In this document: one piece after another, positions 1-64,000 of the stretch
How positions within the stretch are numbered: position 1 is the stretch's first letter
Layout: every line of letters begins with the position of its first letter
Assembly: GCA_018675335.1 (NCBI GenBank)
Contig: JABGYH010000005.1
Span: 1-64,000 of the forward strand
Source: Candidatus Woesearchaeota archaeon
Lineage (GTDB): Archaea; Nanobdellota; Nanobdellia; Woesearchaeales; UBA11576
DNA length: 64,000 nt
Direction: 5' to 3'
Program-made: the position numbers and the translations under genes
The notes under the pieces: generated by a model
Seen by the model: only the letters and a program-made list of their open reading frames with translations
Database searches by the model: none
What the model was told of the DNA's origin: nothing

Positions 1-253
1 AAGCTGTTAATGTGTCATTAGATACTGAAGAATAAAAAAGCAAAAAAGTAAATTTTCAATACTATGTTAATTGTCACCAATTTCTCATTTTCATTGATCA
101 TAAATTTACAAACTTTACAGTTTAAATTTTTTTTATAATTGTTTTTATCAATTCTATTTTATTATAATTATTCAAATGGTTAATATTTGGCCAATCAACA
201 ATATCGAGGATCAAATAATGGTTACCACTCGCAAATACTCCTTAAGCAAAACA

Positions 254-262
254 TTTATAAAT
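254..262 (+). promoter_or_regulatory. TATA box of the transglutaminase-like gene
   Basis: TTTATAAAT preceded by an A-rich BRE-like stretch (GCAAAACA). It sits about 40 bp before the ATG at 299, so transcription should start near 283 and give a short leader containing TTGAGGTTGA, a plausible ribosome binding site. The rest of bases 1-250 is AT-rich and I see no gene in it. Confidence 0.6.
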
Positions 263-298
263 GCCTGCACCTAAATCGACTATGTTGAGGTTGAATTT

Positions 299-1276
299 AT
301 GGCACATAGGCACGCAGCAGTACAAATGCATGAAATATTAGGAGCATTTACGCCAGATAAATTAACCCCCCAACAAAGAGCATTAGTTCTAACAATTTTT
401 CACGAAAATCCCAATCAATTAAATTGTTTTGAATGGGTTGATGAACCAAATGGACAAAAAAGACAACCACCAGTTAATGAATTCCAATTAGAAACAGTTC
501 TTACTCGTTTTGAAAATGATCCTGCAAATATTACTCATTTGTGGAATGAAGCAATTAGTTGGATTTTTGAACCTGAACGTCAACAAAGATATCTCAAAAG
601 ATCATTAGACTTTGAAGTTATTCTCGATCATAAATTATTCCCCTGTGAAGGAGATCACGTTAAAAAAGGAATTCCTTTGTGGCTTCCCGATGGATATACT
701 GACATGGGTCAAAAAGAAGATGATTTTTATAGAGGAGATCGAGAAAAATTTAGGTTCAGAAAAGTTGAAGGAGAAGTAAGAAATTATCTAATTGCAGCAA
801 AACAATTTGCAATTGAAAATTTATTCGAATTAGGAGTTCAAGGTGGCGAACACAAAGTTGTTCAACTAATTAATCAATATATCAATGACCGCATCCAATA
901 TGATGGTTGGTTTGTGACGAGAAAAGCAAGAGATGTAGGCAACAAAACAGTTTGTTTTAATGATTTGCGTGCAGAGGGAATGGACGATCAAACAATTCAT
1001 AAAGCAGTATGTAGACACAAAGCAGTTATTTTTCAATTAATGTGTCAAGCAGCAGGAATAAAAAGTAGTCTCGTTAAAGGCAACATGTATTTGGATGCAC
1101 CCCATTCAAGACATGCTTGGAATGAAGTAACTCTTGATGGTACAGTTTATACAGCAGACGTTACAAATCCGACTGAGGGAAAATTAACTTTGTATGCGTC
1201 AGGAGATGAAGTATTCAAAATGATGTATGAAACAACTGCCCCAGATAGAAATAATTATAAAATTAAATGGAGTTAA
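299..1276 (+). CDS. Transglutaminase-like cysteine peptidase-fold protein
   Basis: A 325-residue soluble protein with no signal peptide or membrane segment. A papain/transglutaminase-like triad can be read in order: Cys238 in VCRHKA, His272 in SRHAWNEV and Asp287 in TADVTNP. The spacing and the CRHKAxxxQxxCQAAGI context fit the transglutaminase-like superfamily (microbial proteases, amidases and cross-linking enzymes). The N-terminal 200 residues are not recognised; residues 95-200 look helical and may select the substrate. It is monocistronic, behind its own TATA box and facing the convergent operon at 1.3-3.5 kb. Substrate and reaction are unknown. The fold call is fairly safe because all three catalytic positions are present. 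Confidence 0.7.
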   Translation: MAHRHAAVQMHEILGAFTPDKLTPQQRALVLTIFHENPNQLNCFEWVDEPNGQKRQPPVNEFQLETVLTRFENDPANITHLWNEAISWIFEPERQQRYLKRSLDFEVILDHKLFPCEGDHVKKGIPLWLPDGYTDMGQKEDDFYRGDREKFRFRKVEGEVRNYLIAAKQFAIENLFELGVQGGEHKVVQLINQYINDRIQYDGWFVTRKARDVGNKTVCFNDLRAEGMDDQTIHKAVCRHKAVIFQLMCQAAGIKSSLVKGNMYLDAPHSRHAWNEVTLDGTVYTADVTNPTEGKLTLYASGDEVFKMMYETTAPDRNNYKIKWS

Positions 1277-1302
1277 AATATTTAGAAATAAAAATTTAAT
1301 TA

Positions 1303-1653
1303 TTATTCTAATCCAAATGCTTTTTCTACTAACTTATCTAAAGGATGACAATTAATTCCTTGTGGAGATTCATCATCTTTAATAATATAAGCTCCAGATT
1401 CTTCTCGATCATAAATTCCAACATACCTTCTCGAATTAGATTTTACTGAAATAGTTCCTTGAGAGGGTGTTCCTCCAGCGTAGCCAAACAAGATTTTTTC
1501 TTGACGATCTAACGCAGACCAACCTCCTGCCATATTTTTTTTTAACACATATATTTTGCTTGCACACAAAAAAGTATATCTTTCTGCAAGTGGATCTACA
1601 GTTAAAAAAGATATTTTTGGTCCAAATTCGTCGGTAACTTGTTCATCATTCAT
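1303..1653 (-). CDS. Small HPLxxL-motif protein, paralogue A
   Basis: I do not recognise a named family. The protein (116 residues) shares a layout with the genes at 2267-2632 and 1683-2261: a start such as GPKISFLTVDP followed by a predicted beta-rich body, then a GxY...Y/E...HPLDKLVE ending. The start is placed at the ATG at 1653 because the upstream in-frame GTG at 1662 belongs to the ribosome site AGGTGAAAAAT. It has no signal peptide, unlike its neighbour. It is the last gene of a five-gene leftward operon. A role linked to the Tat-exported lipoproteins upstream is an inference from position only. Confidence 0.55.
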   Translation of the reverse strand: MNDEQVTDEFGPKISFLTVDPLAERYTFLCASKIYVLKKNMAGGWSALDRQEKILFGYAGGTPSQGTISVKSNSRRYVGIYDREESGAYIIKDDESPQGINCHPLDKLVEKAFGLE

Positions 1654-1682
1654 ATTTTTCACCTGTAAATAAATTAATCATT

Positions 1683-2261
1683 TTATTCTGTTCTCACACA
1701 TTGTTCAATAAGATATTGTAGTGGATGAACTGGTTCAATTGTTGGCGCAAGATTTTTTAAATTCGAAACTGCCACAACATATTCTCCTTTTGAATCCTCG
1801 GCATAGGTTATTGCCATATCTGGACGAGAATTAACATATATTCCGCCTAATTTTTTAAAATTAGTTCCTTCAATAAAATCCATTTGACTGTCAGGATCTG
1901 GTCTATTATGAACTATGGTCTCCCCGGTCATATAAGTTGTAGTTGAAGTTATGCGTGCAGGCTTAAGTTTAGTCTCAATTTCTGGCACGAATCCTGTGAG
2001 ATAACCCAATTCTTCTTCGCCAGATAATAAACTCCATTCAAAATATTGGTGCTCACTTAACGAAGTAACATCTAGTTGTAAAACAAAATTTTGTCCACCT
2101 CTTTCAAATTTGAATCTATGTTCGAAAAGTTCTGCAACTGTAAAATCCAATCTTTGTTCATTGCCCGTTTCTGTTAATTCGCAACCTTGCATTTCACTTG
2201 ATAACCAACTGAGAGCAAGTGCATTCTTAACTGAATCACTTAAAAATTTTCTTCGCATCAT
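1683..2261 (-). CDS. Tat-signal lipoprotein with HPLxxL-motif domain, paralogue C
   Basis: The N-terminus MMRRKFLSDS followed by a moderately hydrophobic stretch and MQGC near residue 27 resembles a twin-arginine signal with a lipobox cysteine, so export and lipid anchoring are likely. The C-terminal part repeats the pattern of its neighbours: HRFKFERGGQNFVLQL aligns with the paralogue segment RNYEFEFEGQKYEL, and the end GGIYVNSR...GEYVVA...VHPLQYLIEQC matches their GxY...HPLDxL ending. It sits 5 bp downstream of the preceding gene. Function is unknown; it is likely a surface or membrane-attached beta-rich protein. Confidence 0.55.
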   Translation of the reverse strand: MMRRKFLSDSVKNALALSWLSSEMQGCELTETGNEQRLDFTVAELFEHRFKFERGGQNFVLQLDVTSLSEHQYFEWSLLSGEEELGYLTGFVPEIETKLKPARITSTTTYMTGETIVHNRPDPDSQMDFIEGTNFKKLGGIYVNSRPDMAITYAEDSKGEYVVAVSNLKNLAPTIEPVHPLQYLIEQCVRTE

Positions 2262-2266
2262 TTTTT

Positions 2267-2632
2267 TTATACTCTCATTTCTAAAATTATTGGTGGTCTT
2301 TCTCTTTCACCTGCTGGTTGTGCATCGTAAGCTTCCATTAAATGATCTAAAGGATGCTCAGTTATTACATCTGCAATTAAATAGCTACCATCAGGTTGAA
2401 TTGTATATGTTCCTAAGTTATTAGTATACTTAGATCCTAAAAAAACATTTCCTCCTCGAGCAGATCCAACAACGCTTCCAACAATAGCACCTTCTAAAGT
2501 GTGCACTTCTAGCACTCTTTCATTGTTTCCAGTTAATTCATATTTTTGTCCTTCAAATTCAAATTCATAGTTTCTTCGAACTGGATCGACATGTGTAAAT
2601 TTTACTTTTGGTCCTTCTTCTTTATTCATCAT
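2267..2632 (-). CDS. Small HPLxxL-motif protein, paralogue B
   Basis: A 121-residue protein of unknown function. The start is ATG at 2632 (or ATG at 2629): AGGAGGA lies at 2641-2647 immediately upstream, while extending to 2686 would overlap the preceding gene and place the ribosome site inside the coding region. It contains GPKVKFTHVDP, YEFEFEGQKYEL, GTYTIQPDGSYLIA and TEHPLDHLMEAY, which pair with segments of the genes on either side. No signal peptide is seen, so it may stay in the cytoplasm while the two RR-signal proteins are exported. Confidence 0.55.
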   Translation of the reverse strand: MMNKEEGPKVKFTHVDPVRRNYEFEFEGQKYELTGNNERVLEVHTLEGAIVGSVVGSARGGNVFLGSKYTNNLGTYTIQPDGSYLIADVITEHPLDHLMEAYDAQPAGERERPPIILEMRV

Positions 2633-2645
2633 TTTATTTTTCCTC

Positions 2646-3134
2646 CTAAAAAGTAGATTCTCCTTCAACCAATTTTTGCCACTCAAAAAAAAGCATTTTT
2701 TCTCTAGAATCTAGTAATCTAATTTGTGGGACATCATATTGGATGCACACGTATTCCCCTTCGGAAGCCACTGCTGCAGACATATGTTCAATTTCAAAAA
2801 CTTCCTTTTCTTGTTTGCCCAAATAATCTCTTGAAGCAGCAACATATAATCCGGTGATGCAATAACTATAAACTCGGTCCAATTCATATCCAAAACTATT
2901 CAGAGATTTTGTCAACCTTTTATCCATAGACTGAGCAACTAAGTTTTGAGAATTAGTTCCACGCGCCATTGTATCGTCAAGAGTTAATCCATTTTCATTT
3001 AATAATTTTTTAAGTTTTCTTTGAACTTGATTCATTGGTCCTGCACAACCTTGTGCTATGTGTGCTAATCCTGCAAGGCCAGTTAATGTAAGTGCAAATT
3101 CTCCTGCGTCTTGTAAAAATTGTCTTCTTGTCAT
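2646..3134 (-). CDS. Tat-signal lipoprotein of unknown function
   Basis: The N-terminus MTRRQFLQDAG followed by a hydrophobic stretch (ALTLTGLAGLAHIAQGC) is a good twin-arginine signal ending in a lipobox-like cysteine at residue 30. The mature part is about 130 residues, first helical and charged (QRKLKKLLNENG), then beta-rich (YCITGLYVAASRD, GEYVCIQYDV). It lacks the HPLxxL ending of its neighbours, though GLYVA and GEYVC recall their GxY/GEYVV segments. Its stop codon overlaps the AGGAGG of the next gene, which indicates translational coupling. Export is well supported; the role is not known. Confidence 0.55.
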   Translation of the reverse strand: MTRRQFLQDAGEFALTLTGLAGLAHIAQGCAGPMNQVQRKLKKLLNENGLTLDDTMARGTNSQNLVAQSMDKRLTKSLNSFGYELDRVYSYCITGLYVAASRDYLGKQEKEVFEIEHMSAAVASEGEYVCIQYDVPQIRLLDSREKMLFFEWQKLVEGESTF

Positions 3135-3158
3135 TTTTTTATTCTCCTAAATTTAATT

Positions 3159-3482
3159 TTATGGATCATTAAGTCGATCAGAAATATCTTCTAATTTTTT
3201 TTCAATCATATCCAATCTAGATGATAATTCTAATTGTCTGTCAGTAAATTCTACAGTTATGTCTGCATTATAAGCAGATTTTAACGCACTAGCGACGGCA
3301 TAAAATAGGGCCAACGCACCAATGTGGGGAAAACTTAAGTCTTGTTGGGTAATTTGATACATTCCTTCAATAAGACAACAAAACTGAACTCCGCTAAATC
3401 CCATATTTGCTAAAGCGTAAGATTTACTTGAGTTATTATTTTGTTTAATCATCGATTGTGAATTTTCATTTTTGTAAGTCAT
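3159..3482 (-). CDS. Small protein with two hydrophobic segments and a coiled-coil tail
   Basis: A 107-residue protein of unknown family. After a polar, Asn/Ser-rich N-terminus there are two moderately hydrophobic stretches (MGFSGVQFCCLIEGMY and HIGALALFYAVASALKSAY), then a charged heptad-like tail (LSSRLDMIEKKLEDISDRL). It is probably a small membrane or membrane-associated protein with an oligomerising tail. It is the first gene of the leftward operon running to 1303, and an inverted repeat at 3525-3539 lies in its 5' region. Confidence 0.45.
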   Translation of the reverse strand: MTYKNENSQSMIKQNNNSSKSYALANMGFSGVQFCCLIEGMYQITQQDLSFPHIGALALFYAVASALKSAYNADITVEFTDRQLELSSRLDMIEKKLEDISDRLNDP

Positions 3483-3524
3483 TTTTTATTTACCTCTAAA
3501 ACATAATCTAATTAAAATAATGAC

Positions 3525-3539
3525 CATTACTAAGTAATG
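3525..3539 (-). promoter_or_regulatory. Perfect inverted repeat in the leader of the Tat-lipoprotein operon
   Basis: CATTACT-A-AGTAATG is a perfect 7-bp inverted repeat with a one-base centre, about 43 bp before the start at 3482 and downstream of a TATA-like TAGTATATAATAC (reading leftward, near 3555-3567). The position suggests a repressor operator overlapping the transcription start. A simple RNA hairpin is the alternative. Confidence 0.4.
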
Positions 3540-3630
3540 AAAAAGAACTAGTATTATATACTAACCAATATTTGTTATATAACTAAATAGAATAATTTAA
3601 TAGAATATATAGAATTAAAATTTAATGCAA

Positions 3631-4266
3631 TTATTTTTGGCCTGCTTTGTACCCTCGAGTCAGCCCATCAACAAATTCTCGTGGATTTTCTACGCACTCT
3701 TCACGTTCATAACCATATGTTTTCAAAACAATTTCAAACAAATCTCTTTTTGAACCAGGAATAAAATGTGCCGCATCAATTAATTTAACTACAGGCATAT
3801 CCTCGTCAGACGCAAGTATGTTTCCGTCATGAGGTTCTTCAGTAAAAAGTCCAGTTTTCCCATAAGTAAATCCCATGGCATAACCAATTTGAAAAGCTAA
3901 TGCTGATTGAATTTGATCATAACGAGGCGATTTCTTAACATCACTCATCATTTTTTGAGGTAATCTCTCCATCGCAAAAAGTCTATCTAAACTGGATTCA
4001 TAGAAAAATTTAGGTTCTGGAAAAAAGTCTCCCGCATTTGCATGAAGCTTTTTGAGTAATTGGAATTCACCATAAAGATCATAGTCTTCTGAACGCGGAC
4101 AAGCAATTGCCAATAACTCAGTTGGCCCATCATCAATTGAAAAAACCACTTTATTCATCCCAAAATCAGAAAGAAGAGTTATTTCATCAGGAGACACATC
4201 TCTTTTCAGCGGTTCTTTTAATAAAACTGCAATATGTTCCATCATCAAAGTATAGAGTTGAGACAT
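3631..4266 (-). CDS. Divergent protein-kinase-like fold protein
   Basis: A 211-residue protein carrying the catalytic half of the kinase/aminoglycoside-phosphotransferase fold: EPHDGNIL (Asp147, Asn149) stands for the HGDxHxxN loop and VKLIDAAHF (Asp164) for the metal-binding DFG/DWD position. The N-lobe is short and reads ELLAIACPRSEDYDLYGEFQLLKKL; I see no clear ATP-binding lysine where VAxK is expected, though Glu67 could be the helix-C glutamate. It could be an active small-molecule kinase or a pseudokinase. A TATA box (TTTATAAAT, 4288-4296 on the opposite strand) lies so close that the mRNA is probably leaderless. Confidence 0.55.
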   Translation of the reverse strand: MSQLYTLMMEHIAVLLKEPLKRDVSPDEITLLSDFGMNKVVFSIDDGPTELLAIACPRSEDYDLYGEFQLLKKLHANAGDFFPEPKFFYESSLDRLFAMERLPQKMMSDVKKSPRYDQIQSALAFQIGYAMGFTYGKTGLFTEEPHDGNILASDEDMPVVKLIDAAHFIPGSKRDLFEIVLKTYGYEREECVENPREFVDGLTRGYKAGQK

Positions 4267-4373
4267 AATTTAATGATTTTTTTTAATGATTTATAAACTT
4301 TTGCATATTGTAACCATCAACCAGTGGCGAATAACTAACACTTATTATAAATATATTATAAAGAACCGTAAGC

Positions 4374-4382
4374 TTTATAAAT
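4374..4382 (+). promoter_or_regulatory. TATA box of the rnp2-psmA-exosome operon
   Basis: TTTATAAAT about 110 bp before the first start codon at 4486. The implied leader of about 80 bases is long for this genome. It contains an 8-bp inverted repeat, GAGAAATA at 4416-4423 and TATTTCTC at 4436-4443, able to form a hairpin with a 12-base loop. Confidence 0.55.
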
Positions 4383-4485
4383 GACTCTAAGATGTATAAC
4401 ATTCGCGAGAGATAAGAGAAATAGACGGAACAAGGTATTTCTCAGTTGATATAAGGCCGAAAACCTATTTGAACAGAAAAGAAAG

Positions 4486-4833
4486 ATGAAACCGCTTTTA
4501 CCGAGCTTAAGAGAGAAAAAAAGATACATCGTATATGAAATAATCTCGGATAAGCCTATTAAAGACGTAAAAAGCATTTCTAAAGCATTTTGGCGAGTTT
4601 TTTCTGGATTCTTAGGTGAATTAGGGTGTTCCGAAGCAGGTATTATACTACTTGAAGACAAATATAATAAAAAAAATCAGAGAGGATTGATACGAGTGGC
4701 AACTAAGTTTGTAGATAAATTAAAAGCAAGTCTAGCAGTTGTAGAACAAATCGATAACGAAGATGTTATTGTAAAAACTATTGGATCTTCAGGAACACTA
4801 AAAAAAGCTGAAGGAAAATATATTGCAGCGTAA
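4486..4833 (+). CDS. rnp2: Ribonuclease P protein component 2 (Pop5)
   Basis: A protein subunit of archaeal RNase P, the ribonucleoprotein that trims the 5' leader of precursor tRNAs; Pop5 pairs with Rpp30 to activate the RNA. At 115 residues it has the family's usual length and opening, KPLLPSLREKKRYIVYEI, followed by the RRM-like core with RGLIRVATKFVDKLKASL. An in-frame stop at 4447 limits the start to ATG 4486. It heads the superoperon with psmA, SBDS and exosome genes, the arrangement known in many archaea, although the usual Rpp30 and L15e neighbours are not directly upstream. Confidence 0.9.
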   Translation: MKPLLPSLREKKRYIVYEIISDKPIKDVKSISKAFWRVFSGFLGELGCSEAGIILLEDKYNKKNQRGLIRVATKFVDKLKASLAVVEQIDNEDVIVKTIGSSGTLKKAEGKYIAA

Positions 4834-4891
4834 AAATAATATTTAAAATTTTTAATGATAAAACATTTAATTTCAAAGGAGGAAAATAAAA

Positions 4892-5617
4892 ATGCAACCA
4901 ATGAATCATCAAATGATGGGATATGATCGTGCGATTACCATGTTCAGTCCTGACGGACGTTTACTCCAAGTAGAGTATGCTAAAAAAACAGTTAAACAAG
5001 GAAGTACTGCTATTGGTATGATTTGTAATGATGGGGTTTTACTAGTTACTGATAAAAGAATAGTTGATCCTTTAGTTGTAGCAGATGCTGTTGAAAAAAT
5101 ATTTCAAATTGATGCACACGTTGGTGCTACTGCGTCTGGAATTCTTTCTGATGCAAGAGTTTTAGTTGAAAGAGCTCAACTTAAAGCACAACAACACAGA
5201 GTAACTTATGATTCTCCAATTGATATTCTTTCAATTGTTAAAAACATGTGTGACTTAAAACAAATCTGTACTCAAAGTGGAGGATTAAGACCTTTTGGTG
5301 TTTCTCTTCTTGTTGCAGGAATTGATCCTACTGGAAAACCAAAATTATTCGAAACAGATCCTACAGGAACTTTTTGGGAATATTATGCAGTAACAATTGG
5401 TGAAGGAGAAGAAGGAATTCAAGAAATTCTACATAAAGATTACAAAAAAACACTTTCTGTTGAACAAGGCTTACAATTAGCAATTAAAGCTATGAAAAAA
5501 GTCCTTGACGATAATTTTAATTCAGATCGTCTTGATGCAGCATTTATTAAAATCGCTGATAGAAAGTTTACAAAGTTTACTAAAAAAGAACTTGAAAAAG
5601 TTCTTAAAATAAAATAA
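4892..5617 (+). CDS. psmA: Proteasome subunit alpha
   Basis: Forms the outer, gating rings of the archaeal 20S proteasome. The 241-residue sequence starts with the alpha-type gate and signature GYDRAITMFSPDGRLLQVEYAKKTVKQG, and continues with the Ntn-hydrolase fold (GVLLVTDKRI, IGEGEEGIQEIL). It lacks the beta-subunit propeptide and catalytic threonine, as expected for an alpha subunit. A strong ribosome site, AAAGGAGGAAAA, precedes the ATG. It lies between Pop5 and SBDS in the conserved archaeal RNA-processing superoperon. No beta subunit is seen in this window. Confidence 0.95.
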   Translation: MQPMNHQMMGYDRAITMFSPDGRLLQVEYAKKTVKQGSTAIGMICNDGVLLVTDKRIVDPLVVADAVEKIFQIDAHVGATASGILSDARVLVERAQLKAQQHRVTYDSPIDILSIVKNMCDLKQICTQSGGLRPFGVSLLVAGIDPTGKPKLFETDPTGTFWEYYAVTIGEGEEGIQEILHKDYKKTLSVEQGLQLAIKAMKKVLDDNFNSDRLDAAFIKIADRKFTKFTKKELEKVLKIK

Positions 5618-5639
5618 TTTTTTTATTTTTTAGGTGATA

Positions 5640-6380
5640 ATGATGAGTGGTGGAAGACCAATAAGTTGTGATAAAGAACGTGTTTCGTTCAACCTAGCAA
5701 GATTAAGAAAAGGTGGAGAAACATTTGAAATTGTTATTGATGCTGATTTAGCTATTGCATACAAATATGATAAAACCGGCGACATTAAAGAAGTTTTAAA
5801 AGGAGAACAAATTTTTGCAGACGCAAAAAAAGGTGAACTAGCATCAGAAACTGCTATGAATTCAATATTTAATTCTCGTGAACCATTAAAAGTTGCAGAG
5901 ATAATTCTAAGTACTGGAGAAATACAATTAACTCAAGAACATAGAGAAAAACTTAGAGAAATAAAAAGAAGAAGAATTGTTGAAATGATTCGTAGAGATG
6001 CAATTGATCCTAAATCAAAATTACCTCATCCCGCAGTAAGAATAGAAAATGCTATGGAAGAGGCAAAAGTTAAGATCGACGAATTTAAACGTGCAGAGGA
6101 ACAAGTTGAAGATATTGTTAAGAAACTTAGAGTAATCATTCCGATTAAGTTTGCTAAATTAGTTCTTAAAATTCATGTTCCACCACAATTTGCACATCAA
6201 AGTTTCGGAACTTTGAAAAATTTTGGATCATTACTTCAAACAGTTTGGGGTAGTGATGGAAGTCTTGTTGTGAAGTTAGAAATTCCAGCAGGGCTTCAAG
6301 AAGAGTTATTAGATAAACTAAATAACTCAACTCATGGTTCAATAACCGTGGATATTGTTGATGAAAACAATTCCAACTAA
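5640..6380 (+). CDS. sdo1: Ribosome maturation protein SBDS (Sdo1)
   Basis: SBDS acts late in large-subunit maturation; in eukaryotes it works with EFL1 to release the anti-association factor eIF6. The three SBDS domains are readable: the N-terminal FYSH domain (VSFNLARLRKGGETFEIVID), the central helical domain (HPAVRIENAMEEAKVKIDEF) and the C-terminal ferredoxin-like domain (QFAHQSFGTLKNFGSLLQ). The start is ATG 5640 or 5643; the in-frame GTG at 5634 is part of the ribosome site AGGTGAT. It sits 22 bp after psmA in the superoperon. Confidence 0.93.
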   Translation: MMSGGRPISCDKERVSFNLARLRKGGETFEIVIDADLAIAYKYDKTGDIKEVLKGEQIFADAKKGELASETAMNSIFNSREPLKVAEIILSTGEIQLTQEHREKLREIKRRRIVEMIRRDAIDPKSKLPHPAVRIENAMEEAKVKIDEFKRAEEQVEDIVKKLRVIIPIKFAKLVLKIHVPPQFAHQSFGTLKNFGSLLQTVWGSDGSLVVKLEIPAGLQEELLDKLNNSTHGSITVDIVDENNSN

Positions 6381-6495
6381 AATATTAAATAAAAAAAATA
6401 AAACAAGATTGAACTAAATGAGAGATATATTAGTTACGTTAAAGAAATAAAGTGATGAACGAAAGATATACAAGAATATACAAAGGTGAATACAT

Positions 6496-7200
6496 ATGAG
6501 TGAATTATTAATTCAAGACAAAACAGTGGTTGTTCCCGGCGAAGTATTAGCTAATGGGATGGATTACCTTCCTTCCTTTGGAACATACCGAGAAAACGAT
6601 AGAATTTTTGCAGGTAGATTAGGACTTCTAAATATTGATGGAAAAGTTCTAAAAATTCTCCCTTTAAGCGGTAAATACTTACCAAAAAAAGGAGATACAA
6701 TTATTGCTTGCACAACTGAAATCCTAATGAATGGATGGAGAGTTGACACAAATAGTGCATATGAAGCAGTATTAACAGTTAAAGAAGCATCATCTGACTT
6801 TATTGAAAGAGGAGCAGATTTAACAAAATATTTTGACATTGGAGATTACATGATGACTAAAGTTGTTAACGTAACTTCACAAAATTTAGTTGATATTTCT
6901 ATGAGAGGCCCTGGTTTAAGAAAACTTACTGGTGGACGTTTCATTAAAGTAAATACTCACAAAGTACCAAGAATTATTGGTAAACAAGGTTCAATGGTAA
7001 CTTTAGTTAAACAATTTACTAATTGTAGAATACTAGTTGGACAAAACGGAGTAGTTTGGATTAAAGGAGACGATCCTAGCGACGAATTACTTGCAGTAAC
7101 AACTATGAAGAAGATTGAGAAAGAAGCTCATCTTCCTGGTTTAACTGATCGTGTCAAAGAATACTTAGAAGGTTTAAGACCTGACAGAAAAAACGTATAA
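6496..7200 (+). CDS. rrp4: Exosome complex RNA-binding protein Rrp4
   Basis: A cap subunit of the archaeal exosome that binds RNA and feeds it into the Rrp41-Rrp42 ring. Domain order fits: N-terminal beta domain starting VVVPGEVLA (residues 10-60), S1 domain (YFDIGDYMMTKVVNVTSQ) and KH domain (KVPRIIGKQGSMVTLVKQFTNC). The length of 234 residues is normal. The ribosome site AAAGGTGA lies 8 bp before ATG. A 115-bp gap separates it from SBDS; Rrp41 follows almost at once. Confidence 0.93.
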   Translation: MSELLIQDKTVVVPGEVLANGMDYLPSFGTYRENDRIFAGRLGLLNIDGKVLKILPLSGKYLPKKGDTIIACTTEILMNGWRVDTNSAYEAVLTVKEASSDFIERGADLTKYFDIGDYMMTKVVNVTSQNLVDISMRGPGLRKLTGGRFIKVNTHKVPRIIGKQGSMVTLVKQFTNCRILVGQNGVVWIKGDDPSDELLAVTTMKKIEKEAHLPGLTDRVKEYLEGLRPDRKNV

Positions 7201-7212
7201 ACGGTGATAACT

Positions 7213-8040
7213 ATGGTAGCATTAAAAAGAATTGATGGAAGAAAAGATTCCGAAGATATCCGACCAATGGAAGCAAAAGCAGGAGTAATTCCTCGAGCTG
7301 ATGGTTCCGGATGGTTTAAGATTGGAAAAACTGAAGCATACGCAGCAGTTTATGGTCCAAGATCATTATTTCCCAAATTTCTACAAGATCCAGAAAAAGG
7401 AGTATTAAGATGTAATTATAACATGATGCCATTTTCAGGAAGTGGAGACAGAGTAAGACCTGGTCCTAGTAGAAGAAGTAAAGAAATTTCAATGGTTACA
7501 AAAAACGCTCTACTCCCAGTAATTGATTTGAGTGAATTTCCTAACTCTGTTGTTGATGTTTTTATTGAACTTCCTCAGACAGATGCAGGTAGTCGTTGTG
7601 CAGGAATTTGTGCAGCAGCAATTGCTCTTGCAGATGCGGGAATTGCAATGAAAGATTTAGTTGCAGCAGTAGCAGTGGGTAAAGTTGGGGATGATTTAGT
7701 TGTAGATCTAGATTATGCTGAAGAAGCATTTGAAGGTGGCGCAACAGACATGGCAATAGCTTATACCAATATTTCTAAAGAACTTACTTTATTCCAAATG
7801 GACGGTTCCGTTACAAAAGATGAAGTAGCAAAAGTTTTAGAAATGGGTAAAGGAGCTTGCGATAAAATTAATGCAATTCAAAAAGCAGCACTTAAGAAAA
7901 GATTTGAGTGTACTGAAAAAAATTGCAGTGCAAAAAAAGTTGCTAAAAAAGCAGAACCAAAAACTGAAAAACCAAAAGTTGAGGCACCTGTAACTGAGCC
8001 AAATGCAAAAACCGATGATTTAGGAGGTGAAGCACAATGA
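7213..8040 (+). CDS. rrp41: Exosome complex exonuclease Rrp41
   Basis: The catalytic RNase PH-type subunit of the archaeal exosome, degrading RNA 3'-5' phosphorolytically and adding tails in reverse. Recognisable signatures are RIDGRKDSEDIRPMEAKAGVI, RCNYNMMPFS and PQTDAGSRCAGICAAAIALADAG; the TDAGSR segment holds phosphate- and RNA-contacting residues. The C-terminal 45 residues are a Lys/Pro/Glu-rich tail that includes CTEKNC, longer than in many homologues. The start is ATG 7213, because GTG 7204 lies in the ribosome site GGTGAT. The stop overlaps the start of rrp42. Confidence 0.93.
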   Translation: MVALKRIDGRKDSEDIRPMEAKAGVIPRADGSGWFKIGKTEAYAAVYGPRSLFPKFLQDPEKGVLRCNYNMMPFSGSGDRVRPGPSRRSKEISMVTKNALLPVIDLSEFPNSVVDVFIELPQTDAGSRCAGICAAAIALADAGIAMKDLVAAVAVGKVGDDLVVDLDYAEEAFEGGATDMAIAYTNISKELTLFQMDGSVTKDEVAKVLEMGKGACDKINAIQKAALKKRFECTEKNCSAKKVAKKAEPKTEKPKVEAPVTEPNAKTDDLGGEAQ

Positions 8041-8816
8041 ATGGTGAATTAAGACAAGAAGTAAGAAAGTTATTACAACAGGATACTAGACTTGATGGTC
8101 GTAAACATAACGAAACAAGACCTATAAGTATTGAATTCGGAGTTACAAGAAACGCTGAAGGAAGTGCTAAAGTAACAATTGGGGAAACAGTAGTAATATC
8201 TGGTGTAAAAATGGAAGTTATGAAACCTTATCCTGACACACCTAATAAAGGTAGTATGATGGTTAATTGTGAATTATATCCTATGTCAAGTCCAGAGTTT
8301 CAATCAGGACCTCCTGACATTCATTCAATTGAACTTGCTAGAATTACTGATCGAGGAATTCGTGAAAGTGAAGCTATTGATTTCAAAAAATGGTGTATTG
8401 TCGAAGGTGAAAAATCTTGGATGTCAATAGTTGATGTATGTACTATTAATGATTCAGGAAATTTATATGACGCAGTAGCACTTGCTGCAATGGCAGCTTT
8501 GCTTGACGCAAAATATCCTGGATTTGATGGTGAAAAGATCGATTATAAAACAAAAACTGATGAGAAACTTCCAATTGATAAGATTCCAGTAACAGTTACT
8601 GTTTTTAAGTATGGAGATAATATTCTTGTGGATCCAGCATTCCAAGAAGAAAAAGTTTATGATTCCAGACTTACAGTTAGTATTTTAGAAGATGATTCTA
8701 TCTGTTCTTTCCAAAAAGGCGGAGCAGGAGCAGTTTCAACTGAAGAATTACTAAGTATGATCGATCTAGCAATAGTAACATCAAAACAGTATAGAAAATT
8801 ATTGCCTAAAGTTTAA
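8037..8816 (+). CDS. rrp42: Exosome complex component Rrp42
   Basis: The structural, non-catalytic RNase PH-like partner of Rrp41 in the hexameric exosome ring. Signatures are TRLDGRKHNETRPISIEFGV, MMVNCELYPMSSPEFQSGPPD and the long helix DLAIVTSKQYRKLLPKV. The 259-residue length is normal. ATG and the rrp41 TGA share bases (ATGA), with GGAGGTGA upstream, so the two are translationally coupled. In many archaea a ribosomal protein L37ae gene follows; here the next gene is rpoK after a 151-bp gap with long T-tracts. Confidence 0.92.
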   Translation: MNGELRQEVRKLLQQDTRLDGRKHNETRPISIEFGVTRNAEGSAKVTIGETVVISGVKMEVMKPYPDTPNKGSMMVNCELYPMSSPEFQSGPPDIHSIELARITDRGIRESEAIDFKKWCIVEGEKSWMSIVDVCTINDSGNLYDAVALAAMAALLDAKYPGFDGEKIDYKTKTDEKLPIDKIPVTVTVFKYGDNILVDPAFQEEKVYDSRLTVSILEDDSICSFQKGGAGAVSTEELLSMIDLAIVTSKQYRKLLPKV

Positions 8817-8847
8817 ATTAACTTTAAAACATAAGAAATTAAGGCAT

Positions 8848-8882
8848 AATTTTTTAAATTTTTTCCTATTTTTTTATATTTT
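8848..8882 (+). terminator. T-rich terminator after the exosome operon
   Basis: Three T-runs (TTTTTT, TTTTTT, TTTTTTT) within 35 bp begin about 30 bp after the rrp42 stop, without a strong hairpin. This is the usual form of an archaeal intrinsic terminator. Confidence 0.5.
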
Positions 8883-8967
8883 AATAATCTTTTATCATAA
8901 ATACACGTAAACTTAATTAAAATTTATTTATTAAAGATTAATTATGAACCAATCATAAGGTGATTAA

Positions 8968-9219
8968 ATGGAAAGAAAACATGTTAAAGTTGAATTAACT
9001 GAAAAAATCACTCGTTTTGAAAAAGCGAGAGTTTTAGGAAGTAGAGCTTTACAAATTGCTATGGGTGCTCCTTTTTTAATTAAATTAACGCAAGAAGATC
9101 TTGAAAAAATCAAATACGATCCAATCGAGATTGCAAAGATTGAACTTGATAAAGGTTTAATTCCTATGACAATTTTAAGACCATTACCTTCTACAGTTAA
9201 AGAAGAGAAGAAAAAATAA
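8968..9219 (+). CDS. rpoK: RNA polymerase subunit K (Rpb6/omega homologue)
   Basis: A small RNA polymerase assembly subunit. The 83-residue sequence contains the family core: LTRFEKARVLGSRALQIAMG-like text (ITRFEKARVLGSRALQIAMG), then DPIEIAKIELDKGLIPMTILRPLP. The ribosome site AAGGTGATTAA precedes ATG. It is separated from rrp42 by a T-rich stretch and probably has its own promoter. Confidence 0.93.
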   Translation: MERKHVKVELTEKITRFEKARVLGSRALQIAMGAPFLIKLTQEDLEKIKYDPIEIAKIELDKGLIPMTILRPLPSTVKEEKKK

Positions 9220-9258
9220 GTTTAATTTTTTTTATCTTAAATTATTTATATTTTTAAA

Positions 9259-9909
9259 ATGAAAAAAACAAAATATTTATGGTACGCATTAACAATACTC
9301 CCAATCATTTTAATTGTATTGGGTTATATTTTTCCTTCTTCATTTTTTTCTAGCCAAGAATCAATTCGTTCTTTTGTTTTATCTTTTGGTTACTTAGCGC
9401 CTGTAGTTTTTATTGTTTTACAAATCTTACAAGTAATTATTACCCCATTCAGCCATTATGCAGTATCAATTGCAGGAGGATTCATCTTTGGAACTTGGGC
9501 AGGATTCATATACAATTGGATAGGACGAGTTATTGGAACCATCATTGCATTTTATTTGGGCAAAAAATATGGTAGAAAAATATTAGAAAAAATTGTCAAG
9601 ACTAAAACAATTAAAAAATATGATTTTTATTTTGAAAAATGTAAATCATTATTATTTTTAGCTTATTTTTTACCGCTATTTCCTGATGATGAATTATCTT
9701 ATTTAGCAGGAATGTCAAAACTAAATGCTAAATTATTTATTCCCTTAATTATGCTAGGGCATGTGAGTGGAAGTTTAGCATTAGCATATTTAGGCAACGG
9801 AATTAAATCAGTTAAAGAACCATTATTTATTATTTTATCAGTTTTAACTTTAGCTGCAGGTTTGGCATTTGTTTATTTTATGAGAAAAACAAATAAAAAA
9901 AAGAAATAA
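9259..9909 (+). CDS. TVP38/TMEM64 (VTT-domain) membrane protein
   Basis: A 216-residue integral membrane protein of the VTT family (related to DedA and TMEM41B/VMP1), whose members are linked to lipid scrambling or transport. One N-terminal membrane segment (residues 8-27), then the VTT core with the re-entrant-like FSHYAVSIAGGFIFGTWAGF, a basic loop (GKKYGRKILEKI), the FLPLFPDDELSYLAGMSKL motif and further membrane segments before a lysine-rich C-terminus. The substrate is not shown. It starts 39 bp after rpoK without a clear ribosome site and converges on the AlaX gene. Confidence 0.8.
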   Translation: MKKTKYLWYALTILPIILIVLGYIFPSSFFSSQESIRSFVLSFGYLAPVVFIVLQILQVIITPFSHYAVSIAGGFIFGTWAGFIYNWIGRVIGTIIAFYLGKKYGRKILEKIVKTKTIKKYDFYFEKCKSLLFLAYFLPLFPDDELSYLAGMSKLNAKLFIPLIMLGHVSGSLALAYLGNGIKSVKEPLFIILSVLTLAAGLAFVYFMRKTNKKKK

Positions 9910-9919
9910 AAAACTTCTT

Positions 9920-10693
9920 TTAATCTTTAAGTTTGAATACAATTCTTCTATTATTTTTTCCTTTATTTTCAGCTTTTATAATTTCTATTAGCCCAATTTC
10001 TTTTGTGTTTTTGATGTGTGTTCCACCGCAAGCTTGAATATCTACAGAATTGCCACGATCAATACTTGAACTAACATCAACAATTCTTATAATTTCAATT
10101 GATGGAGGTAACACATTTTTTAACTTAAGAACAGAAGGTATTTGAAATGCTTCTTCTCGAGGTAATTCCCTGCATTTAACATCAAGTTCTCTAGTAATTA
10201 ATTCATTTGTTTTTTCTTCATATGATTTAATTTGTTCGCGATCAAAGTTTTCTAAATCAAAGTCAACTCTTGATTTTAATACTCCAATTTGATTTCCCGT
10301 AATTAGTGCTCCTGTTGCGTTATGAACTATTGTGCTAAGTAAATGACATGCCGTATGATATCTCATATGTAAATATCGAGTATCCCAATCAATTATTCCT
10401 TTAATTAAATCTCCTTGTTTAAGTCCATGATCTTCAGTTTCTAGTTCATGACTAACATTTCCCCCCATTTTTTTTGCAAATACTACGCGAATATCAGTTG
10501 CACCATCAGTACTTTCACAATCACAATCTTCTACTGCTTCGAGTAATTTAATTGTACCAATATCTGTTGGTTGCCCCCCACTTTGAGGATAAAATAAGGT
10601 TTTATCAAGAATAATAAATTTACCTTCCACACTTACAATGGTTGCCTCAAATTCTTTTGCGTATGAATCTTTTAAGTATAATAATTCAGTCAT
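9920..10693 (-). CDS. alaX: AlaX-type alanyl-tRNA editing protein
   Basis: A stand-alone homologue of the AlaRS editing domain that hydrolyses mischarged Ser- or Gly-tRNA(Ala). The N-terminal part has DKTLFYPQSGGQPTDIG; the zinc-binding residues are visible as HTACHLL (His-x3-His) and CGGTH near the C-terminus. The 257-residue length fits AlaX with the N-terminal beta-barrel (AlaX-M type). The ribosome site AGGTGATTAATT precedes ATG. It is the last of several leftward genes, 75 bp downstream of an unknown gene. Confidence 0.9.
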   Translation of the reverse strand: MTELLYLKDSYAKEFEATIVSVEGKFIILDKTLFYPQSGGQPTDIGTIKLLEAVEDCDCESTDGATDIRVVFAKKMGGNVSHELETEDHGLKQGDLIKGIIDWDTRYLHMRYHTACHLLSTIVHNATGALITGNQIGVLKSRVDFDLENFDREQIKSYEEKTNELITRELDVKCRELPREEAFQIPSVLKLKNVLPPSIEIIRIVDVSSSIDRGNSVDIQACGGTHIKNTKEIGLIEIIKAENKGKNNRRIVFKLKD

Positions 10694-10768
10694 AATTAAT
10701 CACCTGACAATTAAATAAGAATTCATATTTATTAATTTTACTAAGATAATCTAAAAGTAACTTATTTA

Positions 10769-11494
10769 TCATGCTACATCCTTAAATTCAAAACCATCAT
10801 GAAGATCAACTAATTTTTCATAAAGCGCTGGAGCATCAGAATATTGAATTTGTATCGATTCAAATACATAATTAAATGAAACATCAGTTCCAGGAACAAG
10901 AATTGAGTTTATTAGTTGTTCATACTTATCATCAGTAAGTATAGCCAAAACTTTAGCTTTAGTTTGAGAATACTTTTGAGAATCAAGTTCTTGTTCTAAT
11001 GAATTTAATTCTGCAGTTTCAGTTATGGAAAGATCTAATCTTCTTTTACTAAGATCATTTACTCTCGCCCAGTTGTGCCCATTAATTGGATCCTGTCTAA
11101 CAAGATCATCTATTGTTTGATCATGAACTTTTGGTTGTACAAAATCAGTTGCAATTTCTCTTAACCAAGATTGCCATGCGAAAACAACACAATCATCTGG
11201 TTGTCGACGATCAACATAAGTTATTGATTTTAAATCATCTGAATTTATTCCTTGAGTTTCCACATAAGATATAACTTTAAAATTAGAAAATCTCAAAATA
11301 TTTTGATAATGCCACATTCCTTTTTCAGTATGACGTTTTAATTCACCCATCACTTCCCCTAAAGATAAGTCGCCAATTACTGGAAATACATCAGGAGAAA
11401 ATCTTTGTTCTCTTGCATTATCCGCAGCTCTAGTATAAAAATCAGCAATAACTCTAGGATCAATAAACTTTGATGATGGTAAATATATAGGCAT
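10769..11494 (-). CDS. Uncharacterised protein
   Basis: I do not recognise this 241-residue protein. It has no signal peptide, membrane segment or obvious catalytic motif. The text is mixed alpha/beta in the first 110 residues (e.g. FKVISYVETQGI, DCVVFAWQSWLREIA) and mainly helical after (LSITETAELNSLEQELDSQKYSQTKA). It follows the cyclase gene by 52 bp on the same strand, so co-transcription is possible. Confidence 0.45.
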   Translation of the reverse strand: MPIYLPSSKFIDPRVIADFYTRAADNAREQRFSPDVFPVIGDLSLGEVMGELKRHTEKGMWHYQNILRFSNFKVISYVETQGINSDDLKSITYVDRRQPDDCVVFAWQSWLREIATDFVQPKVHDQTIDDLVRQDPINGHNWARVNDLSKRRLDLSITETAELNSLEQELDSQKYSQTKAKVLAILTDDKYEQLINSILVPGTDVSFNYVFESIQIQYSDAPALYEKLVDLHDGFEFKDVA

Positions 11495-11546
11495 ATGAAA
11501 AATAAGAATGATTTAATTAATAAACATTTACCCAACAGAAACTATA

Positions 11547-13487
11547 TTATTTACTTTTCATAATCCATTCTCCTTTCCAATTTTTTGGAGGAGAATTTTT
11601 AATAAAAAGTTTACATCGCTCAATAAATACTTTTGAGGGAGAATCACCATATTTTTTAACTAAATAAGTAAATTCTTTAATTGCTTTTTTCCAGTTTTTA
11701 TTCAAATAAAAGTCCAATCCTTTTTCATATATTTCAACAATAGTTTTTTGTTTTAAATTAGCTTTTTCAAATTCACACATTAATTCATAAATCATTACTG
11801 GTTTTTTCTTTCCTTTTACTGCAACAAGATCTAGTTTTCTTGTTAAGAATTTATTTTGAATTTCTTTTTTTGTATCTTTACTAATAATAATTTCTGAACC
11901 ATATTGTTTTGTTATACTTTCAAGTCTTGCACCTAAATTTATTACATCACCAATTGCAGTATAATCGAAGCGAGAATGAGATCCCATATTTCCTATTACT
12001 GCTTTACCCGTACTTAATCCTATACCTATTTTTATTTCGGGATATCCTTTTTTCTTCCAGGACTTACTAAGTTCTTTTAACTTAAACTGCATATCTAAAC
12101 TTGTTTGACAAGCACGAATTGCATGATCTTTTTGTTCTAATGGTGCACCCCAAAATGCCATTACAGCGTCTCCAATAAATTTGTCAACAGTACCCTCATG
12201 CCCTTTAACAATCACAGTCATTTCAGTTAAATATTCGTTAAGAACTCTCACAAGTTTTTCAGGAGATAATTTTTCAGATATGGTCGTAAATCCTCTTATA
12301 TCTGAAAAAAATACAGTTATTTCTTTTTTTTGACCGCCTAATTTTAAAATATCTGGTTTTTGCATTATTTGATGAACGAGTTTTGGTGAAACATATTTTG
12401 AAAATGCATCTTTTAAATGCAATTTTGCTTTTTTCTCTGTTGTATAAAAATAAACTGTTTCAGCAGAGTAAGTGAGTAAAATCGCCAATGGAACATAAAC
12501 TAAATCCATCACCAACCCATATTTAAATAAATAAATTGATCCGAATAAATATCCAAATATTGCAACAAACGAAATAATTGTCGTCCAAATTAACGGCAGA
12601 TAAAAAAATGCTAACCCAATTAATATTGAAACAAGTGTAAATAAACTTATGATAACTAATTTAGGAGCAATTGATAATGTTTTTTTTGTAATTAACGTTT
12701 GAAGTATATTTGCATGAATTTCAACTCCTGGCATCGCTTTGCCTTTTGATGTTGGTACAAAATATGAATCGTGTAAATCTGTTGAGGTTGCACCAATTAA
12801 AACTAATTTATTTTTAAATGCGCTAGGTGCTATTTTTCCTGCAAGAACTTCTTTTGCAGAATAACTTTTAAAACTTCCAGGCGCGCCAACATAATTTATT
12901 AAAAATCTTTTTTGTTTTTGTTTGGTTGTTAATTCTACATTCCAAAATTTAGAATATAATACTTCATCAAAACTTTTTTCGTCAGAACTAAGATCTAGAT
13001 TTATTGCTCGAGTTATACCATCAAAATCAGTTAAAACATTAACATATCCAGTATCTGCTTTAGAAAATTGTTCTATTGGTTTGAGTAATCTTCCACCCAC
13101 AAAATTTCCATCATCCGTTTTTTCAAACGTAAAAAATTCAGAAGGTAATACTAAATTAACATTTTGTATTGCATTTGATAATCTATTGTCTTCATCAGGA
13201 GTAGTTGATTCAAAAAAAGATATATCAACCCCAATAACTTTAGCATCTTCAATATTATTGATCAGATTTGCAAATACGCTTCGTTTCCAAGGCCAATGAC
13301 CAATTGAATTAATACTAGAATCATCTATTTCAATAATAACTATGGCGTCTAATGCGTCACCTCCACCATATAATGCATCACTTAATTTAAGTTGTATTTG
13401 TGATAAAAAACCTATTGAGAAAAGTACAATTAAAACTATCGAACACAATAGTGCAATTCCAATGCAATGTTTTATGTTTAATTTCAT
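11547..13487 (-). CDS. CHASE2-domain membrane class III nucleotide cyclase
   Basis: Architecture: one N-terminal membrane helix (9-28), extracytoplasmic CHASE2 sensor (about 40-265, with IIEIDDSSINSIGHWPW and GVDISFFE), three further membrane helices (275-345), then a class III cyclase domain (385-570). Catalytic residues are present: metal-binding Asp396 (FFSDIRGFT) and Asp440 (IGDAVMAFWG), purine-selecting Lys436 with Thr510, and the transition-state pair Asn517/Arg521. These predict adenylate cyclase activity of the Lys/Thr (class IIIb-like) type. The C-terminal 60 residues look like a TPR-type helical pair. The FecR-like gene lies 30 bp upstream, a pairing familiar from bacteria. Likely bacterial origin is inferred. 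Confidence 0.85.
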   Translation of the reverse strand: MKLNIKHCIGIALLCSIVLIVLFSIGFLSQIQLKLSDALYGGGDALDAIVIIEIDDSSINSIGHWPWKRSVFANLINNIEDAKVIGVDISFFESTTPDEDNRLSNAIQNVNLVLPSEFFTFEKTDDGNFVGGRLLKPIEQFSKADTGYVNVLTDFDGITRAINLDLSSDEKSFDEVLYSKFWNVELTTKQKQKRFLINYVGAPGSFKSYSAKEVLAGKIAPSAFKNKLVLIGATSTDLHDSYFVPTSKGKAMPGVEIHANILQTLITKKTLSIAPKLVIISLFTLVSILIGLAFFYLPLIWTTIISFVAIFGYLFGSIYLFKYGLVMDLVYVPLAILLTYSAETVYFYTTEKKAKLHLKDAFSKYVSPKLVHQIMQKPDILKLGGQKKEITVFFSDIRGFTTISEKLSPEKLVRVLNEYLTEMTVIVKGHEGTVDKFIGDAVMAFWGAPLEQKDHAIRACQTSLDMQFKLKELSKSWKKKGYPEIKIGIGLSTGKAVIGNMGSHSRFDYTAIGDVINLGARLESITKQYGSEIIISKDTKKEIQNKFLTRKLDLVAVKGKKKPVMIYELMCEFEKANLKQKTIVEIYEKGLDFYLNKNWKKAIKEFTYLVKKYGDSPSKVFIERCKLFIKNSPPKNWKGEWIMKSK

Positions 13488-13517
13488 TGTTCAAATTATT
13501 AATTTAACTTAATATCA

Positions 13518-14393
13518 TTATCGTTTTGTTAACGAATTAATTCTTGTTTGTTCTTTAATTATTTCTTCAGTTGTTAATCTTATTTTTTTTATGGATTCTG
13601 TTTGAACAGGAATATTTTCTTCAATAACATCTAAATCTTTACTTCCAGAATCAACATTAGTTAACTCTCGTTCCATAGAAAATCCATACTTTCTTTCCAT
13701 TTTATCTATTAAGTATTGATTTTTTGCAAGTTCTTTTGATCTTGATTCTTTCATCCTATTAAGTGATTCACTCATTCTTTCAACAACTCGAGTTCTATCA
13801 GTTTCATCAACAACTGTTCGCTCTAATTTTTCTGCTCGCAAATCAACTTTTTCTTCTTGTTTTAGAACTATTTTTTCAGCGCCTCTAGTTACTTCGACAC
13901 TACCTTCTCCAACTATGACTTGATTTACTGTCACTCCAAATGATGTTCCTCGAACACTAGCAATAGATGTTGGTGTTTGTACACTCATACCATTAACTCC
14001 CATCATTGTAGTAAATTTATTCCAGGTTTCCCCTGTTTCTTGTTTGATCAGTAAGTGTTCTTTATTCAAATCTGCAATTGACACTTCAGTATTTGGTTCT
14101 AAACTTACAAACACACTTTCATATAGAATTATTGACGCTTTTCCATTCGCACCAGTTTTAACTTTATCTTCAAGTCCTAAATTCATATCCTGTTGTGCAC
14201 TTTGCCAACCATTTCCTGTATTGACAGTTACATCACCTCGTTCTAGATGTAAATATGCAACAGTTACTGGACTTTTGTACAACTTAAAATATCCTGCAAC
14301 TAGCACTAATAATATAATAACCACAACCGAAACTAAAACAATTTTTAGTGTGTGCTTATGTTTGTTCTCTTTTTTTTGATTTGTGAGCGTCAT
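13518..14393 (-). CDS. Membrane-anchored FecR-domain protein
   Basis: Single membrane helix at residues 18-38 (IVLVSVVVIILLVLVAGYF), then an extracytoplasmic FecR domain (about 48-165): LERGDVTV, GLEDKVKTGANGKASIIL, SVFVSLEPNTEVSI, and PTSIASVRGTSFGVTV, all typical of FecR. The last 110 residues are charged and helical (ERMSESLNRMKESRSKELAK). No sigma factor is nearby, and archaea lack ECF sigma factors, so classical iron-citrate signalling is unlikely. Its position just before the CHASE2 cyclase suggests the two form a sensor pair at the cell surface. Confidence 0.8.
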   Translation of the reverse strand: MTLTNQKKENKHKHTLKIVLVSVVVIILLVLVAGYFKLYKSPVTVAYLHLERGDVTVNTGNGWQSAQQDMNLGLEDKVKTGANGKASIILYESVFVSLEPNTEVSIADLNKEHLLIKQETGETWNKFTTMMGVNGMSVQTPTSIASVRGTSFGVTVNQVIVGEGSVEVTRGAEKIVLKQEEKVDLRAEKLERTVVDETDRTRVVERMSESLNRMKESRSKELAKNQYLIDKMERKYGFSMERELTNVDSGSKDLDVIEENIPVQTESIKKIRLTTEEIIKEQTRINSLTKR

Positions 14394-14514
14394 AACTTAG
14401 TTTATTTAGAATTGAGTATATAAATTATTTGGAGAATAAACTAATTTTTAATAAATACAATAACAAATTATGATATAAAAAACAAAAAAAAACAACCAAA
14501 AAAATATGTTTAAA

Positions 14515-15189
14515 TTAAGTTCCTCTAAATCCTAAACCATGCCGATATGGTTTTTTTGCATGCGGTGGATTATACATACATTTTTTTTTACAATCTCCTT
14601 TCTTACCAGTCCAGTTCTTAATACATTTACGCTTAACATCATCTGAAACTATTTTAGCTTGACGAGTCGTATCTCCATGTAACCTTAATGATGCATATAC
14701 TTCGTTTGCTTCCCCTCGACAACGATAATGAGATTCATTTTTTTTGCCACAATCACTAACACATACTCCATAGGATTCCCAAAGTTCAGGTATTGCGCGC
14801 AGTTTACAATTTGGTTTTTTTGCACTTTTAAGTTTTCGTTCAAGTTCTGCATATTTAGTTTCTAATTTTGCGTATTGTTTAGCAACTTTTTTGATTGCGG
14901 AATCTTTAATTGAAACTTTAGAATCACATTCGCCGTGAGTTAATAAATTTGTTAAATCAACTGAATGTTGCGCCCAAAATAATTCGGGAGGAGGTAATTC
15001 TTTTTCTAATACTTCTTTTTCTAAATCAGCACTTTGATCTGAAATCACATCGGGGTTATTTCCAAAATATTCTCCAATTAATTGATTAAAAATATTTTTT
15101 CCAGATGTACTCCAAAAAGCTGCAACAGTAACAATTCCTGCGCCTACTACAACTACTTTTCCTGCTGTAACTACGTGTTTATTTACCAT
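14515..15189 (-). CDS. Cysteine-rich protein with N-terminal membrane anchor
   Basis: A 224-residue protein of unknown family. A hydrophobic segment at residues 8-25 (AGKVVVVGAGIVTVAAFW) probably anchors it. A coiled-coil stretch follows (KQYAKLETKYAELERKLKSAKK), then a domain with eight cysteines (CKLR, CVSDCGKK, CRGE, CIKN, CKKKC plus one more upstream, GECD), suggesting disulfides or metal binding outside the cell. It is 121 bp upstream of the FecR gene on the same strand and may belong to that surface module. Confidence 0.45.
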   Translation of the reverse strand: MVNKHVVTAGKVVVVGAGIVTVAAFWSTSGKNIFNQLIGEYFGNNPDVISDQSADLEKEVLEKELPPPELFWAQHSVDLTNLLTHGECDSKVSIKDSAIKKVAKQYAKLETKYAELERKLKSAKKPNCKLRAIPELWESYGVCVSDCGKKNESHYRCRGEANEVYASLRLHGDTTRQAKIVSDDVKRKCIKNWTGKKGDCKKKCMYNPPHAKKPYRHGLGFRGT

Positions 15190-15324
15190 TTTCTTCCTCC
15201 GCTAAAAAAACTTACGAACGCCTAAATATGATAAATAAACCATTTAATGATTGTTCTTATGCTTCTTAAGAAGGTTATACTTCAAAAAAATAAGTATTAC
15301 TTCATAATCCCCTCAATTTAACTC

Positions 15325-15357
15325 CTAACTAGTGATTAAAACCAAAAGATTTAAAAA
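15325..15357 (+). promoter_or_regulatory. Promoter with a 17-bp upstream element shared with the gene at 43486
   Basis: CTAACTAGTGATTAAAA at 15325-15341 is identical to 43431-43447. In both cases a TATA-like sequence begins 25 bp after the first base of the element (TTTAAAAA at 15350 here, TTTATAAA at 43456). The ATG at 15380 lies about 26 bp beyond the TATA centre, so a leaderless mRNA is expected. Confidence 0.55.
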
Positions 15358-15379
15358 CTACGACTGAATTTGAATAAGT

Positions 15380-15922
15380 ATGAGTTTAGACATATTTTGT
15401 AAATTATACGAACCTTGGAAAAAAGCAGGAAAAATCATTTATGAAAATGATCATGCTTACGCAATATTATCAGTCACACCTGCAACTCCTGGACATGCAA
15501 TAGTTATTTCTAAATCTCATGTTGAAACGTTAGACGAATTAAGAGGAGAATCATTAGAAGGATTCGTGGACGCAATACCTGCAACATTAAGTGCAATTCA
15601 AGATCTATACCAAACAAATCCTGCAGCACTAGTTGAATTCTATCAAAATTTAAGAGATAATCCTCCCGTACCTGTATCTGCAAAAAAAGCTAAAAAAATG
15701 CTGAGACATAAACATTTACTCGCATCACCCGATTGGTCACATAACGTAGGATATAATGTTGGAGAATATGCAGGTCAAATGGTTAATCACTTACACGCAC
15801 AATTATTTCCTCGCAGAGAGCGCGGTCCTGGAATTGTAACTGCAATGGAAGATTTCTTTAGTCCTGAAATTAAAGCTCAAGCTAAAAAACTTCTGCACAC
15901 AATAGCACAATATTTTAGATAA
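15380..15922 (+). CDS. HIT-superfamily hydrolase/transferase
   Basis: The N-terminal strand pair (IYENDHAYAILSVTPATPGHAIVISKSHVETLDEL) and the catalytic segment VNHLHAQLFPRR place it in the HIT superfamily (nucleotide hydrolases and transferases). The triad reads His-x-His-x-Gln: the third histidine is glutamine, as in GalT-type and some phosphorylase members, so a transferase or phosphorylase reaction is possible. There is an insertion of about 60 residues between the usual HIT core strands (around residues 85-135). The mRNA is probably leaderless. Confidence 0.75.
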   Translation: MSLDIFCKLYEPWKKAGKIIYENDHAYAILSVTPATPGHAIVISKSHVETLDELRGESLEGFVDAIPATLSAIQDLYQTNPAALVEFYQNLRDNPPVPVSAKKAKKMLRHKHLLASPDWSHNVGYNVGEYAGQMVNHLHAQLFPRRERGPGIVTAMEDFFSPEIKAQAKKLLHTIAQYFR

Positions 15923-15976
15923 ATTTCTTTTGACCAATACAACAATAGCCAATTAAAATTAATTCTAATCTATAAG

Positions 15977-16031
15977 TACAACTACATTGACAGTTAATTG
16001 CCAGATATTTCTAAGTAAAATACAAGTATAC
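15977..16031 (+). promoter_or_regulatory. 44-bp-spaced operator pair, GESR operon
   Basis: TACAACTACAT at 15977 and TACAAGTATAC at 16021 start exactly 44 bp apart. The segment 16007-16031 (25 bp) is identical to 18780-18804 before the next operon. The AAGTAAAAT inside it may be the TATA element; that puts the start near 16045 and leaves a leader containing GCGGAGG before ATG 16074. Confidence 0.65.
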
Positions 16032-16073
16032 TTCTATAGTAAGAAAAGCGAAAATTAATCGCGGAGGCATAAA

Positions 16074-16607
16074 ATGAAATCAATTCGAGACTTAAAAAGC
16101 ACATACGACGGAGCAGATATAGCTAATTTAGTAGAATTCGCAAGCAGAGCTCCAATTATGTTACCCCCAGGAAACTATCATCTTGAAAAAAAAGGAAATA
16201 CTGCCCACGTATATGAACAAACAGGAATTAATAATTATAATATTGTAGACTTACCTCCTGGATTAAGTATTACTGGATTAAAAAATACAACTCAAGGTAC
16301 TGAAATTAGATTATCTTCAGGAGAAGGCTTAGGTGGAGTTGAATTAATCATCCTACATTCTATGCCTCATAGCAGGACAACCAATACAGGCACAACATAT
16401 TCTCAAAATAGATCTGCACCTACAAACTATGGCGAAAGTAGACCTAGTAGTTTAGGCGAAAGTAGACCAAACACCAATTTAGGAGAAAGTAGAGCAAGTA
16501 GTTTAGGCGAAAGTAGAGCAAGTAGTTTTGGTGAATCTCGACCAAGTAAACCTTCACGAAGTTATGGATGTGGCGAATCAAGAAGTAGTGGAGAATCTAG
16601 GTGGTAA
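16074..16607 (+). CDS. GESR-repeat protein, possible modification substrate
   Basis: Not a family I recognise. Residues 1-100 look like a compact beta-rich domain (APIMLPPGNYHLEKKGNTAHVY, GTEIRLSSGEGLGGVELIIL). A Thr/Ser/Asn-rich linker follows, then residues 120-176 hold seven copies of GESR at spacings of mostly 8-9 residues (PSSLGESR, ASSLGESR, ASSFGESR), one preceded by Cys. Ribosome site GCGGAGG. Only 3 bp separate its stop from the radical SAM gene, so they are co-translated. The leader-plus-repeats layout resembles repetitive precursor peptides whose cores are enzymatically altered; the alternative is a simple adhesive or binding repeat protein. Confidence 0.5.
   Translation: MKSIRDLKSTYDGADIANLVEFASRAPIMLPPGNYHLEKKGNTAHVYEQTGINNYNIVDLPPGLSITGLKNTTQGTEIRLSSGEGLGGVELIILHSMPHSRTTNTGTTYSQNRSAPTNYGESRPSSLGESRPNTNLGESRASSLGESRASSFGESRPSKPSRSYGCGESRSSGESRW
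16431..16604 (+). repeat. Imperfect 24-27 bp tandem repeats coding for GESR units
   Basis: Seven in-frame GESR units. The central ones share GGCGAAAGTAGA at DNA level, while the last ones use GAATCTCGA, so protein sequence is kept although codons have drifted. This suggests selection on the encoded peptide rather than recent DNA duplication alone. Confidence 0.7.
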
Positions 16608-16610
16608 AAA

Positions 16611-17975
16611 ATGAAAGTTCTAGTTATTAATCCACCAAACATGCCATTTAGTGAAAAAAGTTTGCTAATTGAACCAATCGATGTTTTAACAGTTGCAACT
16701 TTTATTCAATCATCAAATAACACAGTAAAAGTAATTGATATGGATGTAAAAAAGTTAGCACCAAAACAAATAAAACAAATAATAAAACAATTCCAACCTG
16801 AATTAACTATAATTCCTTTTGATTATCATATTCCTTTGCACACATCAAATGCAGTTAAAGGAGTTAATATTATTTCAAAAATTGCAAAAGATAATAATTC
16901 CAAAGTTATTGTAGGTGGAAAAACTCCAAAACATAAACCAGAATTATTTTTAAGAAATTATGCAGACATAATTATCAATACAGAAATGGAACCTGTGTTA
17001 AAACAATTAATCGAAACTAATTTTCAAAATTTAAAACAAATTCAAGGCATCAGTTATTTAGAAAAAAATAAATTAAAAATCAATATTTCCTGCTGTAAAA
17101 AAATAAACTTAGATTCCTTGCCAGTACCAGATAGATCTTTAATTGATATAACTGATTATATTGAAGTTAGAACTATTCTTTCAAGCAGAGGTTGTTTTGG
17201 GAAATGTGGTTTTTGTGCGACACCTAATTTTTGGGGATGTTGGAGAGCAAAATCTGCTGAAAATGTAGTAAAAGAAATTGAATATTTAATACAAAAATTT
17301 AATGCGAAAAAAATTCTTTTTCTTGACGACAATGCAACTGTTGATAAAGACAGAATGAAACAAATATCTAAATTATTAATTCAAAAAAATATCAAATGTA
17401 AATTTGGTTGTTTAGGTACAATTTCAACTTTTGATATAACTACTATGAAACTTATGCATCAAGCAGGTTTTAGGTGGATTCATTATGGTTGTGAATTTGC
17501 AAGTCAAAAAGTTTTAGATAGCTTAAAAAAAGGAATAACTCCAGATCAAATCAAAAAAACAATAATAGAAACAAAAAAAATTGGTTTTCGAGTAAGAACT
17601 AGTTGGATTTTTGATCTTCCCAATGCAGATGAAAAAGGATTAAAAAATACAATAGAATTAATTTTAAAAACTCAACCTGATGAAATTCGTGCTCATTTTT
17701 TAGCATTAAGAGTTGGAAGTGAATACAATTCAAAAACTAATTGTTTAAAACAACAATATATCCACAACTCAAAACCTAATGAAGAAATTAAAAGAGATCT
17801 CAACATAAAAACAATTCAAGAAAATTTAGACATTTTAATCAAACAACTCATAAATAAAAATTATGTGTTAGTTAAAAATGTTAAAGATTGGAGGAATGTA
17901 AAAAAACTTCAAAACAAAAATAAATCAGTAAAATTCATTTCATTATGTCCATCACGATATGGAGTTTGTTGGTAA
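16611..17975 (+). CDS. B12-binding-type radical SAM enzyme
   Basis: A 454-residue enzyme. Residues 1-145 form a Rossmann-like cobalamin-binding-type domain (LVINPPNMPFSEKS, VIDMD, KVIVGG, ADIIINTEMEPVLKQL) but without the DxHxxG cobalamin ligand motif. The radical SAM core follows with SSRGCFGKCGFCATP (Cys-x3-Cys-x2-Cys) and typical downstream text (ILFLDDNATVDKDRM, IHYGCEFASQKVLDSLKKGI). The C-terminus has two more cysteines (CPSRYGVCW). Such enzymes often methylate or rearrange unreactive carbons. Its immediate upstream partner is the GESR-repeat gene, which is therefore the natural candidate substrate (inference). Confidence 0.8.
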   Translation: MKVLVINPPNMPFSEKSLLIEPIDVLTVATFIQSSNNTVKVIDMDVKKLAPKQIKQIIKQFQPELTIIPFDYHIPLHTSNAVKGVNIISKIAKDNNSKVIVGGKTPKHKPELFLRNYADIIINTEMEPVLKQLIETNFQNLKQIQGISYLEKNKLKINISCCKKINLDSLPVPDRSLIDITDYIEVRTILSSRGCFGKCGFCATPNFWGCWRAKSAENVVKEIEYLIQKFNAKKILFLDDNATVDKDRMKQISKLLIQKNIKCKFGCLGTISTFDITTMKLMHQAGFRWIHYGCEFASQKVLDSLKKGITPDQIKKTIIETKKIGFRVRTSWIFDLPNADEKGLKNTIELILKTQPDEIRAHFLALRVGSEYNSKTNCLKQQYIHNSKPNEEIKRDLNIKTIQENLDILIKQLINKNYVLVKNVKDWRNVKKLQNKNKSVKFISLCPSRYGVCW

Positions 17976-17992
17976 ATTTAGGTTGAAAAAAA

Positions 17993-18691
17993 ATGAGATT
18001 AGATTCAGAATTAGTTCAAAAAATAAATTCAAGTAAATATGTTTTAGGCGTAACTGGAAGTATGTCTTGTGGAAAAAGTTATGCATGCGATCAACTTGAA
18101 CAAATAGCAAAAGATTCAAACATTCAAGTTTACAAAGTTAATTTTGATTTAATGCGAAGAGATATTTTAGGAACAAATCCTAAGTATGAATCTGCAAGAC
18201 AAAGTTTAGAAGATGTATTTGGCCCGCAAATTAGAAAATCAGATAATAGCATAGATAGAACAATTCTTTCGCAATTAATTTATTACGATTCGAATGCAAT
18301 GGCCCAATATGGCGCACAATTAGCTCCTCACCTCAAACAATATCTGGATTGCGAACTAACAGATAGATCGGGAATAATTCTCGTTGAATGGGCATTACTA
18401 GTAGAAGATCAACTTCTAGATTTAGTTAATTATAATGTTCTATTAGTAACCTGCACGCATAATGCTCAGATGAATAGATTAAAAGATGGAGACTTATCGC
18501 AAAACGAAATTAAAAAACGCATTGCAGCTCAATTAACTAACGAACAAAAGAGATCAGAAATATTGTTACAACAAAAAGAAGCGCAAAAAAATGGAATGAA
18601 CGGGGAGTTGCATTTATTTGACACAACCAATGATCCTTCTACCCCCAATTATGAGTCATTATTTGGTAAAATTCTTTCAAAAGTAGCTTAA
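17993..18691 (+). CDS. Dephospho-CoA kinase-like P-loop kinase
   Basis: A 232-residue P-loop kinase. GVTGSMSCGKSYACDQL is a Walker A; the pattern VNFDLMRRDIL...FGPQI...IDRTILSQLIYY...IILVEWALLVE follows CoaE text (D-hV, FG, IDR..L, hhh..PLL.E). It differs from the standard CoaE by a longer middle and by Ser-Cys in the P-loop. A separate CoaE domain is fused to CoaD at 56.5-57.7 kb, so this copy may phosphorylate a different nucleotide-like substrate. It lies 17 bp after the radical SAM gene, third in the GESR operon. Confidence 0.65.
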   Translation: MRLDSELVQKINSSKYVLGVTGSMSCGKSYACDQLEQIAKDSNIQVYKVNFDLMRRDILGTNPKYESARQSLEDVFGPQIRKSDNSIDRTILSQLIYYDSNAMAQYGAQLAPHLKQYLDCELTDRSGIILVEWALLVEDQLLDLVNYNVLLVTCTHNAQMNRLKDGDLSQNEIKKRIAAQLTNEQKRSEILLQQKEAQKNGMNGELHLFDTTNDPSTPNYESLFGKILSKVA

Positions 18692-18749
18692 ACACAAGTA
18701 TGTTGCAGTTTCAACACATATAACCTTGATTTAATTCTCAAAAACATAA

Positions 18750-18804
18750 TACAACTATACGGACACATTTACATCAGAAATTTCTAAGTAAAATACAAGT
18801 ATAC
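18750..18804 (+). promoter_or_regulatory. 44-bp-spaced operator pair, radical SAM/SPASM operon
   Basis: TACAACTATAC at 18750 and TACAAGTATAC at 18794, again 44 bp apart. The second copy ends 12 bp before ATG 18817. If the AAGTAAAAT at about 18786-18794 serves as TATA element, the mRNA is leaderless, which agrees with the missing ribosome site. Confidence 0.65.
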
Positions 18805-18816
18805 ATATATATTAAG

Positions 18817-19803
18817 ATGGAACTTAATATACAAACAAACGACACTCAAACCAACCAACCAAGTTTGGAAAATTATTCTTTTTGTCTTTTCAGAATACCT
18901 AAAGAAGGAGGCAGAGTTTTATGGGAAATAACCAACTCTTGCAATTATAGTTGCTCTTATTGCATATTCAGTGCAAACAAAGGAAAAGTTAATGGAGAAC
19001 TATCAACAGAAGAAGTTTTTGAAGTAATCGACGGTTTAAAACAAAGAGATTTCTCACATCTAAAAATATCAGGAGGCGAACCATTCATTAGAAAAGATAT
19101 GGTCGACATCCTAAAAAAAGCTTCCGACTTAGGTTTTATTGTAGATATTTCAACTAATGGTTCATTAATTACAGAGAAACGTGCTCAACAATTAAGTGAA
19201 TTAGAACTAAATATGGTTCATGTAAGTTTAGATGGTCCTGATGCTAAAACTCATGAAGAAGTTAGAGGTCCAAAAACTTATGAAAAAACAATTAGAGGAA
19301 TTCAAAATCTCGTAACCAATAATGTTTATGTTAGACTCGGAACTGTAATCCACAAAGGAAATGAACACCAGTTAGAAGAAGTAGTAAAAAAAGCTGCAAG
19401 TTTAGGAGTTAATGAAGTTATTTTTTCTTACATGGAACCTGTTGGGCGAATGGAAGGAGACAATAGTCAAGTTTCATACAAACCAATTGAAACAACAAAA
19501 TCAGAAATTGAAATATTAGCACAAAAATATCAAGATCAGGTAAAAGTTAATTATAGTTTTACAGAAGATTCTCAATCTGAAGAAACTGGAACTTGCCCTG
19601 GTGGAAAAAAATTCTTGTTCATAGACAATCTGGGAAGAATTTCACCTTGTACATGGGTTACTGAAAAAGATCCAACTTACCAAACTAGCCTGACGGTTAA
19701 AGATGCTAGTTTCGACGAGGTTATGACATCAAATCCAATGCAAAATTATGTGGAAAGCTGTAAAGATTGTAAAGGATGTCCTGCAAGAATAAGATATGAA
19801 TAA
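18817..19803 (+). CDS. Radical SAM enzyme with SPASM-like C-terminus
   Basis: Core motif WEITNSCNYSCSYCIF (Cys-x3-Cys-x2-Cys), then KISGGEPFIRKD, STNGSLIT and SLDGPDAKTHEEVRG, standard for PqqE/MoaA-like radical SAM enzymes. The C-terminal region has CPGGKKFLFIDNLGRISPCTWV and CKDCKGCPA, a SPASM/twitch-type auxiliary iron-sulfur site as found in peptide-modifying enzymes. Its stop overlaps the next gene by 8 bp. In an operon with aminocarboxypropyl-transferase-like, ATP-grasp and methyltransferase genes it most likely modifies an amino acid or peptide, but the substrate is not visible. Confidence 0.82.
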   Translation: MELNIQTNDTQTNQPSLENYSFCLFRIPKEGGRVLWEITNSCNYSCSYCIFSANKGKVNGELSTEEVFEVIDGLKQRDFSHLKISGGEPFIRKDMVDILKKASDLGFIVDISTNGSLITEKRAQQLSELELNMVHVSLDGPDAKTHEEVRGPKTYEKTIRGIQNLVTNNVYVRLGTVIHKGNEHQLEEVVKKAASLGVNEVIFSYMEPVGRMEGDNSQVSYKPIETTKSEIEILAQKYQDQVKVNYSFTEDSQSEETGTCPGGKKFLFIDNLGRISPCTWVTEKDPTYQTSLTVKDASFDEVMTSNPMQNYVESCKDCKGCPARIRYE

Positions 19804-20875
19804 ATTTTCAAAAAAAAATACCCAAAAAAAAATGGAATCAAAAAAACAAAGTTTAGAAATGAGAATAAATCAAGAAGAAGTTTCAGCTCAAGTTGAATCA
19901 TTATTTCAAGGAAATCTTGAAAAAAATCTGATGTCAAGTGGTAAGTTTAGTTCTTTTTGTCCAACTTATTCATTCGCTACTGAAAATCTTACAGGATACA
20001 TGTCCCAAATAGACTTACAAAATAAACGAGTTTTAACAGTTAGTGCTTCAGGAGATCAAATAATTGAAGCTTATGCAATGGGCGCTACAGAAGTAGAAAG
20101 TTTTGACATAAATATTTTAAGTGCGTTTGTTACCGACTTGAAATTGACCGCAGTAAAAACATTATCTTTTGAAGAATATCAAAAATTTCTACTAAGACAA
20201 GATCAAAATAATCCAAATCAATTAAATTCTCAAGCACTAAATAAAAAAACATATTTAAAACTAAGATCTCAACTTAATGATTCAACTCAAACTTTTTTTG
20301 ATAATCTATATCAATTATTTCAAGATGGATCTCAAATAAGAGAAAGTCCCATTTTTAACAATCAATATGACACTAATCAACTAAAAACATTCAGCAACAA
20401 ATATTTACAAAGCAAACATTACTACGAACAAGCACAATTAAATTTACGAAAAGGACAAATCCCTAGTTGGACTTGCTCAAGCGTTACTGAACTTACTAAA
20501 AATTTTACTGACGAAAAATTTGATGTGATTCTTCTTTCAAATATTGCAGATTATGCAGAGGCAATGTTTCCAAATAATTCAAATTATATTCAAAAATTCA
20601 TAAAACAAGTAATTCAACCACTAGTTCCAAAACTTAATCCTCGAGGAATTATTTGTGCGGCTTACGTTTATGACATAAAAACAAAACAAACTCAAGATAC
20701 AAATCAAACATATAGGAGTCAAATTGATAATCCTTCAATTCGAAGGCAGGAATTACAGTCAACAAGATTAGATTATCAAGAACTTGTTTTTCCAAGTGTA
20801 CTACCACTAGTTCAAGATGGAGTAATCATCTTAACTAATTCTGAATTAATGTATCAAGGTGAACTACGATGTTAA
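19796..20875 (+). CDS. DUF3419/BtaA-like 3-amino-3-carboxypropyl transferase candidate
   Basis: A class I SAM-binding fold: KRVLTVSASGDQIIEAYAMG followed by EVESFDINILSAFVTDLKLTAVKTLSFEEYQKFL. This string matches the pattern of the DUF3419 family, which includes BtaA (transfer of the aminocarboxypropyl group of SAM to diacylglycerol). Late in the protein come KFDVILLSNIADY and NPRGIICAAYVYD. Residues 1-45 are polar, lysine-rich and unlike the core. It overlaps both neighbours (8 bp and 7 bp). A plain methyltransferase is the alternative; the lack of any lipid gene nearby argues for a non-lipid acceptor. Confidence 0.6.
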   Translation: MNKFSKKNTQKKMESKKQSLEMRINQEEVSAQVESLFQGNLEKNLMSSGKFSSFCPTYSFATENLTGYMSQIDLQNKRVLTVSASGDQIIEAYAMGATEVESFDINILSAFVTDLKLTAVKTLSFEEYQKFLLRQDQNNPNQLNSQALNKKTYLKLRSQLNDSTQTFFDNLYQLFQDGSQIRESPIFNNQYDTNQLKTFSNKYLQSKHYYEQAQLNLRKGQIPSWTCSSVTELTKNFTDEKFDVILLSNIADYAEAMFPNNSNYIQKFIKQVIQPLVPKLNPRGIICAAYVYDIKTKQTQDTNQTYRSQIDNPSIRRQELQSTRLDYQELVFPSVLPLVQDGVIILTNSELMYQGELRC

Positions 20876-21897
20876 ATGAAACTGAATTACAAGGATTACA
20901 CACAAATCAAAGATTATTAATTATTGAACTTCAAAACAGAGGAATTAATGTTAACTCTCTTGTTCCCGAAATGGAATTAGTTGAAGCAGAATATCACGGC
21001 CATAAAGAATTCATTCTTGACCGAGATTCATCAATTAATCCCTATCCTTCAACAGTCATTAGTGGAGACAAATATTTGTCAAAAAAGTTATTAGCTCGAG
21101 AAGGAATTAGCGTTGTTAGTGGTGAACAATTCGATGGAATTCACCAAAATGAAGCTTTAGTTTACGCACAAAAATTAAACTTTCCTTTGGTAGTCAAACC
21201 AGTTTTTGGATCACATGGTCATGGAGTTTACATGGATTTAGATAATCTGTGCGATGTTAAAGATGCAATTGATAAAATTAGTGGAGAATATGGATCTAAC
21301 AAAACATACTTGGTTGAAGAACAATTTGAAGGAAAAGAATATAGAGTTTTCATAACTCAAAATGGAGATTATGCAGTTCTTCACAGAGATTGTGCGCACA
21401 TCATAGGAGATGGAACTAAAACAATCGAACAATTAGCAAATCAAGAATCTGAAAATAGAATGACTGAATCAGACGATCCATCATTTCCAAGAAAAAATTG
21501 TCTTTGTCCAGTTCAACTTGATGAGGTTGTTAATAATTATCTTGCACGCCAACAAAAAGATACAAATTATGTTCCGCCAGAGGGTGAAAAAATTTATCTT
21601 AGACATAATTCAAATGTGGCAGTCGGAGCTACTTGTGAAGATTATACTGATATTGTTCACCCCTCAATTATTGAAATTGCAAAAAAAGCGCTAAACGCAT
21701 TTCCAGGATTACCTTATGCAGGATTAGATTTTTTATCAAAAGATATTACTAAACCACAAACTGCAGATATGTATAGATTATTAGAAGTAAATTCAATTCC
21801 AGGAATACATATGCACATGAGACCTGGAACTGGAAAATCTCAAAATGTTGCAAAATACCTTGTGGATATGATGTTTCCAGAAACTAAATATTCATAA
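20869..21897 (+). CDS. ATP-grasp ligase of the cyanophycin synthetase/GshAB type
   Basis: ATP-grasp enzymes join a carboxylate to an amine via an acyl phosphate. Readable elements: STVISGDKYLSKKLLAREGI, FPLVVKPVFGSHGHGV, TYLVEEQFEGKEYRVFI, AHIIGDGTKTIEQL (the GDGxxTIxxL motif of the CphA/GshAB ligases), and the metal-binding end YAGLDFLSKDI...YRLLEVNSIPGI. The 342 residues cover little more than the ATP-grasp unit, so substrate recognition is in this domain or in partners. The ribosome site AGGTGAACTACG lies inside the preceding gene, which it overlaps by 7 bp. Confidence 0.78.
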   Translation: MLNETELQGLHTNQRLLIIELQNRGINVNSLVPEMELVEAEYHGHKEFILDRDSSINPYPSTVISGDKYLSKKLLAREGISVVSGEQFDGIHQNEALVYAQKLNFPLVVKPVFGSHGHGVYMDLDNLCDVKDAIDKISGEYGSNKTYLVEEQFEGKEYRVFITQNGDYAVLHRDCAHIIGDGTKTIEQLANQESENRMTESDDPSFPRKNCLCPVQLDEVVNNYLARQQKDTNYVPPEGEKIYLRHNSNVAVGATCEDYTDIVHPSIIEIAKKALNAFPGLPYAGLDFLSKDITKPQTADMYRLLEVNSIPGIHMHMRPGTGKSQNVAKYLVDMMFPETKYS

Positions 21898-21930
21898 ATT
21901 AATATAATTAAATATGAGGCTAACAGAAAA

Positions 21931-22722
21931 ATGAACGAAAAAACAAACAACGAAAATAATAATAATAAAAACTCTAATAAAACTAAAGATTTAATCAAAA
22001 AAAATAAATTAGATTCAGAACCACAAAATCAAAATAGTAATCTCGGTGAAGGTTCTAAAAGTTATCATGAAGAAGCAGATATTTATGAACGTTTTAGTCA
22101 AGTTGAAGATTCTCCTAAAAAAATTCTAAACTTCTTAAAACCACTAATTGAAGGTAAAAAAGTTCTAGATCTTGGTTGTGGTACTGGAAAATTCATGATT
22201 GATTTAGCGCACGTTTCAAAAGAATATGTGGGACTTGATATTTCAAAAGATCAATTAAACATTGCAAAAAATAAACTTATTAAAAATAACATAAATAACG
22301 TAAAATTAATTCAATCATCTGCGGAAAATATACCTCTTGAATCTAATCAATTTGACGTAATTATTTCAACGTGGGTTTTAGGCACAATTCAAGATGAATC
22401 TCGTCGAGAAAAAGCAGTTTCAGAGGCGCTGCGTTTGTTGAAAACAGGGGGATCCACCTATTTAGTTGAAAATAACAGCGGAGGGGACTTTGAAGTAATA
22501 AGAAATAGATTCCCAAATAAAGAAAGAACAGAAAAATATAATTCATGGTTGTTAAATCATAAATTTATTGTTGAAATTGAGTTTAATACCTATTTTGAGT
22601 TTAATAATTTAATTGAAGCTCAAAAGATTTTTGAACATATTTGGGGTAAAACTGCTATGTCCAAAATTAAATCAAATAGAATTAAACAAAAAATAATAAT
22701 TTTTAAACAAGAAAAAAAATAA
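21931..22722 (+). CDS. Class I SAM-dependent methyltransferase
   Basis: Core motifs KVLDLGCGTGKFMIDLA (SAM binding), YVGLDISKDQLNIAKNKL and FDVIISTWVLGTIQDE place it in the Methyltransf_11-type family. The first 45 residues are Asn/Lys-rich and poorly structured. No catalytic residue reveals the acceptor. It lies 33 bp after the ATP-grasp gene as the last member of the operon and probably methylates the same product (N- or O-methylation). Confidence 0.8.
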   Translation: MNEKTNNENNNNKNSNKTKDLIKKNKLDSEPQNQNSNLGEGSKSYHEEADIYERFSQVEDSPKKILNFLKPLIEGKKVLDLGCGTGKFMIDLAHVSKEYVGLDISKDQLNIAKNKLIKNNINNVKLIQSSAENIPLESNQFDVIISTWVLGTIQDESRREKAVSEALRLLKTGGSTYLVENNSGGDFEVIRNRFPNKERTEKYNSWLLNHKFIVEIEFNTYFEFNNLIEAQKIFEHIWGKTAMSKIKSNRIKQKIIIFKQEKK

Positions 22723-22732
22723 AACTAATTTT

Positions 22733-23590
22733 TTATTTCATCCCAGTATATTTATGTAATCCTTCCAAAGAATCAATTCTTTTTTTTGCAGGAAGGGCTA
22801 ATTGAAATTTTTTCCAAAAAACTTGTTTGATCCATTCAACCCACTCAGGATCATAAATAGAATAATAAACTCCCAAAATCTTTTTATCTTCTCCTTTTTT
22901 CCCTGCAGGTACTTTTATTTCAGAAAATTTTGCAATTTTTCCATCAATAATGTATGCGCGCAAAGGAGTTATTTCGTGTTTTACTTGAACCATTTCTTTA
23001 CCCATTTGAATATTGATTGCAAGTATATCTCTTAAATTTTTCAAATCAAGTAATGCCACATTAGTAATTATTTTAAAAATTACTCCTCGCTTCACTGCAT
23101 CGCGAACAGAATCAAGTAATGTTCGTCCATCATGTTTTAAGTGAATCCAAGAATTGTTTCCAGAAAACGCTAATACTTCTTCTTCTGCATTATCTATCAA
23201 GGGAAATAATGTTTCTGCATTGTATTGATAATTAGGAGTTATTTCTTCAAAATATCCATCTCTTTTTTCAGGATCTACATATTGATAAATTTCTATTGGA
23301 GAAAAATCATTTTTTTCTATTCCTTTTTCCATTTGAGCAAAAAGTTTTTCTTGTATATCCGTTGCATAAATTTTTTCGAGATTATTCCAAAAAACAATTT
23401 TAAGTGCGCCTCTTGATCCTTCTCTAAATACTCGCATTTGTATGTGACCAGTTCTTTTACTTATTTCTTCAATATACCGATCAGCAGTTCTCCAGTTTTT
23501 CCCAAGCATTTGAGCAATTTCATTTACTGCTCTGGGTTTTGCATAAACAAACGCTTTGATTTTATCTATAGTTTTATTATCAAGGACCAT
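22733..23590 (-). CDS. HTH transcriptional regulator with PLD-like sensor domain
   Basis: Residues 1-60 form a winged-helix-like DNA-binding domain (VYAKPRAVNEIAQMLGKNWRTADRYIEEIS). Residues 120-260 carry the PLD-like fold seen in TrmB-type effector domains (EEEVLAFSGNNSWIHLKHDGRTLLDSVRDAVKRGVIFKIITN, AYIIDGKIAKFSEI), without a full HKD motif, so sensing rather than hydrolysis is likely. Leftward TATA GATTTATATATAAAC at 23624-23638 and ribosome site GAGGTG before ATG. It diverges from the CinA operon and is the best local candidate to bind the 44-bp-spaced motif pairs. Confidence 0.7.
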   Translation of the reverse strand: MVLDNKTIDKIKAFVYAKPRAVNEIAQMLGKNWRTADRYIEEISKRTGHIQMRVFREGSRGALKIVFWNNLEKIYATDIQEKLFAQMEKGIEKNDFSPIEIYQYVDPEKRDGYFEEITPNYQYNAETLFPLIDNAEEEVLAFSGNNSWIHLKHDGRTLLDSVRDAVKRGVIFKIITNVALLDLKNLRDILAINIQMGKEMVQVKHEITPLRAYIIDGKIAKFSEIKVPAGKKGEDKKILGVYYSIYDPEWVEWIKQVFWKKFQLALPAKKRIDSLEGLHKYTGMK

Positions 23591-23647
23591 TTAAAACACC
23601 TCAGTTAATGCATTTCAAGCACTGTTTATATATAAATCTTTCTTTAA

Positions 23648-23702
23648 TACAACTACATAACTAATTCTTAACCAATAAATATTAACATAAATACAACTAT
23701 AC
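23648..23702 (+). promoter_or_regulatory. 44-bp-spaced operator pair, CinA-Nudix-NMNAT operon
   Basis: TACAACTACAT at 23648 (identical to 15977) and TACAACTATAC at 23692 (identical to 18750), 44 bp apart. The pair sits between the divergent regulator gene and the rightward operon. A separate TATA box TTTATAAAT is at 23769-23777. Confidence 0.65.
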
Positions 23703-23801
23703 TAACATAACATGAACAAAAAATCACAAAGTAAAAGAACTTACTTAGGAGTGGTAAAAAACGTTAAGTTTATAAATAGAAGATCACTGGAGGAATATAA
23801 G

Positions 23802-24668
23802 ATGGCATTACAAGAAATAATTCAATCACAATCAAAATTAGTTAAAAGCTACGCACATAAATTAGGTGCAGCTCACAAAAACGGATATGATTTAGCGCAA
23901 GAGCTTTTCAAACCATACACTGAGGAACTTGCAACAAGAGTAGAAGATCAACTTGCACAAAAAAAAGAATCAGGAGAATGGACTGCATTAATTGACGCAG
24001 CAAATGCAGATTTAACCGCTTGGAAAGAAGAATCTGGAAGAATTCAAAGATATACTCCCGAAGAACTTGCACAAGCAAGATTACAAAAAGAAGTTGCAAA
24101 CGAATACTCAACTGAAAAAAGTGGAGAACTAGCACTAGTAAATCAATTTCATCAAGCAATTATTTCTTATGCAATTCAAAATTTAGGTGTTGCAACAGAA
24201 TTAATCAAAGAAGGAAAATCTAAAAGAAAGTTTGCAATTGTTGAATTAATTTCAAGACTTGCACCCTCACTTAATTTTCCAGGATCATCAAGTTATTTAA
24301 CCGGCGCATTTGTTCCTTATGCAAGAGAAGCAAGAACTGTTTTAGGAGAATCAACACCTACTGGATCTTATGTTCAACCAAGCGTTGCAGTTGAAAGCGC
24401 ACATAATTTAATTCTTCAATTTGAAGTTAGTTATGCTCTAGCAGAAACTAGTGCAGCACCGCGTTCTGATGTTCCAAAATCAAAAAGATTACCTGAAGTT
24501 CACATTTGTAGTGTTGCTAATGGAACTAATGACCCGGAAGCTCAAGCCATGCAAACTCAAAAACATGAAATTCCAACTCACTTTAGAGAAGAATTCGACT
24601 CTGCAGTAAGAGAATTAATGTTCAAAGAATTAGTTTCAATGTATCAAATTGAATTAAATGTTGATTAA
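23802..24668 (+). CDS. CinA C-terminal (PncC-like) domain protein
   Basis: The middle of the protein, FPGSSSYLTGAFVPYAREARTVLGES...PSVAVESAHNLILQFEVSYALAETS, follows the CinA C-terminal domain, whose active members (PncC) deamidate nicotinamide mononucleotide. The usual ESxTGG motif just before PGSS is not recognisable and the downstream lysine is arginine, so activity is doubtful. The N-terminal 100 residues are helical and unrecognised. ATG 23802 is chosen because GGAGG lies at 23789-23793; ATG 23712 would add 30 residues and would suit a leaderless message 9 bp after the operator. First of three NAD-type genes. Confidence 0.55.
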   Translation: MALQEIIQSQSKLVKSYAHKLGAAHKNGYDLAQELFKPYTEELATRVEDQLAQKKESGEWTALIDAANADLTAWKEESGRIQRYTPEELAQARLQKEVANEYSTEKSGELALVNQFHQAIISYAIQNLGVATELIKEGKSKRKFAIVELISRLAPSLNFPGSSSYLTGAFVPYAREARTVLGESTPTGSYVQPSVAVESAHNLILQFEVSYALAETSAAPRSDVPKSKRLPEVHICSVANGTNDPEAQAMQTQKHEIPTHFREEFDSAVRELMFKELVSMYQIELNVD

Positions 24669-24670
24669 AA

Positions 24671-25159
24671 ATGGCAAATCGAAAAAAAGTTTATGATTCC
24701 AGGGGACATGATAATCCAGGAAATGGCGTTGGAGTTATAATTCCAAATCCAAATAATCCTGATGAAATTGTTATGACTCTTAGAACTGCAGAAACAACAA
24801 ATAGTGCAGGAATGTGGGAACTTCCAGGAGGAAAACAAGATCTTTTTGAAACAATATATCAAGCAGGATCTCGCGAAACATTTGATGAAGTAGGTTTAGA
24901 AGTTTGCATAAAAGGTTGCATAGATATTTGCGATTTACGAATTGAAGGACAACATTGGATGAACTATACTGTTGTTGCAGAAGTTAAAGGTGGAGAATTA
25001 ACTAATAAAGAAGACTTAAAATTTGATGAAGTAAGATATATGAATATTCACGAACTTCCAGAAAATACTGCTCTCCTTGCAATCAGAGGAATCAGAAATT
25101 ATATTACAAAAAGACAACATTTAGAATATATTTTAATTGAAACAGTTGTTCAAGATTAA
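24671..25159 (+). CDS. Nudix hydrolase
   Basis: The Nudix box is readable as GGKQDLFETIYQAGSRETFDEVGL (G-x5-E-x7-RE-x2-DE-x-G), with Asp replacing the first Glu of the EE pair. Preceding text GMWELPGGKQ and VVIPNPNNPDEIVMTLRT-like strands are typical of the fold. Length 162 residues. It starts 2 bp after the CinA-like gene and precedes an NMNAT-like gene, so a role in hydrolysing NAD-type or other nucleotide diphosphates is plausible. Confidence 0.82.
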   Translation: MANRKKVYDSRGHDNPGNGVGVIIPNPNNPDEIVMTLRTAETTNSAGMWELPGGKQDLFETIYQAGSRETFDEVGLEVCIKGCIDICDLRIEGQHWMNYTVVAEVKGGELTNKEDLKFDEVRYMNIHELPENTALLAIRGIRNYITKRQHLEYILIETVVQD

Positions 25160-25192
25160 TAAAAAAAAAATAAAAAATAAAACAGACCCAAA

Positions 25193-26269
25193 ATGAGACT
25201 ATCAAAAACAGATGTATTAAGATCAATAAAAAGGTACAACCAAGAAGTTAGGTTAAAAGAACTTAGTGCACAAGGAATTCATAAACTTGTACTTACTACA
25301 GAACCTGATCGAGAACGAGATGAAGTTGGAAAAGTAGTTATTGCTTTCGGTTCATACGATCCATTAACTATAGGGCATGTTAATTTATTTCTAAGTGGTC
25401 TCGACGCAGTAGAAGATAAAGAAGCCACTCGCGGATCTGAATCATTAGATGAATTAGTTATTGCAACGAGTACATCACATATAGATAAACAAATCAATTT
25501 AATGCGAAATTCAACAATTTCTGATAGAGTTCATGCACAAGAAGGTTTTGCTGATGCACTCGATAATGTTAGTTTAGCATTTACAAACACTCCTTTTTTC
25601 ATAGATTTAATCCCATTATTTGAACAAAAATATGGAAAAGATGTTGATCTTTATTTTTTAGTGGGAGCAGATGTTATGGAAAAAATTGTTGATCCAAAAT
25701 CATACGAACGCCACGACAAATCTATTGATGAAGTTTTACCCTCATTATTTAGACATAATTTTATTGTTTGTGAACGTCAAGTTCAATACAAAAATGAAGA
25801 AGGAGAAGTAACATCTGAAAGATATCTTAACCGAGATCTTATTCTTGCAGAACATCCGGAAATATCTAAATATACAAAAAAAATGCTTCCAGTAGATCTT
25901 AGAGATAATGAATACCCTGACTTAGAAATTTCTATTTTGGAAGTGAGTTCGTCACTTGTTAGAAAATTAAGGGGAAACGGAAATGAAACTCAATCAGATG
26001 AAAATTCTGCTCCTTGGAAAAAATTAGAAGCAGTAGGAATTAGTGATTTTGTAGATAAACGTTCATTGTATATGAGAGGAAGTGAAAAATACAAAGCAAT
26101 TGTGGCCTTAACTCGTGCGTATGCAGATCATTTTAGACCTAAAGGAGTTCAACCATTACAATATATTAATGCATTAATGCAAGATCTAAGACACGCAGAC
26201 GAAGATAGCGAATTTAGAGATCATGTTATCAGAAGTTATGACGCAGGAATTCCATTAGTTAAAAAATAA
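25193..26269 (+). CDS. Nicotinamide/nicotinate mononucleotide adenylyltransferase-like protein
   Basis: A nucleotidylyltransferase of the HxGH superfamily: VVIAFGSYDPLTIGHVNLFLSG (TxGH variant), YFLVGADVMEKIVDP (as in NadD), and ILEVSSSLVRKLRG (the ISSTxIR motif). At 358 residues it is much longer than NadD (about 200), with insertions around residues 80-95 and 160-220 and a 60-residue helical C-terminal extension. Adenylylation of a mononucleotide is the likely reaction; NAD synthesis is the natural guess from CinA and Nudix neighbours, but specificity is not proven. Confidence 0.68.
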   Translation: MRLSKTDVLRSIKRYNQEVRLKELSAQGIHKLVLTTEPDRERDEVGKVVIAFGSYDPLTIGHVNLFLSGLDAVEDKEATRGSESLDELVIATSTSHIDKQINLMRNSTISDRVHAQEGFADALDNVSLAFTNTPFFIDLIPLFEQKYGKDVDLYFLVGADVMEKIVDPKSYERHDKSIDEVLPSLFRHNFIVCERQVQYKNEEGEVTSERYLNRDLILAEHPEISKYTKKMLPVDLRDNEYPDLEISILEVSSSLVRKLRGNGNETQSDENSAPWKKLEAVGISDFVDKRSLYMRGSEKYKAIVALTRAYADHFRPKGVQPLQYINALMQDLRHADEDSEFRDHVIRSYDAGIPLVKK

Positions 26270-26315
26270 ACCTCTCAATAAACATCATCACAACTAATAA
26301 ACTCAAGATCAAAAT

Positions 26316-26843
26316 TTATGTTTTTCTTATTTTATTATTATTTTTTCTTTTTTTCTGAACAACAAATCCAATAAAACTACCCGCTCCAAAATAAATTACT
26401 GCTAAAATAAAAACTAACAATAGAGTTCCCACAACTTCAACTTTTTCTACGCAAGAGTATTTAGGCTCATAAGACAAACCTGTACAACAACCTTTAGCAT
26501 TTGTTTCTTTTGTAACCCATTCAACACAATCAGGAACTTGTTCTCTTGTCCAACTATAACAAAATGGTTCAGTTTGGGCGCAAAATGTTTTAGTTAAACT
26601 TGATCCTTCAATAATAAAATGAGAAAGTAATGGGAATAAATGACCCGTAACTCCCGGCAATATTAAAGTTGAGTCAGGCATTTGATCAGGATAAATTTCA
26701 ATCAATACAGGATAATATGCGAATAAATAAAAAAAATATAATAATGCACAAATTCCAACCGCAATAAGTCCATATTTTAACCAAAGTTTACCTGATACGT
26801 ATTTTAACCAAAAATTTTTAGCTAAATATTTTATAACTCCCAT
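26316..26843 (-). CDS. Two-helix membrane protein with Cys-rich external loop
   Basis: Membrane helices at residues 24-47 (YGLIAVGICALLYFFYLFAYYP) and 135-160 (VVGTLLLVFILAVIYFGAGSF), with an extracytoplasmic loop between them carrying six cysteines (FCAQTEPFC, DCVEW, GCC, SCVEK) that probably form disulfides. The C-terminal tail is strongly basic (KKRKNNNKIRK). Unknown function. It converges on the NMNAT-like gene and has no partner on its strand. Confidence 0.5.
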   Translation of the reverse strand: MGVIKYLAKNFWLKYVSGKLWLKYGLIAVGICALLYFFYLFAYYPVLIEIYPDQMPDSTLILPGVTGHLFPLLSHFIIEGSSLTKTFCAQTEPFCYSWTREQVPDCVEWVTKETNAKGCCTGLSYEPKYSCVEKVEVVGTLLLVFILAVIYFGAGSFIGFVVQKKRKNNNKIRKT

Positions 26844-26955
26844 AATCGAACATAAATCATATCCAATTTAAATATGTTATGCAATGAAAATTTAATTAAG
26901 TATTGGTAACAAATATTTCAAAACAATTAAATACCATAACTCACACATACATCAC

Positions 26956-27150
26956 ATGACAATTTGTCCCAAGTGCAAATCAAAAAATGTAAAAATTATA
27001 ATTTATTGTGAAACTAATTGCATGATTTGTAATGATTATGGTTACGATACCCGTAATGAATTAGATATAACCCCTGAACAAAAATCAAATCAAAAAGTTA
27101 AATCTCAATTTTCACCTTACAAAACTGGCGGAAAAAATAGAACTAACTAA
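26956..27150 (+). CDS. Small zinc-ribbon protein
   Basis: A 64-residue protein with CPKCKSKNV and a second cysteine cluster (CETNCMICNDYGYDT), enough for one zinc site in a short beta ribbon, and a disordered Lys/Gln/Asn-rich tail. It stands alone with about 200 bp of T/A-rich sequence on its right before the KorA gene. Function is unknown; nucleic-acid binding is a common role of such proteins. Confidence 0.5.
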   Translation: MTICPKCKSKNVKIIIYCETNCMICNDYGYDTRNELDITPEQKSNQKVKSQFSPYKTGGKNRTN

Positions 27151-27352
27151 TAAACCAACAACCTAAGCAATATACCCCCCATCCTAATTCTAACAATCCA
27201 ACACACCAAATTAACACATTCTCATTATATTCTATAACCATTTTGCCTAAAATATTCTATATTATAAACAGAAAGTTTTTAATAGAAGTAATTTTCTAAT
27301 TAATTTAAATTAACTAATCGTTTATTAAACAGTTATTAAAAGAAGTGATTAA

Positions 27353-29131
27353 ATGAAACAACTTAGCTGGCTCATGGGAGGCCCTGCAGGTGCAGGCATT
27401 AAAATTTCAGGACTTATTCTTAGTAAAACATTCTCCAGACTAGGCCTAAATGTATTTGGTTATACAGAATATCCTTCCCTTGCAAGAGGAGGTCATAACA
27501 CTTTTGCAATTAATGCTAGTCCTACTGCTAAAAGTGTAAAAAAAGAAATTGATATTCTTATTGCTCTTGATAAAAAAACTATGGAGTATCACAAAAATGA
27601 ATTAAAAGAAACCGGATTAGTAATTTATGATTCAGATACTATTGAACTAGAAACTCCTTCTGCAAATTATATTGGAGTTCCATTTGATTCTATTGCGAAA
27701 GAATGCGGAACAGTTCTTGCAAAAAATACTGTAGCTTTAGGCGCAACAATTGCATTAATAAGAATTCCTTTTGAAAATCTTTCTGCAGCAATTACTTCAG
27801 AATTTAGTCATAAAGAAAAAGTTATTCAAGTAAACATTGATGCAGCTCAAAAAGGATTTGATTTTATTAAAGATAAAGCAATTCAATTAGATCAATTAGA
27901 ATATCCCTCTAATCCAACAAAAAAAATGCTTATGACTGGAAATGATGCAATTGCAGTTGGAGCAATTCAAGCAGGATGTAAATTTTATTCAGCATATCCT
28001 ATGACTCCTGCATCAAACATATTACATTATTTAGCAAATAAAGCAAGAGATTTTGATATTATTGTTAAACAAACAGAGGATGAAATAGCATCAATTAATG
28101 TGGCTATCGGATCATCATTTGCAGGAGTAAGATCTATGACTGCAACATCGGGAGGTGGTTTTTGTTTAATGACTGAAGGTTTAGGCCTTGCAGCAGTAAC
28201 TGAAACTCCATTAGTAATTGTTAATGGTATGCGCCCAGGTCCAAGTACTGGAGTTCCTACATGGACCGAACAAAGCGATCTTGATTTTGTTCGTCATGCA
28301 TCACACGGAGAATTTCCTCGAGTAGTTATTGCTCCAGGAGATATTGAAGAAAGTTTTTATGAAACAGTAAATGCATTTAATATTGCAGATATTTATCAAT
28401 TACCAGTTATTATTCTTACAGATAAACTTGTTTGTGAAAGTCATTTAACTTCTAAAGATTTTGATTTATCTAAAACTAGCATTAATAGAGGACTACTTGA
28501 ATCTGATTTATCAAATTATGATACTGCACACATTGGTAAACGACATTTATTTACTGAAACTGGAGTTTCTCCTCGATGGAATCCAGGAACTAAAGGTGGA
28601 ATGTTTACGACTGCAGGCAACGAACATGATGAATTCGGCCAAGTTGATGATACAACAGATAATAGAATTAAAATGATGGATAAACGATTTAAAAAACTTA
28701 AATCTTTAGAAAACATTATTCCTCTGCCACAAATATATGGCGATTCCGATGCAGTTATTAGTTTAGTTTGTTGGGGCAGTGGAAAATTAAGTTGTTTAGA
28801 TGCATTAGAACTTTTAGAAAAAGAAGGAATATCAGCAAATATTATTCATTTCAAATACTTAATTCCTTTTCCAAATAAAGAAAAAACAATTAATTTACTA
28901 AATAATCAAAAACAATTATTATTAATTGAAAATAATTTTACTGCACAATTAGGATCATTAATTAAAGAAAATTTATTACTAGACATACCAAATAAATTAT
29001 TAAAGTATGATGGAAGACCATTTTACCCGTCAGAAATTGTAAAAAAGGTTAAAGAATTAACTAAAATTAATCCTAAATCTTTAGACAACTTTCAAGATCC
29101 AAAAAACTCAGAGGAGGAACATACAAAATGA
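27353..29131 (+). CDS. korA: 2-oxoacid:ferredoxin oxidoreductase, fused gamma-alpha subunit
   Basis: Oxidative decarboxylation of a 2-oxoacid to acyl-CoA with ferredoxin as electron acceptor. Residues 1-175 are the gamma domain (GGPAGAGIKISGLILSKTF...YPSLARGGHNTF); residues 195-592 are the alpha domain (LMTGNDAIAVGAIQAGCKFYSAYPMTPASNIL, VKQTEDEIASINVAIG, TATSGGGFCLM). This gamma-alpha fusion is common in archaeal and bacterial Kor/For enzymes. The ribosome site AAGTGATTAA precedes ATG. It overlaps korB by 4 bp (ATGA). Substrate (2-oxoglutarate, pyruvate or branched acid) cannot be read from the sequence. Confidence 0.9.
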   Translation: MKQLSWLMGGPAGAGIKISGLILSKTFSRLGLNVFGYTEYPSLARGGHNTFAINASPTAKSVKKEIDILIALDKKTMEYHKNELKETGLVIYDSDTIELETPSANYIGVPFDSIAKECGTVLAKNTVALGATIALIRIPFENLSAAITSEFSHKEKVIQVNIDAAQKGFDFIKDKAIQLDQLEYPSNPTKKMLMTGNDAIAVGAIQAGCKFYSAYPMTPASNILHYLANKARDFDIIVKQTEDEIASINVAIGSSFAGVRSMTATSGGGFCLMTEGLGLAAVTETPLVIVNGMRPGPSTGVPTWTEQSDLDFVRHASHGEFPRVVIAPGDIEESFYETVNAFNIADIYQLPVIILTDKLVCESHLTSKDFDLSKTSINRGLLESDLSNYDTAHIGKRHLFTETGVSPRWNPGTKGGMFTTAGNEHDEFGQVDDTTDNRIKMMDKRFKKLKSLENIIPLPQIYGDSDAVISLVCWGSGKLSCLDALELLEKEGISANIIHFKYLIPFPNKEKTINLLNNQKQLLLIENNFTAQLGSLIKENLLLDIPNKLLKYDGRPFYPSEIVKKVKELTKINPKSLDNFQDPKNSEEEHTK

Positions 29132-29985
29132 GCGAATTATCAGATTATAATTCAGAATGTAGTCCTCATTGGTGTCCCGGCTGCGGTAATTTTGGAGTTT
29201 TAATTAGTTTAAAACGAGCACTAGTTAATCTTTCTCTTGAACCTCATAATGTTTTTATTACATCTGGAATTGGTTGTAGTAGTAAAGCACCTCACTGGAT
29301 TAAAACATATGGTTTTCATGGAGTTCATGGAAGATCACTACCAGTTGCAACAGGTGCAAAACTTGCAAATCATGATCTCACAGTTATTGCTGAAGGAGGA
29401 GATGGTGACGGTTATGGTATAGGACTTAACCATTTTGTTCAAAGTTGTCGTCGTAATGTTAATATTAATTATTTTGTTCACAATAATATGATTTATGGTT
29501 TGACTACTGGACAAACTTCTCCAACATCTGATGAAGGTATGAAAACAAAATCTACTCCGTTTGGTAATCCTGAACCAGCAATAAATCCATTAGCAGTTGC
29601 AATTGCGTCAGGTGCAACTTTTGTTGCAAGAGGTTTTGCAGGAAATCCTAGTCAGCTTCAATCATTAATGGAACAAGCAATAAAACATAAAGGATTTGCA
29701 TTCATAGATATTCTTCAACCATGCATTGCATTCAATAAACTTAACACATTTAAATGGTATAAAGAAAGATGTTATACGCTAGAAGATCATGATCCAAAAA
29801 ATAAAGAACTTGCAATAAAACTAGCGCTTGAATGGAGCGGTGAAGATAATAAAATTGCAACAGGACTTTTTTATCAAGAAGAAAAAAGAACATATGAAGA
29901 TCATTTACCTCAAATAAAAGATACTCCTCTAGTAAATCAACCAGTAAATCCAGATATTTCTAAAATTTTAGAAGAATTTAGATAA
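29128..29985 (+). CDS. korB: 2-oxoacid:ferredoxin oxidoreductase, beta subunit
   Basis: The thiamine-diphosphate subunit. HWCPGCGNFGVL with an additional Cys (GIGCSSKAPHW) gives the cysteines that bind the proximal iron-sulfur cluster, and AEGGDGDGYGIGLNHFVQSCRRNVNINYFVHNN is the TPP/Mg motif (GDGD...N). The 285-residue length matches KorB. No separate ferredoxin-type delta subunit is found beside it, so an external ferredoxin is expected. Confidence 0.9.
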   Translation: MSELSDYNSECSPHWCPGCGNFGVLISLKRALVNLSLEPHNVFITSGIGCSSKAPHWIKTYGFHGVHGRSLPVATGAKLANHDLTVIAEGGDGDGYGIGLNHFVQSCRRNVNINYFVHNNMIYGLTTGQTSPTSDEGMKTKSTPFGNPEPAINPLAVAIASGATFVARGFAGNPSQLQSLMEQAIKHKGFAFIDILQPCIAFNKLNTFKWYKERCYTLEDHDPKNKELAIKLALEWSGEDNKIATGLFYQEEKRTYEDHLPQIKDTPLVNQPVNPDISKILEEFR

Positions 29986-30057
29986 TAAGTTAATTATTCT
30001 TTTTTCTTATGACTCAACATACTAATATTTATTAATAAACTTGATTTAATATAATTT

Positions 30058-30927
30058 ATGACTTTATTTAAACCAAATAAACTTCTTTTTGGAACTGCAG
30101 GAATACCTCATTCTACAATCAAACCAACAACAATTAATGGAATTAAAAGAGTTCGGGAATTAGGTCTTGATTGTATGGAACTCGAATTTGTAAGACGTGT
30201 AAACATTAGTTTAGAAAAAGCACCAGAATTAAAAGAAGTTGCATTAAAAAATAATGTGGAACTTACGTGTCACGGCCAATATTATATTAACTTACATAGT
30301 TTAGAAAAAGAAAAAATTGAGGCATCAATTCAACGAGTTTTAAACGCTGCAAGAAGTGCTTGGTTTAGTGGCGGACACAGCGTTACTTTTCACGCAGCAT
30401 ATTACATGAAACAAGATCCTAAAAAAGTTTACGAAGTTGTTAAAGAAAAAATAAAACAAATTGTAAAAACATTGCAAGATGAAAGTATTCCTATTTGGAT
30501 TCGTCCAGAAACAACTGGTAAAGGAACTCAATGGGGAACGTATCAAGAAATAACAAAACTTTCTGAAGAAATCGAACAAGTATTACCTTGTATTGATTTT
30601 AGTCATGTTCATGCAAGAATTGCAGGACCTGAAGAAAATTCAAAACGTTACAATAATTATGAAGAGTTTTCTAAAATTCTTACGCATGTTGAATCAAAAC
30701 TTGGAAGAACAGCTTTAGATAATATGCATATTCACGTCTCAGGAATTAATTATGGCCCTAAAGGGGAACGTAACCATTTAATTTTAAAAGAAAGTGATTT
30801 GAAATATCAAGAACTTATGAAATCTTTTAAAGATTTTAATCTTAAAGGGTGCGTTATTTGTGAAAGTCCAAATATTGAGGAAGACGCATTACTTCTTCAA
30901 AAAACATACAATGAACTAAAACTATAA
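30058..30927 (+). CDS. Endonuclease IV-like TIM-barrel protein
   Basis: Belongs to the AP endonuclease family 2/sugar isomerase TIM barrels. It opens KLLFGTAGIPHSTI, and most endonuclease IV metal ligands can be placed: CHGQYYIN (His), TFHAAYY (His), RPETTGK (Glu), IDFSHVHAR (Asp, His), NMHIHVSG (His, His) and VICESP (Glu). That supports three-metal AP-endonuclease chemistry in base-excision repair. The 289 residues match Nfo. A T-rich terminator after korB separates it from that operon. Confidence 0.75.
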   Translation: MTLFKPNKLLFGTAGIPHSTIKPTTINGIKRVRELGLDCMELEFVRRVNISLEKAPELKEVALKNNVELTCHGQYYINLHSLEKEKIEASIQRVLNAARSAWFSGGHSVTFHAAYYMKQDPKKVYEVVKEKIKQIVKTLQDESIPIWIRPETTGKGTQWGTYQEITKLSEEIEQVLPCIDFSHVHARIAGPEENSKRYNNYEEFSKILTHVESKLGRTALDNMHIHVSGINYGPKGERNHLILKESDLKYQELMKSFKDFNLKGCVICESPNIEEDALLLQKTYNELKL

Positions 30928-30986
30928 TTTACTAAAATGTATATAAAAATTAAAAAAATCTAATTTCAAACGAAACATTTAAATCT

Positions 30987-30995
30987 TTTATAAAT
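30987..30995 (+). promoter_or_regulatory. TATA box of the RuBisCO gene
   Basis: TTTATAAAT, about 75 bp before the ATG at 31066; a second BRE/TATA-like sequence, CGAAACATTTAAA, lies at 30971-30983. The leader of about 45 bases ends in AAAGAGGTG, a good ribosome site. Confidence 0.5.
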
Positions 30996-31065
30996 ACTTA
31001 ATATAAAATATAAATAATATTTTTACATTTTAAACTTAATAATTCAAAAAAAAGAGGTGTTTATC

Positions 31066-32586
31066 ATGGCTACAAAAAATTCTACTAAAAGTACAACTAA
31101 ATCAAAAACTTTCACTGCTCAACATAAGAAATTAGTTGATTCGCTAAATCCTAAACAAAAAGCTTATGTTAATTTAAAATTAAAAAATCCACAGAATGGA
31201 GAATATCTTCTAAGTGTGTTTCATTTAATTCCTGGAAAAAAACACAATATTTTACAAGCAGCATCAGAAGTTGCAGCAGAGTCTTCAACCGGAACAAATT
31301 TTAGAGTTCAAACAGAGACTCCATTTTCTCGCACAATGAATGCATTAGTTTACCAAGTAGATTTAAAACGAAATCTTGTATGGATTGCATATCCGTGGAG
31401 ATTATTTGATAGAAATGGTAATGTTCAAAATATTTTAACATATGTTGTAGGCAATGTTTTAGGAATGAGTGATGTTGATGCACTTAAACTTCTTGACGTA
31501 TGGTTCCCTCCTGCAATGCTTGAACAATATGATGGTCCTAGTTATACTATTGATGATATGAGAAAATACTTAGATGTTTATGATCGTCCAATTTTAGGAA
31601 CTATTGTTAAACCAAAAATGGGATTAACTTCTGCAGAATATGCAGAAGTATGTTATGATTTCTGGGTTGGTGGAGGAGATTTTGTTAAAAACGATGAACC
31701 TCAAGCAGACCAAGACTTTTGCCCATATGATAAAATGGTAAAACATGTTAAAGAAGCAATGGATAAAGCAGTTAAAACTACTAAAAGAAAAAAAGTTCAT
31801 TCATTTAATGTTTCATCTGCCGATTTTGATACTATGATCAAACGTTGTGAAATGGTTTGTAATGCAGGATTTGAACCTGGAAGTTATGCATTTTTAATTG
31901 ATGGAATTACTGCAGGGTGGATGGCAGTTCAAACACTTCGTAGAAGATATCCTAATGTATTTATTCATTTTCATAGAGCCGCGCATGGAGCATTTACTCG
32001 GCCAGAAAATCCAATGGGTTTTACTGTTTTAGTTCTATCAAAGTTTGCTCGTCTTGCAGGCGCATCAGGAATTCATACTGGAACTGCAGGAGTAGGTAAA
32101 ATGAAAGGAACTCCTAAAGAAGATATAATTGCAGCACATGTAATTCAACATTTTAAAGATAATGGCCACTTTTTCACGCAAGCTTGGAGTAAAATTCCAG
32201 GAAAAGATAAAGATGCAATTCAGTTGACCCATAAAGATATTGCACATCAAGTTATTTTAGAGGATGATAGTTGGAGAGGTATGAAAAAATGTGCACCAAT
32301 TGTTTCAGGAGGACTAAATCCAACGCTACTAAAACCATTTATTGATATTATGGGTAATGTTGATTTTATTACAACTATGGGTGCTGGTTGTCATGCACAT
32401 CCTAAAGGAACAAAAGCTGGAGCTGCAGCACTCGTTCAATCATGTGATGCGTATAAACAAGGAATAAGCATTCACACATATGCAAAAAAACATAAAGAAC
32501 TCAAACAAGCAATTGACTTTTTTGAAAAGAAGAAAACAGATCATGTTAAATTAGTAAAAAAAGCGCATAATACTGAAAAAAATTAA
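31066..32586 (+). CDS. rbcL: RuBisCO large subunit, form II/III type
   Basis: Fixes CO2 onto ribulose 1,5-bisphosphate; in DPANN archaea form II/III enzymes usually serve AMP/nucleoside salvage. Catalytic residues: TIVKPKMGL (Lys182, Lys184), GGDFVKNDEPQ with the carbamylated Lys208 and metal ligands Asp210/Glu211, HFHRAAHGAF (His303, His307), loop 6 GTAGVGKMKG (Lys345) and PIVSGG. The NDEP signature is form II-like rather than the DDEN of form III. It has a 50-residue basic N-terminal extension and an insertion near 370-402 similar in place to that of the methanogen form II/III enzyme. ATG 31066 is preferred to GTG 31057, which lies in the ribosome site. AMP phosphorylase and R15P isomerase are not in this window. 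Confidence 0.92.
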   Translation: MATKNSTKSTTKSKTFTAQHKKLVDSLNPKQKAYVNLKLKNPQNGEYLLSVFHLIPGKKHNILQAASEVAAESSTGTNFRVQTETPFSRTMNALVYQVDLKRNLVWIAYPWRLFDRNGNVQNILTYVVGNVLGMSDVDALKLLDVWFPPAMLEQYDGPSYTIDDMRKYLDVYDRPILGTIVKPKMGLTSAEYAEVCYDFWVGGGDFVKNDEPQADQDFCPYDKMVKHVKEAMDKAVKTTKRKKVHSFNVSSADFDTMIKRCEMVCNAGFEPGSYAFLIDGITAGWMAVQTLRRRYPNVFIHFHRAAHGAFTRPENPMGFTVLVLSKFARLAGASGIHTGTAGVGKMKGTPKEDIIAAHVIQHFKDNGHFFTQAWSKIPGKDKDAIQLTHKDIAHQVILEDDSWRGMKKCAPIVSGGLNPTLLKPFIDIMGNVDFITTMGAGCHAHPKGTKAGAAALVQSCDAYKQGISIHTYAKKHKELKQAIDFFEKKKTDHVKLVKKAHNTEKN

Positions 32587-32625
32587 TTTATTTCTTTTTT
32601 TATTATTTTATATTTATTTTAAACA
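32587..32625 (+). terminator. T-rich terminator after RuBisCO
   Basis: A run with TTTCTTTTTTTATTATTTTA directly after the stop codon, with no coding sequence until 32721. Confidence 0.45.
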
Positions 32626-32720
32626 TTCCGTAAATTTTACAATAATTCTCATGTTTTTGCATCAATTACCAAAATAACCAGGAGTTAATTTTATAAAACC
32701 CAGCTCCATTTCTAACATTT

Positions 32721-33428
32721 ATGGTTTCAAGAGCTGAAAAAAACAAAATGATGAAATTTATGGTTCACAGACTCGAAGAGTCAGGATTATACGTAATTAT
32801 GAATCAAGATCATGAACATTTAGTTGTTCGCGAAAAACCAGAGGAAGTAGAAACTCCTAAAACAATTTATGTTGTAGGTCATAATCGCAGAAGAACTTCA
32901 GATGAACTTGCAACACTTCAAGGAACTAATAGAAGTCAAGGAGTTTATACTGCTCACGTATTTCATAAAAAAACAGTCCATACAGATCCAAAAAAAGATT
33001 TCTTTATTCGATTAATGGATGTTTCGGCTGCAAGATATGATAAAAGTTTGAAAAATTATACTTGGGATGCAATTCAAGCAATGCTTTATCTAAGAGGTTT
33101 AGAAAAAGATGTAGGTCAAGCATATCTTCAAATGCTTAATTATTATCAACCAGAAACTGCAAGATTAGATGAATCAGTTAGAGTTTTTAAATTAGATCCA
33201 GTAAATCTGGATTATAGTCATCTTGACGGCAAAACAAGAATTGATAATCTTGGACGAGAAGTTCCAGTATTTAGACCTCAAGATGGTCCATCTATTGATT
33301 ACAAACTACCTAATGAAACAATTGATCATCGAGTTATAAGTACTTCTCCTGCAAAATTAGTAATTCTAAAACCTGAGCACCAACCAGATCATCGTTATCG
33401 TGCTTGGATGGTTCGTGTTAAAAATTAA
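32721..33428 (+). CDS. Uncharacterised protein
   Basis: I do not recognise this 235-residue protein. No membrane segment or signal peptide. The first 60 residues are basic and alpha/beta (MMKFMVHRLEESGLYVIMNQDHEHLVV), followed by ETPKTIYVVGHNRRR, a helical part and a Pro/Asp-rich C-terminal third (YSHLDGKTRIDNLGREVPVFRPQDG). Several His residues occur in pairs (HEH, DHR). It stands alone between RuBisCO and the convergent cDPG synthetase gene. Confidence 0.45.
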   Translation: MVSRAEKNKMMKFMVHRLEESGLYVIMNQDHEHLVVREKPEEVETPKTIYVVGHNRRRTSDELATLQGTNRSQGVYTAHVFHKKTVHTDPKKDFFIRLMDVSAARYDKSLKNYTWDAIQAMLYLRGLEKDVGQAYLQMLNYYQPETARLDESVRVFKLDPVNLDYSHLDGKTRIDNLGREVPVFRPQDGPSIDYKLPNETIDHRVISTSPAKLVILKPEHQPDHRYRAWMVRVKN

Positions 33429-33548
33429 AAAAAACAGAAAAACAACAAAAATATTAAAAATCAAAAAAAAAACATAAATCAAAAAACATGAAATATAATA
33501 AAAAAAATAATTAAATAATTTTTTTAAATTTTTTCCCATAAATTAATT

Positions 33549-34856
33549 TTATTTTAAAAACTCGTCTAAAACTTTAATTAAATTAAATTCCCCTTTTTCG
33601 AAAAGATCATAGCGAATTCTAGTTGCAGGTTTGGATACGCTCATTAATTTTTTCAAATCAAATGGAGTTCCAATAACTACTCCCTCACAATTTGCGCGAT
33701 CAATGGCATCAGTTAATTCTTTTATTTGTTTATCACTATAACCCATTGCAGGAATTATTTGACTTAATCCAAATTTTTCCATAGTGTGTTTTAATTCTCC
33801 TGAAACAAATTCGATAGGATTTATTATTTCACAATTATATTTTTGTGCTGCAACAAATCCTGCACCAATTTTCATTCCTCCATGAGTGAGTGTTGGTCCA
33901 TCTTCTATAATTAAAACTTTTTTTCCTTCAATAAGTTCTGGTTCTTCAGCTCTAACTGTGGAATCTGCATGCATTATTTTTGCAGTTGGATTAACTAATT
34001 TAACATTATCTTCAACAATTTTTATTTGCCCATCTTCTGCTGTATCTTCTTTGTTAATTAAAACAATATCAGCCATCCTAAGATTTGTTTCACCAGGATA
34101 ATACGATAATTCATGACCTGGCCTATGAGGATCTGCAACAGTTATGAACAAATCAGGTTTGAAAAATGGAGTATCATTATTCCCCCCATCCCATAAAACT
34201 ACATCTGCTTCTTGTTCTGCTTGTCGAAGTATTTTTTCATAATCGACGCCCGCATAAACTATAATTCCTTGTTCAACTAAAGGTTCATATTCTTCTCTTT
34301 CTTCAATAGTACATTCGTGTTTTTCAAAATCTTCATAATTTTCAAATCTTTGTACTGCTTGTTTTACAAGATCCCCATATGGCATAGGATGTCGTACTGC
34401 AACAACTTTTTTTCCTTTAGAAATTAAAATATCACATATCTTTCTTGTTGTTTGACTTTTACCACATCCTGTCCGAGTAGCACAAACAGCAATCACAGGT
34501 TTAATACTTTTAAGCATGGTATGAGTTCCAATTAATTTAAAATCTGCACCAAGTGCATTTGCTTGACTTGCTTTATGCATGACGTATTCGTGAGGAACAT
34601 CAGAGTATGAAAAAGTAATTTCTAAAACATTTTCTTTTTTTGCAAACTCTGCTAATTTTTCTTCGGCAATAATTGGAATTCCTTCAGGATATAATTGCCC
34701 TGCAAGCTCAGCAGGATATTTTTTATCTTCAATTCCAGGTATTTGCGTTGCAGTAAAACAAACTACATTATAATTTTCATTATCCCTATAATACGTATTA
34801 AAGTTATGAAAATCTCTTCCTGCAGCACCCATAATAATTACATTTTTCTTATCCAT
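33549..34856 (-). CDS. Cyclic 2,3-diphosphoglycerate synthetase-like protein
   Basis: Related to the enzyme that closes 2,3-diphosphoglycerate into the cyclic compatible solute of methanogens. A Rossmann-like N-terminus (NVIIMGAAGRDFHNFNTYYRD) is followed by a P-loop, AVCATRTGCGKSQTTRKI, and by VVLWDGGNNDTPFFKPDLFITVADPHRPGHELSYYPGETNLRMAD. Length 435 matches the family. Start ATG 34856 is preferred; the upstream GTG at 34865 is part of GGTGAT. Related proteins in non-methanogens are of uncertain function, so the name is by family only. Confidence 0.78.
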   Translation of the reverse strand: MDKKNVIIMGAAGRDFHNFNTYYRDNENYNVVCFTATQIPGIEDKKYPAELAGQLYPEGIPIIAEEKLAEFAKKENVLEITFSYSDVPHEYVMHKASQANALGADFKLIGTHTMLKSIKPVIAVCATRTGCGKSQTTRKICDILISKGKKVVAVRHPMPYGDLVKQAVQRFENYEDFEKHECTIEEREEYEPLVEQGIIVYAGVDYEKILRQAEQEADVVLWDGGNNDTPFFKPDLFITVADPHRPGHELSYYPGETNLRMADIVLINKEDTAEDGQIKIVEDNVKLVNPTAKIMHADSTVRAEEPELIEGKKVLIIEDGPTLTHGGMKIGAGFVAAQKYNCEIINPIEFVSGELKHTMEKFGLSQIIPAMGYSDKQIKELTDAIDRANCEGVVIGTPFDLKKLMSVSKPATRIRYDLFEKGEFNLIKVLDEFLK

Positions 34857-34911
34857 AGATATCACCTTTTTAATTAATTTTAGATTATGATTATTTTTAC
34901 TTAATTTATGA

Positions 34912-35634
34912 TTATTTTTTTATTAATGTATTAATTAAAAAAACTGTTGTGTAATATTTACAATATTTTGTAATTGGACATAAATCACATTTTGGCCCGA
35001 TGGGTTTACAAATATTTTGTCCAAATGTGACAAGCGCACTACCAAATTCAATCCATTTTGATTTTGGAATAATTTTTATGAGTTCAGTTTCAGTTTCTTC
35101 AGGAACATTAGTATTTACGAGACCTATGCGATTTGGAATTCGATGGCAATGAGTATCAACTGCAAATGCAGCAATATCATAACCATGAGATAACACAATA
35201 TTTGCAGTTTTTCTCCCAACACCCTTAAAATTCAATAACTCAGTCAAAGAATCAGGAACTATAGAATCATAATTATCAATTAATTCTTGAGAAATATTTT
35301 TAATACGTTGAGATTTTGTTTTATAAAAACCCACAGGATAAATTATTTTTTCTATTTGACTAAGATTTAATTTTACTAAGTCTTTTGGTTTTTTAATTTT
35401 TAAAAATAACTTGGCAGTTGCTTTTTCTGTTATTTCATCTTTAGTTCTTAAACTAAGCAAACAACTTATTAAAACTTTATACGGATCTCGTTTTGATTTT
35501 TCTAAACTTAGTTGATCCATAAGTGGCCTATTAAATTGCAGTATTTTTTTAGAAATCAGTTTAATTATTTGAGTTATTTCTTTTTTTGTTAATTTATTTT
35601 TAGTCAATTCTAAGTTATCTCTTTTTTTAATCAT
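34912..35634 (-). CDS. nth: Endonuclease III
   Basis: Base-excision repair glycosylase/AP lyase for oxidised pyrimidines. The HhH-GPD fold is clear: LLSLRTKDEITEKATAKLF, LLNFKGVGRKTANIVLSHGYDIAAFAVDTHCHRIPNR, with the catalytic lysine after GVGR and aspartate in VDTH. The C-terminal [4Fe-4S] ligands are CKPIGPKCDLCPITKYC (Cys-x6-Cys-x2-Cys-x5-Cys). It follows the cDPG synthetase gene's start region on the same strand and lies near the endonuclease IV-like gene. Confidence 0.92.
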   Translation of the reverse strand: MIKKRDNLELTKNKLTKKEITQIIKLISKKILQFNRPLMDQLSLEKSKRDPYKVLISCLLSLRTKDEITEKATAKLFLKIKKPKDLVKLNLSQIEKIIYPVGFYKTKSQRIKNISQELIDNYDSIVPDSLTELLNFKGVGRKTANIVLSHGYDIAAFAVDTHCHRIPNRIGLVNTNVPEETETELIKIIPKSKWIEFGSALVTFGQNICKPIGPKCDLCPITKYCKYYTTVFLINTLIKK

Positions 35635-35753
35635 AAAAAACCCCTAAAACCTTAGTAAAAAACACATAATAAATAGGAAATAGTTACTTATTTTAATTGT
35701 TTGGGTAATTTTATTAAAAAAATTTATTAACTATTAGCACATTTAACAAAATA

Positions 35754-36404
35754 ATGATTAAAGGAATTTTATTTGATATGGATGGAGTAGTAGCAGATAC
35801 TGAATATCTTCATTACAAAAGTTATATTGAAGCACTAAAACCCTATGGAGTATTTATTGAAGAACAAGATTATTATGATTTTTGGACAACTAAAGGTGGC
35901 AGGTTTACTGAATACATTAAAATTCATAATTTAGAAGCAAAAGGTATCGAATATGAAAAAATCATCAAAGTAAAACGAGAATTATTTAAAAAATTTGTTA
36001 ATACTGAGATGGTTATTGATCAGAAAAGAATTACTGCAATAAAACTTTTAGCTCAAAATTTTCCGCTAGCACTAGTAACTGGTTCAAGCACAAATCAAGC
36101 AAAACAAATTCTAAAACTAACGAATCTAACAAATTGTTTTAAGTTTATTATTGGAGGGGAAATGCATTCTAAACATAAACCAGATCCCGAATGTTTTTTA
36201 ATGGCTAGTAAAAAACTAAATATTCTTCCAACAAATCTAGTTGTAATTGAGGATGCGCAAAAAGGAATTATTGCAGCTGCAAACGGAGGCATGAAAAGTA
36301 TAGCAATACCAACAAAAGCGACCAAAAATGATGATTTTTCACTTGCAACAAAAATTGTATCCCATTTATCCGAAATAACCCCTGAATTTTTAAATAAATT
36401 ATAG
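35754..36404 (+). CDS. HAD-superfamily beta-phosphoglucomutase-like hydrolase
   Basis: Motif I GILFDMDGVVADTEYLH, motif II ALVTGSSTN, motif III with GGEMHSKHKPDPECFLMA and motif IV VVIEDAQKGIIAAANGG are complete. The cap (residues 15-85) is of the helical C1 type. Such proteins are sugar-phosphate phosphatases or mutases; the substrate is not evident. It is monocistronic. Confidence 0.85.
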   Translation: MIKGILFDMDGVVADTEYLHYKSYIEALKPYGVFIEEQDYYDFWTTKGGRFTEYIKIHNLEAKGIEYEKIIKVKRELFKKFVNTEMVIDQKRITAIKLLAQNFPLALVTGSSTNQAKQILKLTNLTNCFKFIIGGEMHSKHKPDPECFLMASKKLNILPTNLVVIEDAQKGIIAAANGGMKSIAIPTKATKNDDFSLATKIVSHLSEITPEFLNKL

Positions 36405-36454
36405 CCCCAAACAGCACAAAAACACCACTCAATAGTGATTACAAAAACGAAACA

Positions 36455-36463
36455 TTTATAAAT
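36455..36463 (+). promoter_or_regulatory. TATA box and structured leader of the membrane APH-kinase gene
   Basis: ACGAAACA followed by TTTATAAAT. The predicted leader folds: CCTTATAT (36489-36496) pairs with ATATAAGG (36513-36520), enclosed by CAGGA (36482-36486) pairing with TCCTG (36538-36542) just before the start codon. The outer stem would cover the start region, so translation may be controlled by folding. Confidence 0.5.
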
Positions 36464-36550
36464 AATCTAAACGACTTCTCGCAGGACACCTTATATTTAT
36501 TAAGAAACAACAATATAAGGCGCACAACTCAAAAATATCCTGTGAAAAAA

Positions 36551-38284
36551 ATGAGTGAAAAGAATCCTTCTCCAAAACAAAAACGTAACCTAACTAGGAG
36601 AATTATCAATTTAAATAATATAATTTTCAATCACCCTTGGTTATACACCATAACCTATGCAGGGATGGGCACTGCAATAACTGCTCAAAACCCAGCTAGC
36701 TATGAAATTGGAGCAGGATTTTTAGGTGCAGGATTATTAGGTGACATGGTTAGACGCGGAGTTAATTGGGCATCAAACAGAAAATGGCACAATGAACTAT
36801 CAAATATTAGCAAAGTAATGGGCCTAGATTGTTTTGATGACATAGTAAAACAAATAAAAACAGAAAACAATTACCGCGGCAAATTTGTCAAATTAGAAGT
36901 TAGAGGAAGACAAGAAGGAACTGGATTATTCAGAGGCGGCTATTTTACAAAATTAGATTTATTATTTGGAGATGGAAATAGAAAAAAATTAATTTACAAA
37001 TATAATGATAAACCAAATTTAAACGTGGGCGGCACAGTAACTACTTACTTAAGAGAACTCGGACACAAATTTGTTCCAAAAAGATATGCGCACGAATTAT
37101 TTGCTGCAAAAAAATTAGGTGCTGCAGGACGACAATTAAGTCGAGGTCAACTTTATGAATATATTGAAGGCGACACACTAGAAAATTTAGTAATAAAAGG
37201 TGAAAAACCAACTCAAGAAAAATCACAATTAGAAATGGCACAAGTAGCAAGACTTTTTAAAAATATGTTTAGTATTTATTCTCATAAAACAACCAATCAA
37301 TTAAAATCTGGTGAGCAATTCATGCCCTACCCTGCACAAGATTTAGATTCAACCACAGGAGCAAGTAGTTTTAATCAATCAGAACATAGATTCCATCAAA
37401 AACTTTTAAGTTCAATTGATGATTCAGATTTACATAAAATTCTTTCAACCACATACAATCAAGCAACACAAGATCAGAATTTATGTTTAATTCACGGAGA
37501 TTTACATCAAGGAAATTTAATTGATACAGGCGAATCTCTCGATTTAAGAATAATCGATTGGGACAGCGCACAATTAGGAATTCCTTATCAAGATTTTATT
37601 CATTTTGCAACAATTACTGACTTGGAAAAAGAACCTAGTTTTGAAGCAGCACGTGCTCAAATAATTGCAGCTCAAGAAAAAATTATTGGACCAGTTAAAC
37701 CTGAATATCTCAAATTAATTGAATTCGAAACATATTTTAGTCTACTTAACAGATATTTTTCGACAATGGAGCAAGGCCAAATTAGAGAAGAATTCTGGCC
37801 CAATTTACTTAATTCTTGCGCATATTTGCTAAACAAAGCAAAACAATCACTAGCAGATTATTCAGAAATTACAAGGACAGATCAACTCGCAGAAGAATTT
37901 GCTAAATATAGCGAAAATAGATTTGGTGATTTAAATAATTTAGAACCTGATGAAAAAACTAGTGTTGCATATGCCCACACAACAAATCACCAATATAGAA
38001 TTGATGCAGATAATATTGCAGAAGAAAATTTTCAAAAACACCTACTAAATGTTGAAAATATAGTTGTTAGTGAAACTAATAATAGAAATATGATGTCAGG
38101 TGATGTCGCAATTAATGCAACCTTCATAACTGGTGCAGCACTTGTTGGAAAATATCAAGGAATTGAAATTCCTCCCGAACTAATTGGAATGGGAATTACA
38201 GCAGTAGCTTTAGCAGTCGCAATAAACCAACAAGAAAGAATCATAAATGGAATTACGAAATATGCAAGAAAATTAATGAATTAA
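36551..38284 (+). CDS. Membrane-linked APH-family kinase
   Basis: A protein of about 577 residues with an aminoglycoside/choline-kinase-like domain in the middle: a nucleotide lobe near residues 120-165 (KKLIYKYNDKPN), LYEYIEGDTLENLV, the catalytic loop LIHGDLHQGNLIDTG and the metal site LRIIDWDSAQLGIPYQDFIHF. Hydrophobic segments near residues 25-65 (GAGFLGAGLLGDM) and at the end (INATFITGAALVG, GMGITAVALAVAI) suggest membrane attachment at both ends. A small-molecule or lipid head-group kinase is likely. Start ATG 36551; the upstream GTG 36542 is an alternative. The HAD gene follows after 1 bp. Confidence 0.65.
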   Translation: MSEKNPSPKQKRNLTRRIINLNNIIFNHPWLYTITYAGMGTAITAQNPASYEIGAGFLGAGLLGDMVRRGVNWASNRKWHNELSNISKVMGLDCFDDIVKQIKTENNYRGKFVKLEVRGRQEGTGLFRGGYFTKLDLLFGDGNRKKLIYKYNDKPNLNVGGTVTTYLRELGHKFVPKRYAHELFAAKKLGAAGRQLSRGQLYEYIEGDTLENLVIKGEKPTQEKSQLEMAQVARLFKNMFSIYSHKTTNQLKSGEQFMPYPAQDLDSTTGASSFNQSEHRFHQKLLSSIDDSDLHKILSTTYNQATQDQNLCLIHGDLHQGNLIDTGESLDLRIIDWDSAQLGIPYQDFIHFATITDLEKEPSFEAARAQIIAAQEKIIGPVKPEYLKLIEFETYFSLLNRYFSTMEQGQIREEFWPNLLNSCAYLLNKAKQSLADYSEITRTDQLAEEFAKYSENRFGDLNNLEPDEKTSVAYAHTTNHQYRIDADNIAEENFQKHLLNVENIVVSETNNRNMMSGDVAINATFITGAALVGKYQGIEIPPELIGMGITAVALAVAINQQERIINGITKYARKLMN

Positions 38285-38285
38285 A

Positions 38286-38975
38286 ATGACCCATATAAAA
38301 CCAGTTTCAGAAAAAAAAGCAATCATTCTAGATAATGAATGGGTCCTTGTTAAAAATGATTGGAATTTAGTTGCAAGATTATTCTCAGAAACATTTGGCA
38401 CAAAACCTTTAACTGGAAAACAATTCAAACAAGCATTAAAATTATATGATCAATCTCAAACCAATCCATTATACCAACACAACAGAGGAAATATTAGTTC
38501 TGACGAATTTTGGTTACAAGTTCTTAATTATCACAAAATTCCAACAACTAATGAAAATATTGAATTTGCAAAAGGAGTTTTAGAACAATTAACAACCAAC
38601 GTAGAAGAAACATCTATCGAGGCAGTAAAAAATATATTTGAGTCTCAAAATTATGAATTAATTATGCTTTCAAATTCAACTCCAGATATAAGATGCGGAA
38701 ACATGAAACGACACAATTATTTTCAGTGGTTCGCCCAAATATATTTTTCATTTGAAACGGGATATAGAAAACCAGAAAAAGGTGCATACGAAAATATTCT
38801 TCGCGCACGAGATTTAAAACCACAAAATTGCATATTTGTGGACGATAAAGAAGAAAATTTAGAAGGTGCAAAAGCAGCAGGAATTCATGTTGTAAAATAT
38901 AAAATTGGAGATAAAAAAACTTTGCAAGAAGTGGTTAATGAAAAACTATGCGAACTTAGTTGGGAACAAATTTAA
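38286..38975 (+). CDS. HAD-superfamily hydrolase with altered motif I
   Basis: Overall pattern of a YihX/HAD-IA hydrolase: AIILDNEWVLVKND (motif I), ELIMLSNSTPDIR (motif II), YFSFETGYRKPEKGAYENIL (motif III, Lys) and CIFVDDKEENLEGAKAAGI (motif IV). Motif I keeps the nucleophile Asp but the second Asp of DxD is glutamate (DNE), as in members with changed or lost phosphatase activity. It is coupled to the upstream kinase gene, so it may act on the same metabolite. Confidence 0.75.
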   Translation: MTHIKPVSEKKAIILDNEWVLVKNDWNLVARLFSETFGTKPLTGKQFKQALKLYDQSQTNPLYQHNRGNISSDEFWLQVLNYHKIPTTNENIEFAKGVLEQLTTNVEETSIEAVKNIFESQNYELIMLSNSTPDIRCGNMKRHNYFQWFAQIYFSFETGYRKPEKGAYENILRARDLKPQNCIFVDDKEENLEGAKAAGIHVVKYKIGDKKTLQEVVNEKLCELSWEQI

Positions 38976-39023
38976 TCAAAATTTAAAAGAAAAAAATTTA
39001 AAAGAAATTCTAAAAATATTTAT

Positions 39024-39953
39024 TTACTTAACTTCTTCATCAACAAACCCAAACAATACTGTTGATGCCATCTGTGTTGTTCTAATAACTTCACCAATAT
39101 GATATAGTGCAACTGCATTAACTCCCGTATTTTCTGCAAGAAGAGGATATAAGTATTCGTTTACTAATTCTTTTTTCTTAACTTGAATATCATGAGCTAA
39201 ATTTAAATCCCCTTTATAGAATGAATCATAAAACAAACAAAAAAGCTTATTTGCTTGTTCTAATAATTCAATAACTTTTAAATCAAGATTATTATTTTTT
39301 TGTTTTTCTAAATACGCACACATGTAATAATATGCGTGATGTATCAAAGATAATTGAGAAATTAAATAATAAAGTAAGTATGAGTCTCTTGACCCTTTTA
39401 TTTTATTTTTTAAAACTAATCGCCTAATAAAATTAGTATAATTATCTACAAAGTTTTTATTATCTTTTCGTCGCTTTAAATTAAATTTTTTATTTTGTTG
39501 TATTTCGCCAAGTATTTCTTCAGCTTCAGTTTTAATTGTTAAAAATAATTTTCTTAAAAGAACATCATATTTTTCAGGAGAGGGTTCTGCAATATTTTCT
39601 ACAACACAAAAATTTTCATCTTCACGAACAATTTCAAAACCAAGCATTGTATCTCTAACTAATTCTCTAACAATATCTAATTGATCAGTTTTAGAAATTT
39701 TTAATCGAATTACATCAAATCCTTTCCTATAGGTTTGATTCAAAACATTCCTTATTGTTCTTTCATTATAGTCAAATAAATCAACAAATACTTCAGTTCT
39801 AGGAGATATTTTGTTCGTACTAATTATTAATGAATCATCTTTTTGTTGCATTTCAAGATAATCTCCTTTTTCCAAATTATATTCCCTAATCCACTTACTT
39901 GGCAGACTAGTTACATACGTTGCTTGACCGAGTTTGATAATTTTTCGTTTCAT
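39024..39953 (-). CDS. AbrB/PhoU-domain regulator
   Basis: N-terminal SpoVT/AbrB-type DNA-binding hairpin (RKIIKLGQATYVTSLPSKWIREYNLEKGDYLEMQ), then two helical PhoU-like segments (residues 130-300). This arrangement is common in archaea and is associated with phosphate response and transport regulation. No pst transporter gene is in view. It is one of two such genes in the window (the other at 60.9 kb). A TATA-like ATATATAAA lies close to the start on its strand. Confidence 0.78.
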   Translation of the reverse strand: MKRKIIKLGQATYVTSLPSKWIREYNLEKGDYLEMQQKDDSLIISTNKISPRTEVFVDLFDYNERTIRNVLNQTYRKGFDVIRLKISKTDQLDIVRELVRDTMLGFEIVREDENFCVVENIAEPSPEKYDVLLRKLFLTIKTEAEEILGEIQQNKKFNLKRRKDNKNFVDNYTNFIRRLVLKNKIKGSRDSYLLYYLISQLSLIHHAYYYMCAYLEKQKNNNLDLKVIELLEQANKLFCLFYDSFYKGDLNLAHDIQVKKKELVNEYLYPLLAENTGVNAVALYHIGEVIRTTQMASTVLFGFVDEEVK

Positions 39954-40194
39954 AAGAAAGTAGCATCACACCCCAAATATATAAATGTTTCTAAAAAGTA
40001 TAATAATATAAGGTACATTATATTTCTTAAGAATAAGATATATACTAAAAATATATAAAATATAATAATATCAAACTAAAAATAAACCAAAAAACAAAAA
40101 ATATATAAATGATGAAATTTTTACTACTACTAAGTAAAATTAATATGGTTTCTTAGTGTGTGAAAATTAATACCCTAAGGAAGGAAAAAATAAA

Positions 40195-40899
40195 ATGACT
40201 CAAGAAGCAATAGAACTCGAAGAAGAATTGGATCAATCTTTTGATCACTTAACAAATCCTGGAAAAATGTATTTGCTAGATACAGGTGCAGTGATTAATT
40301 TATACCACCAATTCGGATTAAGTGCGTTTGATAAAATGCTATCAACTCCTGAAAGTTGCTACATCCTACCAGATCAAGTAGTTGAAGAATTAGAACATCA
40401 ATACAATCAAGCTAGATACGCAACACTTTCAGAACCCCAATGTAAATCATTCGGTGTTGATCTTGGAACAAGAAAAGTACCTTTTGAATTAATGACTTAT
40501 CTTTGGACAAAAATAGGCATGAATGAACTTTTACGAGAAAAAGTTGAAGTACCAGAAGGTGCTGCAGATAGACTTAGATCATACCAATCAGAAGGATCCG
40601 GGGAGAAAAAAAATACTCGATTAGGTAAAGGAGACATCGGACTCATAATTCTTGCAGAACAAATGGACAATCCAGATGAAACAACAATAATTGTAAGTCC
40701 TGACAGCGACATAACTGATGTATTAAAAGCAATGCCAACTACCAGCAATGTCATTCACTTAAAAGAAACATATGCAGATCAAAGTAAATCCTTAGAACAT
40801 GCAGCGAGCGTATGTGACGTTATTGAATTTTCTCAAAGATTCACCTTATATCCAGGAGTATCAAATACAATATTCAGGCAAGGCCCAGGATATCAATAG
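40195..40899 (+). CDS. PIN-domain ribonuclease
   Basis: After a 24-residue acidic N-terminus the PIN fold is readable: MYLLDTGAVINLY (Asp29), LPDQVVEELE (Glu), LGKGDIGLIILAEQM (Asp) and TIIVSPDSDITDVL (Asp), the four acidic residues that bind metal for RNA cleavage. No antitoxin gene is beside it. The ribosome site AAGGAAGG precedes ATG. An RNA ligase gene follows 53 bp downstream on the same strand, so the two may act on the same RNA. Confidence 0.72.
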   Translation: MTQEAIELEEELDQSFDHLTNPGKMYLLDTGAVINLYHQFGLSAFDKMLSTPESCYILPDQVVEELEHQYNQARYATLSEPQCKSFGVDLGTRKVPFELMTYLWTKIGMNELLREKVEVPEGAADRLRSYQSEGSGEKKNTRLGKGDIGLIILAEQMDNPDETTIIVSPDSDITDVLKAMPTTSNVIHLKETYADQSKSLEHAASVCDVIEFSQRFTLYPGVSNTIFRQGPGYQ

Positions 40900-40952
40900 A
40901 TGAAAAATTTTTTATTTTTATGATTTTTAACAAAAATATACACAGATAAAAA

Positions 40953-41765
40953 ATGTCAAATGATCAACTAAAATTTCCAAGGACCCCTCACGTAGATGGA
41001 CCTATTTCTTACAGAGGAGATTTACAATTATTACATTATGAAACTGACGCAATTCTTGAACAAGACCTAGTAGTACAAGAAAAAGTTGATGGGGCAAATG
41101 TAGGAATTTGGTTTGATGAAGAGGCAGATTTAATTCTAAAAAATAGAGGAGGTTTGATCTCATTTGACGATCCTCAATTTAATAAATTACGTAATTGGAT
41201 GGACATACACACCGAAGAATTATTTGATCTTTTAGGCATTGAACGAGCATTATTTGGAGAGTGGTGTTTTGCACAACATTCAGAATATTATGATCGACTT
41301 CCTTCTTATTTTATGGCATTTGACATATTTGATTTTGGTGCAGACCAATTTTTATCTTACAAAAGATTACAACGAGAATTAAAACCCACCGGAATTAAAC
41401 ATCTTCCAGCAATATTTGAAGGAAAATTACCAGAGCCAACACGAGATGAATTAGAAAAATTAATTCAACAATCATCATTTGGCCCAAATCCAATGGAGGG
41501 AGTTTACGTTCGCGTCGACTCAAACGGATATAATGAATCAAGATGCAAACTTGTACGTCCAGGATTTTTACAACAAATTGATACCCATTGGAAAAGTTTA
41601 AATTTCAAAGCAAATCATTCGCTAGATTATATAGAAACTTATTGGGACAGAGGCTACGAAGGTCCACGAATCGTTGAAACAACACAAGCACCAGAAAAAC
41701 CACAAGAACCAAAAAAAGAAATCCCAAAACCTCTTGGAAGACCATACATGCAACCAAGAGACTAA
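40953..41765 (+). CDS. ATP-dependent RNA ligase (Rnl2-like)
   Basis: All nucleotidyltransferase motifs can be read: motif I EKVDGANVGIW with the adenylated Lys44, motif III ALFGEWCFAQHSEYY, motif IIIa FMAFDIFDF, motif IV MEGVYVRVD and motif V RCKLVRPGF. These fit the T4 Rnl2/RNA-editing-ligase branch that seals nicks in duplex RNA or circularises RNA. The C-terminus is a Pro/Lys-rich tail (KPQEPKKEIPKP). The preceding PIN nuclease suggests a cut-and-join or repair role. Confidence 0.82.
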   Translation: MSNDQLKFPRTPHVDGPISYRGDLQLLHYETDAILEQDLVVQEKVDGANVGIWFDEEADLILKNRGGLISFDDPQFNKLRNWMDIHTEELFDLLGIERALFGEWCFAQHSEYYDRLPSYFMAFDIFDFGADQFLSYKRLQRELKPTGIKHLPAIFEGKLPEPTRDELEKLIQQSSFGPNPMEGVYVRVDSNGYNESRCKLVRPGFLQQIDTHWKSLNFKANHSLDYIETYWDRGYEGPRIVETTQAPEKPQEPKKEIPKPLGRPYMQPRD

Positions 41766-41835
41766 AATTAAATCAAAAATAAACAAAATATTAAACAAAT
41801 AAAAAATTAATAATTAGTTCTAAAAATTATATTTC

Positions 41836-42477
41836 TCAAAAATAACTTCTAACTAGTCTTACTAAACCCTCCATCACAACTTCATGATGTCCTTCTTTCC
41901 AATCAATTCTATATGGAGCATTATTTGCAGTTAATTTAACATGTTTATGATATGCAGGAATAACATCTCGCCTCAATCGTCCAGAAACTTCTTTTAAATC
42001 TCTTCCTCTTTCAGCAATATCTCTCTCCATTCGCCTTATAACACATTCTTCTATTGGAGTATCAACAAAGTAAGCATAGTCTGCAAGTTTTACAATTCTC
42101 GGATCAAATAATGCATAAATTCCTTCAAGAATTATTAAATCACAAGGTTCAACTTCTAAAACATTATCAGTTCTAGTGTGTTCTTCAAAAGAATAAATTG
42201 GCTTATCAATTCTTCGCCCACGTTTCAAATCAGCTAATTGCCTATAAAGTAAATCATAATCAAATATTTTTGGATCATCAAAATTTAACTTACATCGATC
42301 TTCAAAAGATAAATGTGAATTATCTGGATACCAATCATCCATACTCAGATGAATCGCTCCAATTTCACGACTAACCTGACCAACTAAATTTTTCGCAATA
42401 GTTGTCTTCCCAGAACCAGACGCCCCTCCAATAAGCATTAATAATCTTTTTCTCCCATTACTTGCTTGATCACTCAT
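41836..42477 (-). CDS. udk: Uridine kinase-like P-loop kinase
   Basis: Walker A GGASGSGKTTIAKNL, followed by HLSMDDWYPD, FDDPKIFDYDLL, KPIYSFEEHTRTD (the uridine-kinase Y-F-T-HTR motif), LIILEGIYALFDPRI and RRMERDIAERGRDL. This is the uridine kinase/phosphoribulokinase family; uridine or cytidine phosphorylation for nucleotide salvage is likely. Phosphoribulokinase is an alternative worth noting because the window encodes RuBisCO, but the HTR motif and the 213-residue length favour uridine kinase. Confidence 0.78.
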   Translation of the reverse strand: MSDQASNGRKRLLMLIGGASGSGKTTIAKNLVGQVSREIGAIHLSMDDWYPDNSHLSFEDRCKLNFDDPKIFDYDLLYRQLADLKRGRRIDKPIYSFEEHTRTDNVLEVEPCDLIILEGIYALFDPRIVKLADYAYFVDTPIEECVIRRMERDIAERGRDLKEVSGRLRRDVIPAYHKHVKLTANNAPYRIDWKEGHHEVVMEGLVRLVRSYF

Positions 42478-42563
42478 TTAAATCACCCGAATAAAGAGAT
42501 AAATAACTAGTATATTAATTTTCGTTGTTTTAAATGCCACACTGGCTCAAGATCCCAATAATA

Positions 42564-42572
42564 TTTATAAAT
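42564..42572 (+). promoter_or_regulatory. TATA box of the candidate RNA gene at 42595
   Basis: TTTATAAAT in a region without a coding sequence. The expected transcription start, about 22-27 bp downstream, falls at the left edge of a G/C-richer stem-loop element. Confidence 0.55.
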
Positions 42573-42594
42573 AAGTCAAACACACACATTACTC

Positions 42595-42680
42595 GTGTGT
42601 TGAGAAGTCCGATGAAGACATTTGCAGGGATCTGAGACTTTTTCGTCAATGACTACAATGCTTACCTGAGGGCTTCTCAC
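42595..42680 (+). ncRNA. Candidate structured small RNA, possibly box C/D-like
   Basis: The only G/C-richer intergenic stretch I see. Its ends pair over 10 bp: TGAGAAGTCC (42601-42610) with GGGCTTCTCA (42670-42679), one G-U pair. Inside are C-box-like GATGA (42611-42615), CTGA (42632-42635), C'-like TCAATGA (42646-42652) and CTGA (42666-42669), with guide-sized gaps of 16 and 13 bases. The C box lacks the usual U before GAUGA and there is no clear kink-turn bulge, so the C/D assignment is uncertain. A TATA box at the right distance supports transcription. Confidence 0.45.
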
Positions 42681-42729
42681 TTAATTATTTAGCCTAATTT
42701 ACCTAAAAACTGCCTCAATAACAATCTTA

Positions 42730-42845
42730 TTTATAAAGAGGAATGCATTATTCCCAATTATTAAGATGTAATCATCTTGTTTTATGTTAATATTTACTAT
42801 AATTCAAGCAGACTATTTCTTACTATATTATTAGGAGAGGATATT
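42730..42845 (+). promoter_or_regulatory. Promoter and long leader of the zinc-protein pair
   Basis: TATA-like TTTATAAAG at about 42730, then a leader of about 90 bases with two small hairpins: GGAAT-GCATT-ATTCC and AAGATG-TAAT-CATCTT (about 42763-42778). It ends in the ribosome site AGGAGAGG at 42833-42840. Confidence 0.4.
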
Positions 42846-43061
42846 ATGAGGAATGATTTTAAAAAATCTAGAAGAGACCAAGGGTCTTCAAATTTTGACA
42901 GTATGCAAAAATTTAGCAGAAATTTTGATTCACCGAGAGAAATGCATAAAACAACTTGTGCAGATTGTGGTAAAGACTGCGATGTTCCATTCAAACCTAC
43001 TGAAGGTAGACCAGTTTATTGTAGAGATTGTTTTGCAAAACACAAACCTAAGAGGTTTTAA
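42846..43061 (+). CDS. Small CxxC zinc-binding protein
   Basis: A 71-residue basic protein whose C-terminal half, TTCADCGKDCDVPFKPTEGRPVYCRDCFAKH, holds two Cys pairs for a zinc site. This CxDCGKxCxVPFKPT...VYCxxC pattern is frequent in small archaeal and candidate-phylum bacterial proteins of unknown role; nucleic-acid or ribosome association is suspected. The start is ATG 42846, set by AGGAGAGG; upstream extension is not supported. The next zinc-ribbon gene starts 5 bp later. Confidence 0.7.
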   Translation: MRNDFKKSRRDQGSSNFDSMQKFSRNFDSPREMHKTTCADCGKDCDVPFKPTEGRPVYCRDCFAKHKPKRF

Positions 43062-43066
43062 TAAAA

Positions 43067-43231
43067 ATGAGAATTTGTAAATCTTGCAAAGGAACGGATA
43101 TTAAATCTCGTAAAAATTATTCACATGGCAGTAAATCTAAAGCAATGATTACATATACTTGTAAAAAATGCGGATCTAATAACATCGAAACTAAAGAAGA
43201 TCCTAGAAATAAACGACGTCAAAGAAAATAA
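43067..43231 (+). CDS. 54-residue zinc-ribbon protein, possibly Rpr2-like
   Basis: A short gene reading MRICKSCKGTDIKSRKNYS...TYTCKKCGSNNIE..., with two CxxC pairs 24 residues apart and a strongly basic end (RNKRRQRK). The spacing and the intervening basic residues recall the C-terminal zinc ribbon of RNase P component 4 (Rpr2), but the N-terminal helices of Rpr2 are absent. It follows the previous zinc protein by 5 bp and must be co-transcribed. An RNA-binding role is likely; the Rpr2 link is tentative. Confidence 0.55.
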   Translation: MRICKSCKGTDIKSRKNYSHGSKSKAMITYTCKKCGSNNIETKEDPRNKRRQRK

Positions 43232-43430
43232 TTTAATTTTTTCATTATATTTTTGAATATTAACCAGATTAATTTTAGTATTCAACGATTTTCTTTTTTA
43301 TTATTACTAATGCATACTTTACTGCACATCACAAATTAACTCATAACTTAGTTCTAAATCCAATTATGTGTAAACCTCAATTAAAAAAAATAGTTCATCC
43401 CACCAACAATAATCCCGCAGAAAAATACTA

Positions 43431-43463
43431 CTAACTAGTGATTAAAAACGAAACATTTATAAA
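43431..43463 (+). promoter_or_regulatory. Promoter sharing a 17-bp element with the HIT gene
   Basis: CTAACTAGTGATTAAAA at 43431-43447, identical to 15325-15341, followed by ACGAAACA and TTTATAAA (43456-43463). The ATG at 43486 lies about 26 bp from the TATA centre, so the message should be leaderless. Confidence 0.6.
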
Positions 43464-43485
43464 CTAAACAAGTAGAACTAGCTTC

Positions 43486-44028
43486 ATGGGAACTGAGTTA
43501 TTAGAATTAGCAAGAAAACTAAGTCAAGCAATTCTTACACAATATATGTTTGCGAATAGAGACGTAAGAACCACTGACTATTTACAGAGTCAACGAGATA
43601 TAACCCCAATATTAGAAGACGCAGGCTTTGATAGTTTACTTGATCCAAATTTAACCCTAAAATTAATGCAAGAAGGAATTTTTTATCAACCATTAGAAAA
43701 ACAAGTAGGACACGTAGTTATAATTTCTGCATACTTAGGAACAGTTGAAGAAGTACAAGAAAATTACCACATTTGCAAATTAGATGGAAATTTTAATGGA
43801 ATTGACTTTTATGATGGACACACAAATAAAGACCCAACAATTATTAAAATTTTGCCACTGCGAATTCTAATTAATAAAACTTCAATCGAACAAGCATTTG
43901 AAGGACTAGAACCTCAGAAAGATACAGCCGAATTAACAAAAAAATATATGGGCGAAGTTTTACAAACTCCCGATCTTAGAGTACATCCAGACACACAAAG
44001 ATTAAAAGATTATTTAAAAAATTGTTAA
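43486..44028 (+). CDS. Uncharacterised protein
   Basis: Unknown 180-residue soluble protein. Helical N-terminus (LLELARKLSQAILTQYMF), then a beta-rich middle (VGHVVIISAYLGTVEEV, YHICKLDGNFNGIDFYDG) and a helical end. No catalytic motif is apparent. It overlaps the convergent 417-residue gene by 4 bp at the 3' end. The promoter has the same upstream element as the HIT gene, so the two may respond together. Confidence 0.45.
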   Translation: MGTELLELARKLSQAILTQYMFANRDVRTTDYLQSQRDITPILEDAGFDSLLDPNLTLKLMQEGIFYQPLEKQVGHVVIISAYLGTVEEVQENYHICKLDGNFNGIDFYDGHTNKDPTIIKILPLRILINKTSIEQAFEGLEPQKDTAELTKKYMGEVLQTPDLRVHPDTQRLKDYLKNC

Positions 44029-45278
44029 AGGTCCATTGATTTCTTAATTCGCATCACTTCTTTAAGACTATTTTTAGTTAAACAATCAGTAAGTTTAACC
44101 GGTGATTTAAATTTATACCAAGGATATTTTTTTATATCAATTAACGTATGTTCAGCAATCATATTAACAATTTTCACAGCATCATCATGATCTTGAAGTT
44201 CTACTAACCTAATTTTATTTAAATTAAATTCTAATATTATCTCATTAAGATCAGGTTCAAAACCACTCTCACTAACTTTTTTAGACACTTTTAAAAAACC
44301 AATTCCATTTCCTACTTCACCTCTAAAAGCTAAATCAAGAGTAACCGAAATTTCATCTCTTGGAGCTCCAAACATAAAATTATGTAAAATAGCATATTGA
44401 ACAAACAAAATTTTAGTGGCATGATAACCAATTTTTTCTGTTTGATGATCTAATTTCTTTTTAAAATGTAAAAGATTCCACTCAACTTCAGATAATTTTT
44501 GATTATCCAAAACTTCTTGATTTAACTCAATTTCAAAACATTTCATAAGATTAGATATTTCTTCAATTAATTCACCAACTCCTGGCAAGTATCTAGGTCC
44601 CATAACTGAAAGTAAAGCATCTTTAATCTGTTTAAGCTCATATAATTTTCTTGCTTCAGAAACTGAAATGTCTTCTAATTCTTCTTCAAAAGAATGCAAC
44701 ATCCCCAAAACAAACAAATATATTTTTCTGCCAGTTCCATGCGAACACACCAATCCTTTAAGTTGAATTTCACCCATTAACTCATCAAAATCAAAATCAA
44801 CTTCATTTAATTGATCAATATTTTTAACAAGTCCTAAATCAGAAACAAATTTTTGAAAAAATTTTTCAAAAGATTTTTGCATATGAGCAGATTTCTGAGA
44901 CTGAGATTTAATATATTCAGCACTTTTTCTTAACGATTTTGTTTCCAAATTTATTTGATCTACAAATTTAATTTCTTGAGGAGAAAAATACCCAAATACT
45001 TTTTTAATTTTAAAATACTCAAACAGCTCTGAAAAAAATCCAAATAATTCCAAGGACATTAAATCTCTCAAATCATGTAATTTAGAAAAAATATGTTTGG
45101 AATCTTTAATTAAATCAGACACTGATTTTAGATCAAATTTACCTTCAACAGATATATGTCTAAGAACTTGCTTAATTAAATGATCATAATGCATTTCATC
45201 TTTTATTAAATCTTTTAACTCAAGATGAATATGATAAACTATTTTCCTAGTATGCAATCTCAACTTAAAACCGACCAT
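44025..45278 (-). CDS. Uncharacterised mostly helical protein
   Basis: A 417-residue soluble protein I cannot assign. Nearly all of it reads as amphipathic helices (HDLRDLMSLELFGFFSELFEYF, KSLRKSAEYIKSQSQKSAHMQKSFEKFFQKF), except residues 310-370, which are beta-rich (ISVTLDLAFRGEVGNGIGFLKVSKK). There is no signal peptide or membrane helix. It is monocistronic and convergent with the gene at 43486. Confidence 0.45.
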   Translation of the reverse strand: MVGFKLRLHTRKIVYHIHLELKDLIKDEMHYDHLIKQVLRHISVEGKFDLKSVSDLIKDSKHIFSKLHDLRDLMSLELFGFFSELFEYFKIKKVFGYFSPQEIKFVDQINLETKSLRKSAEYIKSQSQKSAHMQKSFEKFFQKFVSDLGLVKNIDQLNEVDFDFDELMGEIQLKGLVCSHGTGRKIYLFVLGMLHSFEEELEDISVSEARKLYELKQIKDALLSVMGPRYLPGVGELIEEISNLMKCFEIELNQEVLDNQKLSEVEWNLLHFKKKLDHQTEKIGYHATKILFVQYAILHNFMFGAPRDEISVTLDLAFRGEVGNGIGFLKVSKKVSESGFEPDLNEIILEFNLNKIRLVELQDHDDAVKIVNMIAEHTLIDIKKYPWYKFKSPVKLTDCLTKNSLKEVMRIKKSMDL

Positions 45279-45376
45279 ATTAATGCAGTAATCAATTTAA
45301 TTTATATAAATTACTCTAAATCGCAATACATTTTTCTCAATAATTATATAAACTATTTACTCCTAACAACAAACTC

Positions 45377-45943
45377 ATGACTAAACCTAAACTTTTACTC
45401 CATATTTGTTGTGCACCTTGTTCTACTACAGTAATCGAACAATTAAAAAAAGAATTTGAATTAACTTTATTTTTCTACAACCCAAATATCCACCCTCAGT
45501 TTGAAAAAGATAAACGTTTAGAAGAGTGCGAGAAATTATCTAAACATCATAAAATTCAATTAATTGTTGGAGATTATGATTATAAAAACTGGTTTAATTT
45601 TATTAAAGGTTTAGAACAAGAACTTGAAGGTGGCAAACGTTGTGAAAAATGTTTTGAATTTAGATTAAATCTTGCAGCCAAAACTGCCAAAGAATTAAGT
45701 TTTGACTCGTTCACAACATCCTTAACTGTATCCCCTCACAAAAATTCTAAAACAATCCATAAAATCGGAAAAAATTCTTCAAAAAAATATGAAATAGATT
45801 TCTTTGAAGGCGATTTTAAGAAAAATGAAGGTTATAAAAAAAGTATTGAGTTATCTAAAGAACTTAATCTTTATCGTCAGAAATTTTGTGGTTGTATTTT
45901 TTCTTTTGAAGAACACATTGAAAAAAGCTTTGATCATGAATAA
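45377..45943 (+). CDS. queH: Epoxyqueuosine reductase QueH
   Basis: Reduces epoxyqueuosine to queuosine in tRNA anticodons, replacing the B12 enzyme QueG. The 188-residue sequence has the family opening LLHICCAPCSTTVIEQL (Cys11, Cys12, Cys15), FFYNPNIHPQFEKDKRLEECEKL, GKRCEKCFEFRL, TTSLTVSPHKN and the C-terminal FCGCIFSF, which supply the iron-sulfur and redox cysteines. A QueA gene lies 0.6 kb away on the other strand. Queuosine is a bacterial and eukaryotic modification, so its presence here is notable. Confidence 0.88.
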   Translation: MTKPKLLLHICCAPCSTTVIEQLKKEFELTLFFYNPNIHPQFEKDKRLEECEKLSKHHKIQLIVGDYDYKNWFNFIKGLEQELEGGKRCEKCFEFRLNLAAKTAKELSFDSFTTSLTVSPHKNSKTIHKIGKNSSKKYEIDFFEGDFKKNEGYKKSIELSKELNLYRQKFCGCIFSFEEHIEKSFDHE

Positions 45944-46064
45944 CCCTCATTCGAAAAAAGCACCAAACAAATTAGAATTTTTCCAACAATCTCCAAGTAA
46001 AATATATAAATCTATTAAGCTATTAATACCTCTTGCAAATTATTGATAAAAAAGCACAATGGGC

Positions 46065-46082
46065 AACCAATTTTGATTGGTT
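46065..46082. other. Perfect 7-bp hairpin between queH and the coiled-coil gene
   Basis: AACCAAT-TTTG-ATTGGTT, a perfect inverted repeat 120 bp after queH and 60 bp before the next gene. It could be an operator or an RNA hairpin in the leader; no T-tract follows directly. Confidence 0.35.
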
Positions 46083-46142
46083 AATTATGTTATTTTGCAT
46101 TGTTTTATTAACATATATAATTTTAAGAATAGGCGCATTTTA

Positions 46143-46553
46143 ATGGATCCGAAAACCCAAATAAAACATGGAAAGATAATTCAAATAGTTTTTGGAACAA
46201 TTTTTGTCATACTTGCAATTATTTTTTTTATTCAGATATTTCTTAAATTAACTAATCACAGCCCAACAGAACTTCAAATTTTGTATATTTCACTGGGGGC
46301 AATAATTACAACGTTAATAATTATCACAGGCAAATTTTCAGAATTTAAAGGTAGCATGACTCAATTTGCAAAAACATCCGAAAAAGAATTCAAATACATT
46401 AGAATAAAATTTAAAAATATTGATACTCACATAGAAAAAAATGCAAAAAAAATTGATAAAAATTCAAAAAAAATCGATGATAACTCAAAAAAAATTGATG
46501 AAATTAATAATAAATTAGATCTAGTTCTTAAAAAATTTAAAATCTCAAACTAA
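46143..46553 (+). CDS. Two-helix membrane protein with coiled-coil tail
   Basis: From ATG 46143 the protein has 136 residues: two membrane helices (IIQIVFGTIFVILAIIFFIQIFL and LYISLGAIITTLIIITG) and a C-terminal heptad coiled coil built of KKIDKNSKKIDDNSKKIDEIN repeats. Earlier TTG 46077 is possible but has no ribosome site. Overall it resembles the small protein at 3159-3482 in design. Function unknown. Its 3' end overlaps queA by 4 bp. Confidence 0.5.
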   Translation: MDPKTQIKHGKIIQIVFGTIFVILAIIFFIQIFLKLTNHSPTELQILYISLGAIITTLIIITGKFSEFKGSMTQFAKTSEKEFKYIRIKFKNIDTHIEKNAKKIDKNSKKIDDNSKKIDEINNKLDLVLKKFKISN

Positions 46554-47560
46554 TCTTTCTTACTAAGCAACATACAATCCCCCAAACTATAAAATCTATA
46601 ATTTTCTTGTTTTGCGCACTCATATGAATTTAACACATTTTCTCGACCAGCAAATGCACTAACAAGTAAAATTAAAGTTGATTTGGGTAAATGAAAATTG
46701 GTTAATAAATAATTAGCTCCGCATTTAAATTTATAACCTGGGTAAATAAAAATATTAGTATATTTACAAGTTGGAATAATCTTACCTTCAGAATCATAAT
46801 CTGCAGATTCTAGTGCTCTGAGACTAGTTGTTCCAACAACAAATAATCTGCCTTCACGATTATTTATGACATCTGCTGAATGAGAGTTTATTTCAAAATA
46901 CTCTTCATGCATTTTATGTTCTTTTATATTGCTTCGAACAGACATAAATGTTCCAAAATCAACATGCAAACAAATCTTTACAAGTTTAACTCCTTTATCA
47001 ACTAATGCAAATAATATTTCATCAGTAAAATGAAGTCCTGCAGTAGGTGCTGCTAATGATTTTTTCTTTCGATCATTTGCATAAGTTGTTTGATAATCTT
47101 TTTCTTTTATTGCTTGTTTAATATAAGGTGGAGTTGGAAAAGTTGCAATCTCAGCTAATATTTCTTCAGGCGGTTTATTGAATTCAATTTTAAAAAATCC
47201 CTCTTCTGCAAAAATTATTTTACAAACAAGTTCTTTTTCAAAAATACATTCTTGACCAACATGAGGATTCCGAGTTTTAATTCTACATTCATATTTTGTT
47301 TGATCAATTTTTTTTGTTAACACAATCTCAGCAGGACTACCAGTTTTTTTGCACCCAACAATTTTTGAATGAACTACCTTGGTTTCATTAAGAACTAAAA
47401 CATCTCCTGATTTAAATAAATCAATTATATCAAAAAACTTTTTATGAGAATAATTACGATTAGAATCAACAATCATTAGTTTACTGTGATCTCTTGGTTT
47501 TGCAGGCTCTTGAGCAATGCATTTTTCAGGCAATTCATAATTAAAATCTTCTAAATTCAT
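46550..47560 (-). CDS. queA: S-adenosylmethionine:tRNA ribosyltransferase-isomerase QueA
   Basis: Transfers the ribosyl part of SAM to preQ1-tRNA to give epoxyqueuosine. Signatures: FNYELPEKCIAQEPAKPRDHSKLM, GDVLVLNETKVV, AAPTAGLHFT, VDFGTFMSVR, HKMHEEYFEI, GTTSLRALES, YLLTNFHLPKSTLILLVSAFAG. All are family-typical and the 336-residue length is normal. With QueH nearby this makes the two last steps of queuosine synthesis; preQ1 synthesis genes and a bacterial Tgt are not in this window. Confidence 0.93.
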   Translation of the reverse strand: MNLEDFNYELPEKCIAQEPAKPRDHSKLMIVDSNRNYSHKKFFDIIDLFKSGDVLVLNETKVVHSKIVGCKKTGSPAEIVLTKKIDQTKYECRIKTRNPHVGQECIFEKELVCKIIFAEEGFFKIEFNKPPEEILAEIATFPTPPYIKQAIKEKDYQTTYANDRKKKSLAAPTAGLHFTDEILFALVDKGVKLVKICLHVDFGTFMSVRSNIKEHKMHEEYFEINSHSADVINNREGRLFVVGTTSLRALESADYDSEGKIIPTCKYTNIFIYPGYKFKCGANYLLTNFHLPKSTLILLVSAFAGRENVLNSYECAKQENYRFYSLGDCMLLSKKD

Positions 47561-47588
47561 TTTTTAAAAATTATTTAACAATAGAACT

Positions 47589-48770
47589 TTAATATTCTAA
47601 AGAAGGTAAATCACCATATATCATTGGCACCAATAATTTTGGACCTCTACTAATTTCAATAACTGTTGAATGATTTTTCAATTCAGCATCTAAAGTATAA
47701 CGTCCAGGAACAGTAGTTTCAAGTCGCATATGTTGAGCCAATTTTTCAACTCCCCGTTCGAAATTAAAATTATAACGTCCACTCCAACCTTTTAAAAATG
47801 TCCAAATAAGTCCACCATAACTTAAATCAGCAGCATAAACGTGTAAATTTCCTGCATCATTTCTCGAAGGTAATCTATAAAACGGCTTTATACCAATAGA
47901 ATTTATTGCAAGTGAACCTGCACCCAGTGCATTAAATTGAGTATAAGGTAATTCTTCACCATCAATTGTTACTTTTGCATTTTTTGGTCTAAGAAGCGAC
48001 CTATGAAAATTAGTTCTAGCAGCAAAAGATGTTAATCCTTTTCCAATAATTCTTAATGCTTTAATTACTCCTGGCCTGTCAATTTCATATGCTGTTTGAT
48101 CAACTAATTTATCTAATCTTTTGGTAACAAATTGAGTTCCAGTAACAAAATCTTCTGCATGTCTTCCAACAAACGATAACATTTGCCAAACAAATTTTGC
48201 AGTTTCAACAGAATCACCATTGCCATAATATTTTTCTAAAAAGTTAGTAACTCCTCCATCACCAAATACAAATCCATATTCTTCACCCAAAATTGTTGAA
48301 GGATCATTTTTATCATATGTTATTATTTTTAAAGTTTGTAATGGAAATGTTTCAAATGCAACTCCTCTTTCACATGCAAAAACCAATCTTTCAAGATTTT
48401 CTTCAGGAGTTCCATTAATTTGAGCAAGTTTTGCAGTAAAATTTATTGTTCCCGCATTTGCAGGATGAACATAAGGAAAATATAATAATTCATCAGAAGA
48501 TACTCCCTCAGGATATAATGCTTTAACTTCTTTAATCATGGCAGTCATACCAACTTGCGCAGTTCCATCACCACCCATATAGACTACATGTAAAACTCCT
48601 TTTTCAATAAATTCCCTCATAACATCAGCCAAATCTTCCGGACGATGCGTTAGCCTAACTAAACCTAAATCACCAACAATTTGCCTAACCGAATGTTCTC
48701 GATCGCCATTCCTAATATTAGATTTAGCAAAAGGATTAATTACTACGCCTATAGGGACTCTATTCACCAT
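47589..48770 (-). CDS. Diacylglycerol/lipid kinase-like protein
   Basis: The catalytic domain of the DagK/LCB5/YegS family: PIGVVINPFAKSN, HVVYMGGDGTAQ (the GGDGT nucleotide motif), VHPANAGTINFTAKL and a C-terminal beta-rich half with KVTIDGEELPYTQFNALGAGS. The 393-residue length is somewhat above YegS because of an insertion near residues 190-250. Phosphorylation of a lipid or polyprenol hydroxyl is likely. It lies 28 bp upstream of queA on the same strand, but a metabolic link is not evident. Confidence 0.72.
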   Translation of the reverse strand: MVNRVPIGVVINPFAKSNIRNGDREHSVRQIVGDLGLVRLTHRPEDLADVMREFIEKGVLHVVYMGGDGTAQVGMTAMIKEVKALYPEGVSSDELLYFPYVHPANAGTINFTAKLAQINGTPEENLERLVFACERGVAFETFPLQTLKIITYDKNDPSTILGEEYGFVFGDGGVTNFLEKYYGNGDSVETAKFVWQMLSFVGRHAEDFVTGTQFVTKRLDKLVDQTAYEIDRPGVIKALRIIGKGLTSFAARTNFHRSLLRPKNAKVTIDGEELPYTQFNALGAGSLAINSIGIKPFYRLPSRNDAGNLHVYAADLSYGGLIWTFLKGWSGRYNFNFERGVEKLAQHMRLETTVPGRYTLDAELKNHSTVIEISRGPKLLVPMIYGDLPSLEY

Positions 48771-48855
48771 ATTACCCAGAAATAACTATTTATTTTTATA
48801 TGTTGTGCTTCAAAAATACGTTAAAAAAGCAATTGATATCAATAAAAAAACCAAA

Positions 48856-49203
48856 TCATTTTAGTGCATATCGCTCCAATTCAGAATTTGAAGAATTATT
48901 TATGCGTACTAATTTATTTTCTGAAACTAACTGTTCAAGATATGCGCAAACATCAAAATTAAATTTTGGCTGAGAGGTTTTAACATCTAACTCGCAAACA
49001 TCAGAAACATCAGGTTGTTGACAAAGAAGCCAAGTTGCTCTTATCACAGCATATTTTCTTGCATCATAAACACTCAAAAACCAAGCCATAAGTCTACTTC
49101 GTGAATCTCCTGAACTTAATGCATCAGGAGTTCCCCCCCTCATAAAAAATAATTCATTAAGTTCACCTTCAGGTTTATGTTGTTCATATATTCCAGTATA
49201 CAC
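48856..49203 (-). CDS. Uncharacterised small protein, possibly winged-helix-like
   Basis: A 115-residue soluble protein. The second half reads like a helix-turn-helix with a wing (YAVIRATWLLCQQPDVSDV...DVCAYLEQLVSENKLVRINNSS), which suggests DNA or RNA binding. The first half is unrecognised. It is 85 bp upstream of the lipid kinase gene on the same strand. Confidence 0.4.
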   Translation of the reverse strand: MYTGIYEQHKPEGELNELFFMRGGTPDALSSGDSRSRLMAWFLSVYDARKYAVIRATWLLCQQPDVSDVCELDVKTSQPKFNFDVCAYLEQLVSENKLVRINNSSNSELERYALK

Positions 49204-49350
49204 TATTCATCACACCAATTAATTCATAAAAGAATTAATTGTAAAAGAATTAAATCAGTCCTAATAAATCTAGGTTATATAATTGTATATTTAATTTAAA
49301 CTTATTTTAATTAAAACTAAAAATTTATTAAAAGATAAAAAAAATAAAAG

Positions 49351-50028
49351 TTAGTGCATAATTACTTTACCCATTCCATCTCGAGGAAGCGTACTTTCAA
49401 AAAGCTGAGTGTATTTAGCAACTAAAATTGGAACTACTGTTTCTTTAAGAGGATATTGTAGTGCATTCTCAACTTCAAAAACTTCACCTTTAAACTGATG
49501 AACTAATTGCTCCACTGACGCTGCAGAGTATGAATCAGAATACATTGTTCCTTCAAATCCCGACTCAGTCATCTCAATTTTTAAAACTTTATAAAACTCA
49601 GTAGATCCTTCAGGCATCAATACAAATGCAGAACCAACATATGTAGCTCCCAAATTACTCAAAGTATAATCCAACAATTTCAAATCAAGTTTTTCAGAAA
49701 TTGCTTGTTCGCCCATATCAAAAAAAGTAACTAATTGAGATAGTTCATCAATTCTATCAACAACTATATCTTCAAAGCCAGGTATTGATTCTTGTCTCAA
49801 TTTAAAAGAATAAGTATTCCCCGAATAATTTATCGAAAGATTAACTGCGTCTTCTCCTGATTCAATTTCCCTAACATAACTTCTCATTGTTTGAAGATCA
49901 ACTAATAATTCTTGTGCAACTTTTTTTGGTAATGCAACTTTTCGCTGCGCCAATTGAGTTCTAAGATTATCTGAAGTTTGTTTCATAATTTCAAATAAAG
50001 ATAATTGAGTTTCAAGATTTACATCCAT
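49351..50028 (-). CDS. Uncharacterised protein
   Basis: The start is placed at ATG 50028 (225 residues) because TAGGAATT precedes it, and because the upstream in-frame ATG at 50073 falls in the promoter TATA (TTTATAAAT on this strand). The protein is soluble: a helical N-terminus, beta strands (AVNLSINYSGNTYSFKL), then alpha/beta text with no motif I recognise. It follows the FHA-caspase gene by 34 bp to its promoter region but appears to have its own promoter. Confidence 0.45.
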   Translation of the reverse strand: MDVNLETQLSLFEIMKQTSDNLRTQLAQRKVALPKKVAQELLVDLQTMRSYVREIESGEDAVNLSINYSGNTYSFKLRQESIPGFEDIVVDRIDELSQLVTFFDMGEQAISEKLDLKLLDYTLSNLGATYVGSAFVLMPEGSTEFYKVLKIEMTESGFEGTMYSDSYSAASVEQLVHQFKGEVFEVENALQYPLKETVVPILVAKYTQLFESTLPRDGMGKVIMH

Positions 50029-50107
50029 AATTCCTAGAAATATATAACTCATTTTTAAATATTGAGCTTGCATTTATAAACAAAATAGATAAAATAAGCA
50101 AGCTTCA

Positions 50108-51184
50108 TTAAACTTCATGCAATGCAGCAGATTGAAGCAATATTTGAGTCATAGGATGATAAGTAACTGCTTGCTGTCTAAATTTTATTCGATCATCTTC
50201 TCGCACTATTGCAACTAATTCATCCACAGACATAGAATTGGGATGTGCTTTTAACGCTTTATAGATTGCTCTACTACAATATCCCATTACATTTAATTCC
50301 CCTGCAACGACTCCTTCTGAACTTGGACCCACCATTGATTGTGCAGGACCTTCGTAGGCTTTACCTTCTGATCCGATTAAAACTGTTCTTGCAGGCAAGT
50401 CATATTTAGCAAATTCTGAAGTATAACACCCATCTAAAATTAATAATTTTTGTCCCCTAAAATCAGATAATAATTCTAATAGTTTTTTAGGATTTAATTT
50501 TTCAGAAAGTCCAACAGGACCACCTAAACAAAGATTTCCCTCATAATCTCCATGGCCCGAAAAATAAAACATAAAAATTGCATCATTTGTAACTAAACCC
50601 CTAAATTTGTCTAGATTAGCAAATACTCCTTCAACAGTTGCATCATTTTTTAATAAATCTTGAATATTGCCATTAAATCCTCTTTGTTCAAACATCTTTT
50701 TAAGTTTTTTAACATCATTAACAACCCCATTTAAATTAAAACCAGGATGTCCGACCATCAGACCATAATTTCTTGCAGGAGCAACTCCAGATTCTAAACA
50801 TTGAGTAAAAACAGGAGATTGTGGAACATAATCAAGTGGCCTATATTCAAATGCGTTAGATCCAGGAAATTTTAATATATCGCCCTCATTTAATTTTGTT
50901 TTTATTCCAACTGGCAATCTACAATTATTTAGAAAAGTACCATTATGTGAATTAAGATCAAGAAGAAATCCAGTTTCATCTTCAGTCGGAGGATAAATTA
51001 TTGCATGATTTCGAGAAACTCTTGCTTCAAGAATTTGAATTGCAATTTGAGCATCATGTATTTCTTGAGGAGTTGTTCGCGCTTTTGCATCTTTAACTTC
51101 AGCAAATCTTCCTAGATGAGTTATTCGATCAATTACTAGCGCATCACCAGAATGCGTTCTTATTAATTTAACAGGTCGTATCAT
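50108..51184 (-). CDS. FHA-domain caspase-like peptidase
   Basis: Two domains. Residues 20-115 are a forkhead-associated phosphothreonine-binding domain: LGR (24-26), VSRNHAII (56-63), LDLNSHNGTFLNN (76-87) and EGDILKFPG. Residues 138-330 are a peptidase C14 (caspase/metacaspase) domain: YGLMVGHPGFNLNGVVNDVKKL, FYFSGHGD with catalytic His211 and KLLILDGCYTSEF with catalytic Cys253. Both catalytic residues are present, so proteolysis triggered by a phosphorylated partner is a fair reading. No typical partner kinase is adjacent; several kinase-like proteins occur elsewhere in the window. Probably monocistronic. Confidence 0.82.
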   Translation of the reverse strand: MIRPVKLIRTHSGDALVIDRITHLGRFAEVKDAKARTTPQEIHDAQIAIQILEARVSRNHAIIYPPTEDETGFLLDLNSHNGTFLNNCRLPVGIKTKLNEGDILKFPGSNAFEYRPLDYVPQSPVFTQCLESGVAPARNYGLMVGHPGFNLNGVVNDVKKLKKMFEQRGFNGNIQDLLKNDATVEGVFANLDKFRGLVTNDAIFMFYFSGHGDYEGNLCLGGPVGLSEKLNPKKLLELLSDFRGQKLLILDGCYTSEFAKYDLPARTVLIGSEGKAYEGPAQSMVGPSSEGVVAGELNVMGYCSRAIYKALKAHPNSMSVDELVAIVREDDRIKFRQQAVTYHPMTQILLQSAALHEV

Positions 51185-51308
51185 AATTTTCTTAATTTAT
51201 TCAACCTAAAGAATATATAAAATTTTCTGTAATGTAACTACTATTAAAACGTAAAAAAACACAAAATAATAAGAAATTAAAAAATTAAATTAAAAATTCA
51301 TAATCAAC

Positions 51309-51818
51309 TTACTCTTTACGTAGTTCTTCAGTAAACATTTCAGCAAATTCATGTTTAAGTAATTCACCAAAATCAGAAGATAATAATTGAGTTAATAATC
51401 GAATAGCAACACCTGTTTTTGGATGAACCAAATATTCAGTTGTTATTGTTTTATTCACTTTTGAATCTTCTTCTAAAATTTTAGCAAAATCAGTTATTAT
51501 AATTTTTGCAACAGTGTCTAAATTCTTTTTTGATCGCTCAGCTCCTAACAAAAATTTTAATGAACTAAACAAAGTTACTTCTTCTTCTTTAATTAATTCT
51601 TCCGCAAGTAAATCTAAAAATTCTTTACGAATTTTTGCATCTTGCAAAATTAAAGACAAGTTTTCTTCTAAATCAGAATGTTTTCTTCTAACTTCAAGAA
51701 CTGAATGAACTAAAGCGAGTTGTGCATGTTCAATAAATTGATCTAATTTATCTACATGCTCGTCGAGTTTTTGTTTAAATCCTTCGACAACGTGATTTGG
51801 AATTTGAGTATCAGTCAT
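51309..51818 (-). CDS. Uncharacterised helical protein
   Basis: A 169-residue all-helical, charged, soluble protein (EGFKQKLDEHVDKLDQFIEHAQLALVHSVLEV...SKVNKTITTEYLVHPKTGVAIRLLTQLLSSDFGELLKHEF). No named family. It lies 10 bp downstream of the gene at 51829 on the same strand, with AGGTGAAACAAA before ATG, so they form a pair. Confidence 0.5.
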   Translation of the reverse strand: MTDTQIPNHVVEGFKQKLDEHVDKLDQFIEHAQLALVHSVLEVRRKHSDLEENLSLILQDAKIRKEFLDLLAEELIKEEEVTLFSSLKFLLGAERSKKNLDTVAKIIITDFAKILEEDSKVNKTITTEYLVHPKTGVAIRLLTQLLSSDFGELLKHEFAEMFTEELRKE

Positions 51819-51828
51819 TTTGTTTCAC

Positions 51829-52476
51829 CTATTTTTTCTTTTTTGGAGGTTTATATTTTTTCAAATGTTTTGGAAAACCTTTCATATATTTTTCAGAATC
51901 CCCAATTCCTTCAGATACTTGTTTAAAATGATCAGTAATTTCTTCAGGAGATTTAACTTTTCCAAAGTCTATTTCAATACCTGCTTTGTTAAATGCCGAT
52001 TTCAAATGACTCTTTAAAGATTTATCATCCTCTTGCCAACCAGTTCTAACATCCTCTAAAACTTCATTCTCTCTCACTTGTTTATGACGATAAGCCATAT
52101 TTCCAGTTTGCCTAACCATAAAGTCATGATCAACTTCTGTATCTCTAAAATCATTATACCAATCGTTTTTTCCCTTACCAGTATAACCTTTAACAAATGT
52201 TGCAAGCATCCCTTCTTCATAACCATTTAAACCTTTATACTCGCCAGTAAGTTTAGTCATAAAATGTTTTGCATGTTCATCCCACACTTTGTCAGAAAGT
52301 TCTTTTGCTTGATTTTGCTTTAATCTAAAATCTTTTACATTGCCATGATCATCTTTTGTAACAGAACCAGATTTCATATATGTTGTCCACGCATGTAATG
52401 TGTCCAACTGCAAATTATTGGATTCGTTTGGAATGCCGTCTTTTAATTTCTTTGAATGTTTCTCATACTTTGACAC
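51829..52476 (-). CDS. Uncharacterised basic protein
   Basis: A 215-residue soluble protein, rich in Lys, Asp and His, with a strongly basic C-terminus (HLKKYKPPKKKK). Start GTG 52476 is supported by AAAGGAGGCGATC. The text is helical throughout (FRLKQNQAKELSDKVWDEHAKHFM). I do not recognise a family. The basic tail suggests nucleic-acid contact. Paired with the next gene in one operon. Confidence 0.48.
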   Translation of the reverse strand: MSKYEKHSKKLKDGIPNESNNLQLDTLHAWTTYMKSGSVTKDDHGNVKDFRLKQNQAKELSDKVWDEHAKHFMTKLTGEYKGLNGYEEGMLATFVKGYTGKGKNDWYNDFRDTEVDHDFMVRQTGNMAYRHKQVRENEVLEDVRTGWQEDDKSLKSHLKSAFNKAGIEIDFGKVKSPEEITDHFKQVSEGIGDSEKYMKGFPKHLKKYKPPKKKK

Positions 52477-52745
52477 TACGATCGCCTCCTTTAATGTGTC
52501 GTGAAATTTTAAAAAAATAATAAAAATTAATTAAATTATTACAAATATTATACAGTATTTAAATAATCAGTAATTTACCTATATAAAGTTTTCTATAATG
52601 CTCGATAAATTACAGTTTCAAAAATTTAAAAAATTTCAGAAATCCTAATACAGCATAAGTCAAATTAATATAATTAATATGACTCAAAAATAAATAATAG
52701 TCGTTACTACTAATAGATAACTAATTAAGAAGAGGTTAAAACAAA

Positions 52746-53108
52746 ATGAAATCTAACGAATTAATTGAATGGAAAGAAAAAGTAACGTCTGCAACATCTT
52801 GGACAGAACTTATTGGAAAAGAACAAGCTAAACTATATAGATCAAGCATCGAAATGGGTTTACCAATTAAAATTGGTCAAGATCCTAAATTTCCTTTAGT
52901 ACTGGGCACAACTCTAGACTATGGTGCAACATACCGTTTTGAAGAAATGGTTCAAACAAAAACTCCTGATCAAGAAAAACAACCTGATTGGTGTGGCAAT
53001 TATATGAATGAACAAGGCAAGCACTTTCAAATTTTATCTGCAGCAGGAGTTCCAGTCATACAAACACCAAAAGGAACTAGAAGCTTCTACTCGGCGAGAA
53101 ACATTTAA
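52746..53108 (+). CDS. Uncharacterised small protein
   Basis: A 120-residue soluble protein with GAGG-type ribosome site AAGAAGAGGTTAAAAC. It contains no motif I know; the central part reads like a beta-rich fold (PLVLGTTLDYGATYRFEEMV). Flanked by T-rich sequence on the right (53178-53215), so it is probably monocistronic. Confidence 0.42.
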   Translation: MKSNELIEWKEKVTSATSWTELIGKEQAKLYRSSIEMGLPIKIGQDPKFPLVLGTTLDYGATYRFEEMVQTKTPDQEKQPDWCGNYMNEQGKHFQILSAAGVPVIQTPKGTRSFYSARNI

Positions 53109-53264
53109 CATGAAAAAATCAAACTAAATCATATGTAACTCCTCAACAAGTTTACGAAATTTTACAATAAACCAATCAAATTTTTTCTTTTCAATCATTT
53201 ATGACTTTTTTGTCCCACTTTGTTCTACTGAGTTACAGATTTATTTAAAAAGGAATTTGCCTTA

Positions 53265-53273
53265 TTTATAAAT
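53265..53273 (+). promoter_or_regulatory. TATA box of the duplicated nucleotidyltransferase gene
   Basis: TTTATAAAT 77 bp before ATG 53350, giving a leader of about 50 bases that ends in GAGAGGTTGATTAAAT, with a ribosome site. Confidence 0.5.
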
Positions 53274-53349
53274 AGAGACTATTTAAATCACAGTCTTAAA
53301 TTCATAAAATTAAACAATTAAATCAAAACGCATGAGAGGTTGATTAAAT

Positions 53350-55233
53350 ATGGCAAAAAAAACAACTACTAAAAAAGAAAAATCAAAAACAAATGAAGAA
53401 AAAGCACCTGCCGAATCTAGCGCACCTAAAGCTCCAGTGTCACCTGAACAAGCAGAAGAAATGATGAAAAATTTACCGCAAGATGTTCAAGACAAATTAG
53501 CAAACATCAAAGTTAAGTTAGACAAATTCCAAAAAGATATTGTGAAAAAATTTGATCAATATATCATGGGAGTTTCACTTCTTCCACCACCCCAAGATAA
53601 AGAGGGAAAAGTTGACAAAGATAAAATTAATGTTTTAGTTCTTGTTGACGATACAGATTCTAAAAAAATGAGTAAGTTTGAACTAAAAGACAAACTTTCA
53701 GCAATCATGATCAAGATGGGTCAAGAAATTGACAGCAATATTGTTGTTCAAACAATTATTCTTAGTGAAGTTTGGCAAAGTTGTTATGATGGAAAATATG
53801 ATGTTTTAAAACTTATTGCAATGAGTGCTCCAGTTTATGATACAGGTATGATGTCTGCATTAAAAATTGGTGAAATTCACAGAACAATGGTTTTGAAAAA
53901 ATTCGAAAAATATATTGTTTCGTATATTTTATTTGGATCATTAACTCGAGGTCAAGCAACTTCAGAATCAGACATTGATGTAGCAATTGTTGTTGACGAT
54001 ACAGATGTTAAAAAAATGACTCGTGCAGAACTTAAAGATAAACTTAGAGCAATTATTATGGGAATGGGAATTGAAGCAGGAGAAATGACTGGCATCAAAA
54101 ACAAACTCAATATTCAAGTTTATATTTTAACTGATTTCTGGGACAGTGTAAAAGAAGCAAATCCAGTTATATTTACAATTTTAAGAGATGGTATTCCATT
54201 ATATGATCGTGGAATGTTTATGCCTTGGAAACAATTATTACGAATGGGTAAAATAAAACCAAGCATGGAAGCAATTGACATGTTCATGAGTAGTGGAGAA
54301 CAATTAGTAACAAGAGTTAAAGGAAGATTAAAAGGTCTGGTTGAAGCAGATATTTATTGGTCAACTCTAACACCATCTCAAGCAGCTTTAATGTTATATG
54401 GAATTCCACCACCAACTCCAAAAGAAACCGTTAATTTGTTAGAAGAAGTTTTTGTTAAAAAAGAGAAACTTCTCGAGCAGAAATATGTAGATATCATGAA
54501 AGATATTGTAAAATACTACAAAGGCATTGAACATGGTACAATCAAAGAAGTTAGTGGAAAAGAAATTGATGAGCTACTCGACAAATCAGAAAAATATCTT
54601 GCAAGAATTAAACGTCTTTTTGCACAAATTGAAAAACAAAAAGAACAAGAAAGTGTTTTACATGTTTATGAAACAGTTGTAACAATTGTTCGTGATGTTT
54701 TAAAACTTGAAGGTATTGAAAGATCTAAAGATATCGAAATTATGAAACTTTTTGAAACTGAACTTGTTCATAATGGTAAAATTCCTGAAAAATATCACCG
54801 AATGTTAACTGAAATTATGCAAGCTAAGAAAGATTACGACGAGAAAAAACTAACCAAAGTAGAAATTGAAAAAGTGAAAAAGACTAGTAAAGAAATGGTT
54901 AAGTTTTTAATTGAGTACATGCAAAGAAAACGTGGAAGAGAATTAGAAAGAGCAAGAATTAGAGTCAAACACGGAGATAAATATGGTGAAGTAATAATGC
55001 TAGGAAAACAAGCTTTCGTTTTTATTGACATTGATTCAGAAACTAAAGAAGTTAAAAAAGCAGACATCAATCCTAAAGGAAAATTAATTAATTATAATGA
55101 ATCAACTTTAGAAGAATATGAAAAAGCTCTTGCTGAAATTGATATTCCCGCAAAAGTTTTCTTAAAAGAACCAATCTTTGAAGATCTTAAAGAAATCTTT
55201 GGAAAAGATGTAGAAATTTTATGGAATTATTAA
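53350..55233 (+). CDS. Duplicated pol-beta-type nucleotidyltransferase with helical C-terminus
   Basis: A 627-residue protein. A low-complexity N-terminus (residues 1-45) is followed by two related nucleotidyltransferase-like units. Unit 1 (about 60-180) has INVLVLVDDTDSKKMSKFELKDKLSAI but no GS motif. Unit 2 (about 190-320) has ILFGSLTRGQATSESDIDVAIVVDDTDVKKMTRAELKDKLRAI, i.e. the complete GS...DxD active site. Residues 320-535 are helical, in the place of the HEPN domain found beside MNT nucleotidyltransferases, and the end is a small beta domain. Only the second unit can be catalytic. Adenylylation of a protein or RNA is possible. Confidence 0.7.
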   Translation: MAKKTTTKKEKSKTNEEKAPAESSAPKAPVSPEQAEEMMKNLPQDVQDKLANIKVKLDKFQKDIVKKFDQYIMGVSLLPPPQDKEGKVDKDKINVLVLVDDTDSKKMSKFELKDKLSAIMIKMGQEIDSNIVVQTIILSEVWQSCYDGKYDVLKLIAMSAPVYDTGMMSALKIGEIHRTMVLKKFEKYIVSYILFGSLTRGQATSESDIDVAIVVDDTDVKKMTRAELKDKLRAIIMGMGIEAGEMTGIKNKLNIQVYILTDFWDSVKEANPVIFTILRDGIPLYDRGMFMPWKQLLRMGKIKPSMEAIDMFMSSGEQLVTRVKGRLKGLVEADIYWSTLTPSQAALMLYGIPPPTPKETVNLLEEVFVKKEKLLEQKYVDIMKDIVKYYKGIEHGTIKEVSGKEIDELLDKSEKYLARIKRLFAQIEKQKEQESVLHVYETVVTIVRDVLKLEGIERSKDIEIMKLFETELVHNGKIPEKYHRMLTEIMQAKKDYDEKKLTKVEIEKVKKTSKEMVKFLIEYMQRKRGRELERARIRVKHGDKYGEVIMLGKQAFVFIDIDSETKEVKKADINPKGKLINYNESTLEEYEKALAEIDIPAKVFLKEPIFEDLKEIFGKDVEILWNY

Positions 55234-55275
55234 TTAAAATTACAAATTAATAATCAACCAAAGAAAATCAAAAAT

Positions 55276-55325
55276 ATTTTTTAAATTTTTTATTATCTTC
55301 TTTTTCTTATTTTTACAACACACAT
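55276..55325 (+). terminator. T-rich terminator after the nucleotidyltransferase gene
   Basis: Several T-runs (ATATTTTTTAAATTTTTTA, CTTCTTTTTCTTATTTTTA) begin about 45 bp after the stop. No gene is seen in the rest of the 276-bp gap apart from the next promoter. Confidence 0.4.
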
Positions 55326-55431
55326 TTTTCTTTTTGTTATAATCGTATTATCCTACACACAATTAACAACTAATAACTAACAGAATGAATGATGTAGAAA
55401 TCACCCCCAAATAGTAACAATTTCAGGAACA

Positions 55432-55440
55432 TTTATAAAT
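55432..55440 (+). promoter_or_regulatory. TATA box of the LysRS-like gene
   Basis: AGGAACA followed by TTTATAAAT, 78 bp before ATG 55510. No ribosome site is obvious in the A-rich leader. Confidence 0.5.
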
Positions 55441-55509
55441 AAACAATTAAATAATTAAAAATCAGAAGAAAAAATCATCAAAAATTTAACAATTTTAACA
55501 ATACACAAA

Positions 55510-56493
55510 ATGGGCGAAGGAACAGTAATACACACAGACCTAGCAGAAATTACTGCAGGAGAATATACTCGAGTTAGTCTTGGACTCAAACCTTCCGGCT
55601 TAATTCATCTAGGTACTGCAATCACATTTTTACAAGGAGTACTTGCAGCCCAAGCGAATGATTCAGGAATTGTGGATGTATCAATAATGGATCTTGATTT
55701 TGATTATCAACGCGGACGTAGTTTTATTTCTTTTCTTCAAAAACCAGATAGTGAAGAATGTCACGAATTAATGAAAGAACACACATTAGAAGAATCAAAA
55801 CAAATGCTTGGCGAAATGTGCGCAGTTTTAGGATTTGATCCAAAAAAAATAAACTTAAACTATTTTAGTGAAGTTACAAACACAGATGCATTTCAAGAAT
55901 TACTATCATCATTATTTAGAGAAGATACTAGTCGAAGAATTTTAAGACAACACTTAATTGGAAATAGAGCAAAAAGTACGAGTCTTTTAGCCCCAATTTG
56001 TGAATGTGGATATGCATCAACAGTGCCACCAGTAATAACAACTAATGAGACTGAAGTAAATTTAAGAAGTACTTGTTATAATGAGTTATGTGATGTCAAC
56101 AGATTTATGGTTAATTTAACAGATCCTAAAAAAGTAAATTTATTTTATCTTCTTGATCCAATTAGAGATTTAATTCCTAATGGATTTGGACAAGTAACTG
56201 ATTTACACATGTTCGGAGGAGATTATGGAAATCCTTACGGAGAATCAAAAACTTGCAAAGCAGATAGAGTTATGGGTTTAATGAATGCAATATCTGATAT
56301 CCCTCCCGATGTATATGTAGGTCCACTACTAAGATTTAATGGAACTAAACTAGGAAAATCTCAAGGAGGAAGTTATGAAATTACAAAAATGAGAACACAA
56401 TTTCCCGATTGGGTTGAAAGACTTTATGATCTTCTTAAAAAAAATCCCGACAGAGTAATTGAAATGGATAAAAATGAAATGTATTTTAAATAA
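55510..56493 (+). CDS. Class I lysyl-tRNA synthetase-like protein without anticodon domain
   Basis: The catalytic core of a class I aminoacyl-tRNA synthetase closest to LysRS-I. GLKPSGLIHLGTAITFLQG holds the HIGH-type motif (HLGT), FGGDYGNPYGESKTC matches the LysRS-I GGKDHxxxGGS region, CECGYASTVPP...CYNELC is a zinc ribbon, and NGTKLGKSQGG stands for KMSKS. At 327 residues it lacks the roughly 200-residue helical anticodon-binding domain. It may activate an amino acid for a non-standard purpose or act as a truncated synthetase. It is monocistronic and converges on the CoA cluster. Confidence 0.72.
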   Translation: MGEGTVIHTDLAEITAGEYTRVSLGLKPSGLIHLGTAITFLQGVLAAQANDSGIVDVSIMDLDFDYQRGRSFISFLQKPDSEECHELMKEHTLEESKQMLGEMCAVLGFDPKKINLNYFSEVTNTDAFQELLSSLFREDTSRRILRQHLIGNRAKSTSLLAPICECGYASTVPPVITTNETEVNLRSTCYNELCDVNRFMVNLTDPKKVNLFYLLDPIRDLIPNGFGQVTDLHMFGGDYGNPYGESKTCKADRVMGLMNAISDIPPDVYVGPLLRFNGTKLGKSQGGSYEITKMRTQFPDWVERLYDLLKKNPDRVIEMDKNEMYFK

Positions 56494-56540
56494 CTAACAA
56501 ATAATAAAAAAAATATTTAATCTAAAAAAATATTTTTAAT

Positions 56541-57716
56541 TCACAATCCTAATTCGCTTTGTAAATATTCAACACATGCCCCAACTGAACGATCAAGATC
56601 TTTTAATGACCCACTATTATCAACAACATATTCAAATCCAGTTCCTGATACTGCAATTTCTGCATTTATTATTCTACTCCTATCAGAATCACTCATTTGT
56701 GCACCAACTCTTTTTCTAAAAACTGAAGCAGGAATTCCCCTATAATCTAAACATCGTTGTTCACGAATAGCTAAATCACCAGTTACATGAATCACATTAT
56801 TATTTCCCATGTAAATCATACCTTTATCAGCAATTAATGCAGCATTAACTAATACCAATCCTTCAAAGCCCTCTTTTTGTCGTCGATATTCTCGATCGAG
56901 TGCAGGATAAATAATTCCTTCTAATTTTTCACGATATTTCACTGAAGAGAATGCGACCTTTCCAAGTTTTGCTTTATCAATTGCACCATCCGAACCTAAA
57001 ACTGCAGGACCAAACGCTTCAATCACATCTGCAACAACGCGATTATGATATGGACATTCTGAATTAAAGTAAAGTCCTTCAACCAGCACATCAAGATCTA
57101 AATCTAAAACTGGAAACCTGGCTTGCGCAGCAATTAATTTTCCAACTTTGGTTTTTCCACTACCCATTCCACCAGTCAACCCAACAATTCTTTGATGTAA
57201 TAATTTTTCTTCAAGTGCTTGTTTAACATTTAATGGAACAAACTCATGAACTGGTCCGCCTGCAAGTAATGTGTCTTTAATATATGAACTTGATAGTGCT
57301 TTTTCATTTTCCCCAGATTTAACAAAAATTGGAGTGGATTCAGATCCTAATTTTTTATACCACCAATCAAGATCAACTTCGAAATCAAAATCTGTCGAAT
57401 TTCTAAGTCCTCTCAATAAAAAATCGACTCGATTCGCATACAAAAAATCAGGCAATAAATTCCCAAATCTAACAACTTCAACAGTAGGAAATTTTGCTAA
57501 AGCTTTCGTGGTTAACTCAGCTCGCTCACCACCACTAAATGCATATCTTGATTTTTTTCGGGGATTATCAGCAATCACAACCCATAATTTTTCAAATAGA
57601 GGTGCGAAAGTTTCAACTACACTAACATGCCCATTATGTAATGGATCTGCAGATAATGGATATACTGCATTCAACTTTTTTGTACCTAATATTGGTTCAC
57701 TCATGGGTTCACTCAT
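56541..57716 (-). CDS. coaDE: Bifunctional phosphopantetheine adenylyltransferase/dephospho-CoA kinase
   Basis: Last two steps of CoA synthesis in one chain. Residues 10-160 are a bacterial-type CoaD: VYPLSADPLHNGHVSVVE (HxGH), VIADNPRKKSRY, VDFLLRGLRNSTDFDFE and ALSSSYIKDTL. Residues 190-390 are CoaE: GLTGGMGSGKTKVGKLI, FPVLDLDLDVLVEGLY, VIEAFGPAVL and VLVNAALIADKG. Most archaea use unrelated or distantly related enzymes for these steps. Start ATG 57716, with GGTGATTTTA before it; it overlaps the GNAT gene by 8 bp. The order resembles human COASY but the CoaD half is of the bacterial branch. Confidence 0.88.
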   Translation of the reverse strand: MSEPMSEPILGTKKLNAVYPLSADPLHNGHVSVVETFAPLFEKLWVVIADNPRKKSRYAFSGGERAELTTKALAKFPTVEVVRFGNLLPDFLYANRVDFLLRGLRNSTDFDFEVDLDWWYKKLGSESTPIFVKSGENEKALSSSYIKDTLLAGGPVHEFVPLNVKQALEEKLLHQRIVGLTGGMGSGKTKVGKLIAAQARFPVLDLDLDVLVEGLYFNSECPYHNRVVADVIEAFGPAVLGSDGAIDKAKLGKVAFSSVKYREKLEGIIYPALDREYRRQKEGFEGLVLVNAALIADKGMIYMGNNNVIHVTGDLAIREQRCLDYRGIPASVFRKRVGAQMSDSDRSRIINAEIAVSGTGFEYVVDNSGSLKDLDRSVGACVEYLQSELGL

Positions 57717-58389
57717 TAAAATCACCACCATTATTTGTTAAACATTTACTCAAATCAGCAACAGGAGTAGTAGTTAAATCATTTTCAGTCTCAGCATCAT
57801 TTATGCTAGAATCAGCTCTTTTTTGTCGCGTGCCATAAATATCTACAGTTTCAGCACACAAGTATTTACTACAAATGAATACGTCTTTATAAAAATAATG
57901 ATTCTCCACCACTTGTGTTTCATATCCATGTTCTTCTAAGAACGTTTGAACCCCACAATCATCAATTGTTTCCACCTGCATTTTATGATCTCCGAGTTCC
58001 AAACAAACATATTCTATTTGTCCAAGAACTTGAGTTCCAATTCCTTTTCCACGCACAGTACTTGATAAAAACAAATACATCGAAGAAACTCCCCCCAATC
58101 TATGCAGTTTCATAATTCCAACTGAATTTGTTTTTCCCCCACTAATTTGATTAATCGAATATGTTTCTCGATTACTTTGAATATGCAAATACACATCTTC
58201 CCAATCAACTCCAAATACTTTTTTAAGATGAGAAACGTATTCTTGTTCGACATCACAAAATTCACTCATAATCCCTGCACCACCCAAATCATCCAAATTA
58301 CCCAAATTACCCAAATCACCTAACTCACCTATCTCATCCAAATCACAGTCCAACAAACCCTCTTCAATTAATTTTATTTCAATTGTCAT
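57709..58389 (-). CDS. GNAT-family acetyltransferase with LGxL-repeat N-terminus
   Basis: The acetyl-CoA-binding core is readable: SVGIMKLHRLGGVSSMYLFLSSTVRGKGIGTQVLGQIE (RxxGxG loop), then VETIDDCGVQTFLEEHGYE and the closing strand. Residues 12-40 are an acidic repeat (ELGDLGNLGNLDDLGG) encoded by 9-bp tandem repeats. Its substrate is unknown; the CoA cluster context may be direct (acylation of a CoA intermediate) or accidental. It overlaps the start of coaDE, so the two are coupled. Confidence 0.72.
   Translation of the reverse strand: MTIEIKLIEEGLLDCDLDEIGELGDLGNLGNLDDLGGAGIMSEFCDVEQEYVSHLKKVFGVDWEDVYLHIQSNRETYSINQISGGKTNSVGIMKLHRLGGVSSMYLFLSSTVRGKGIGTQVLGQIEYVCLELGDHKMQVETIDDCGVQTFLEEHGYETQVVENHYFYKDVFICSKYLCAETVDIYGTRQKRADSSINDAETENDLTTTPVADLSKCLTNNGGDFNE
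58283..58345. repeat. Seven 9-bp tandem repeats inside the GNAT gene
   Basis: Imperfect copies of CCCAAATCA/CCCAAATTA in a row (63 bp). They encode an in-frame LGx tripeptide repeat, so copy-number change would alter length without a frameshift. Confidence 0.75.
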
Positions 58390-58413
58390 ATATTCTCACC
58401 CTAAAAATTTAAT

Positions 58414-59691
58414 TTATTCTAGATTTTTCCCTGACTTTAATTTTTGATAATTGTTCATGGCAATATTCAAATCTTTACCAACAATTATTTGCCCATGATT
58501 TAACAAATTAACAACCACTCCCTCTCCCAAAAACTTTATTGCTTCAGTTGCAAGCTCCATTGTCCCACAAGGATACGCAACTTTTGTAGATGGAATATTT
58601 TGCATAGAAAGTAAATTTACATCATGAGTATGAATTATCGCACCCACATCAGGTCGTCCTAAATAAATCAAATAGTGCATTAAAGATTCTGATGATGGTT
58701 CTTTTTTTCCTTGATAAATTTCTAAGTTACAATTAACATCAACATCAGTTACATAAACTAAATCATTTTGTCCTAAATTTGTTTTATCTGCTTTTTTTGC
58801 AGTTATCAAAAATCCCCCCCCACAAGAAACACTAATATTTCCAAATGTTCCTCCATCCCATTTTGGCAATGCAGAATACATAGCAAGTTTACCCCCCACC
58901 CACCTAAATTTTTCTAAAAAACTCTTTAATTTCTGTTCATTCACATCAATTATTTTTTTGCTTGTTTTATAAATGCCAAATCGAGTTACATTTAGTCTAT
59001 TTTCTAAATGATCTGCTAGCCCTTTTGCAATACTTAATTTATCGCCATACCAAGAATAACCTTGTTCAGGTGTAACAATTACTGCTCGGTGACTTTTGCA
59101 ACTAACTTCTTCTAATAAATTTGCAACAACTAAATTTGAATGATTTTTTAATAATTCCAAATAAACTTTTTCTTTAAATTCTTCTTCACTCTTTCCAGTC
59201 TCTAATTTAAATGTTATTTGAAATGGTTTTTTATCCATTTGTTTTAATTCTTCACGCATCTTCCAAATAATTTTTTGTGTTGGAATAAACTTAACGTTTA
59301 AACCCGTGCCACTTCTAATTTTTTTATCAATAAATTCAGACGGAACATAATCAAGTACTGCAGCAGCATAAATTATTGCATCAAACTCTTCCTTCCTCAC
59401 CAATGTTTTCATTTCTTCCAACATTTCAACAGGTGTTTCTACATTCAAAACTTTCAAATAACTTGGAGGCATGAATCTGCCAGGACCATAAACTAAAGTT
59501 ACCTCTGCCCCCCTCAAATATAATTCATTAGCAATTTTTATTCCAAGTTCACCCGAAGATCGATTTTCAATATAACGCACTCTATCAATTTTTCCACGAG
59601 TAGGACCTGCATTAATCAAAAACTTTTTACCTTTTAAGTTAGATGAACTTTTCATTCGACAAAACTTAACTTTCATTTTTTCTACATTCAT
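58414..59691 (-). CDS. coaB: Phosphopantothenate-cysteine ligase fused to class II aldolase/adducin domain
   Basis: Residues 15-225 (from the chosen start) are CoaB: KKFLINAGPTRGKIDRVRYIENRSSGELG, VTLVYGP, DAIIYAAAVLDYVPS and KIRSG. The CoaC decarboxylase half of usual CoaBC is missing. Residues 235-425 are a class II aldolase-type domain: WDGGTFGNISVSCGGGFLITA, VGAIIHTHDVNLLSM with two metal-binding histidines, and VVNLLNHGQIIVGKDL with the third. The start ATG 59691 follows GGAGGAAAAA. I know no standard step of CoA synthesis for the aldolase domain, so it may supply a precursor or replace a missing enzyme. Confidence 0.82.
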   Translation of the reverse strand: MNVEKMKVKFCRMKSSSNLKGKKFLINAGPTRGKIDRVRYIENRSSGELGIKIANELYLRGAEVTLVYGPGRFMPPSYLKVLNVETPVEMLEEMKTLVRKEEFDAIIYAAAVLDYVPSEFIDKKIRSGTGLNVKFIPTQKIIWKMREELKQMDKKPFQITFKLETGKSEEEFKEKVYLELLKNHSNLVVANLLEEVSCKSHRAVIVTPEQGYSWYGDKLSIAKGLADHLENRLNVTRFGIYKTSKKIIDVNEQKLKSFLEKFRWVGGKLAMYSALPKWDGGTFGNISVSCGGGFLITAKKADKTNLGQNDLVYVTDVDVNCNLEIYQGKKEPSSESLMHYLIYLGRPDVGAIIHTHDVNLLSMQNIPSTKVAYPCGTMELATEAIKFLGEGVVVNLLNHGQIIVGKDLNIAMNNYQKLKSGKNLE

Positions 59692-59795
59692 TTTTTCCTC
59701 CATAGCTATCACTAAGTAAAATATAATTTCAAAAACCAAAAAAAAACCTAAAAAAAACCAAAATTAAAAATCAATAATCCAAACATACTTTCCCC

Positions 59796-60143
59796 CTAAC
59801 TCAAATATCTCACAAATGAATTATTGCAATCAACCAATATACAAGTTGGTTTTTTAACAAAATCCATTAATTCAAAACTCATAATAATTATTTCATCTCT
59901 TTTTTTTATTAAATGAGCAGCAGCACCATTCATACAAATTTGCCCACTTCCACGTGTTCCCGAAATTACATAAGTTTCAAGTCGAGAACCATTAGTATTA
60001 TCTACAACTAAAACTTTTTCATATTCTAATAGTCCTGCAAGTTCCATTAACTGTTCATCAATTGTTATACTGCCAACATAACTCAAGTCAGCTTCCGTAA
60101 CTATTGCTTTATGAATTTTTGATCTTAACATTTGTTTCATCAT
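59796..60143 (-). CDS. panD: Aspartate 1-decarboxylase (pyruvoyl type)
   Basis: Makes beta-alanine for pantothenate. From ATG 60143 it aligns residue by residue with bacterial PanD: MMKQMLRSKIHKAIVTEADL, self-cleavage pair Gly24-Ser25 in YVGSITID, active-site Lys9 and His11, NGSRLETY (Arg54, Tyr58) and NGAAAHLI. The 115-residue length is close to the bacterial one with a shorter tail. Most archaea use a PLP-dependent decarboxylase instead, so this looks like an acquired bacterial gene. It overlaps the Nudix stop and shares its AGGAGGTGAT. Confidence 0.93.
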   Translation of the reverse strand: MMKQMLRSKIHKAIVTEADLSYVGSITIDEQLMELAGLLEYEKVLVVDNTNGSRLETYVISGTRGSGQICMNGAAAHLIKKRDEIIIMSFELMDFVKKPTCILVDCNNSFVRYLS

Positions 60144-60748
60144 CAATCACCTCCTGTTCTTTTTAACAAACCTTTATTTTTTGATAAGCTCAACAGTGCT
60201 TCTAAACTTATTCTAGATATTTTTATTTTACTAGAATCATGATCACCAATTAATGAATTAACTTCACCCCAAACTAGATTATCAACCTCAGAACTTAATT
60301 GAGGAGTTTGAGAATAAGGCATTGGAGCAGCATACATGTCAACTCTGCATTCACGTTCGCCAAGAGTAGTAATTGAGGTAAATAGATATGTTAATTGAGA
60401 TTGATCTATGCTAACACCTATCTCTTCTTCTACTTCTCGAACACCTGTTCGCTTAAGATCCCAATACTTTATTTCTTCAAAATCTTGTTTACCGCCTGGA
60501 AAAACATATTCGCCAGGATAATGTCTAAAGTTATCAGGCCGTTTTGTGAGTAATACTTCCAAGTTTGCATCCCGCTCAATATCAACATCAGAATTTAATG
60601 CTAATATGGGAGAATAATATTTAGAAGATTGCAAATGAGACGGCAATACTCTCCTATATAATATTACTTGTGCAGCCAAAATATATCCCGATTCAATGCC
60701 AACACTTTCACCATCTAAACTAACTCCATTTTTTTGTTGTTCATTCAT
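60143..60748 (-). CDS. Nudix hydrolase resembling CoA diphosphatase
   Basis: The text TKRPDNFRHYPGEYVFPGGKQDFEEIKYWDLKRTGVREVEEEIGVS resembles the NudL/NUDT7 type CoA diphosphatases: an RxxxxRxxxG lead into FPGGKxD and the Nudix box REVEEEIG. That predicts cleavage of CoA to 3',5'-ADP and phosphopantetheine. Start ATG 60748 follows TTGTGATAAAC; GTG 60757 is the alternative. It heads the CoA cluster and overlaps panD, which supports a role in CoA turnover. Confidence 0.75.
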   Translation of the reverse strand: MNEQQKNGVSLDGESVGIESGYILAAQVILYRRVLPSHLQSSKYYSPILALNSDVDIERDANLEVLLTKRPDNFRHYPGEYVFPGGKQDFEEIKYWDLKRTGVREVEEEIGVSIDQSQLTYLFTSITTLGERECRVDMYAAPMPYSQTPQLSSEVDNLVWGEVNSLIGDHDSSKIKISRISLEALLSLSKNKGLLKRTGGD

Positions 60749-60882
60749 GTTTATCACAAGAATAACTAGCCAACGCCAAAATTTAAAGATTATCCCTAAA
60801 TCTTTAAAGAACCCTAAAGATTAGAAAAAAAATTTAAAAAAAACAAAAAGTTTAAATATAAATAAAAACATTCAATTAAATT

Positions 60883-61734
60883 ATGAAGCTTCACGAACGT
60901 AAACTTCAAGAGATTTCTGGTTCTTTACTAGTTTCAATACCCAAAGCTTGGGCAAATCAATTCAAATTAAAAAAAGGAAGTAAAGTTGAGATTGGAGAAG
61001 CTGAGTTTTCACTCCAATTAGCACCAAAACTTGATAGAATCAAAACTAAAAGTCGAGAATTAATAGATTATGATGAACGTTTTGTTAGAAAATTTATGAG
61101 ATTATACCTTAAAGGAACTGATGAAATTGTCATTGCTCATAAAAATTCTTTTTCAACACATGACAAAAAATCAATTCAAAAAAATCTTGAAGGTTTTATG
61201 AATGTCCAAATAATTGAAGAACATTCAGATAAAATTGTAATTCAAAATTTTGACATAACTGACTTAACAATAGAACAATGTCTCAAAAGAATGTATTTTC
61301 TCACGAAAAATATGATTGTTGGAGTAATAGAACAATCAGACGATATTCATTCTATTGATTCAAATTTGCATAAATTTTATTTTTTACTAGTCAGGTTAAT
61401 TCGAAAAGATTTAGATGAAGGATTATACGCAGAAAAAAAAATGCACCTTATTCGCTATATGGATTATAGAATGGCGAGTGAAAAGATAGAACGTATCGGA
61501 GATTTATTAAAAGTTATTAATCACAAGAAAAAAGACAAAATACTCATTCAACAACTCAAATTTATCGAAAAAGAATATGAAGCTACATTTAATGCATTTG
61601 TGAAAGAAGATTTCAAAACAGCAATGGAGCTTTGGAAAAAACGAAATCAAATTAATAAAGATTTTAAGACACTTAGAACTGAAATTGCAGAAATTCACGA
61701 ATTTATTGTACAAATATCAAAATTGATAAGATAA
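60883..61734 (+). CDS. AbrB/PhoU-domain regulator
   Basis: A 283-residue protein with a SpoVT/AbrB-type N-terminal hairpin (RKLQEISGSLLVSIPKAWANQFKLKKGSKVEI) and helical PhoU-like segments (e.g. KMHLIRYMDYRMASEKIERIGDLLKVI, with the ExxxRIGD pattern of PhoU metal-binding repeats). It is the second such protein here, only loosely similar to that at 39.0-40.0 kb. It diverges from the CoA cluster, and its own promoter lies in the shared 134-bp gap. Confidence 0.78.
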   Translation: MKLHERKLQEISGSLLVSIPKAWANQFKLKKGSKVEIGEAEFSLQLAPKLDRIKTKSRELIDYDERFVRKFMRLYLKGTDEIVIAHKNSFSTHDKKSIQKNLEGFMNVQIIEEHSDKIVIQNFDITDLTIEQCLKRMYFLTKNMIVGVIEQSDDIHSIDSNLHKFYFLLVRLIRKDLDEGLYAEKKMHLIRYMDYRMASEKIERIGDLLKVINHKKKDKILIQQLKFIEKEYEATFNAFVKEDFKTAMELWKKRNQINKDFKTLRTEIAEIHEFIVQISKLIR

Positions 61735-61864
61735 TCCTAAAATCTAAAAAAAAATATTAATTCAAAAGAAAAGTATAAATATTAATCATAAAAAAATTAA
61801 AATCCACAAATAAACAAATTAAACTCATCAAATAAATTAAAATCAAAAAAGAGGATGAAAAGAA

Positions 61865-63742
61865 GTGTTAGAGCAATTTTTTAATTGGGCAAGCCAGTAT
61901 TTTAGTTATACTGCAGGGCTATGGGCGATTTCTTTAATAGTTCCACTAATTATAATATACTTAATTAAACCAAGACCCAGAAAAAAGAAAATTCCAGCAC
62001 TCATGTTTCTAATGAAAGAAAACAAAAAACTTAGTAAAAATTCATTATTTCAAAGACTTATTAAAAATCCAATTCTATTATTACAAATTTTAATAATACT
62101 AATTGCCGCAGCAGCAATTGCAAAACCATTTATTTTAGTTAGCGAATCAAGTTATGTTGAAAATACCATATTAGTTATTGATTCAAGTGCTAGTATGCAA
62201 GCAAAGTATTCTGGAGAATTTGGAGATTCGGATTCTAGATTTAAAAAAGCTATTGAATTAGCTCAAATTAACCTAGGTGAAAAAAACACAGTAATTATTG
62301 CAGCATCAACTCCTGAAATCGCATTAAAAAATGAAGAAAAAGAAACTACTAAAAGTTTTTTACAAAATCTAAAACCAAAAGATACACGTTCAGGATTATT
62401 TGATGCAATTTTATCTTCAACCAATTTTGCAAAAGAAGGAGATGTAGTAGTCGTTATTTCAGATTTTATTGAAACTGAATCCGATAAAGGAATAGATACT
62501 GCAAAAAAGATTTTAAAAAGTCGTGGCATTAAAACTCAATTTATTAGTTTAATTGACGAAACTTCAAAAATTATTAAAAATGTAGGAATAATTAGTGTTG
62601 AAGTAAGCGATAAATTTACTACAGTTCATATCAAAAACTTTAATGATGTTGAGGAAACTGTAGGCATTAGTGTTAATGGTAAATCAAATTCTAATATTTC
62701 AGCAAATCAATTAAATATTGATCCTAAAAGTCAAGAAATGTTTTCATTTTCTAATATGCCAGGAATTACCACAGTTAAGATTACGGTTCCAGGAGATGAA
62801 TTTGAACTCGACAACACAGCATTTGTAAGCACTCCAACAACAAATAAAGTTGACTTATTATATATTAACAGCAAAAGATCAAAGTATTTAGGAACCGCGC
62901 TTGATGTGTTAGATAATATAAATCTTAAAGAAGCAGGTCCGCCTAAAATTTCTATAGGCTCAGAACCAATTATACTACTGGGAGAAATCACTCCAAATTT
63001 ACTTCTTCCTCAAACATTTAGAAACATAGAGAAAAAAGTTAAGAATGGTGCAGCGTTAATTATTACAAGTCATGATGATATGTTCCAAATCGACTATAAG
63101 GGAATGTTACCTATTTTATTAAATGATGATGGATTTATGAACGATAGCACAGTATTTATCGATCAAGTAAATCCTTTAACTAAAGATATTAATTTTGGAA
63201 AAATTTCAAAACATTTTAATGTTAGTGCTCAAGAGGGAGTTAATGTGATTGCAAGCACAAATACTGGAGTTCCAATTCTAGCTTTCAAAAAACATGATGA
63301 AGGGACAGTAGTTTATTATGGAATTTTTGATGAAAATAGTGATTTTAAACGTGATATGTATTATCCTATTTTTTGGAAAAGACTTACTGATTTTTTAGTT
63401 AATAAAGTTAGCTTAAGAAATATTAATAAAAAAACAGGAGATTTATTGAGTTTTACTGAACCAACTTCAGTTTTAACTCCTACAGGAAATGTTAAAACAA
63501 ATATTTTAAAGTTTACTAAACAAGGAGTTTATGAGTTAGAAGATAAAAAAATTGTTGCAAATCTTGCTAGTGTTAAAGAATCAAATATTAATTCAAATGG
63601 AGTTTTACAAAAAGCATTATCTGATCCAATTGAAAAAAAAGAGGAAATGGTTCCTGAAAATATTAGCAAATATGTAATTTATGGTTTGCTTGCATTTTTA
63701 TTTTTAGAATTGCTTGCATTAAAAATTAGAGGAGACATTTAA
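61865..63742 (+). CDS. BatA-like membrane protein with von Willebrand A domain
   Basis: Two N-terminal membrane helices (residues 17-35 and 65-87) with the basic BatA segment between (IKPRPRKKKIPALMFLMKE), then a vWA domain (about 98-235) with a MIDAS motif NTILVIDSSASM and VVVISDFIET, a long beta-rich region to about 590, and a C-terminal membrane helix. The start is GTG 61865 after AGAGGATGAAAAG. In bacteria, BatA genes sit beside MoxR ATPases. The next gene is another membrane protein cut by the window end, so a larger cluster is likely. Confidence 0.8.
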   Translation: MLEQFFNWASQYFSYTAGLWAISLIVPLIIIYLIKPRPRKKKIPALMFLMKENKKLSKNSLFQRLIKNPILLLQILIILIAAAAIAKPFILVSESSYVENTILVIDSSASMQAKYSGEFGDSDSRFKKAIELAQINLGEKNTVIIAASTPEIALKNEEKETTKSFLQNLKPKDTRSGLFDAILSSTNFAKEGDVVVVISDFIETESDKGIDTAKKILKSRGIKTQFISLIDETSKIIKNVGIISVEVSDKFTTVHIKNFNDVEETVGISVNGKSNSNISANQLNIDPKSQEMFSFSNMPGITTVKITVPGDEFELDNTAFVSTPTTNKVDLLYINSKRSKYLGTALDVLDNINLKEAGPPKISIGSEPIILLGEITPNLLLPQTFRNIEKKVKNGAALIITSHDDMFQIDYKGMLPILLNDDGFMNDSTVFIDQVNPLTKDINFGKISKHFNVSAQEGVNVIASTNTGVPILAFKKHDEGTVVYYGIFDENSDFKRDMYYPIFWKRLTDFLVNKVSLRNINKKTGDLLSFTEPTSVLTPTGNVKTNILKFTKQGVYELEDKKIVANLASVKESNINSNGVLQKALSDPIEKKEEMVPENISKYVIYGLLAFLFLELLALKIRGDI

Positions 63743-63842
63743 GTATGACCTGCATTCAGACTCGAGAAAATTCAGACTCTAAATAAACACAAACAAATAA
63801 AATTTCAAAACAATCTTAAAAAATAGAGGAATTAACAAAAAA

Positions 63843-64000
63843 ATGAATTACTCAACGTTATGGAATGATTTTTTAACTGAATTAAGTTCTGTTAATTGGT
63901 TAGATTTAAATTTCCAAAAACAAAATATGTTGTTCTTTTTAATTCCTTTAATTATAGTGTTAATCATATTTATTAAATTCAATTGGATTAAACTTGATCC
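63843..64000 (+). CDS. Membrane protein, 5' fragment (runs past window end)
   Basis: Starts ATG 63843 and stays open to the window end (52 codons): MNYSTLWNDFLTELSS..., then a membrane helix (NMLFFLIPLIIVLIIFIKF). By position after the BatA-like gene it is probably a second Bat/vWA membrane protein. Too little sequence to be sure. Confidence 0.5.
   Translation, partial: MNYSTLWNDFLTELSSVNWLDLNFQKQNMLFFLIPLIIVLIIFIKFNWIKLD

Follow-up and report, generated by a model that had tools for sequence, protein, structure and literature searches.

The window that was analysed in this work, i.e. the whole stretch of 64,000 nucleotides of DNA from a Candidatus Woesearchaeota archaeon, contains a cassette consisting of a repeat protein and six or seven enzymes, viz. 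a B12 radical SAM enzyme, a CoaE-like kinase, a SPASM-like radical SAM enzyme, a DUF3419 protein, an ATP-grasp ligase and, usually, a class I methyltransferase. The repeat gene (16074..16607, + strand) codes for a protein of 177 aa, which is the likely substrate of the cassette and has homologues in G001, G012, G116, G301 and L028. Its N-terminal domain (residues 1 to ~105) is followed by a tail in which seven GESR units begin at residues 120, 128, 137, 145, 153, 167 and 173, so that the last 58 residues of the open reading frame contain all of them. Based upon the repeat count and the conservation of ESR, this stretch (16431..16601, + strand) likely harbours the modification sites. The preliminary description of this DNA had placed seven GESR repeats, kept as peptides while their codons differ, after a domain of roughly 110 residues, and this is borne out by the open reading frame (the codons vary between GGC, GGA and GGT for Gly, AGT, TCT and TCA for Ser, and AGA, CGA and AGG for Arg) and by shuffling of the 72-residue tail, where 20,000 trials gave a mean of 0.03 and a maximum of 2 GESR in comparison to the 7 observed. 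A single protein of the GESR-repeat type was found in the genome of this archaeon. The N-domain of the archaeal repeat proteins is predicted to be folded and beta-rich (AlphaFold2 pLDDT 86.6 for the ~105 residues). The repeat protein matches no Pfam family, and no clear match to its N-domain was seen among solved folds (best Z 4.7), which by itself does not prove that the fold is new.

The gene for the B12-type radical SAM enzyme (16611..17975, + strand; CxxxCxxC motif intact) begins 3 nt past the stop codon of the repeat gene. The protein matches the Pfam Radical_SAM family (1e-18), its B12-binding domain scores 29.5 bits, slightly below the cut-off of 32.1, and the NCBIfam models that it matches best are those of B12 radical SAM enzymes, e.g. 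BchE, HpnJ and the MCR glutamine C-methyltransferase; OxsB is found among its distant sequence relatives with structures. The curated threshold of TIGR03975 (RiPP maturation radical SAM C-methyltransferase) is not reached (score 64.6 versus 281.85). The short spacing between the two genes, which had earlier been read as translational coupling, is real at this locus, but it is not conserved in relatives, as the two genes of the sister genome G001 are 259 bp apart, with a small ribbon-helix-helix-like ORF in the gap, and most relatives have the repeat gene between the DUF3419 and ATP-grasp genes and not before the B12 radical SAM gene. Two archaea have a small ORF of this kind (47-60 aa) directly 5' of their B12 radical SAM gene (L007:4319-4498 and L059:1982-2122, the latter on the - strand), and an ORF of the L007/L059 type was not found in the window.

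The remaining enzymes are encoded on the same strand (+), downstream of the repeat gene. The CoaE-like P-loop kinase (17993..18691; CoaE 2.2e-18), which in Bacilli is mostly fused to the SPASM enzyme, is a paralogue separate from a CoaD-CoaE fusion encoded at 56541-57731 on the - strand. This fusion is apparently the housekeeping CoA-synthesis protein of the archaeon, and its presence rules out such a role for the cassette gene. The radical SAM/SPASM-like maturase (18817..19803; Radical_SAM 3.8e-29) has a SPASM match under the cut-off (0.0019), its counterpart in L026 scores above it, and the pattern CP-x(10-11)-G-x4-C is present in 17/17 SPASM-like enzymes. The DUF3419 (BtaA-type) SAM-dependent enzyme (19796..20875) belongs to PF11899 (1.2e-9), with 38.3, 40.4 and 47.1 bits recorded for cassette proteins against a cut-off of 28.2, and it has a class I SAM fold whose best Z scores are to spermine synthase and methyltransferases. 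The ATP-grasp ligase (20869..21897; 342 aa) is of the cyanophycin synthetase/GshF type. It best matches cyanophycin synthetase (TIGR02068, 1.5e-65) and GshAB (1.6e-49), and the RimK family only at 7.7e-12; its PDB relatives include 7wac, 7lg5 and 3ln7. However, at 221.7 bits versus a cut-off of 850 for full-length CphA, it does not qualify as a cyanophycin synthetase. CphA and GshF are its closest named relatives, from which the cassette enzymes, of ~340 aa, differ in standing alone without a Mur-like or GshA part and in being kept beside a ribosomal substrate candidate. The class I SAM methyltransferase (21931..22722; Methyltransf_31 3e-23) is encoded 3' of the ATP-grasp gene in most loci, but it is the least regular member, and next to the cassettes of L024 and L032 none was matched. 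The catalytic motifs are intact in nearly all of the cassette enzymes. Since none of the cassette genes scored at an NCBIfam cut-off, among the matches listed, no described pathway in NCBIfam claims them.

Three paired operator-like boxes are present in this region, all on the + strand. The first of these, TACAACTA-36 nt-TACAAGTA (15977..16028), precedes the repeat gene, the second (18750..18801) the SPASM gene, and the third (23648..23699) lies between a putative regulator gene and the next operon. Each is a 52-bp element formed by a TACAA(C/G)TA pair with a constant 36-nt spacer, and those before the repeat and SPASM genes share an identical 24-bp stretch. When the exact pair was searched with spacers of 25-50, and with the reversed pattern as a control, three occurrences were found in the archaeon's own genome, all in the cassette region; G001 has two, both on the contig that carries its cluster, and G301 has one, 5' of the B12 radical SAM unit; all six occurrences have identical spacing, and the control gave 0 to 3 per genome. 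Copies with one mismatch occur in G116 and G301, and no box was found in G012. The box precedes cassette units in four archaea, and it is a putative operator, dedicated to the cassette and joining its units in archaea. The adjoining gene (22733..23590, - strand) is located beside the cassette in three archaea and has homologues in L007 and L011. Its product matches no Pfam or NCBIfam family and is inferred to be a transcription regulator; as the box sits in the intergenic region of this gene in three genomes, it is suggested, by inference, that this protein binds the box. The same box in this genus also precedes an operon for a CinA-like protein, a Nudix hydrolase and a NadD-like nucleotidyltransferase (23712..26269, + strand), which are possible accessory genes and a weak hint at nucleotide metabolism. 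Elsewhere in the window, the ORF at 31057-32586 (+ strand) resembles an archaeal RuBisCO large chain.

The repeat protein was detected in 3 of 144 relatives (own genome counted) and in 3 of the 371 genomes of the phylum. All seven genes are present in G001 and G012, the repeat protein of the latter being a diverged copy that was detected via its neighbourhood, the cassette of G116 is interrupted by a contig end, and that of G301 is divided over two contig ends, with the B12 radical SAM and CoaE genes on C10. A scan with the ATP-grasp alignment led to contigs of Clostridia, Bacilli and Bdellovibrionales (~50% identity), and surveys around these bacterial relatives found the enzyme in 5/288 and 5/238 genomes. 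A contig scan with DUF3419 alone yielded no finds, and the distant DUF3419 genes of G162, G082, G159 and G381 lack both the cassette and an adjacent ESR-repeat protein. In total, 18 loci have a visible neighbourhood (5 archaeal, 6 from Clostridia, 6 from Bacilli and 1 from Bdellovibrionales), although L052 and L053 are near-identical and the number of independent loci is therefore slightly lower. A (G/S)ESR protein is encoded in the cassette neighbourhood at all 18, although similarity of the ATP-grasp was the sole criterion by which the bacterial loci had been collected. The Bdellovibrionales locus (L028:2335-9092) codes for an archaeal-type GESR-domain protein with one GESR, the ATP-grasp enzyme, an NRPS adenylation-carrier-reductase protein and a NadR-like gene product, and contains no radical SAM gene. 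In L048 the B12 radical SAM gene is split into two frames. Large serine recombinase-like ORFs, possibly linked to mobility, are seen near some bacterial cassettes (L052:287-1957, L053:806-1567 and L026:17662-19344).

It had been proposed that the association of the repeat protein with the radical SAM enzyme be checked by their co-occurrence in relatives. This association is upheld, as an ESR protein is accompanied by members of the enzyme set at each of the 18 visible loci, and one or both of the radical SAM genes are present at 17 of these, the Bdellovibrionales locus being the only one with none nearby. However, the B12 radical SAM enzyme is just one of six or seven enzymes, and it is the DUF3419 and ATP-grasp genes that most regularly adjoin the repeat gene; the ESR gene is located between these two in 12/12 Clostridia and Bacilli loci whose contig covers this position. 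The order B12 radical SAM-CoaE-SPASM-DUF3419-ESR-ATP-grasp-(methyltransferase) is identical in the archaeon G012 and in bacteria, and in the trees based on the ATP-grasp, SPASM and B12 radical SAM sequences the Bacilli, Clostridia and archaea consistently form separate main groups, with the archaea adjoining the Clostridia as the trees are drawn (uneven support, midpoint roots). Based on these trees and the identical gene order, the results would fit a passage of the whole cassette, as one block, from one domain to the other, in either direction. No other gene in the flanks is conserved across lineages. A known phage or plasmid system was also considered and no match was found in viral, plasmid and phage collections; a role in defence is not supported, the PADLOC matches being confined to broad models for radical SAM enzymes and methyltransferases.

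ESR is the sole tripeptide common to all 18 cassette repeat proteins. In 85 of 92 occurrences the residue before it is G or S, and R completes 78 of the 94 (G/S)ES(x) units; the degenerate units (16/94) vary at the Arg position, and the Glu and Ser are almost never lost. ESR counts are far above those in shuffled sequences in nearly all 18 proteins. The proteins with one or two copies are, taken singly, near chance (33/3000 shuffles for L054; not significant for the one copy of L028), but the 18-protein set as a whole is far from chance. The bodies that carry the units are of three unrelated types: the archaea and Bdellovibrionales have a beta-rich N-domain, the Bacilli a coiled coil and the Clostridia a helix. 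The coiled coils of the Bacilli are homologous to one another (phmmer mostly 1e-5 to 1e-11), and the ESR units either precede the coiled coil (L026, L048, L049), follow it (L032, L050) or flank it on both sides (L027). Because the bodies are unrelated between clades and the tail is swapped around one and the same coiled coil, it is the motif which constitutes the conserved part. The leader-then-core order suggested by the preliminary description does not hold generally, as the ESR units of the bacterial proteins can be N-terminal, C-terminal or both. An ordinary low-complexity protein might merely happen to lie beside an unrelated pathway, e.g. for a lipid or a CoA-like cofactor; Ser/Gly-rich tails do evolve fast, and DUF3419 with a class I methyltransferase recalls BtaA/BtaB of betaine lipid synthesis. 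However, such a chance neighbourhood is very improbable in view of 18/18 loci from two domains of life in which only ESR is kept.

We consider it probable that the repeat protein serves the cassette enzymes as a RiPP-like substrate with multiple cores, and that they modify its ESR units in turn; the chemistry and the role of the product are inferred. The ESR units and the enzyme set are kept together; the individual reactions, their order, the release of a product and its role constitute a proposal. The single-GESR Bdellovibrionales member, with its locus lacking a radical SAM gene, counts against this substrate pathway. B12 radical SAM enzymes mostly methylate unactivated carbons, CoaE phosphorylates a hydroxyl, BtaA of the DUF3419 family transfers aminocarboxypropyl groups, and the ATP-grasps of CphA and GshF form amides at carboxylates; from this established chemistry a stepwise modification of the Glu-Ser in ESR is proposed, with the Arg as a recognition residue and with the order and sites inferred. 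The substrate would be a cytosolic protein in which a carrier or recognition domain is joined to a flexible Ser/Gly/Tyr-rich tail, and each (G/S)-Glu-Ser-Arg unit would be processed independently. The B12 radical SAM enzyme may C-methylate or otherwise functionalise an unactivated carbon, and the kinase, coupled to the SPASM enzyme, may phosphorylate a hydroxyl of Ser or of a group added to it. DUF3419 would transfer a 3-amino-3-carboxypropyl group from SAM, the last methyltransferase would methylate this group, and the ATP-grasp enzyme would form an amide or ester at a carboxylate of the Glu side chain or of an added group. Both the function of DUF3419 and the acceptor of the CoaE-like kinase are guessed from family membership. 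The logic of transfer, methylation and amidation is similar to that of diphthamide synthesis and, apart from the amidation, of BtaA/BtaB, but this is an analogy only and no homology to the Dph enzymes is claimed.

The cassette has neither a peptidase nor an exporter gene among those identified, and release or export genes, which are common though not universal in RiPP clusters, are not conserved in its flanks; nor did Pfam or the fold comparison of the N-domain point to a known RiPP recognition domain in the repeat protein. Due to this absence from the cassette, a released peptide product is doubtful, and in the absence of a peptidase and a transporter an intracellular role, either as a cofactor borne on or released from a scaffold or as a decorated protein, is at least as likely as a secreted peptide. 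If the ESR protein serves as a scaffold, then a small cofactor or metabolite would be built on the ESR units and subsequently released, as for PQQ, mycofactocin and the LysW-type amino-group carriers, with the repeats raising throughput. The lack of an exporter or peptidase agrees with this possibility, and a nucleotide-linked or reduced small product is hinted at by the operator before the CinA-like, Nudix and NadD-like genes in this genus, together with the NadR-like gene and the A-T-reductase NRPS protein in Bdellovibrionales. However, these nucleotide genes are not conserved beyond this genus and there is no evidence of release, and the scaffold remains a possibility that we regard as short of likely. 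Alternatively, the ESR protein could be permanently decorated, with a structural or metal-binding role in which the body multimerises and the modified units act in place, e.g. as ligands. A folded or coiled-coil body of variable type with a swapped tail position is compatible with this, and aminocarboxypropyl transfer is also known from metal chelators such as nicotianamine, but Cys is scarce in the ESR proteins and no metal-related neighbour was noticed, which leaves this alternative rather unlikely.

The cassette satisfies one general criterion for RiPPs, viz. a short genetically encoded precursor with a core motif that is clustered with modifying enzymes. In TvgA/TvgB, a TVGG-repeat precursor and a radical SAM enzyme encoded by a small gene cluster (PMC9062424), a short motif is likewise repeated many times in the precursor, and modification of the units by the radical SAM enzyme is known. 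However, the motif there is TVGG and one radical SAM enzyme is accompanied by an oxidase, a peptidase and a transporter, whereas the cassette described here combines ESR with two radical SAM enzymes, a kinase, DUF3419, an ATP-grasp and a methyltransferase, and lacks a peptidase and transporter. By analogy, the ESR cassette may work like a multi-core radical SAM RiPP of this type, with a different motif and different enzymes. The graspetides (PMC8939145) similarly combine an ATP-grasp enzyme with a neighbouring multi-core precursor in which Glu and Ser are a possible donor and acceptor, but the ligase of the ESR cassette is of the cyanophycin synthetase/GshF type and does not have RimK-like families as its best match. 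The His-Xaa-Ser (Hxs) system of Haft and Basu (cited in PMC9062424) also has a tripeptide-like motif, two radical SAM enzymes and an unknown product; its motif is different, the ESR cassette has further enzyme families, and HxsB and HxsC are not among the NCBIfam matches listed (for the SPASM gene, the best 25 of 114). None of the family models searched describes the ESR cassette, and the open-licence literature searched contained no description of DUF3419 with radical SAM enzymes, of dephospho-CoA kinase with radical SAM enzymes and a RiPP, of cyanophycin synthetase with radical SAM enzymes and a precursor peptide, or of GESR, nor any earlier case in which a ribosomal substrate is modified by a CoaE-like kinase and DUF3419.

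It is tentatively proposed that DPANN archaea and gut bacteria with small genomes share a new class of ribosomal-scaffold biosynthesis, a reading to which we give limited weight. Here the internal repeat protein would supply the Glu-Ser(-Arg) units, and the two radical SAM enzymes, together with the CoaE-type kinase, a transferase of the aminocarboxypropyl type and the ligase, would turn these into a cofactor or ligand of unknown identity, which may be nucleotide-linked. Due to the strictness of the ESR motif, the presumed modification sites are known beforehand and modification of the repeat protein is directly testable by mass spectrometry. If the ESR units are indeed modified by the cassette enzymes, the cassette would represent a peptide modification pathway of several steps in which both the motif and the combination of enzymes have not been seen before, and which is retained in the reduced genomes of archaea and gut bacteria, where few genes can be spared.

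Follow-up and report, generated by a model that had tools for sequence, protein, structure and literature searches.

A 64,000-nucleotide stretch of archaeal DNA (the window) likely encodes a RiPP-like system comprising a 177-aa precursor and six modifying enzymes that act on its GES(R) repeats. The gene set, the conservation of the repeats, the co-occurrence of the genes across genomes, the fusions that join some of them and the promoter element that they share are all plain in the sequence.

An earlier note on this DNA had described 18817-22722 as four coupled enzyme genes – radical SAM/SPASM, aminocarboxypropyl-transferase-like, ATP-grasp and methyltransferase – and had suggested a biosynthetic pathway. 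Coordinates and family matches confirm all four ORFs on the + strand: 18817-19803 and 19796-20875 overlap by 8 bp, 19796-20875 and 20869-21897 by 7 bp, and 21931-22722 starts after a gap of 33 bp. The four-gene block is real, but the unit extends beyond it: it reaches upstream to 16074, and 16074-18691 holds three further genes of the same system, which encode the repeat protein, a B12-binding radical SAM enzyme and a CoaE-like kinase. The features are as follows.

16008..16031, +, 24-bp promoter/operator-like element TTTCTAAGTAAAATACAAGTATAC, copy 1, upstream of the precursor gene
16074..16607, +, precursor-like protein, 177 aa (ORF; homologues in other archaeal loci)
16611..17975, +, B12-binding-type radical SAM enzyme (Radical_SAM 1e-18; B12-binding 7e-7, just under cut-off)
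17993..18691, +, CoaE-like P-loop kinase (CoaE Pfam 2.2e-18)
18781..18804, +, 24-bp promoter/operator-like element, copy 2, identical to copy 1, upstream of the second transcription unit
18817..19803, +, radical SAM/SPASM-type (single-auxiliary-cluster-like) enzyme (Radical_SAM E=3.8e-29)
19796..20875, +, BtaA-family (DUF3419) protein, predicted 3-amino-3-carboxypropyl (ACP) transferase (PF11899 match)
20869..21897, +, ATP-grasp ligase, RimK-type, related to the ATP-grasp part of cyanophycin synthetase and GshAB
21931..22722, +, class I SAM-dependent methyltransferase (E=3e-23)

The 24-bp element is common to both halves of the cluster and absent elsewhere: searched with up to 3 mismatches, the 1.7-Mb genome as a whole has exactly two copies, both inside the window, against 0 expected by chance (100 shuffles of the window). 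Downstream, a regulator (22733-23590) adjoins the cluster in three archaeal loci; we rejected it as a core member because its family occurs in 62/338 genomes of the order. The neighbouring genes at 23712-26269 were also set aside, being common only to a genome of the same genus (G002).

Recurrence of the cluster

Thirteen loci carry the full set, or part of it at contig ends; six are in DPANN archaea, six in Bacilli-type bacteria and the last in another bacterium. Since its orthologues recur across 13 genomes from both domains, the arrangement is not a product of chance; the recurrence bears out the biosynthetic unit that the earlier note had proposed and shows that the genes stay together in relatives. 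Wherever the locus is not truncated by a contig end, both the B12 radical SAM enzyme and the kinase are there; methyltransferase orthologues occur in 12 of the 13, the remaining locus ending before that gene. Trees of the individual enzymes all show a split between archaea and bacteria.

A first scan of genome contigs with the BtaA-like protein alone gave no match, and the solitary DUF3419-like proteins (L017-L020) all lie outside any cluster. Cyanophycin-synthetase-like ATP-grasps of other small-genome bacteria were rejected, the other cluster enzymes not being found alongside; in the ATP-grasp tree the cluster clade stands apart from these solitary relatives, with one member (G528) grouping weakly. 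Viral contigs gave no relatives of the ATP-grasp, and what plasmids and phages yielded was limited to distant homologues.

The 13 loci have no peptidase or exporter in common. A C39-peptidase ABC exporter adjoins one bacterial cluster (L088/G679), the only such locus among them, and in another (L061) a stand-alone C39-like ORF lies about 7 kb away.

The repeat protein

The 177-aa protein consists of an N-terminal scaffold or leader of ~100 aa and a C-terminus that is rich in Ser and Gly and bears seven GESR motifs, the final one GESRW. It has no significant family in Pfam, NCBIfam or PHROG, and a fold search with a model of the scaffold gave no significant match; the repeats are predicted to be disordered. 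Seven motifs compare with a mean of 0.04 and a maximum of 2 in 2000 shuffles. A GES(R)-repeat protein is encoded in 13/13 loci – mostly between the BtaA-like and ATP-grasp genes – and (G/S)ESR motifs occur in 12, with counts ranging from 2 to 9, where the means of the shuffles do not exceed 0.1; the candidate precursor of G528 carries GES motifs without the R. A precursor search of 353 genomes of the order returned five matches, each within a cluster.

Scaffold and core are separable. The scaffold diverges between archaea and bacteria and switches side, such that the repeats are N-terminal, C-terminal or at both ends depending on locus, whereas the (G/S)ES(R) core is preserved in both domains. 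Shared descent of the scaffolds in the two domains is not used as evidence: the resemblance covers 14 aligned residues and is non-significant (hhalign E 0.03, probability 1.5%). Cysteine is not conserved in the repeat cores. The repeats of a single gene are written in differing synonymous codons, with serine, for instance, as AGY in some and TCN in others, which implies selection on the peptide. Because the same enzymes and a repeat gene recur together in unrelated bacteria, the enzymes most likely modify the GESR motif; we strongly infer from these sequence patterns that the repeat protein is their substrate.

The enzymes and a proposed pathway

The enzymes are themselves well conserved. The B12 radical SAM enzyme retains CxxxCxxC, 70-odd invariant residues (9 loci) and a C-terminus of the form (C/V)P.(R/K)Y....W. 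In the kinase, Walker-A residues G19, T21, G22, G27 and K28, together with D52, R55 and R162, are all invariant, as are W133 and D167; in two genomes (G679 and G717) it is fused to the SPASM-type enzyme. The latter, 45-65% identical across the family, has a weak SPASM match (18.9 bits, under the 21.5-bit cut-off); C42, C46 and C49 and the auxiliary-type C23, C260 and C278 are invariant, and C321 is present in 9/10. In G528 it is fused to the BtaA-like protein.

The earlier note took the BtaA-like protein (19796-20875) to be aminocarboxypropyl-transferase-like, and it does belong to the BtaA/DUF3419 family rather than to one of ordinary methyltransferases: its match to PF11899 (E=1.2e-9, 38.3 bits) exceeds the 28.2-bit gathering cut-off, and each of the 10 members has a match with E<=0.01, that of G528 below the cut-off. 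The alignment spans only about positions 6-151 of 385, short of full-length likeness to BtaA, and ACP transfer is for that reason a prediction from family. As to the structural check that the note had suggested, the AlphaFold model (pLDDT 78) shows a class I SAM-dependent fold with a large insert, but its fold matches are generic class I SAM-dependent proteins only (NNMT-like, TM 0.3-0.4 on query), and the fold therefore cannot tell ACP transfer from methyl transfer. By sequence the protein has no solved relative in the PDB.

The nearest NCBIfam model to the ATP-grasp ligase is cyanophycin synthetase (1.5e-65, far under that equivalog's cut-off), and its domain matches 7wac (E 6e-58) and GshAB 3ln7 (1e-45).

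How these enzymes might work together is speculative, as regards both the individual reactions and their order. The N-terminal domain would be a scaffold or recognition part and the seven GESR units the modification sites, each worked on by all six enzymes. The pathway probably includes a step in which the BtaA-like enzyme places 3-amino-3-carboxypropyl, taken from SAM, on the Ser hydroxyl; BtaA itself is known to use the primary alcohol of diacylglycerol as its acceptor. The amine thus introduced may be a substrate of the methyltransferase, and the ATP-grasp could make an amide bond at the new carboxylate or at the Glu side chain; its relative cyanophycin synthetase acts on the side chain of Asp. 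The fusions suggest that the kinase works near the SPASM step and that the latter comes immediately before the BtaA-like step. The two radical SAM enzymes would perform C-H chemistry (C-methylation, crosslinking or the like) on Glu, Ser or Arg, and the product might be either cut and exported or kept as a cellular protein. It is a tentative proposal, and one that could well prove wrong, that ACP placed on the GES(R) serines is elaborated by the other five enzymes into a complex non-natural residue, defining a new peptide class of DPANN archaea and bacteria.

Alternative products and known systems

The repeat protein could conceivably be a carrier upon which a small molecule or cofactor is built, to be released as a few atoms per GESR unit in the manner of PEARL pathways, LysW-type carriers or PQQ and mycofactocin. 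Six tailoring enzymes represent much chemistry for the four-residue motif of a simple peptide, relatives of the SPASM-type enzyme among the matches include the mycofactocin and PQQ maturases, and an exporter is not conserved; yet there is no conserved hydrolase for product release, the precursor offers two to nine repeats and not a single C-terminal attachment site, and no PEARL or LysW homologue appears among the matches of the cluster genes. We consider such a carrier unlikely.

The earlier note had favoured a free metallophore- or opine-like product. On such a reading the four enzymes would make a soluble aminocarboxypropyl compound, and the GESR protein would be a bystander, storage or metal-binding protein. 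ACP transfer, amide ligation and methylation would suit such a compound, and BtaA is known to act on a non-peptide; but the GESR protein is linked in all 13 loci with its motifs conserved in otherwise unrelated scaffolds, the Pfam and NCBIfam matches of the cluster genes include no CntL/nicotianamine synthase or opine dehydrogenase, and no metal transporter was seen in the neighbourhoods inspected, which leaves this product improbable in our estimation. The note's second option, a betaine-lipid-like synthesis by BtaA and BtaB on a lipid alcohol, draws on DUF3419 membership and the adjoining methyltransferase. BtaA and BtaB are reported to be enough for betaine lipid in bacteria (PMC10685587). 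The pair requires no radical SAM enzyme, kinase or ATP-grasp; here the DUF3419 similarity is partial, a peptide gene is always in the cluster and the BtaA-like protein's fusion partner is a radical SAM/SPASM enzyme; we give lipid synthesis almost no credence. Neither of the note's products is supported: every locus also encodes a repeat protein with the look of a ribosomal precursor, accompanied, unless cut by a contig end, by the B12 radical SAM enzyme and kinase.

If the RiPP-like system is real, it would constitute a new peptide-modification class built from enzymes not earlier tied to peptides (the BtaA-family transferase and CoaE-like kinase), would endow tiny host-dependent archaea with a complex natural product or modified protein, and would be one intact pathway common to archaea and bacteria. 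A review of SAM chemistry from 2023 gives neither a peptide substrate for BtaA-family ACP transferases nor homology of BtaA to other ACP transferases (PMC10491745). We found no RiPP paper with a BtaA-family protein or CoaE-like kinase and, in line with the earlier note, no described class with this gene combination, which is apparently undescribed. The repeats open the hypothesis to a direct mass-spectrometry test.

Among known systems, diphthamide offers a loose functional parallel to the proposed chemistry: a polypeptide side chain (His of EF2, by Dph1-Dph2 radical chemistry) receives ACP from SAM, followed by methylation and ATP-dependent amidation, but the cluster enzymes are non-homologous. 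With BtaA the system shares a Pfam family above cut-off and an adjoining class I methyltransferase, as in BtaA/BtaB; it differs in that the match is confined to the SAM-binding third and the partners are a peptide gene and radical SAM enzymes, not lipid genes. The ATP-grasp resembles cyanophycin synthetase and GshAB across the ATP-grasp domain, but at 342 aa is without the Mur-ligase-like and GshA domains. The kinase shares with dephospho-CoA kinase (CoaE) the P-loop, the catalytic Asp/Arg positions and a Pfam match above cut-off, but scores 61.1 bits against TIGR00152, under the 65.55 equivalog cut-off, and differs too in its radical SAM fusions in two genomes and in the invariant W133 and D167 of its family. 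From sactipeptides and ranthipeptides the system is set apart by the absence of a Cys-rich core and of a seven-Cys SPASM, conservation extending to no more than about three C-terminal Cys of auxiliary type.

Two features of RiPPs can be recognised: a candidate precursor is encoded with modifying enzymes (13/13 loci), and its scaffold or leader is separable from a core with conserved putative modification sites. Among the closest known systems are multi-core RiPPs with SPASM or B12 radical SAM and ATP-grasp enzymes, including graspetides (PMC8939145): common to them and the cluster are a precursor gene amid enzymes, a scaffold with repeated core, radical SAM/SPASM and ATP-grasp enzymes, a methyltransferase (theirs UbiE-like and sometimes present) and, in one locus here, a C39-type exporter. 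The ATP-grasp here is closest to cyanophycin synthetase/GshAB and not of graspetide type, and the core is GES(R) in place of the Thr/Glu/Asp ring motifs of graspetide macrocycles (PMC8939145). To the multi-core plan the present system adds a BtaA-family protein and a CoaE-like kinase.

Extent and distribution of the gene unit

The four overlapping reading frames at 18817-22722, which the earlier note took for a biosynthetic pathway, have the coordinates, overlaps (8 and 7 bp) and 33-bp gap ascribed to them; the unit, however, is larger than was claimed, three further genes immediately upstream (16074-18691) having been missed. An identical 24-bp element precedes each of the two gene groups, and with up to three mismatches allowed just these two copies occur in the 1.7-Mb genome.

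Features of the unit (one-letter gene symbols in brackets; the last four genes assigned by Pfam/NCBIfam)
16008-16031 and 18781-18804: 24-bp element, TTTCTAAGTAAAATACAAGTATAC
16074-16607: repeat protein, 177 aa (P)
16611-17975: B12-binding-type radical SAM enzyme (B)
17993-18691: CoaE-like kinase (K)
18817-19803: radical SAM enzyme, weak SPASM match (S)
19796-20875: DUF3419 (BtaA-like) protein, 8 bp overlap with preceding ORF (T)
20869-21897: RimK-type ATP-grasp, closest to cyanophycin synthetase, 7 bp overlap with preceding ORF (A)
21931-22722: class I methyltransferase, after the 33-bp gap (M)

A winged-HTH-like protein (22733-23590, minus strand) adjoins the cluster in three archaeal loci; a regulatory role is possible, but its family is common in the order (62/338 genomes) and we do not regard it as a dedicated regulator.

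The same genes turn up again in other archaea, namely in G002 (a Woesearchaeota MAG of the same genus), G141 (Woesearchaeota MAG), G248 (Pacearchaeota MAG), G274 (Nanoarchaeota MAG) and G387. Scanning genomes with the SPASM alignment revealed the set in three Bacilli/Tenericutes MAGs (G525-G527) and the bacterium G528; G648, G679 and G717 came from a family search.

Gene order at each locus
Window: P-B-K, S-T-A-M
G002: S-P-B-K-T-A-M
G141, G387, G525, G526, G527: B-K-S-T-P-A-M
G679, G717: B-(K+S fused)-T-P-A-M; fusion confirmed by Pfam
G528: B-K-(S+T fused)-M-P-A; fusion confirmed by Pfam
G248: S-T-A-M...P; contig end
G274: K-S-T-P; contig end
G648: S-T-P-A-M; contig end

Occurrence is sporadic (5/353 genomes of the order, 5/193 of the Bacilli family), and in genome searches all strong BtaA-like matches, all five precursor matches and all five ATP-grasp matches lay inside clusters. 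In most cases the trees of single enzymes agree in separating archaea from bacteria and in pairing the window with G002, which is consistent with inheritance of the module as one unit. Two proteins alike by eye (L016 3711-4520 and 10928-11707, both minus strand) lie one on either side of the G141 cluster and perhaps mark an insertion unit. In G679 the B12 radical SAM gene lies in two frames (L088 10994-12324, minus strand), through frameshift or assembly error.

The repeat protein as putative substrate

Protein P comprises a conserved N-terminal domain of ~100 aa followed by a tail rich in Ser and Gly that carries the GESR motif seven times and terminates in GESRW. While the cluster enzymes are constant across loci, the P scaffold varies – a small mixed alpha/beta domain in archaea versus a coiled-coil-like stretch in Bacilli – and comparison of the two revealed no significant similarity. 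The repeats themselves lie C-terminally in archaea and G525-G527, N-terminally in G648 and G679, and at both ends in G717. Across 12 loci (G/S)ES(R) occurs in 2-9 copies per protein, against shuffle means of <=0.1. Synonymous codons differ between repeats of one gene, serine alternating between AGY and TCN, which argues that selection on the peptide maintains the repeats and that they are not recent DNA duplications. Since the candidate precursor of G528 carries GES motifs without R, GES looks like the minimal motif. The G679 precursor (L088 8093-8740, minus strand) contains a cassette of some 37 aa, GESRISSESRGLSYADWLKT..., duplicated in tandem; in the same genome a gene for a C39-peptidase ABC transporter, a typical exporter of RiPPs and bacteriocins, comes after that of the methyltransferase.

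P is thus likely to be the substrate of the cluster enzymes. The earlier note had envisaged a metallophore- or opine-like small molecule or, as second option, a betaine lipid; its biosynthetic reading is supported, but none of these products is, and a peptide substrate we consider distinctly probable.

Predicted chemistry

All members of the BtaA-like family (10/10) match DUF3419, in agreement with the BtaA component of the earlier reading. The characterised DUF3419 member is BtaA, a diacylglycerol 3-amino-3-carboxypropyl (ACP) transferase (PMC10685587). The family assignment holds; the reaction we infer, because the alignment is limited to the SAM-binding third. Structure prediction, proposed earlier as a check, gave the 19796 protein a class I SAM-dependent fold with generic matches only, and is therefore not decisive. 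Further DUF3419-like genes exist: three paralogues in G387 (L061, contig C55, 6124-8020, minus strand, and contig C137), two of them directly downstream of the cluster; a second, solitary gene in the cluster-bearing Bacilli genome G525 (L108 6539-7507, contig C1); and solitary proteins outside any cluster in other DPANN genomes (L017, L018, L019, L020), with SN(I/V).NY instead of SNI.DY.

BtaA alkylates a primary alcohol, and the serine of GES is the only invariant one in the core; the most economical proposal is thus that the BtaA-like enzyme would transfer ACP to this serine, specific chemistry that we advance tentatively, as somewhat more doubtful than not. The methyltransferase would act next, on the amine or elsewhere. 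Relatives of the ATP-grasp enzyme include cyanophycin synthetase and GshAB, and it was not identified as a graspetide synthetase; its closest relatives ligate amines to carboxylates, and its target may be either the carboxylate of the ACP group or the side chain of Glu. In the kinase the Walker A motif and the Asp/Arg positions are retained, and its score is slightly short of the CoaE equivalog cut-off. The SPASM-type enzyme has conserved its radical SAM cysteines together with a few of auxiliary type, which points to a single auxiliary cluster. The B12 enzyme is a member of a large family that includes many C-methylases. The K-S and S-T fusions suggest that each pair acts in neighbouring steps.

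Comparison with known systems

In the open-licence literature we found nothing relevant on ACP or DUF3419 enzymes in RiPPs, on dephospho-CoA kinase in RiPPs, or on GESR precursors; such an absence, from open-licence papers alone, does not prove novelty. A review of SAM chemistry gives no peptide acceptor for BtaA (PMC10491745), and a genome-mining study of archaeal RiPPs covers YcaO, radical SAM, lanthipeptide and lasso classes, with ATP-grasp enzymes unmentioned (PMC12144867). The description that fits the cluster best is that of a candidate new class of RiPP-like system for modifying GES(R) repeats, present in both DPANN archaea and bacteria.
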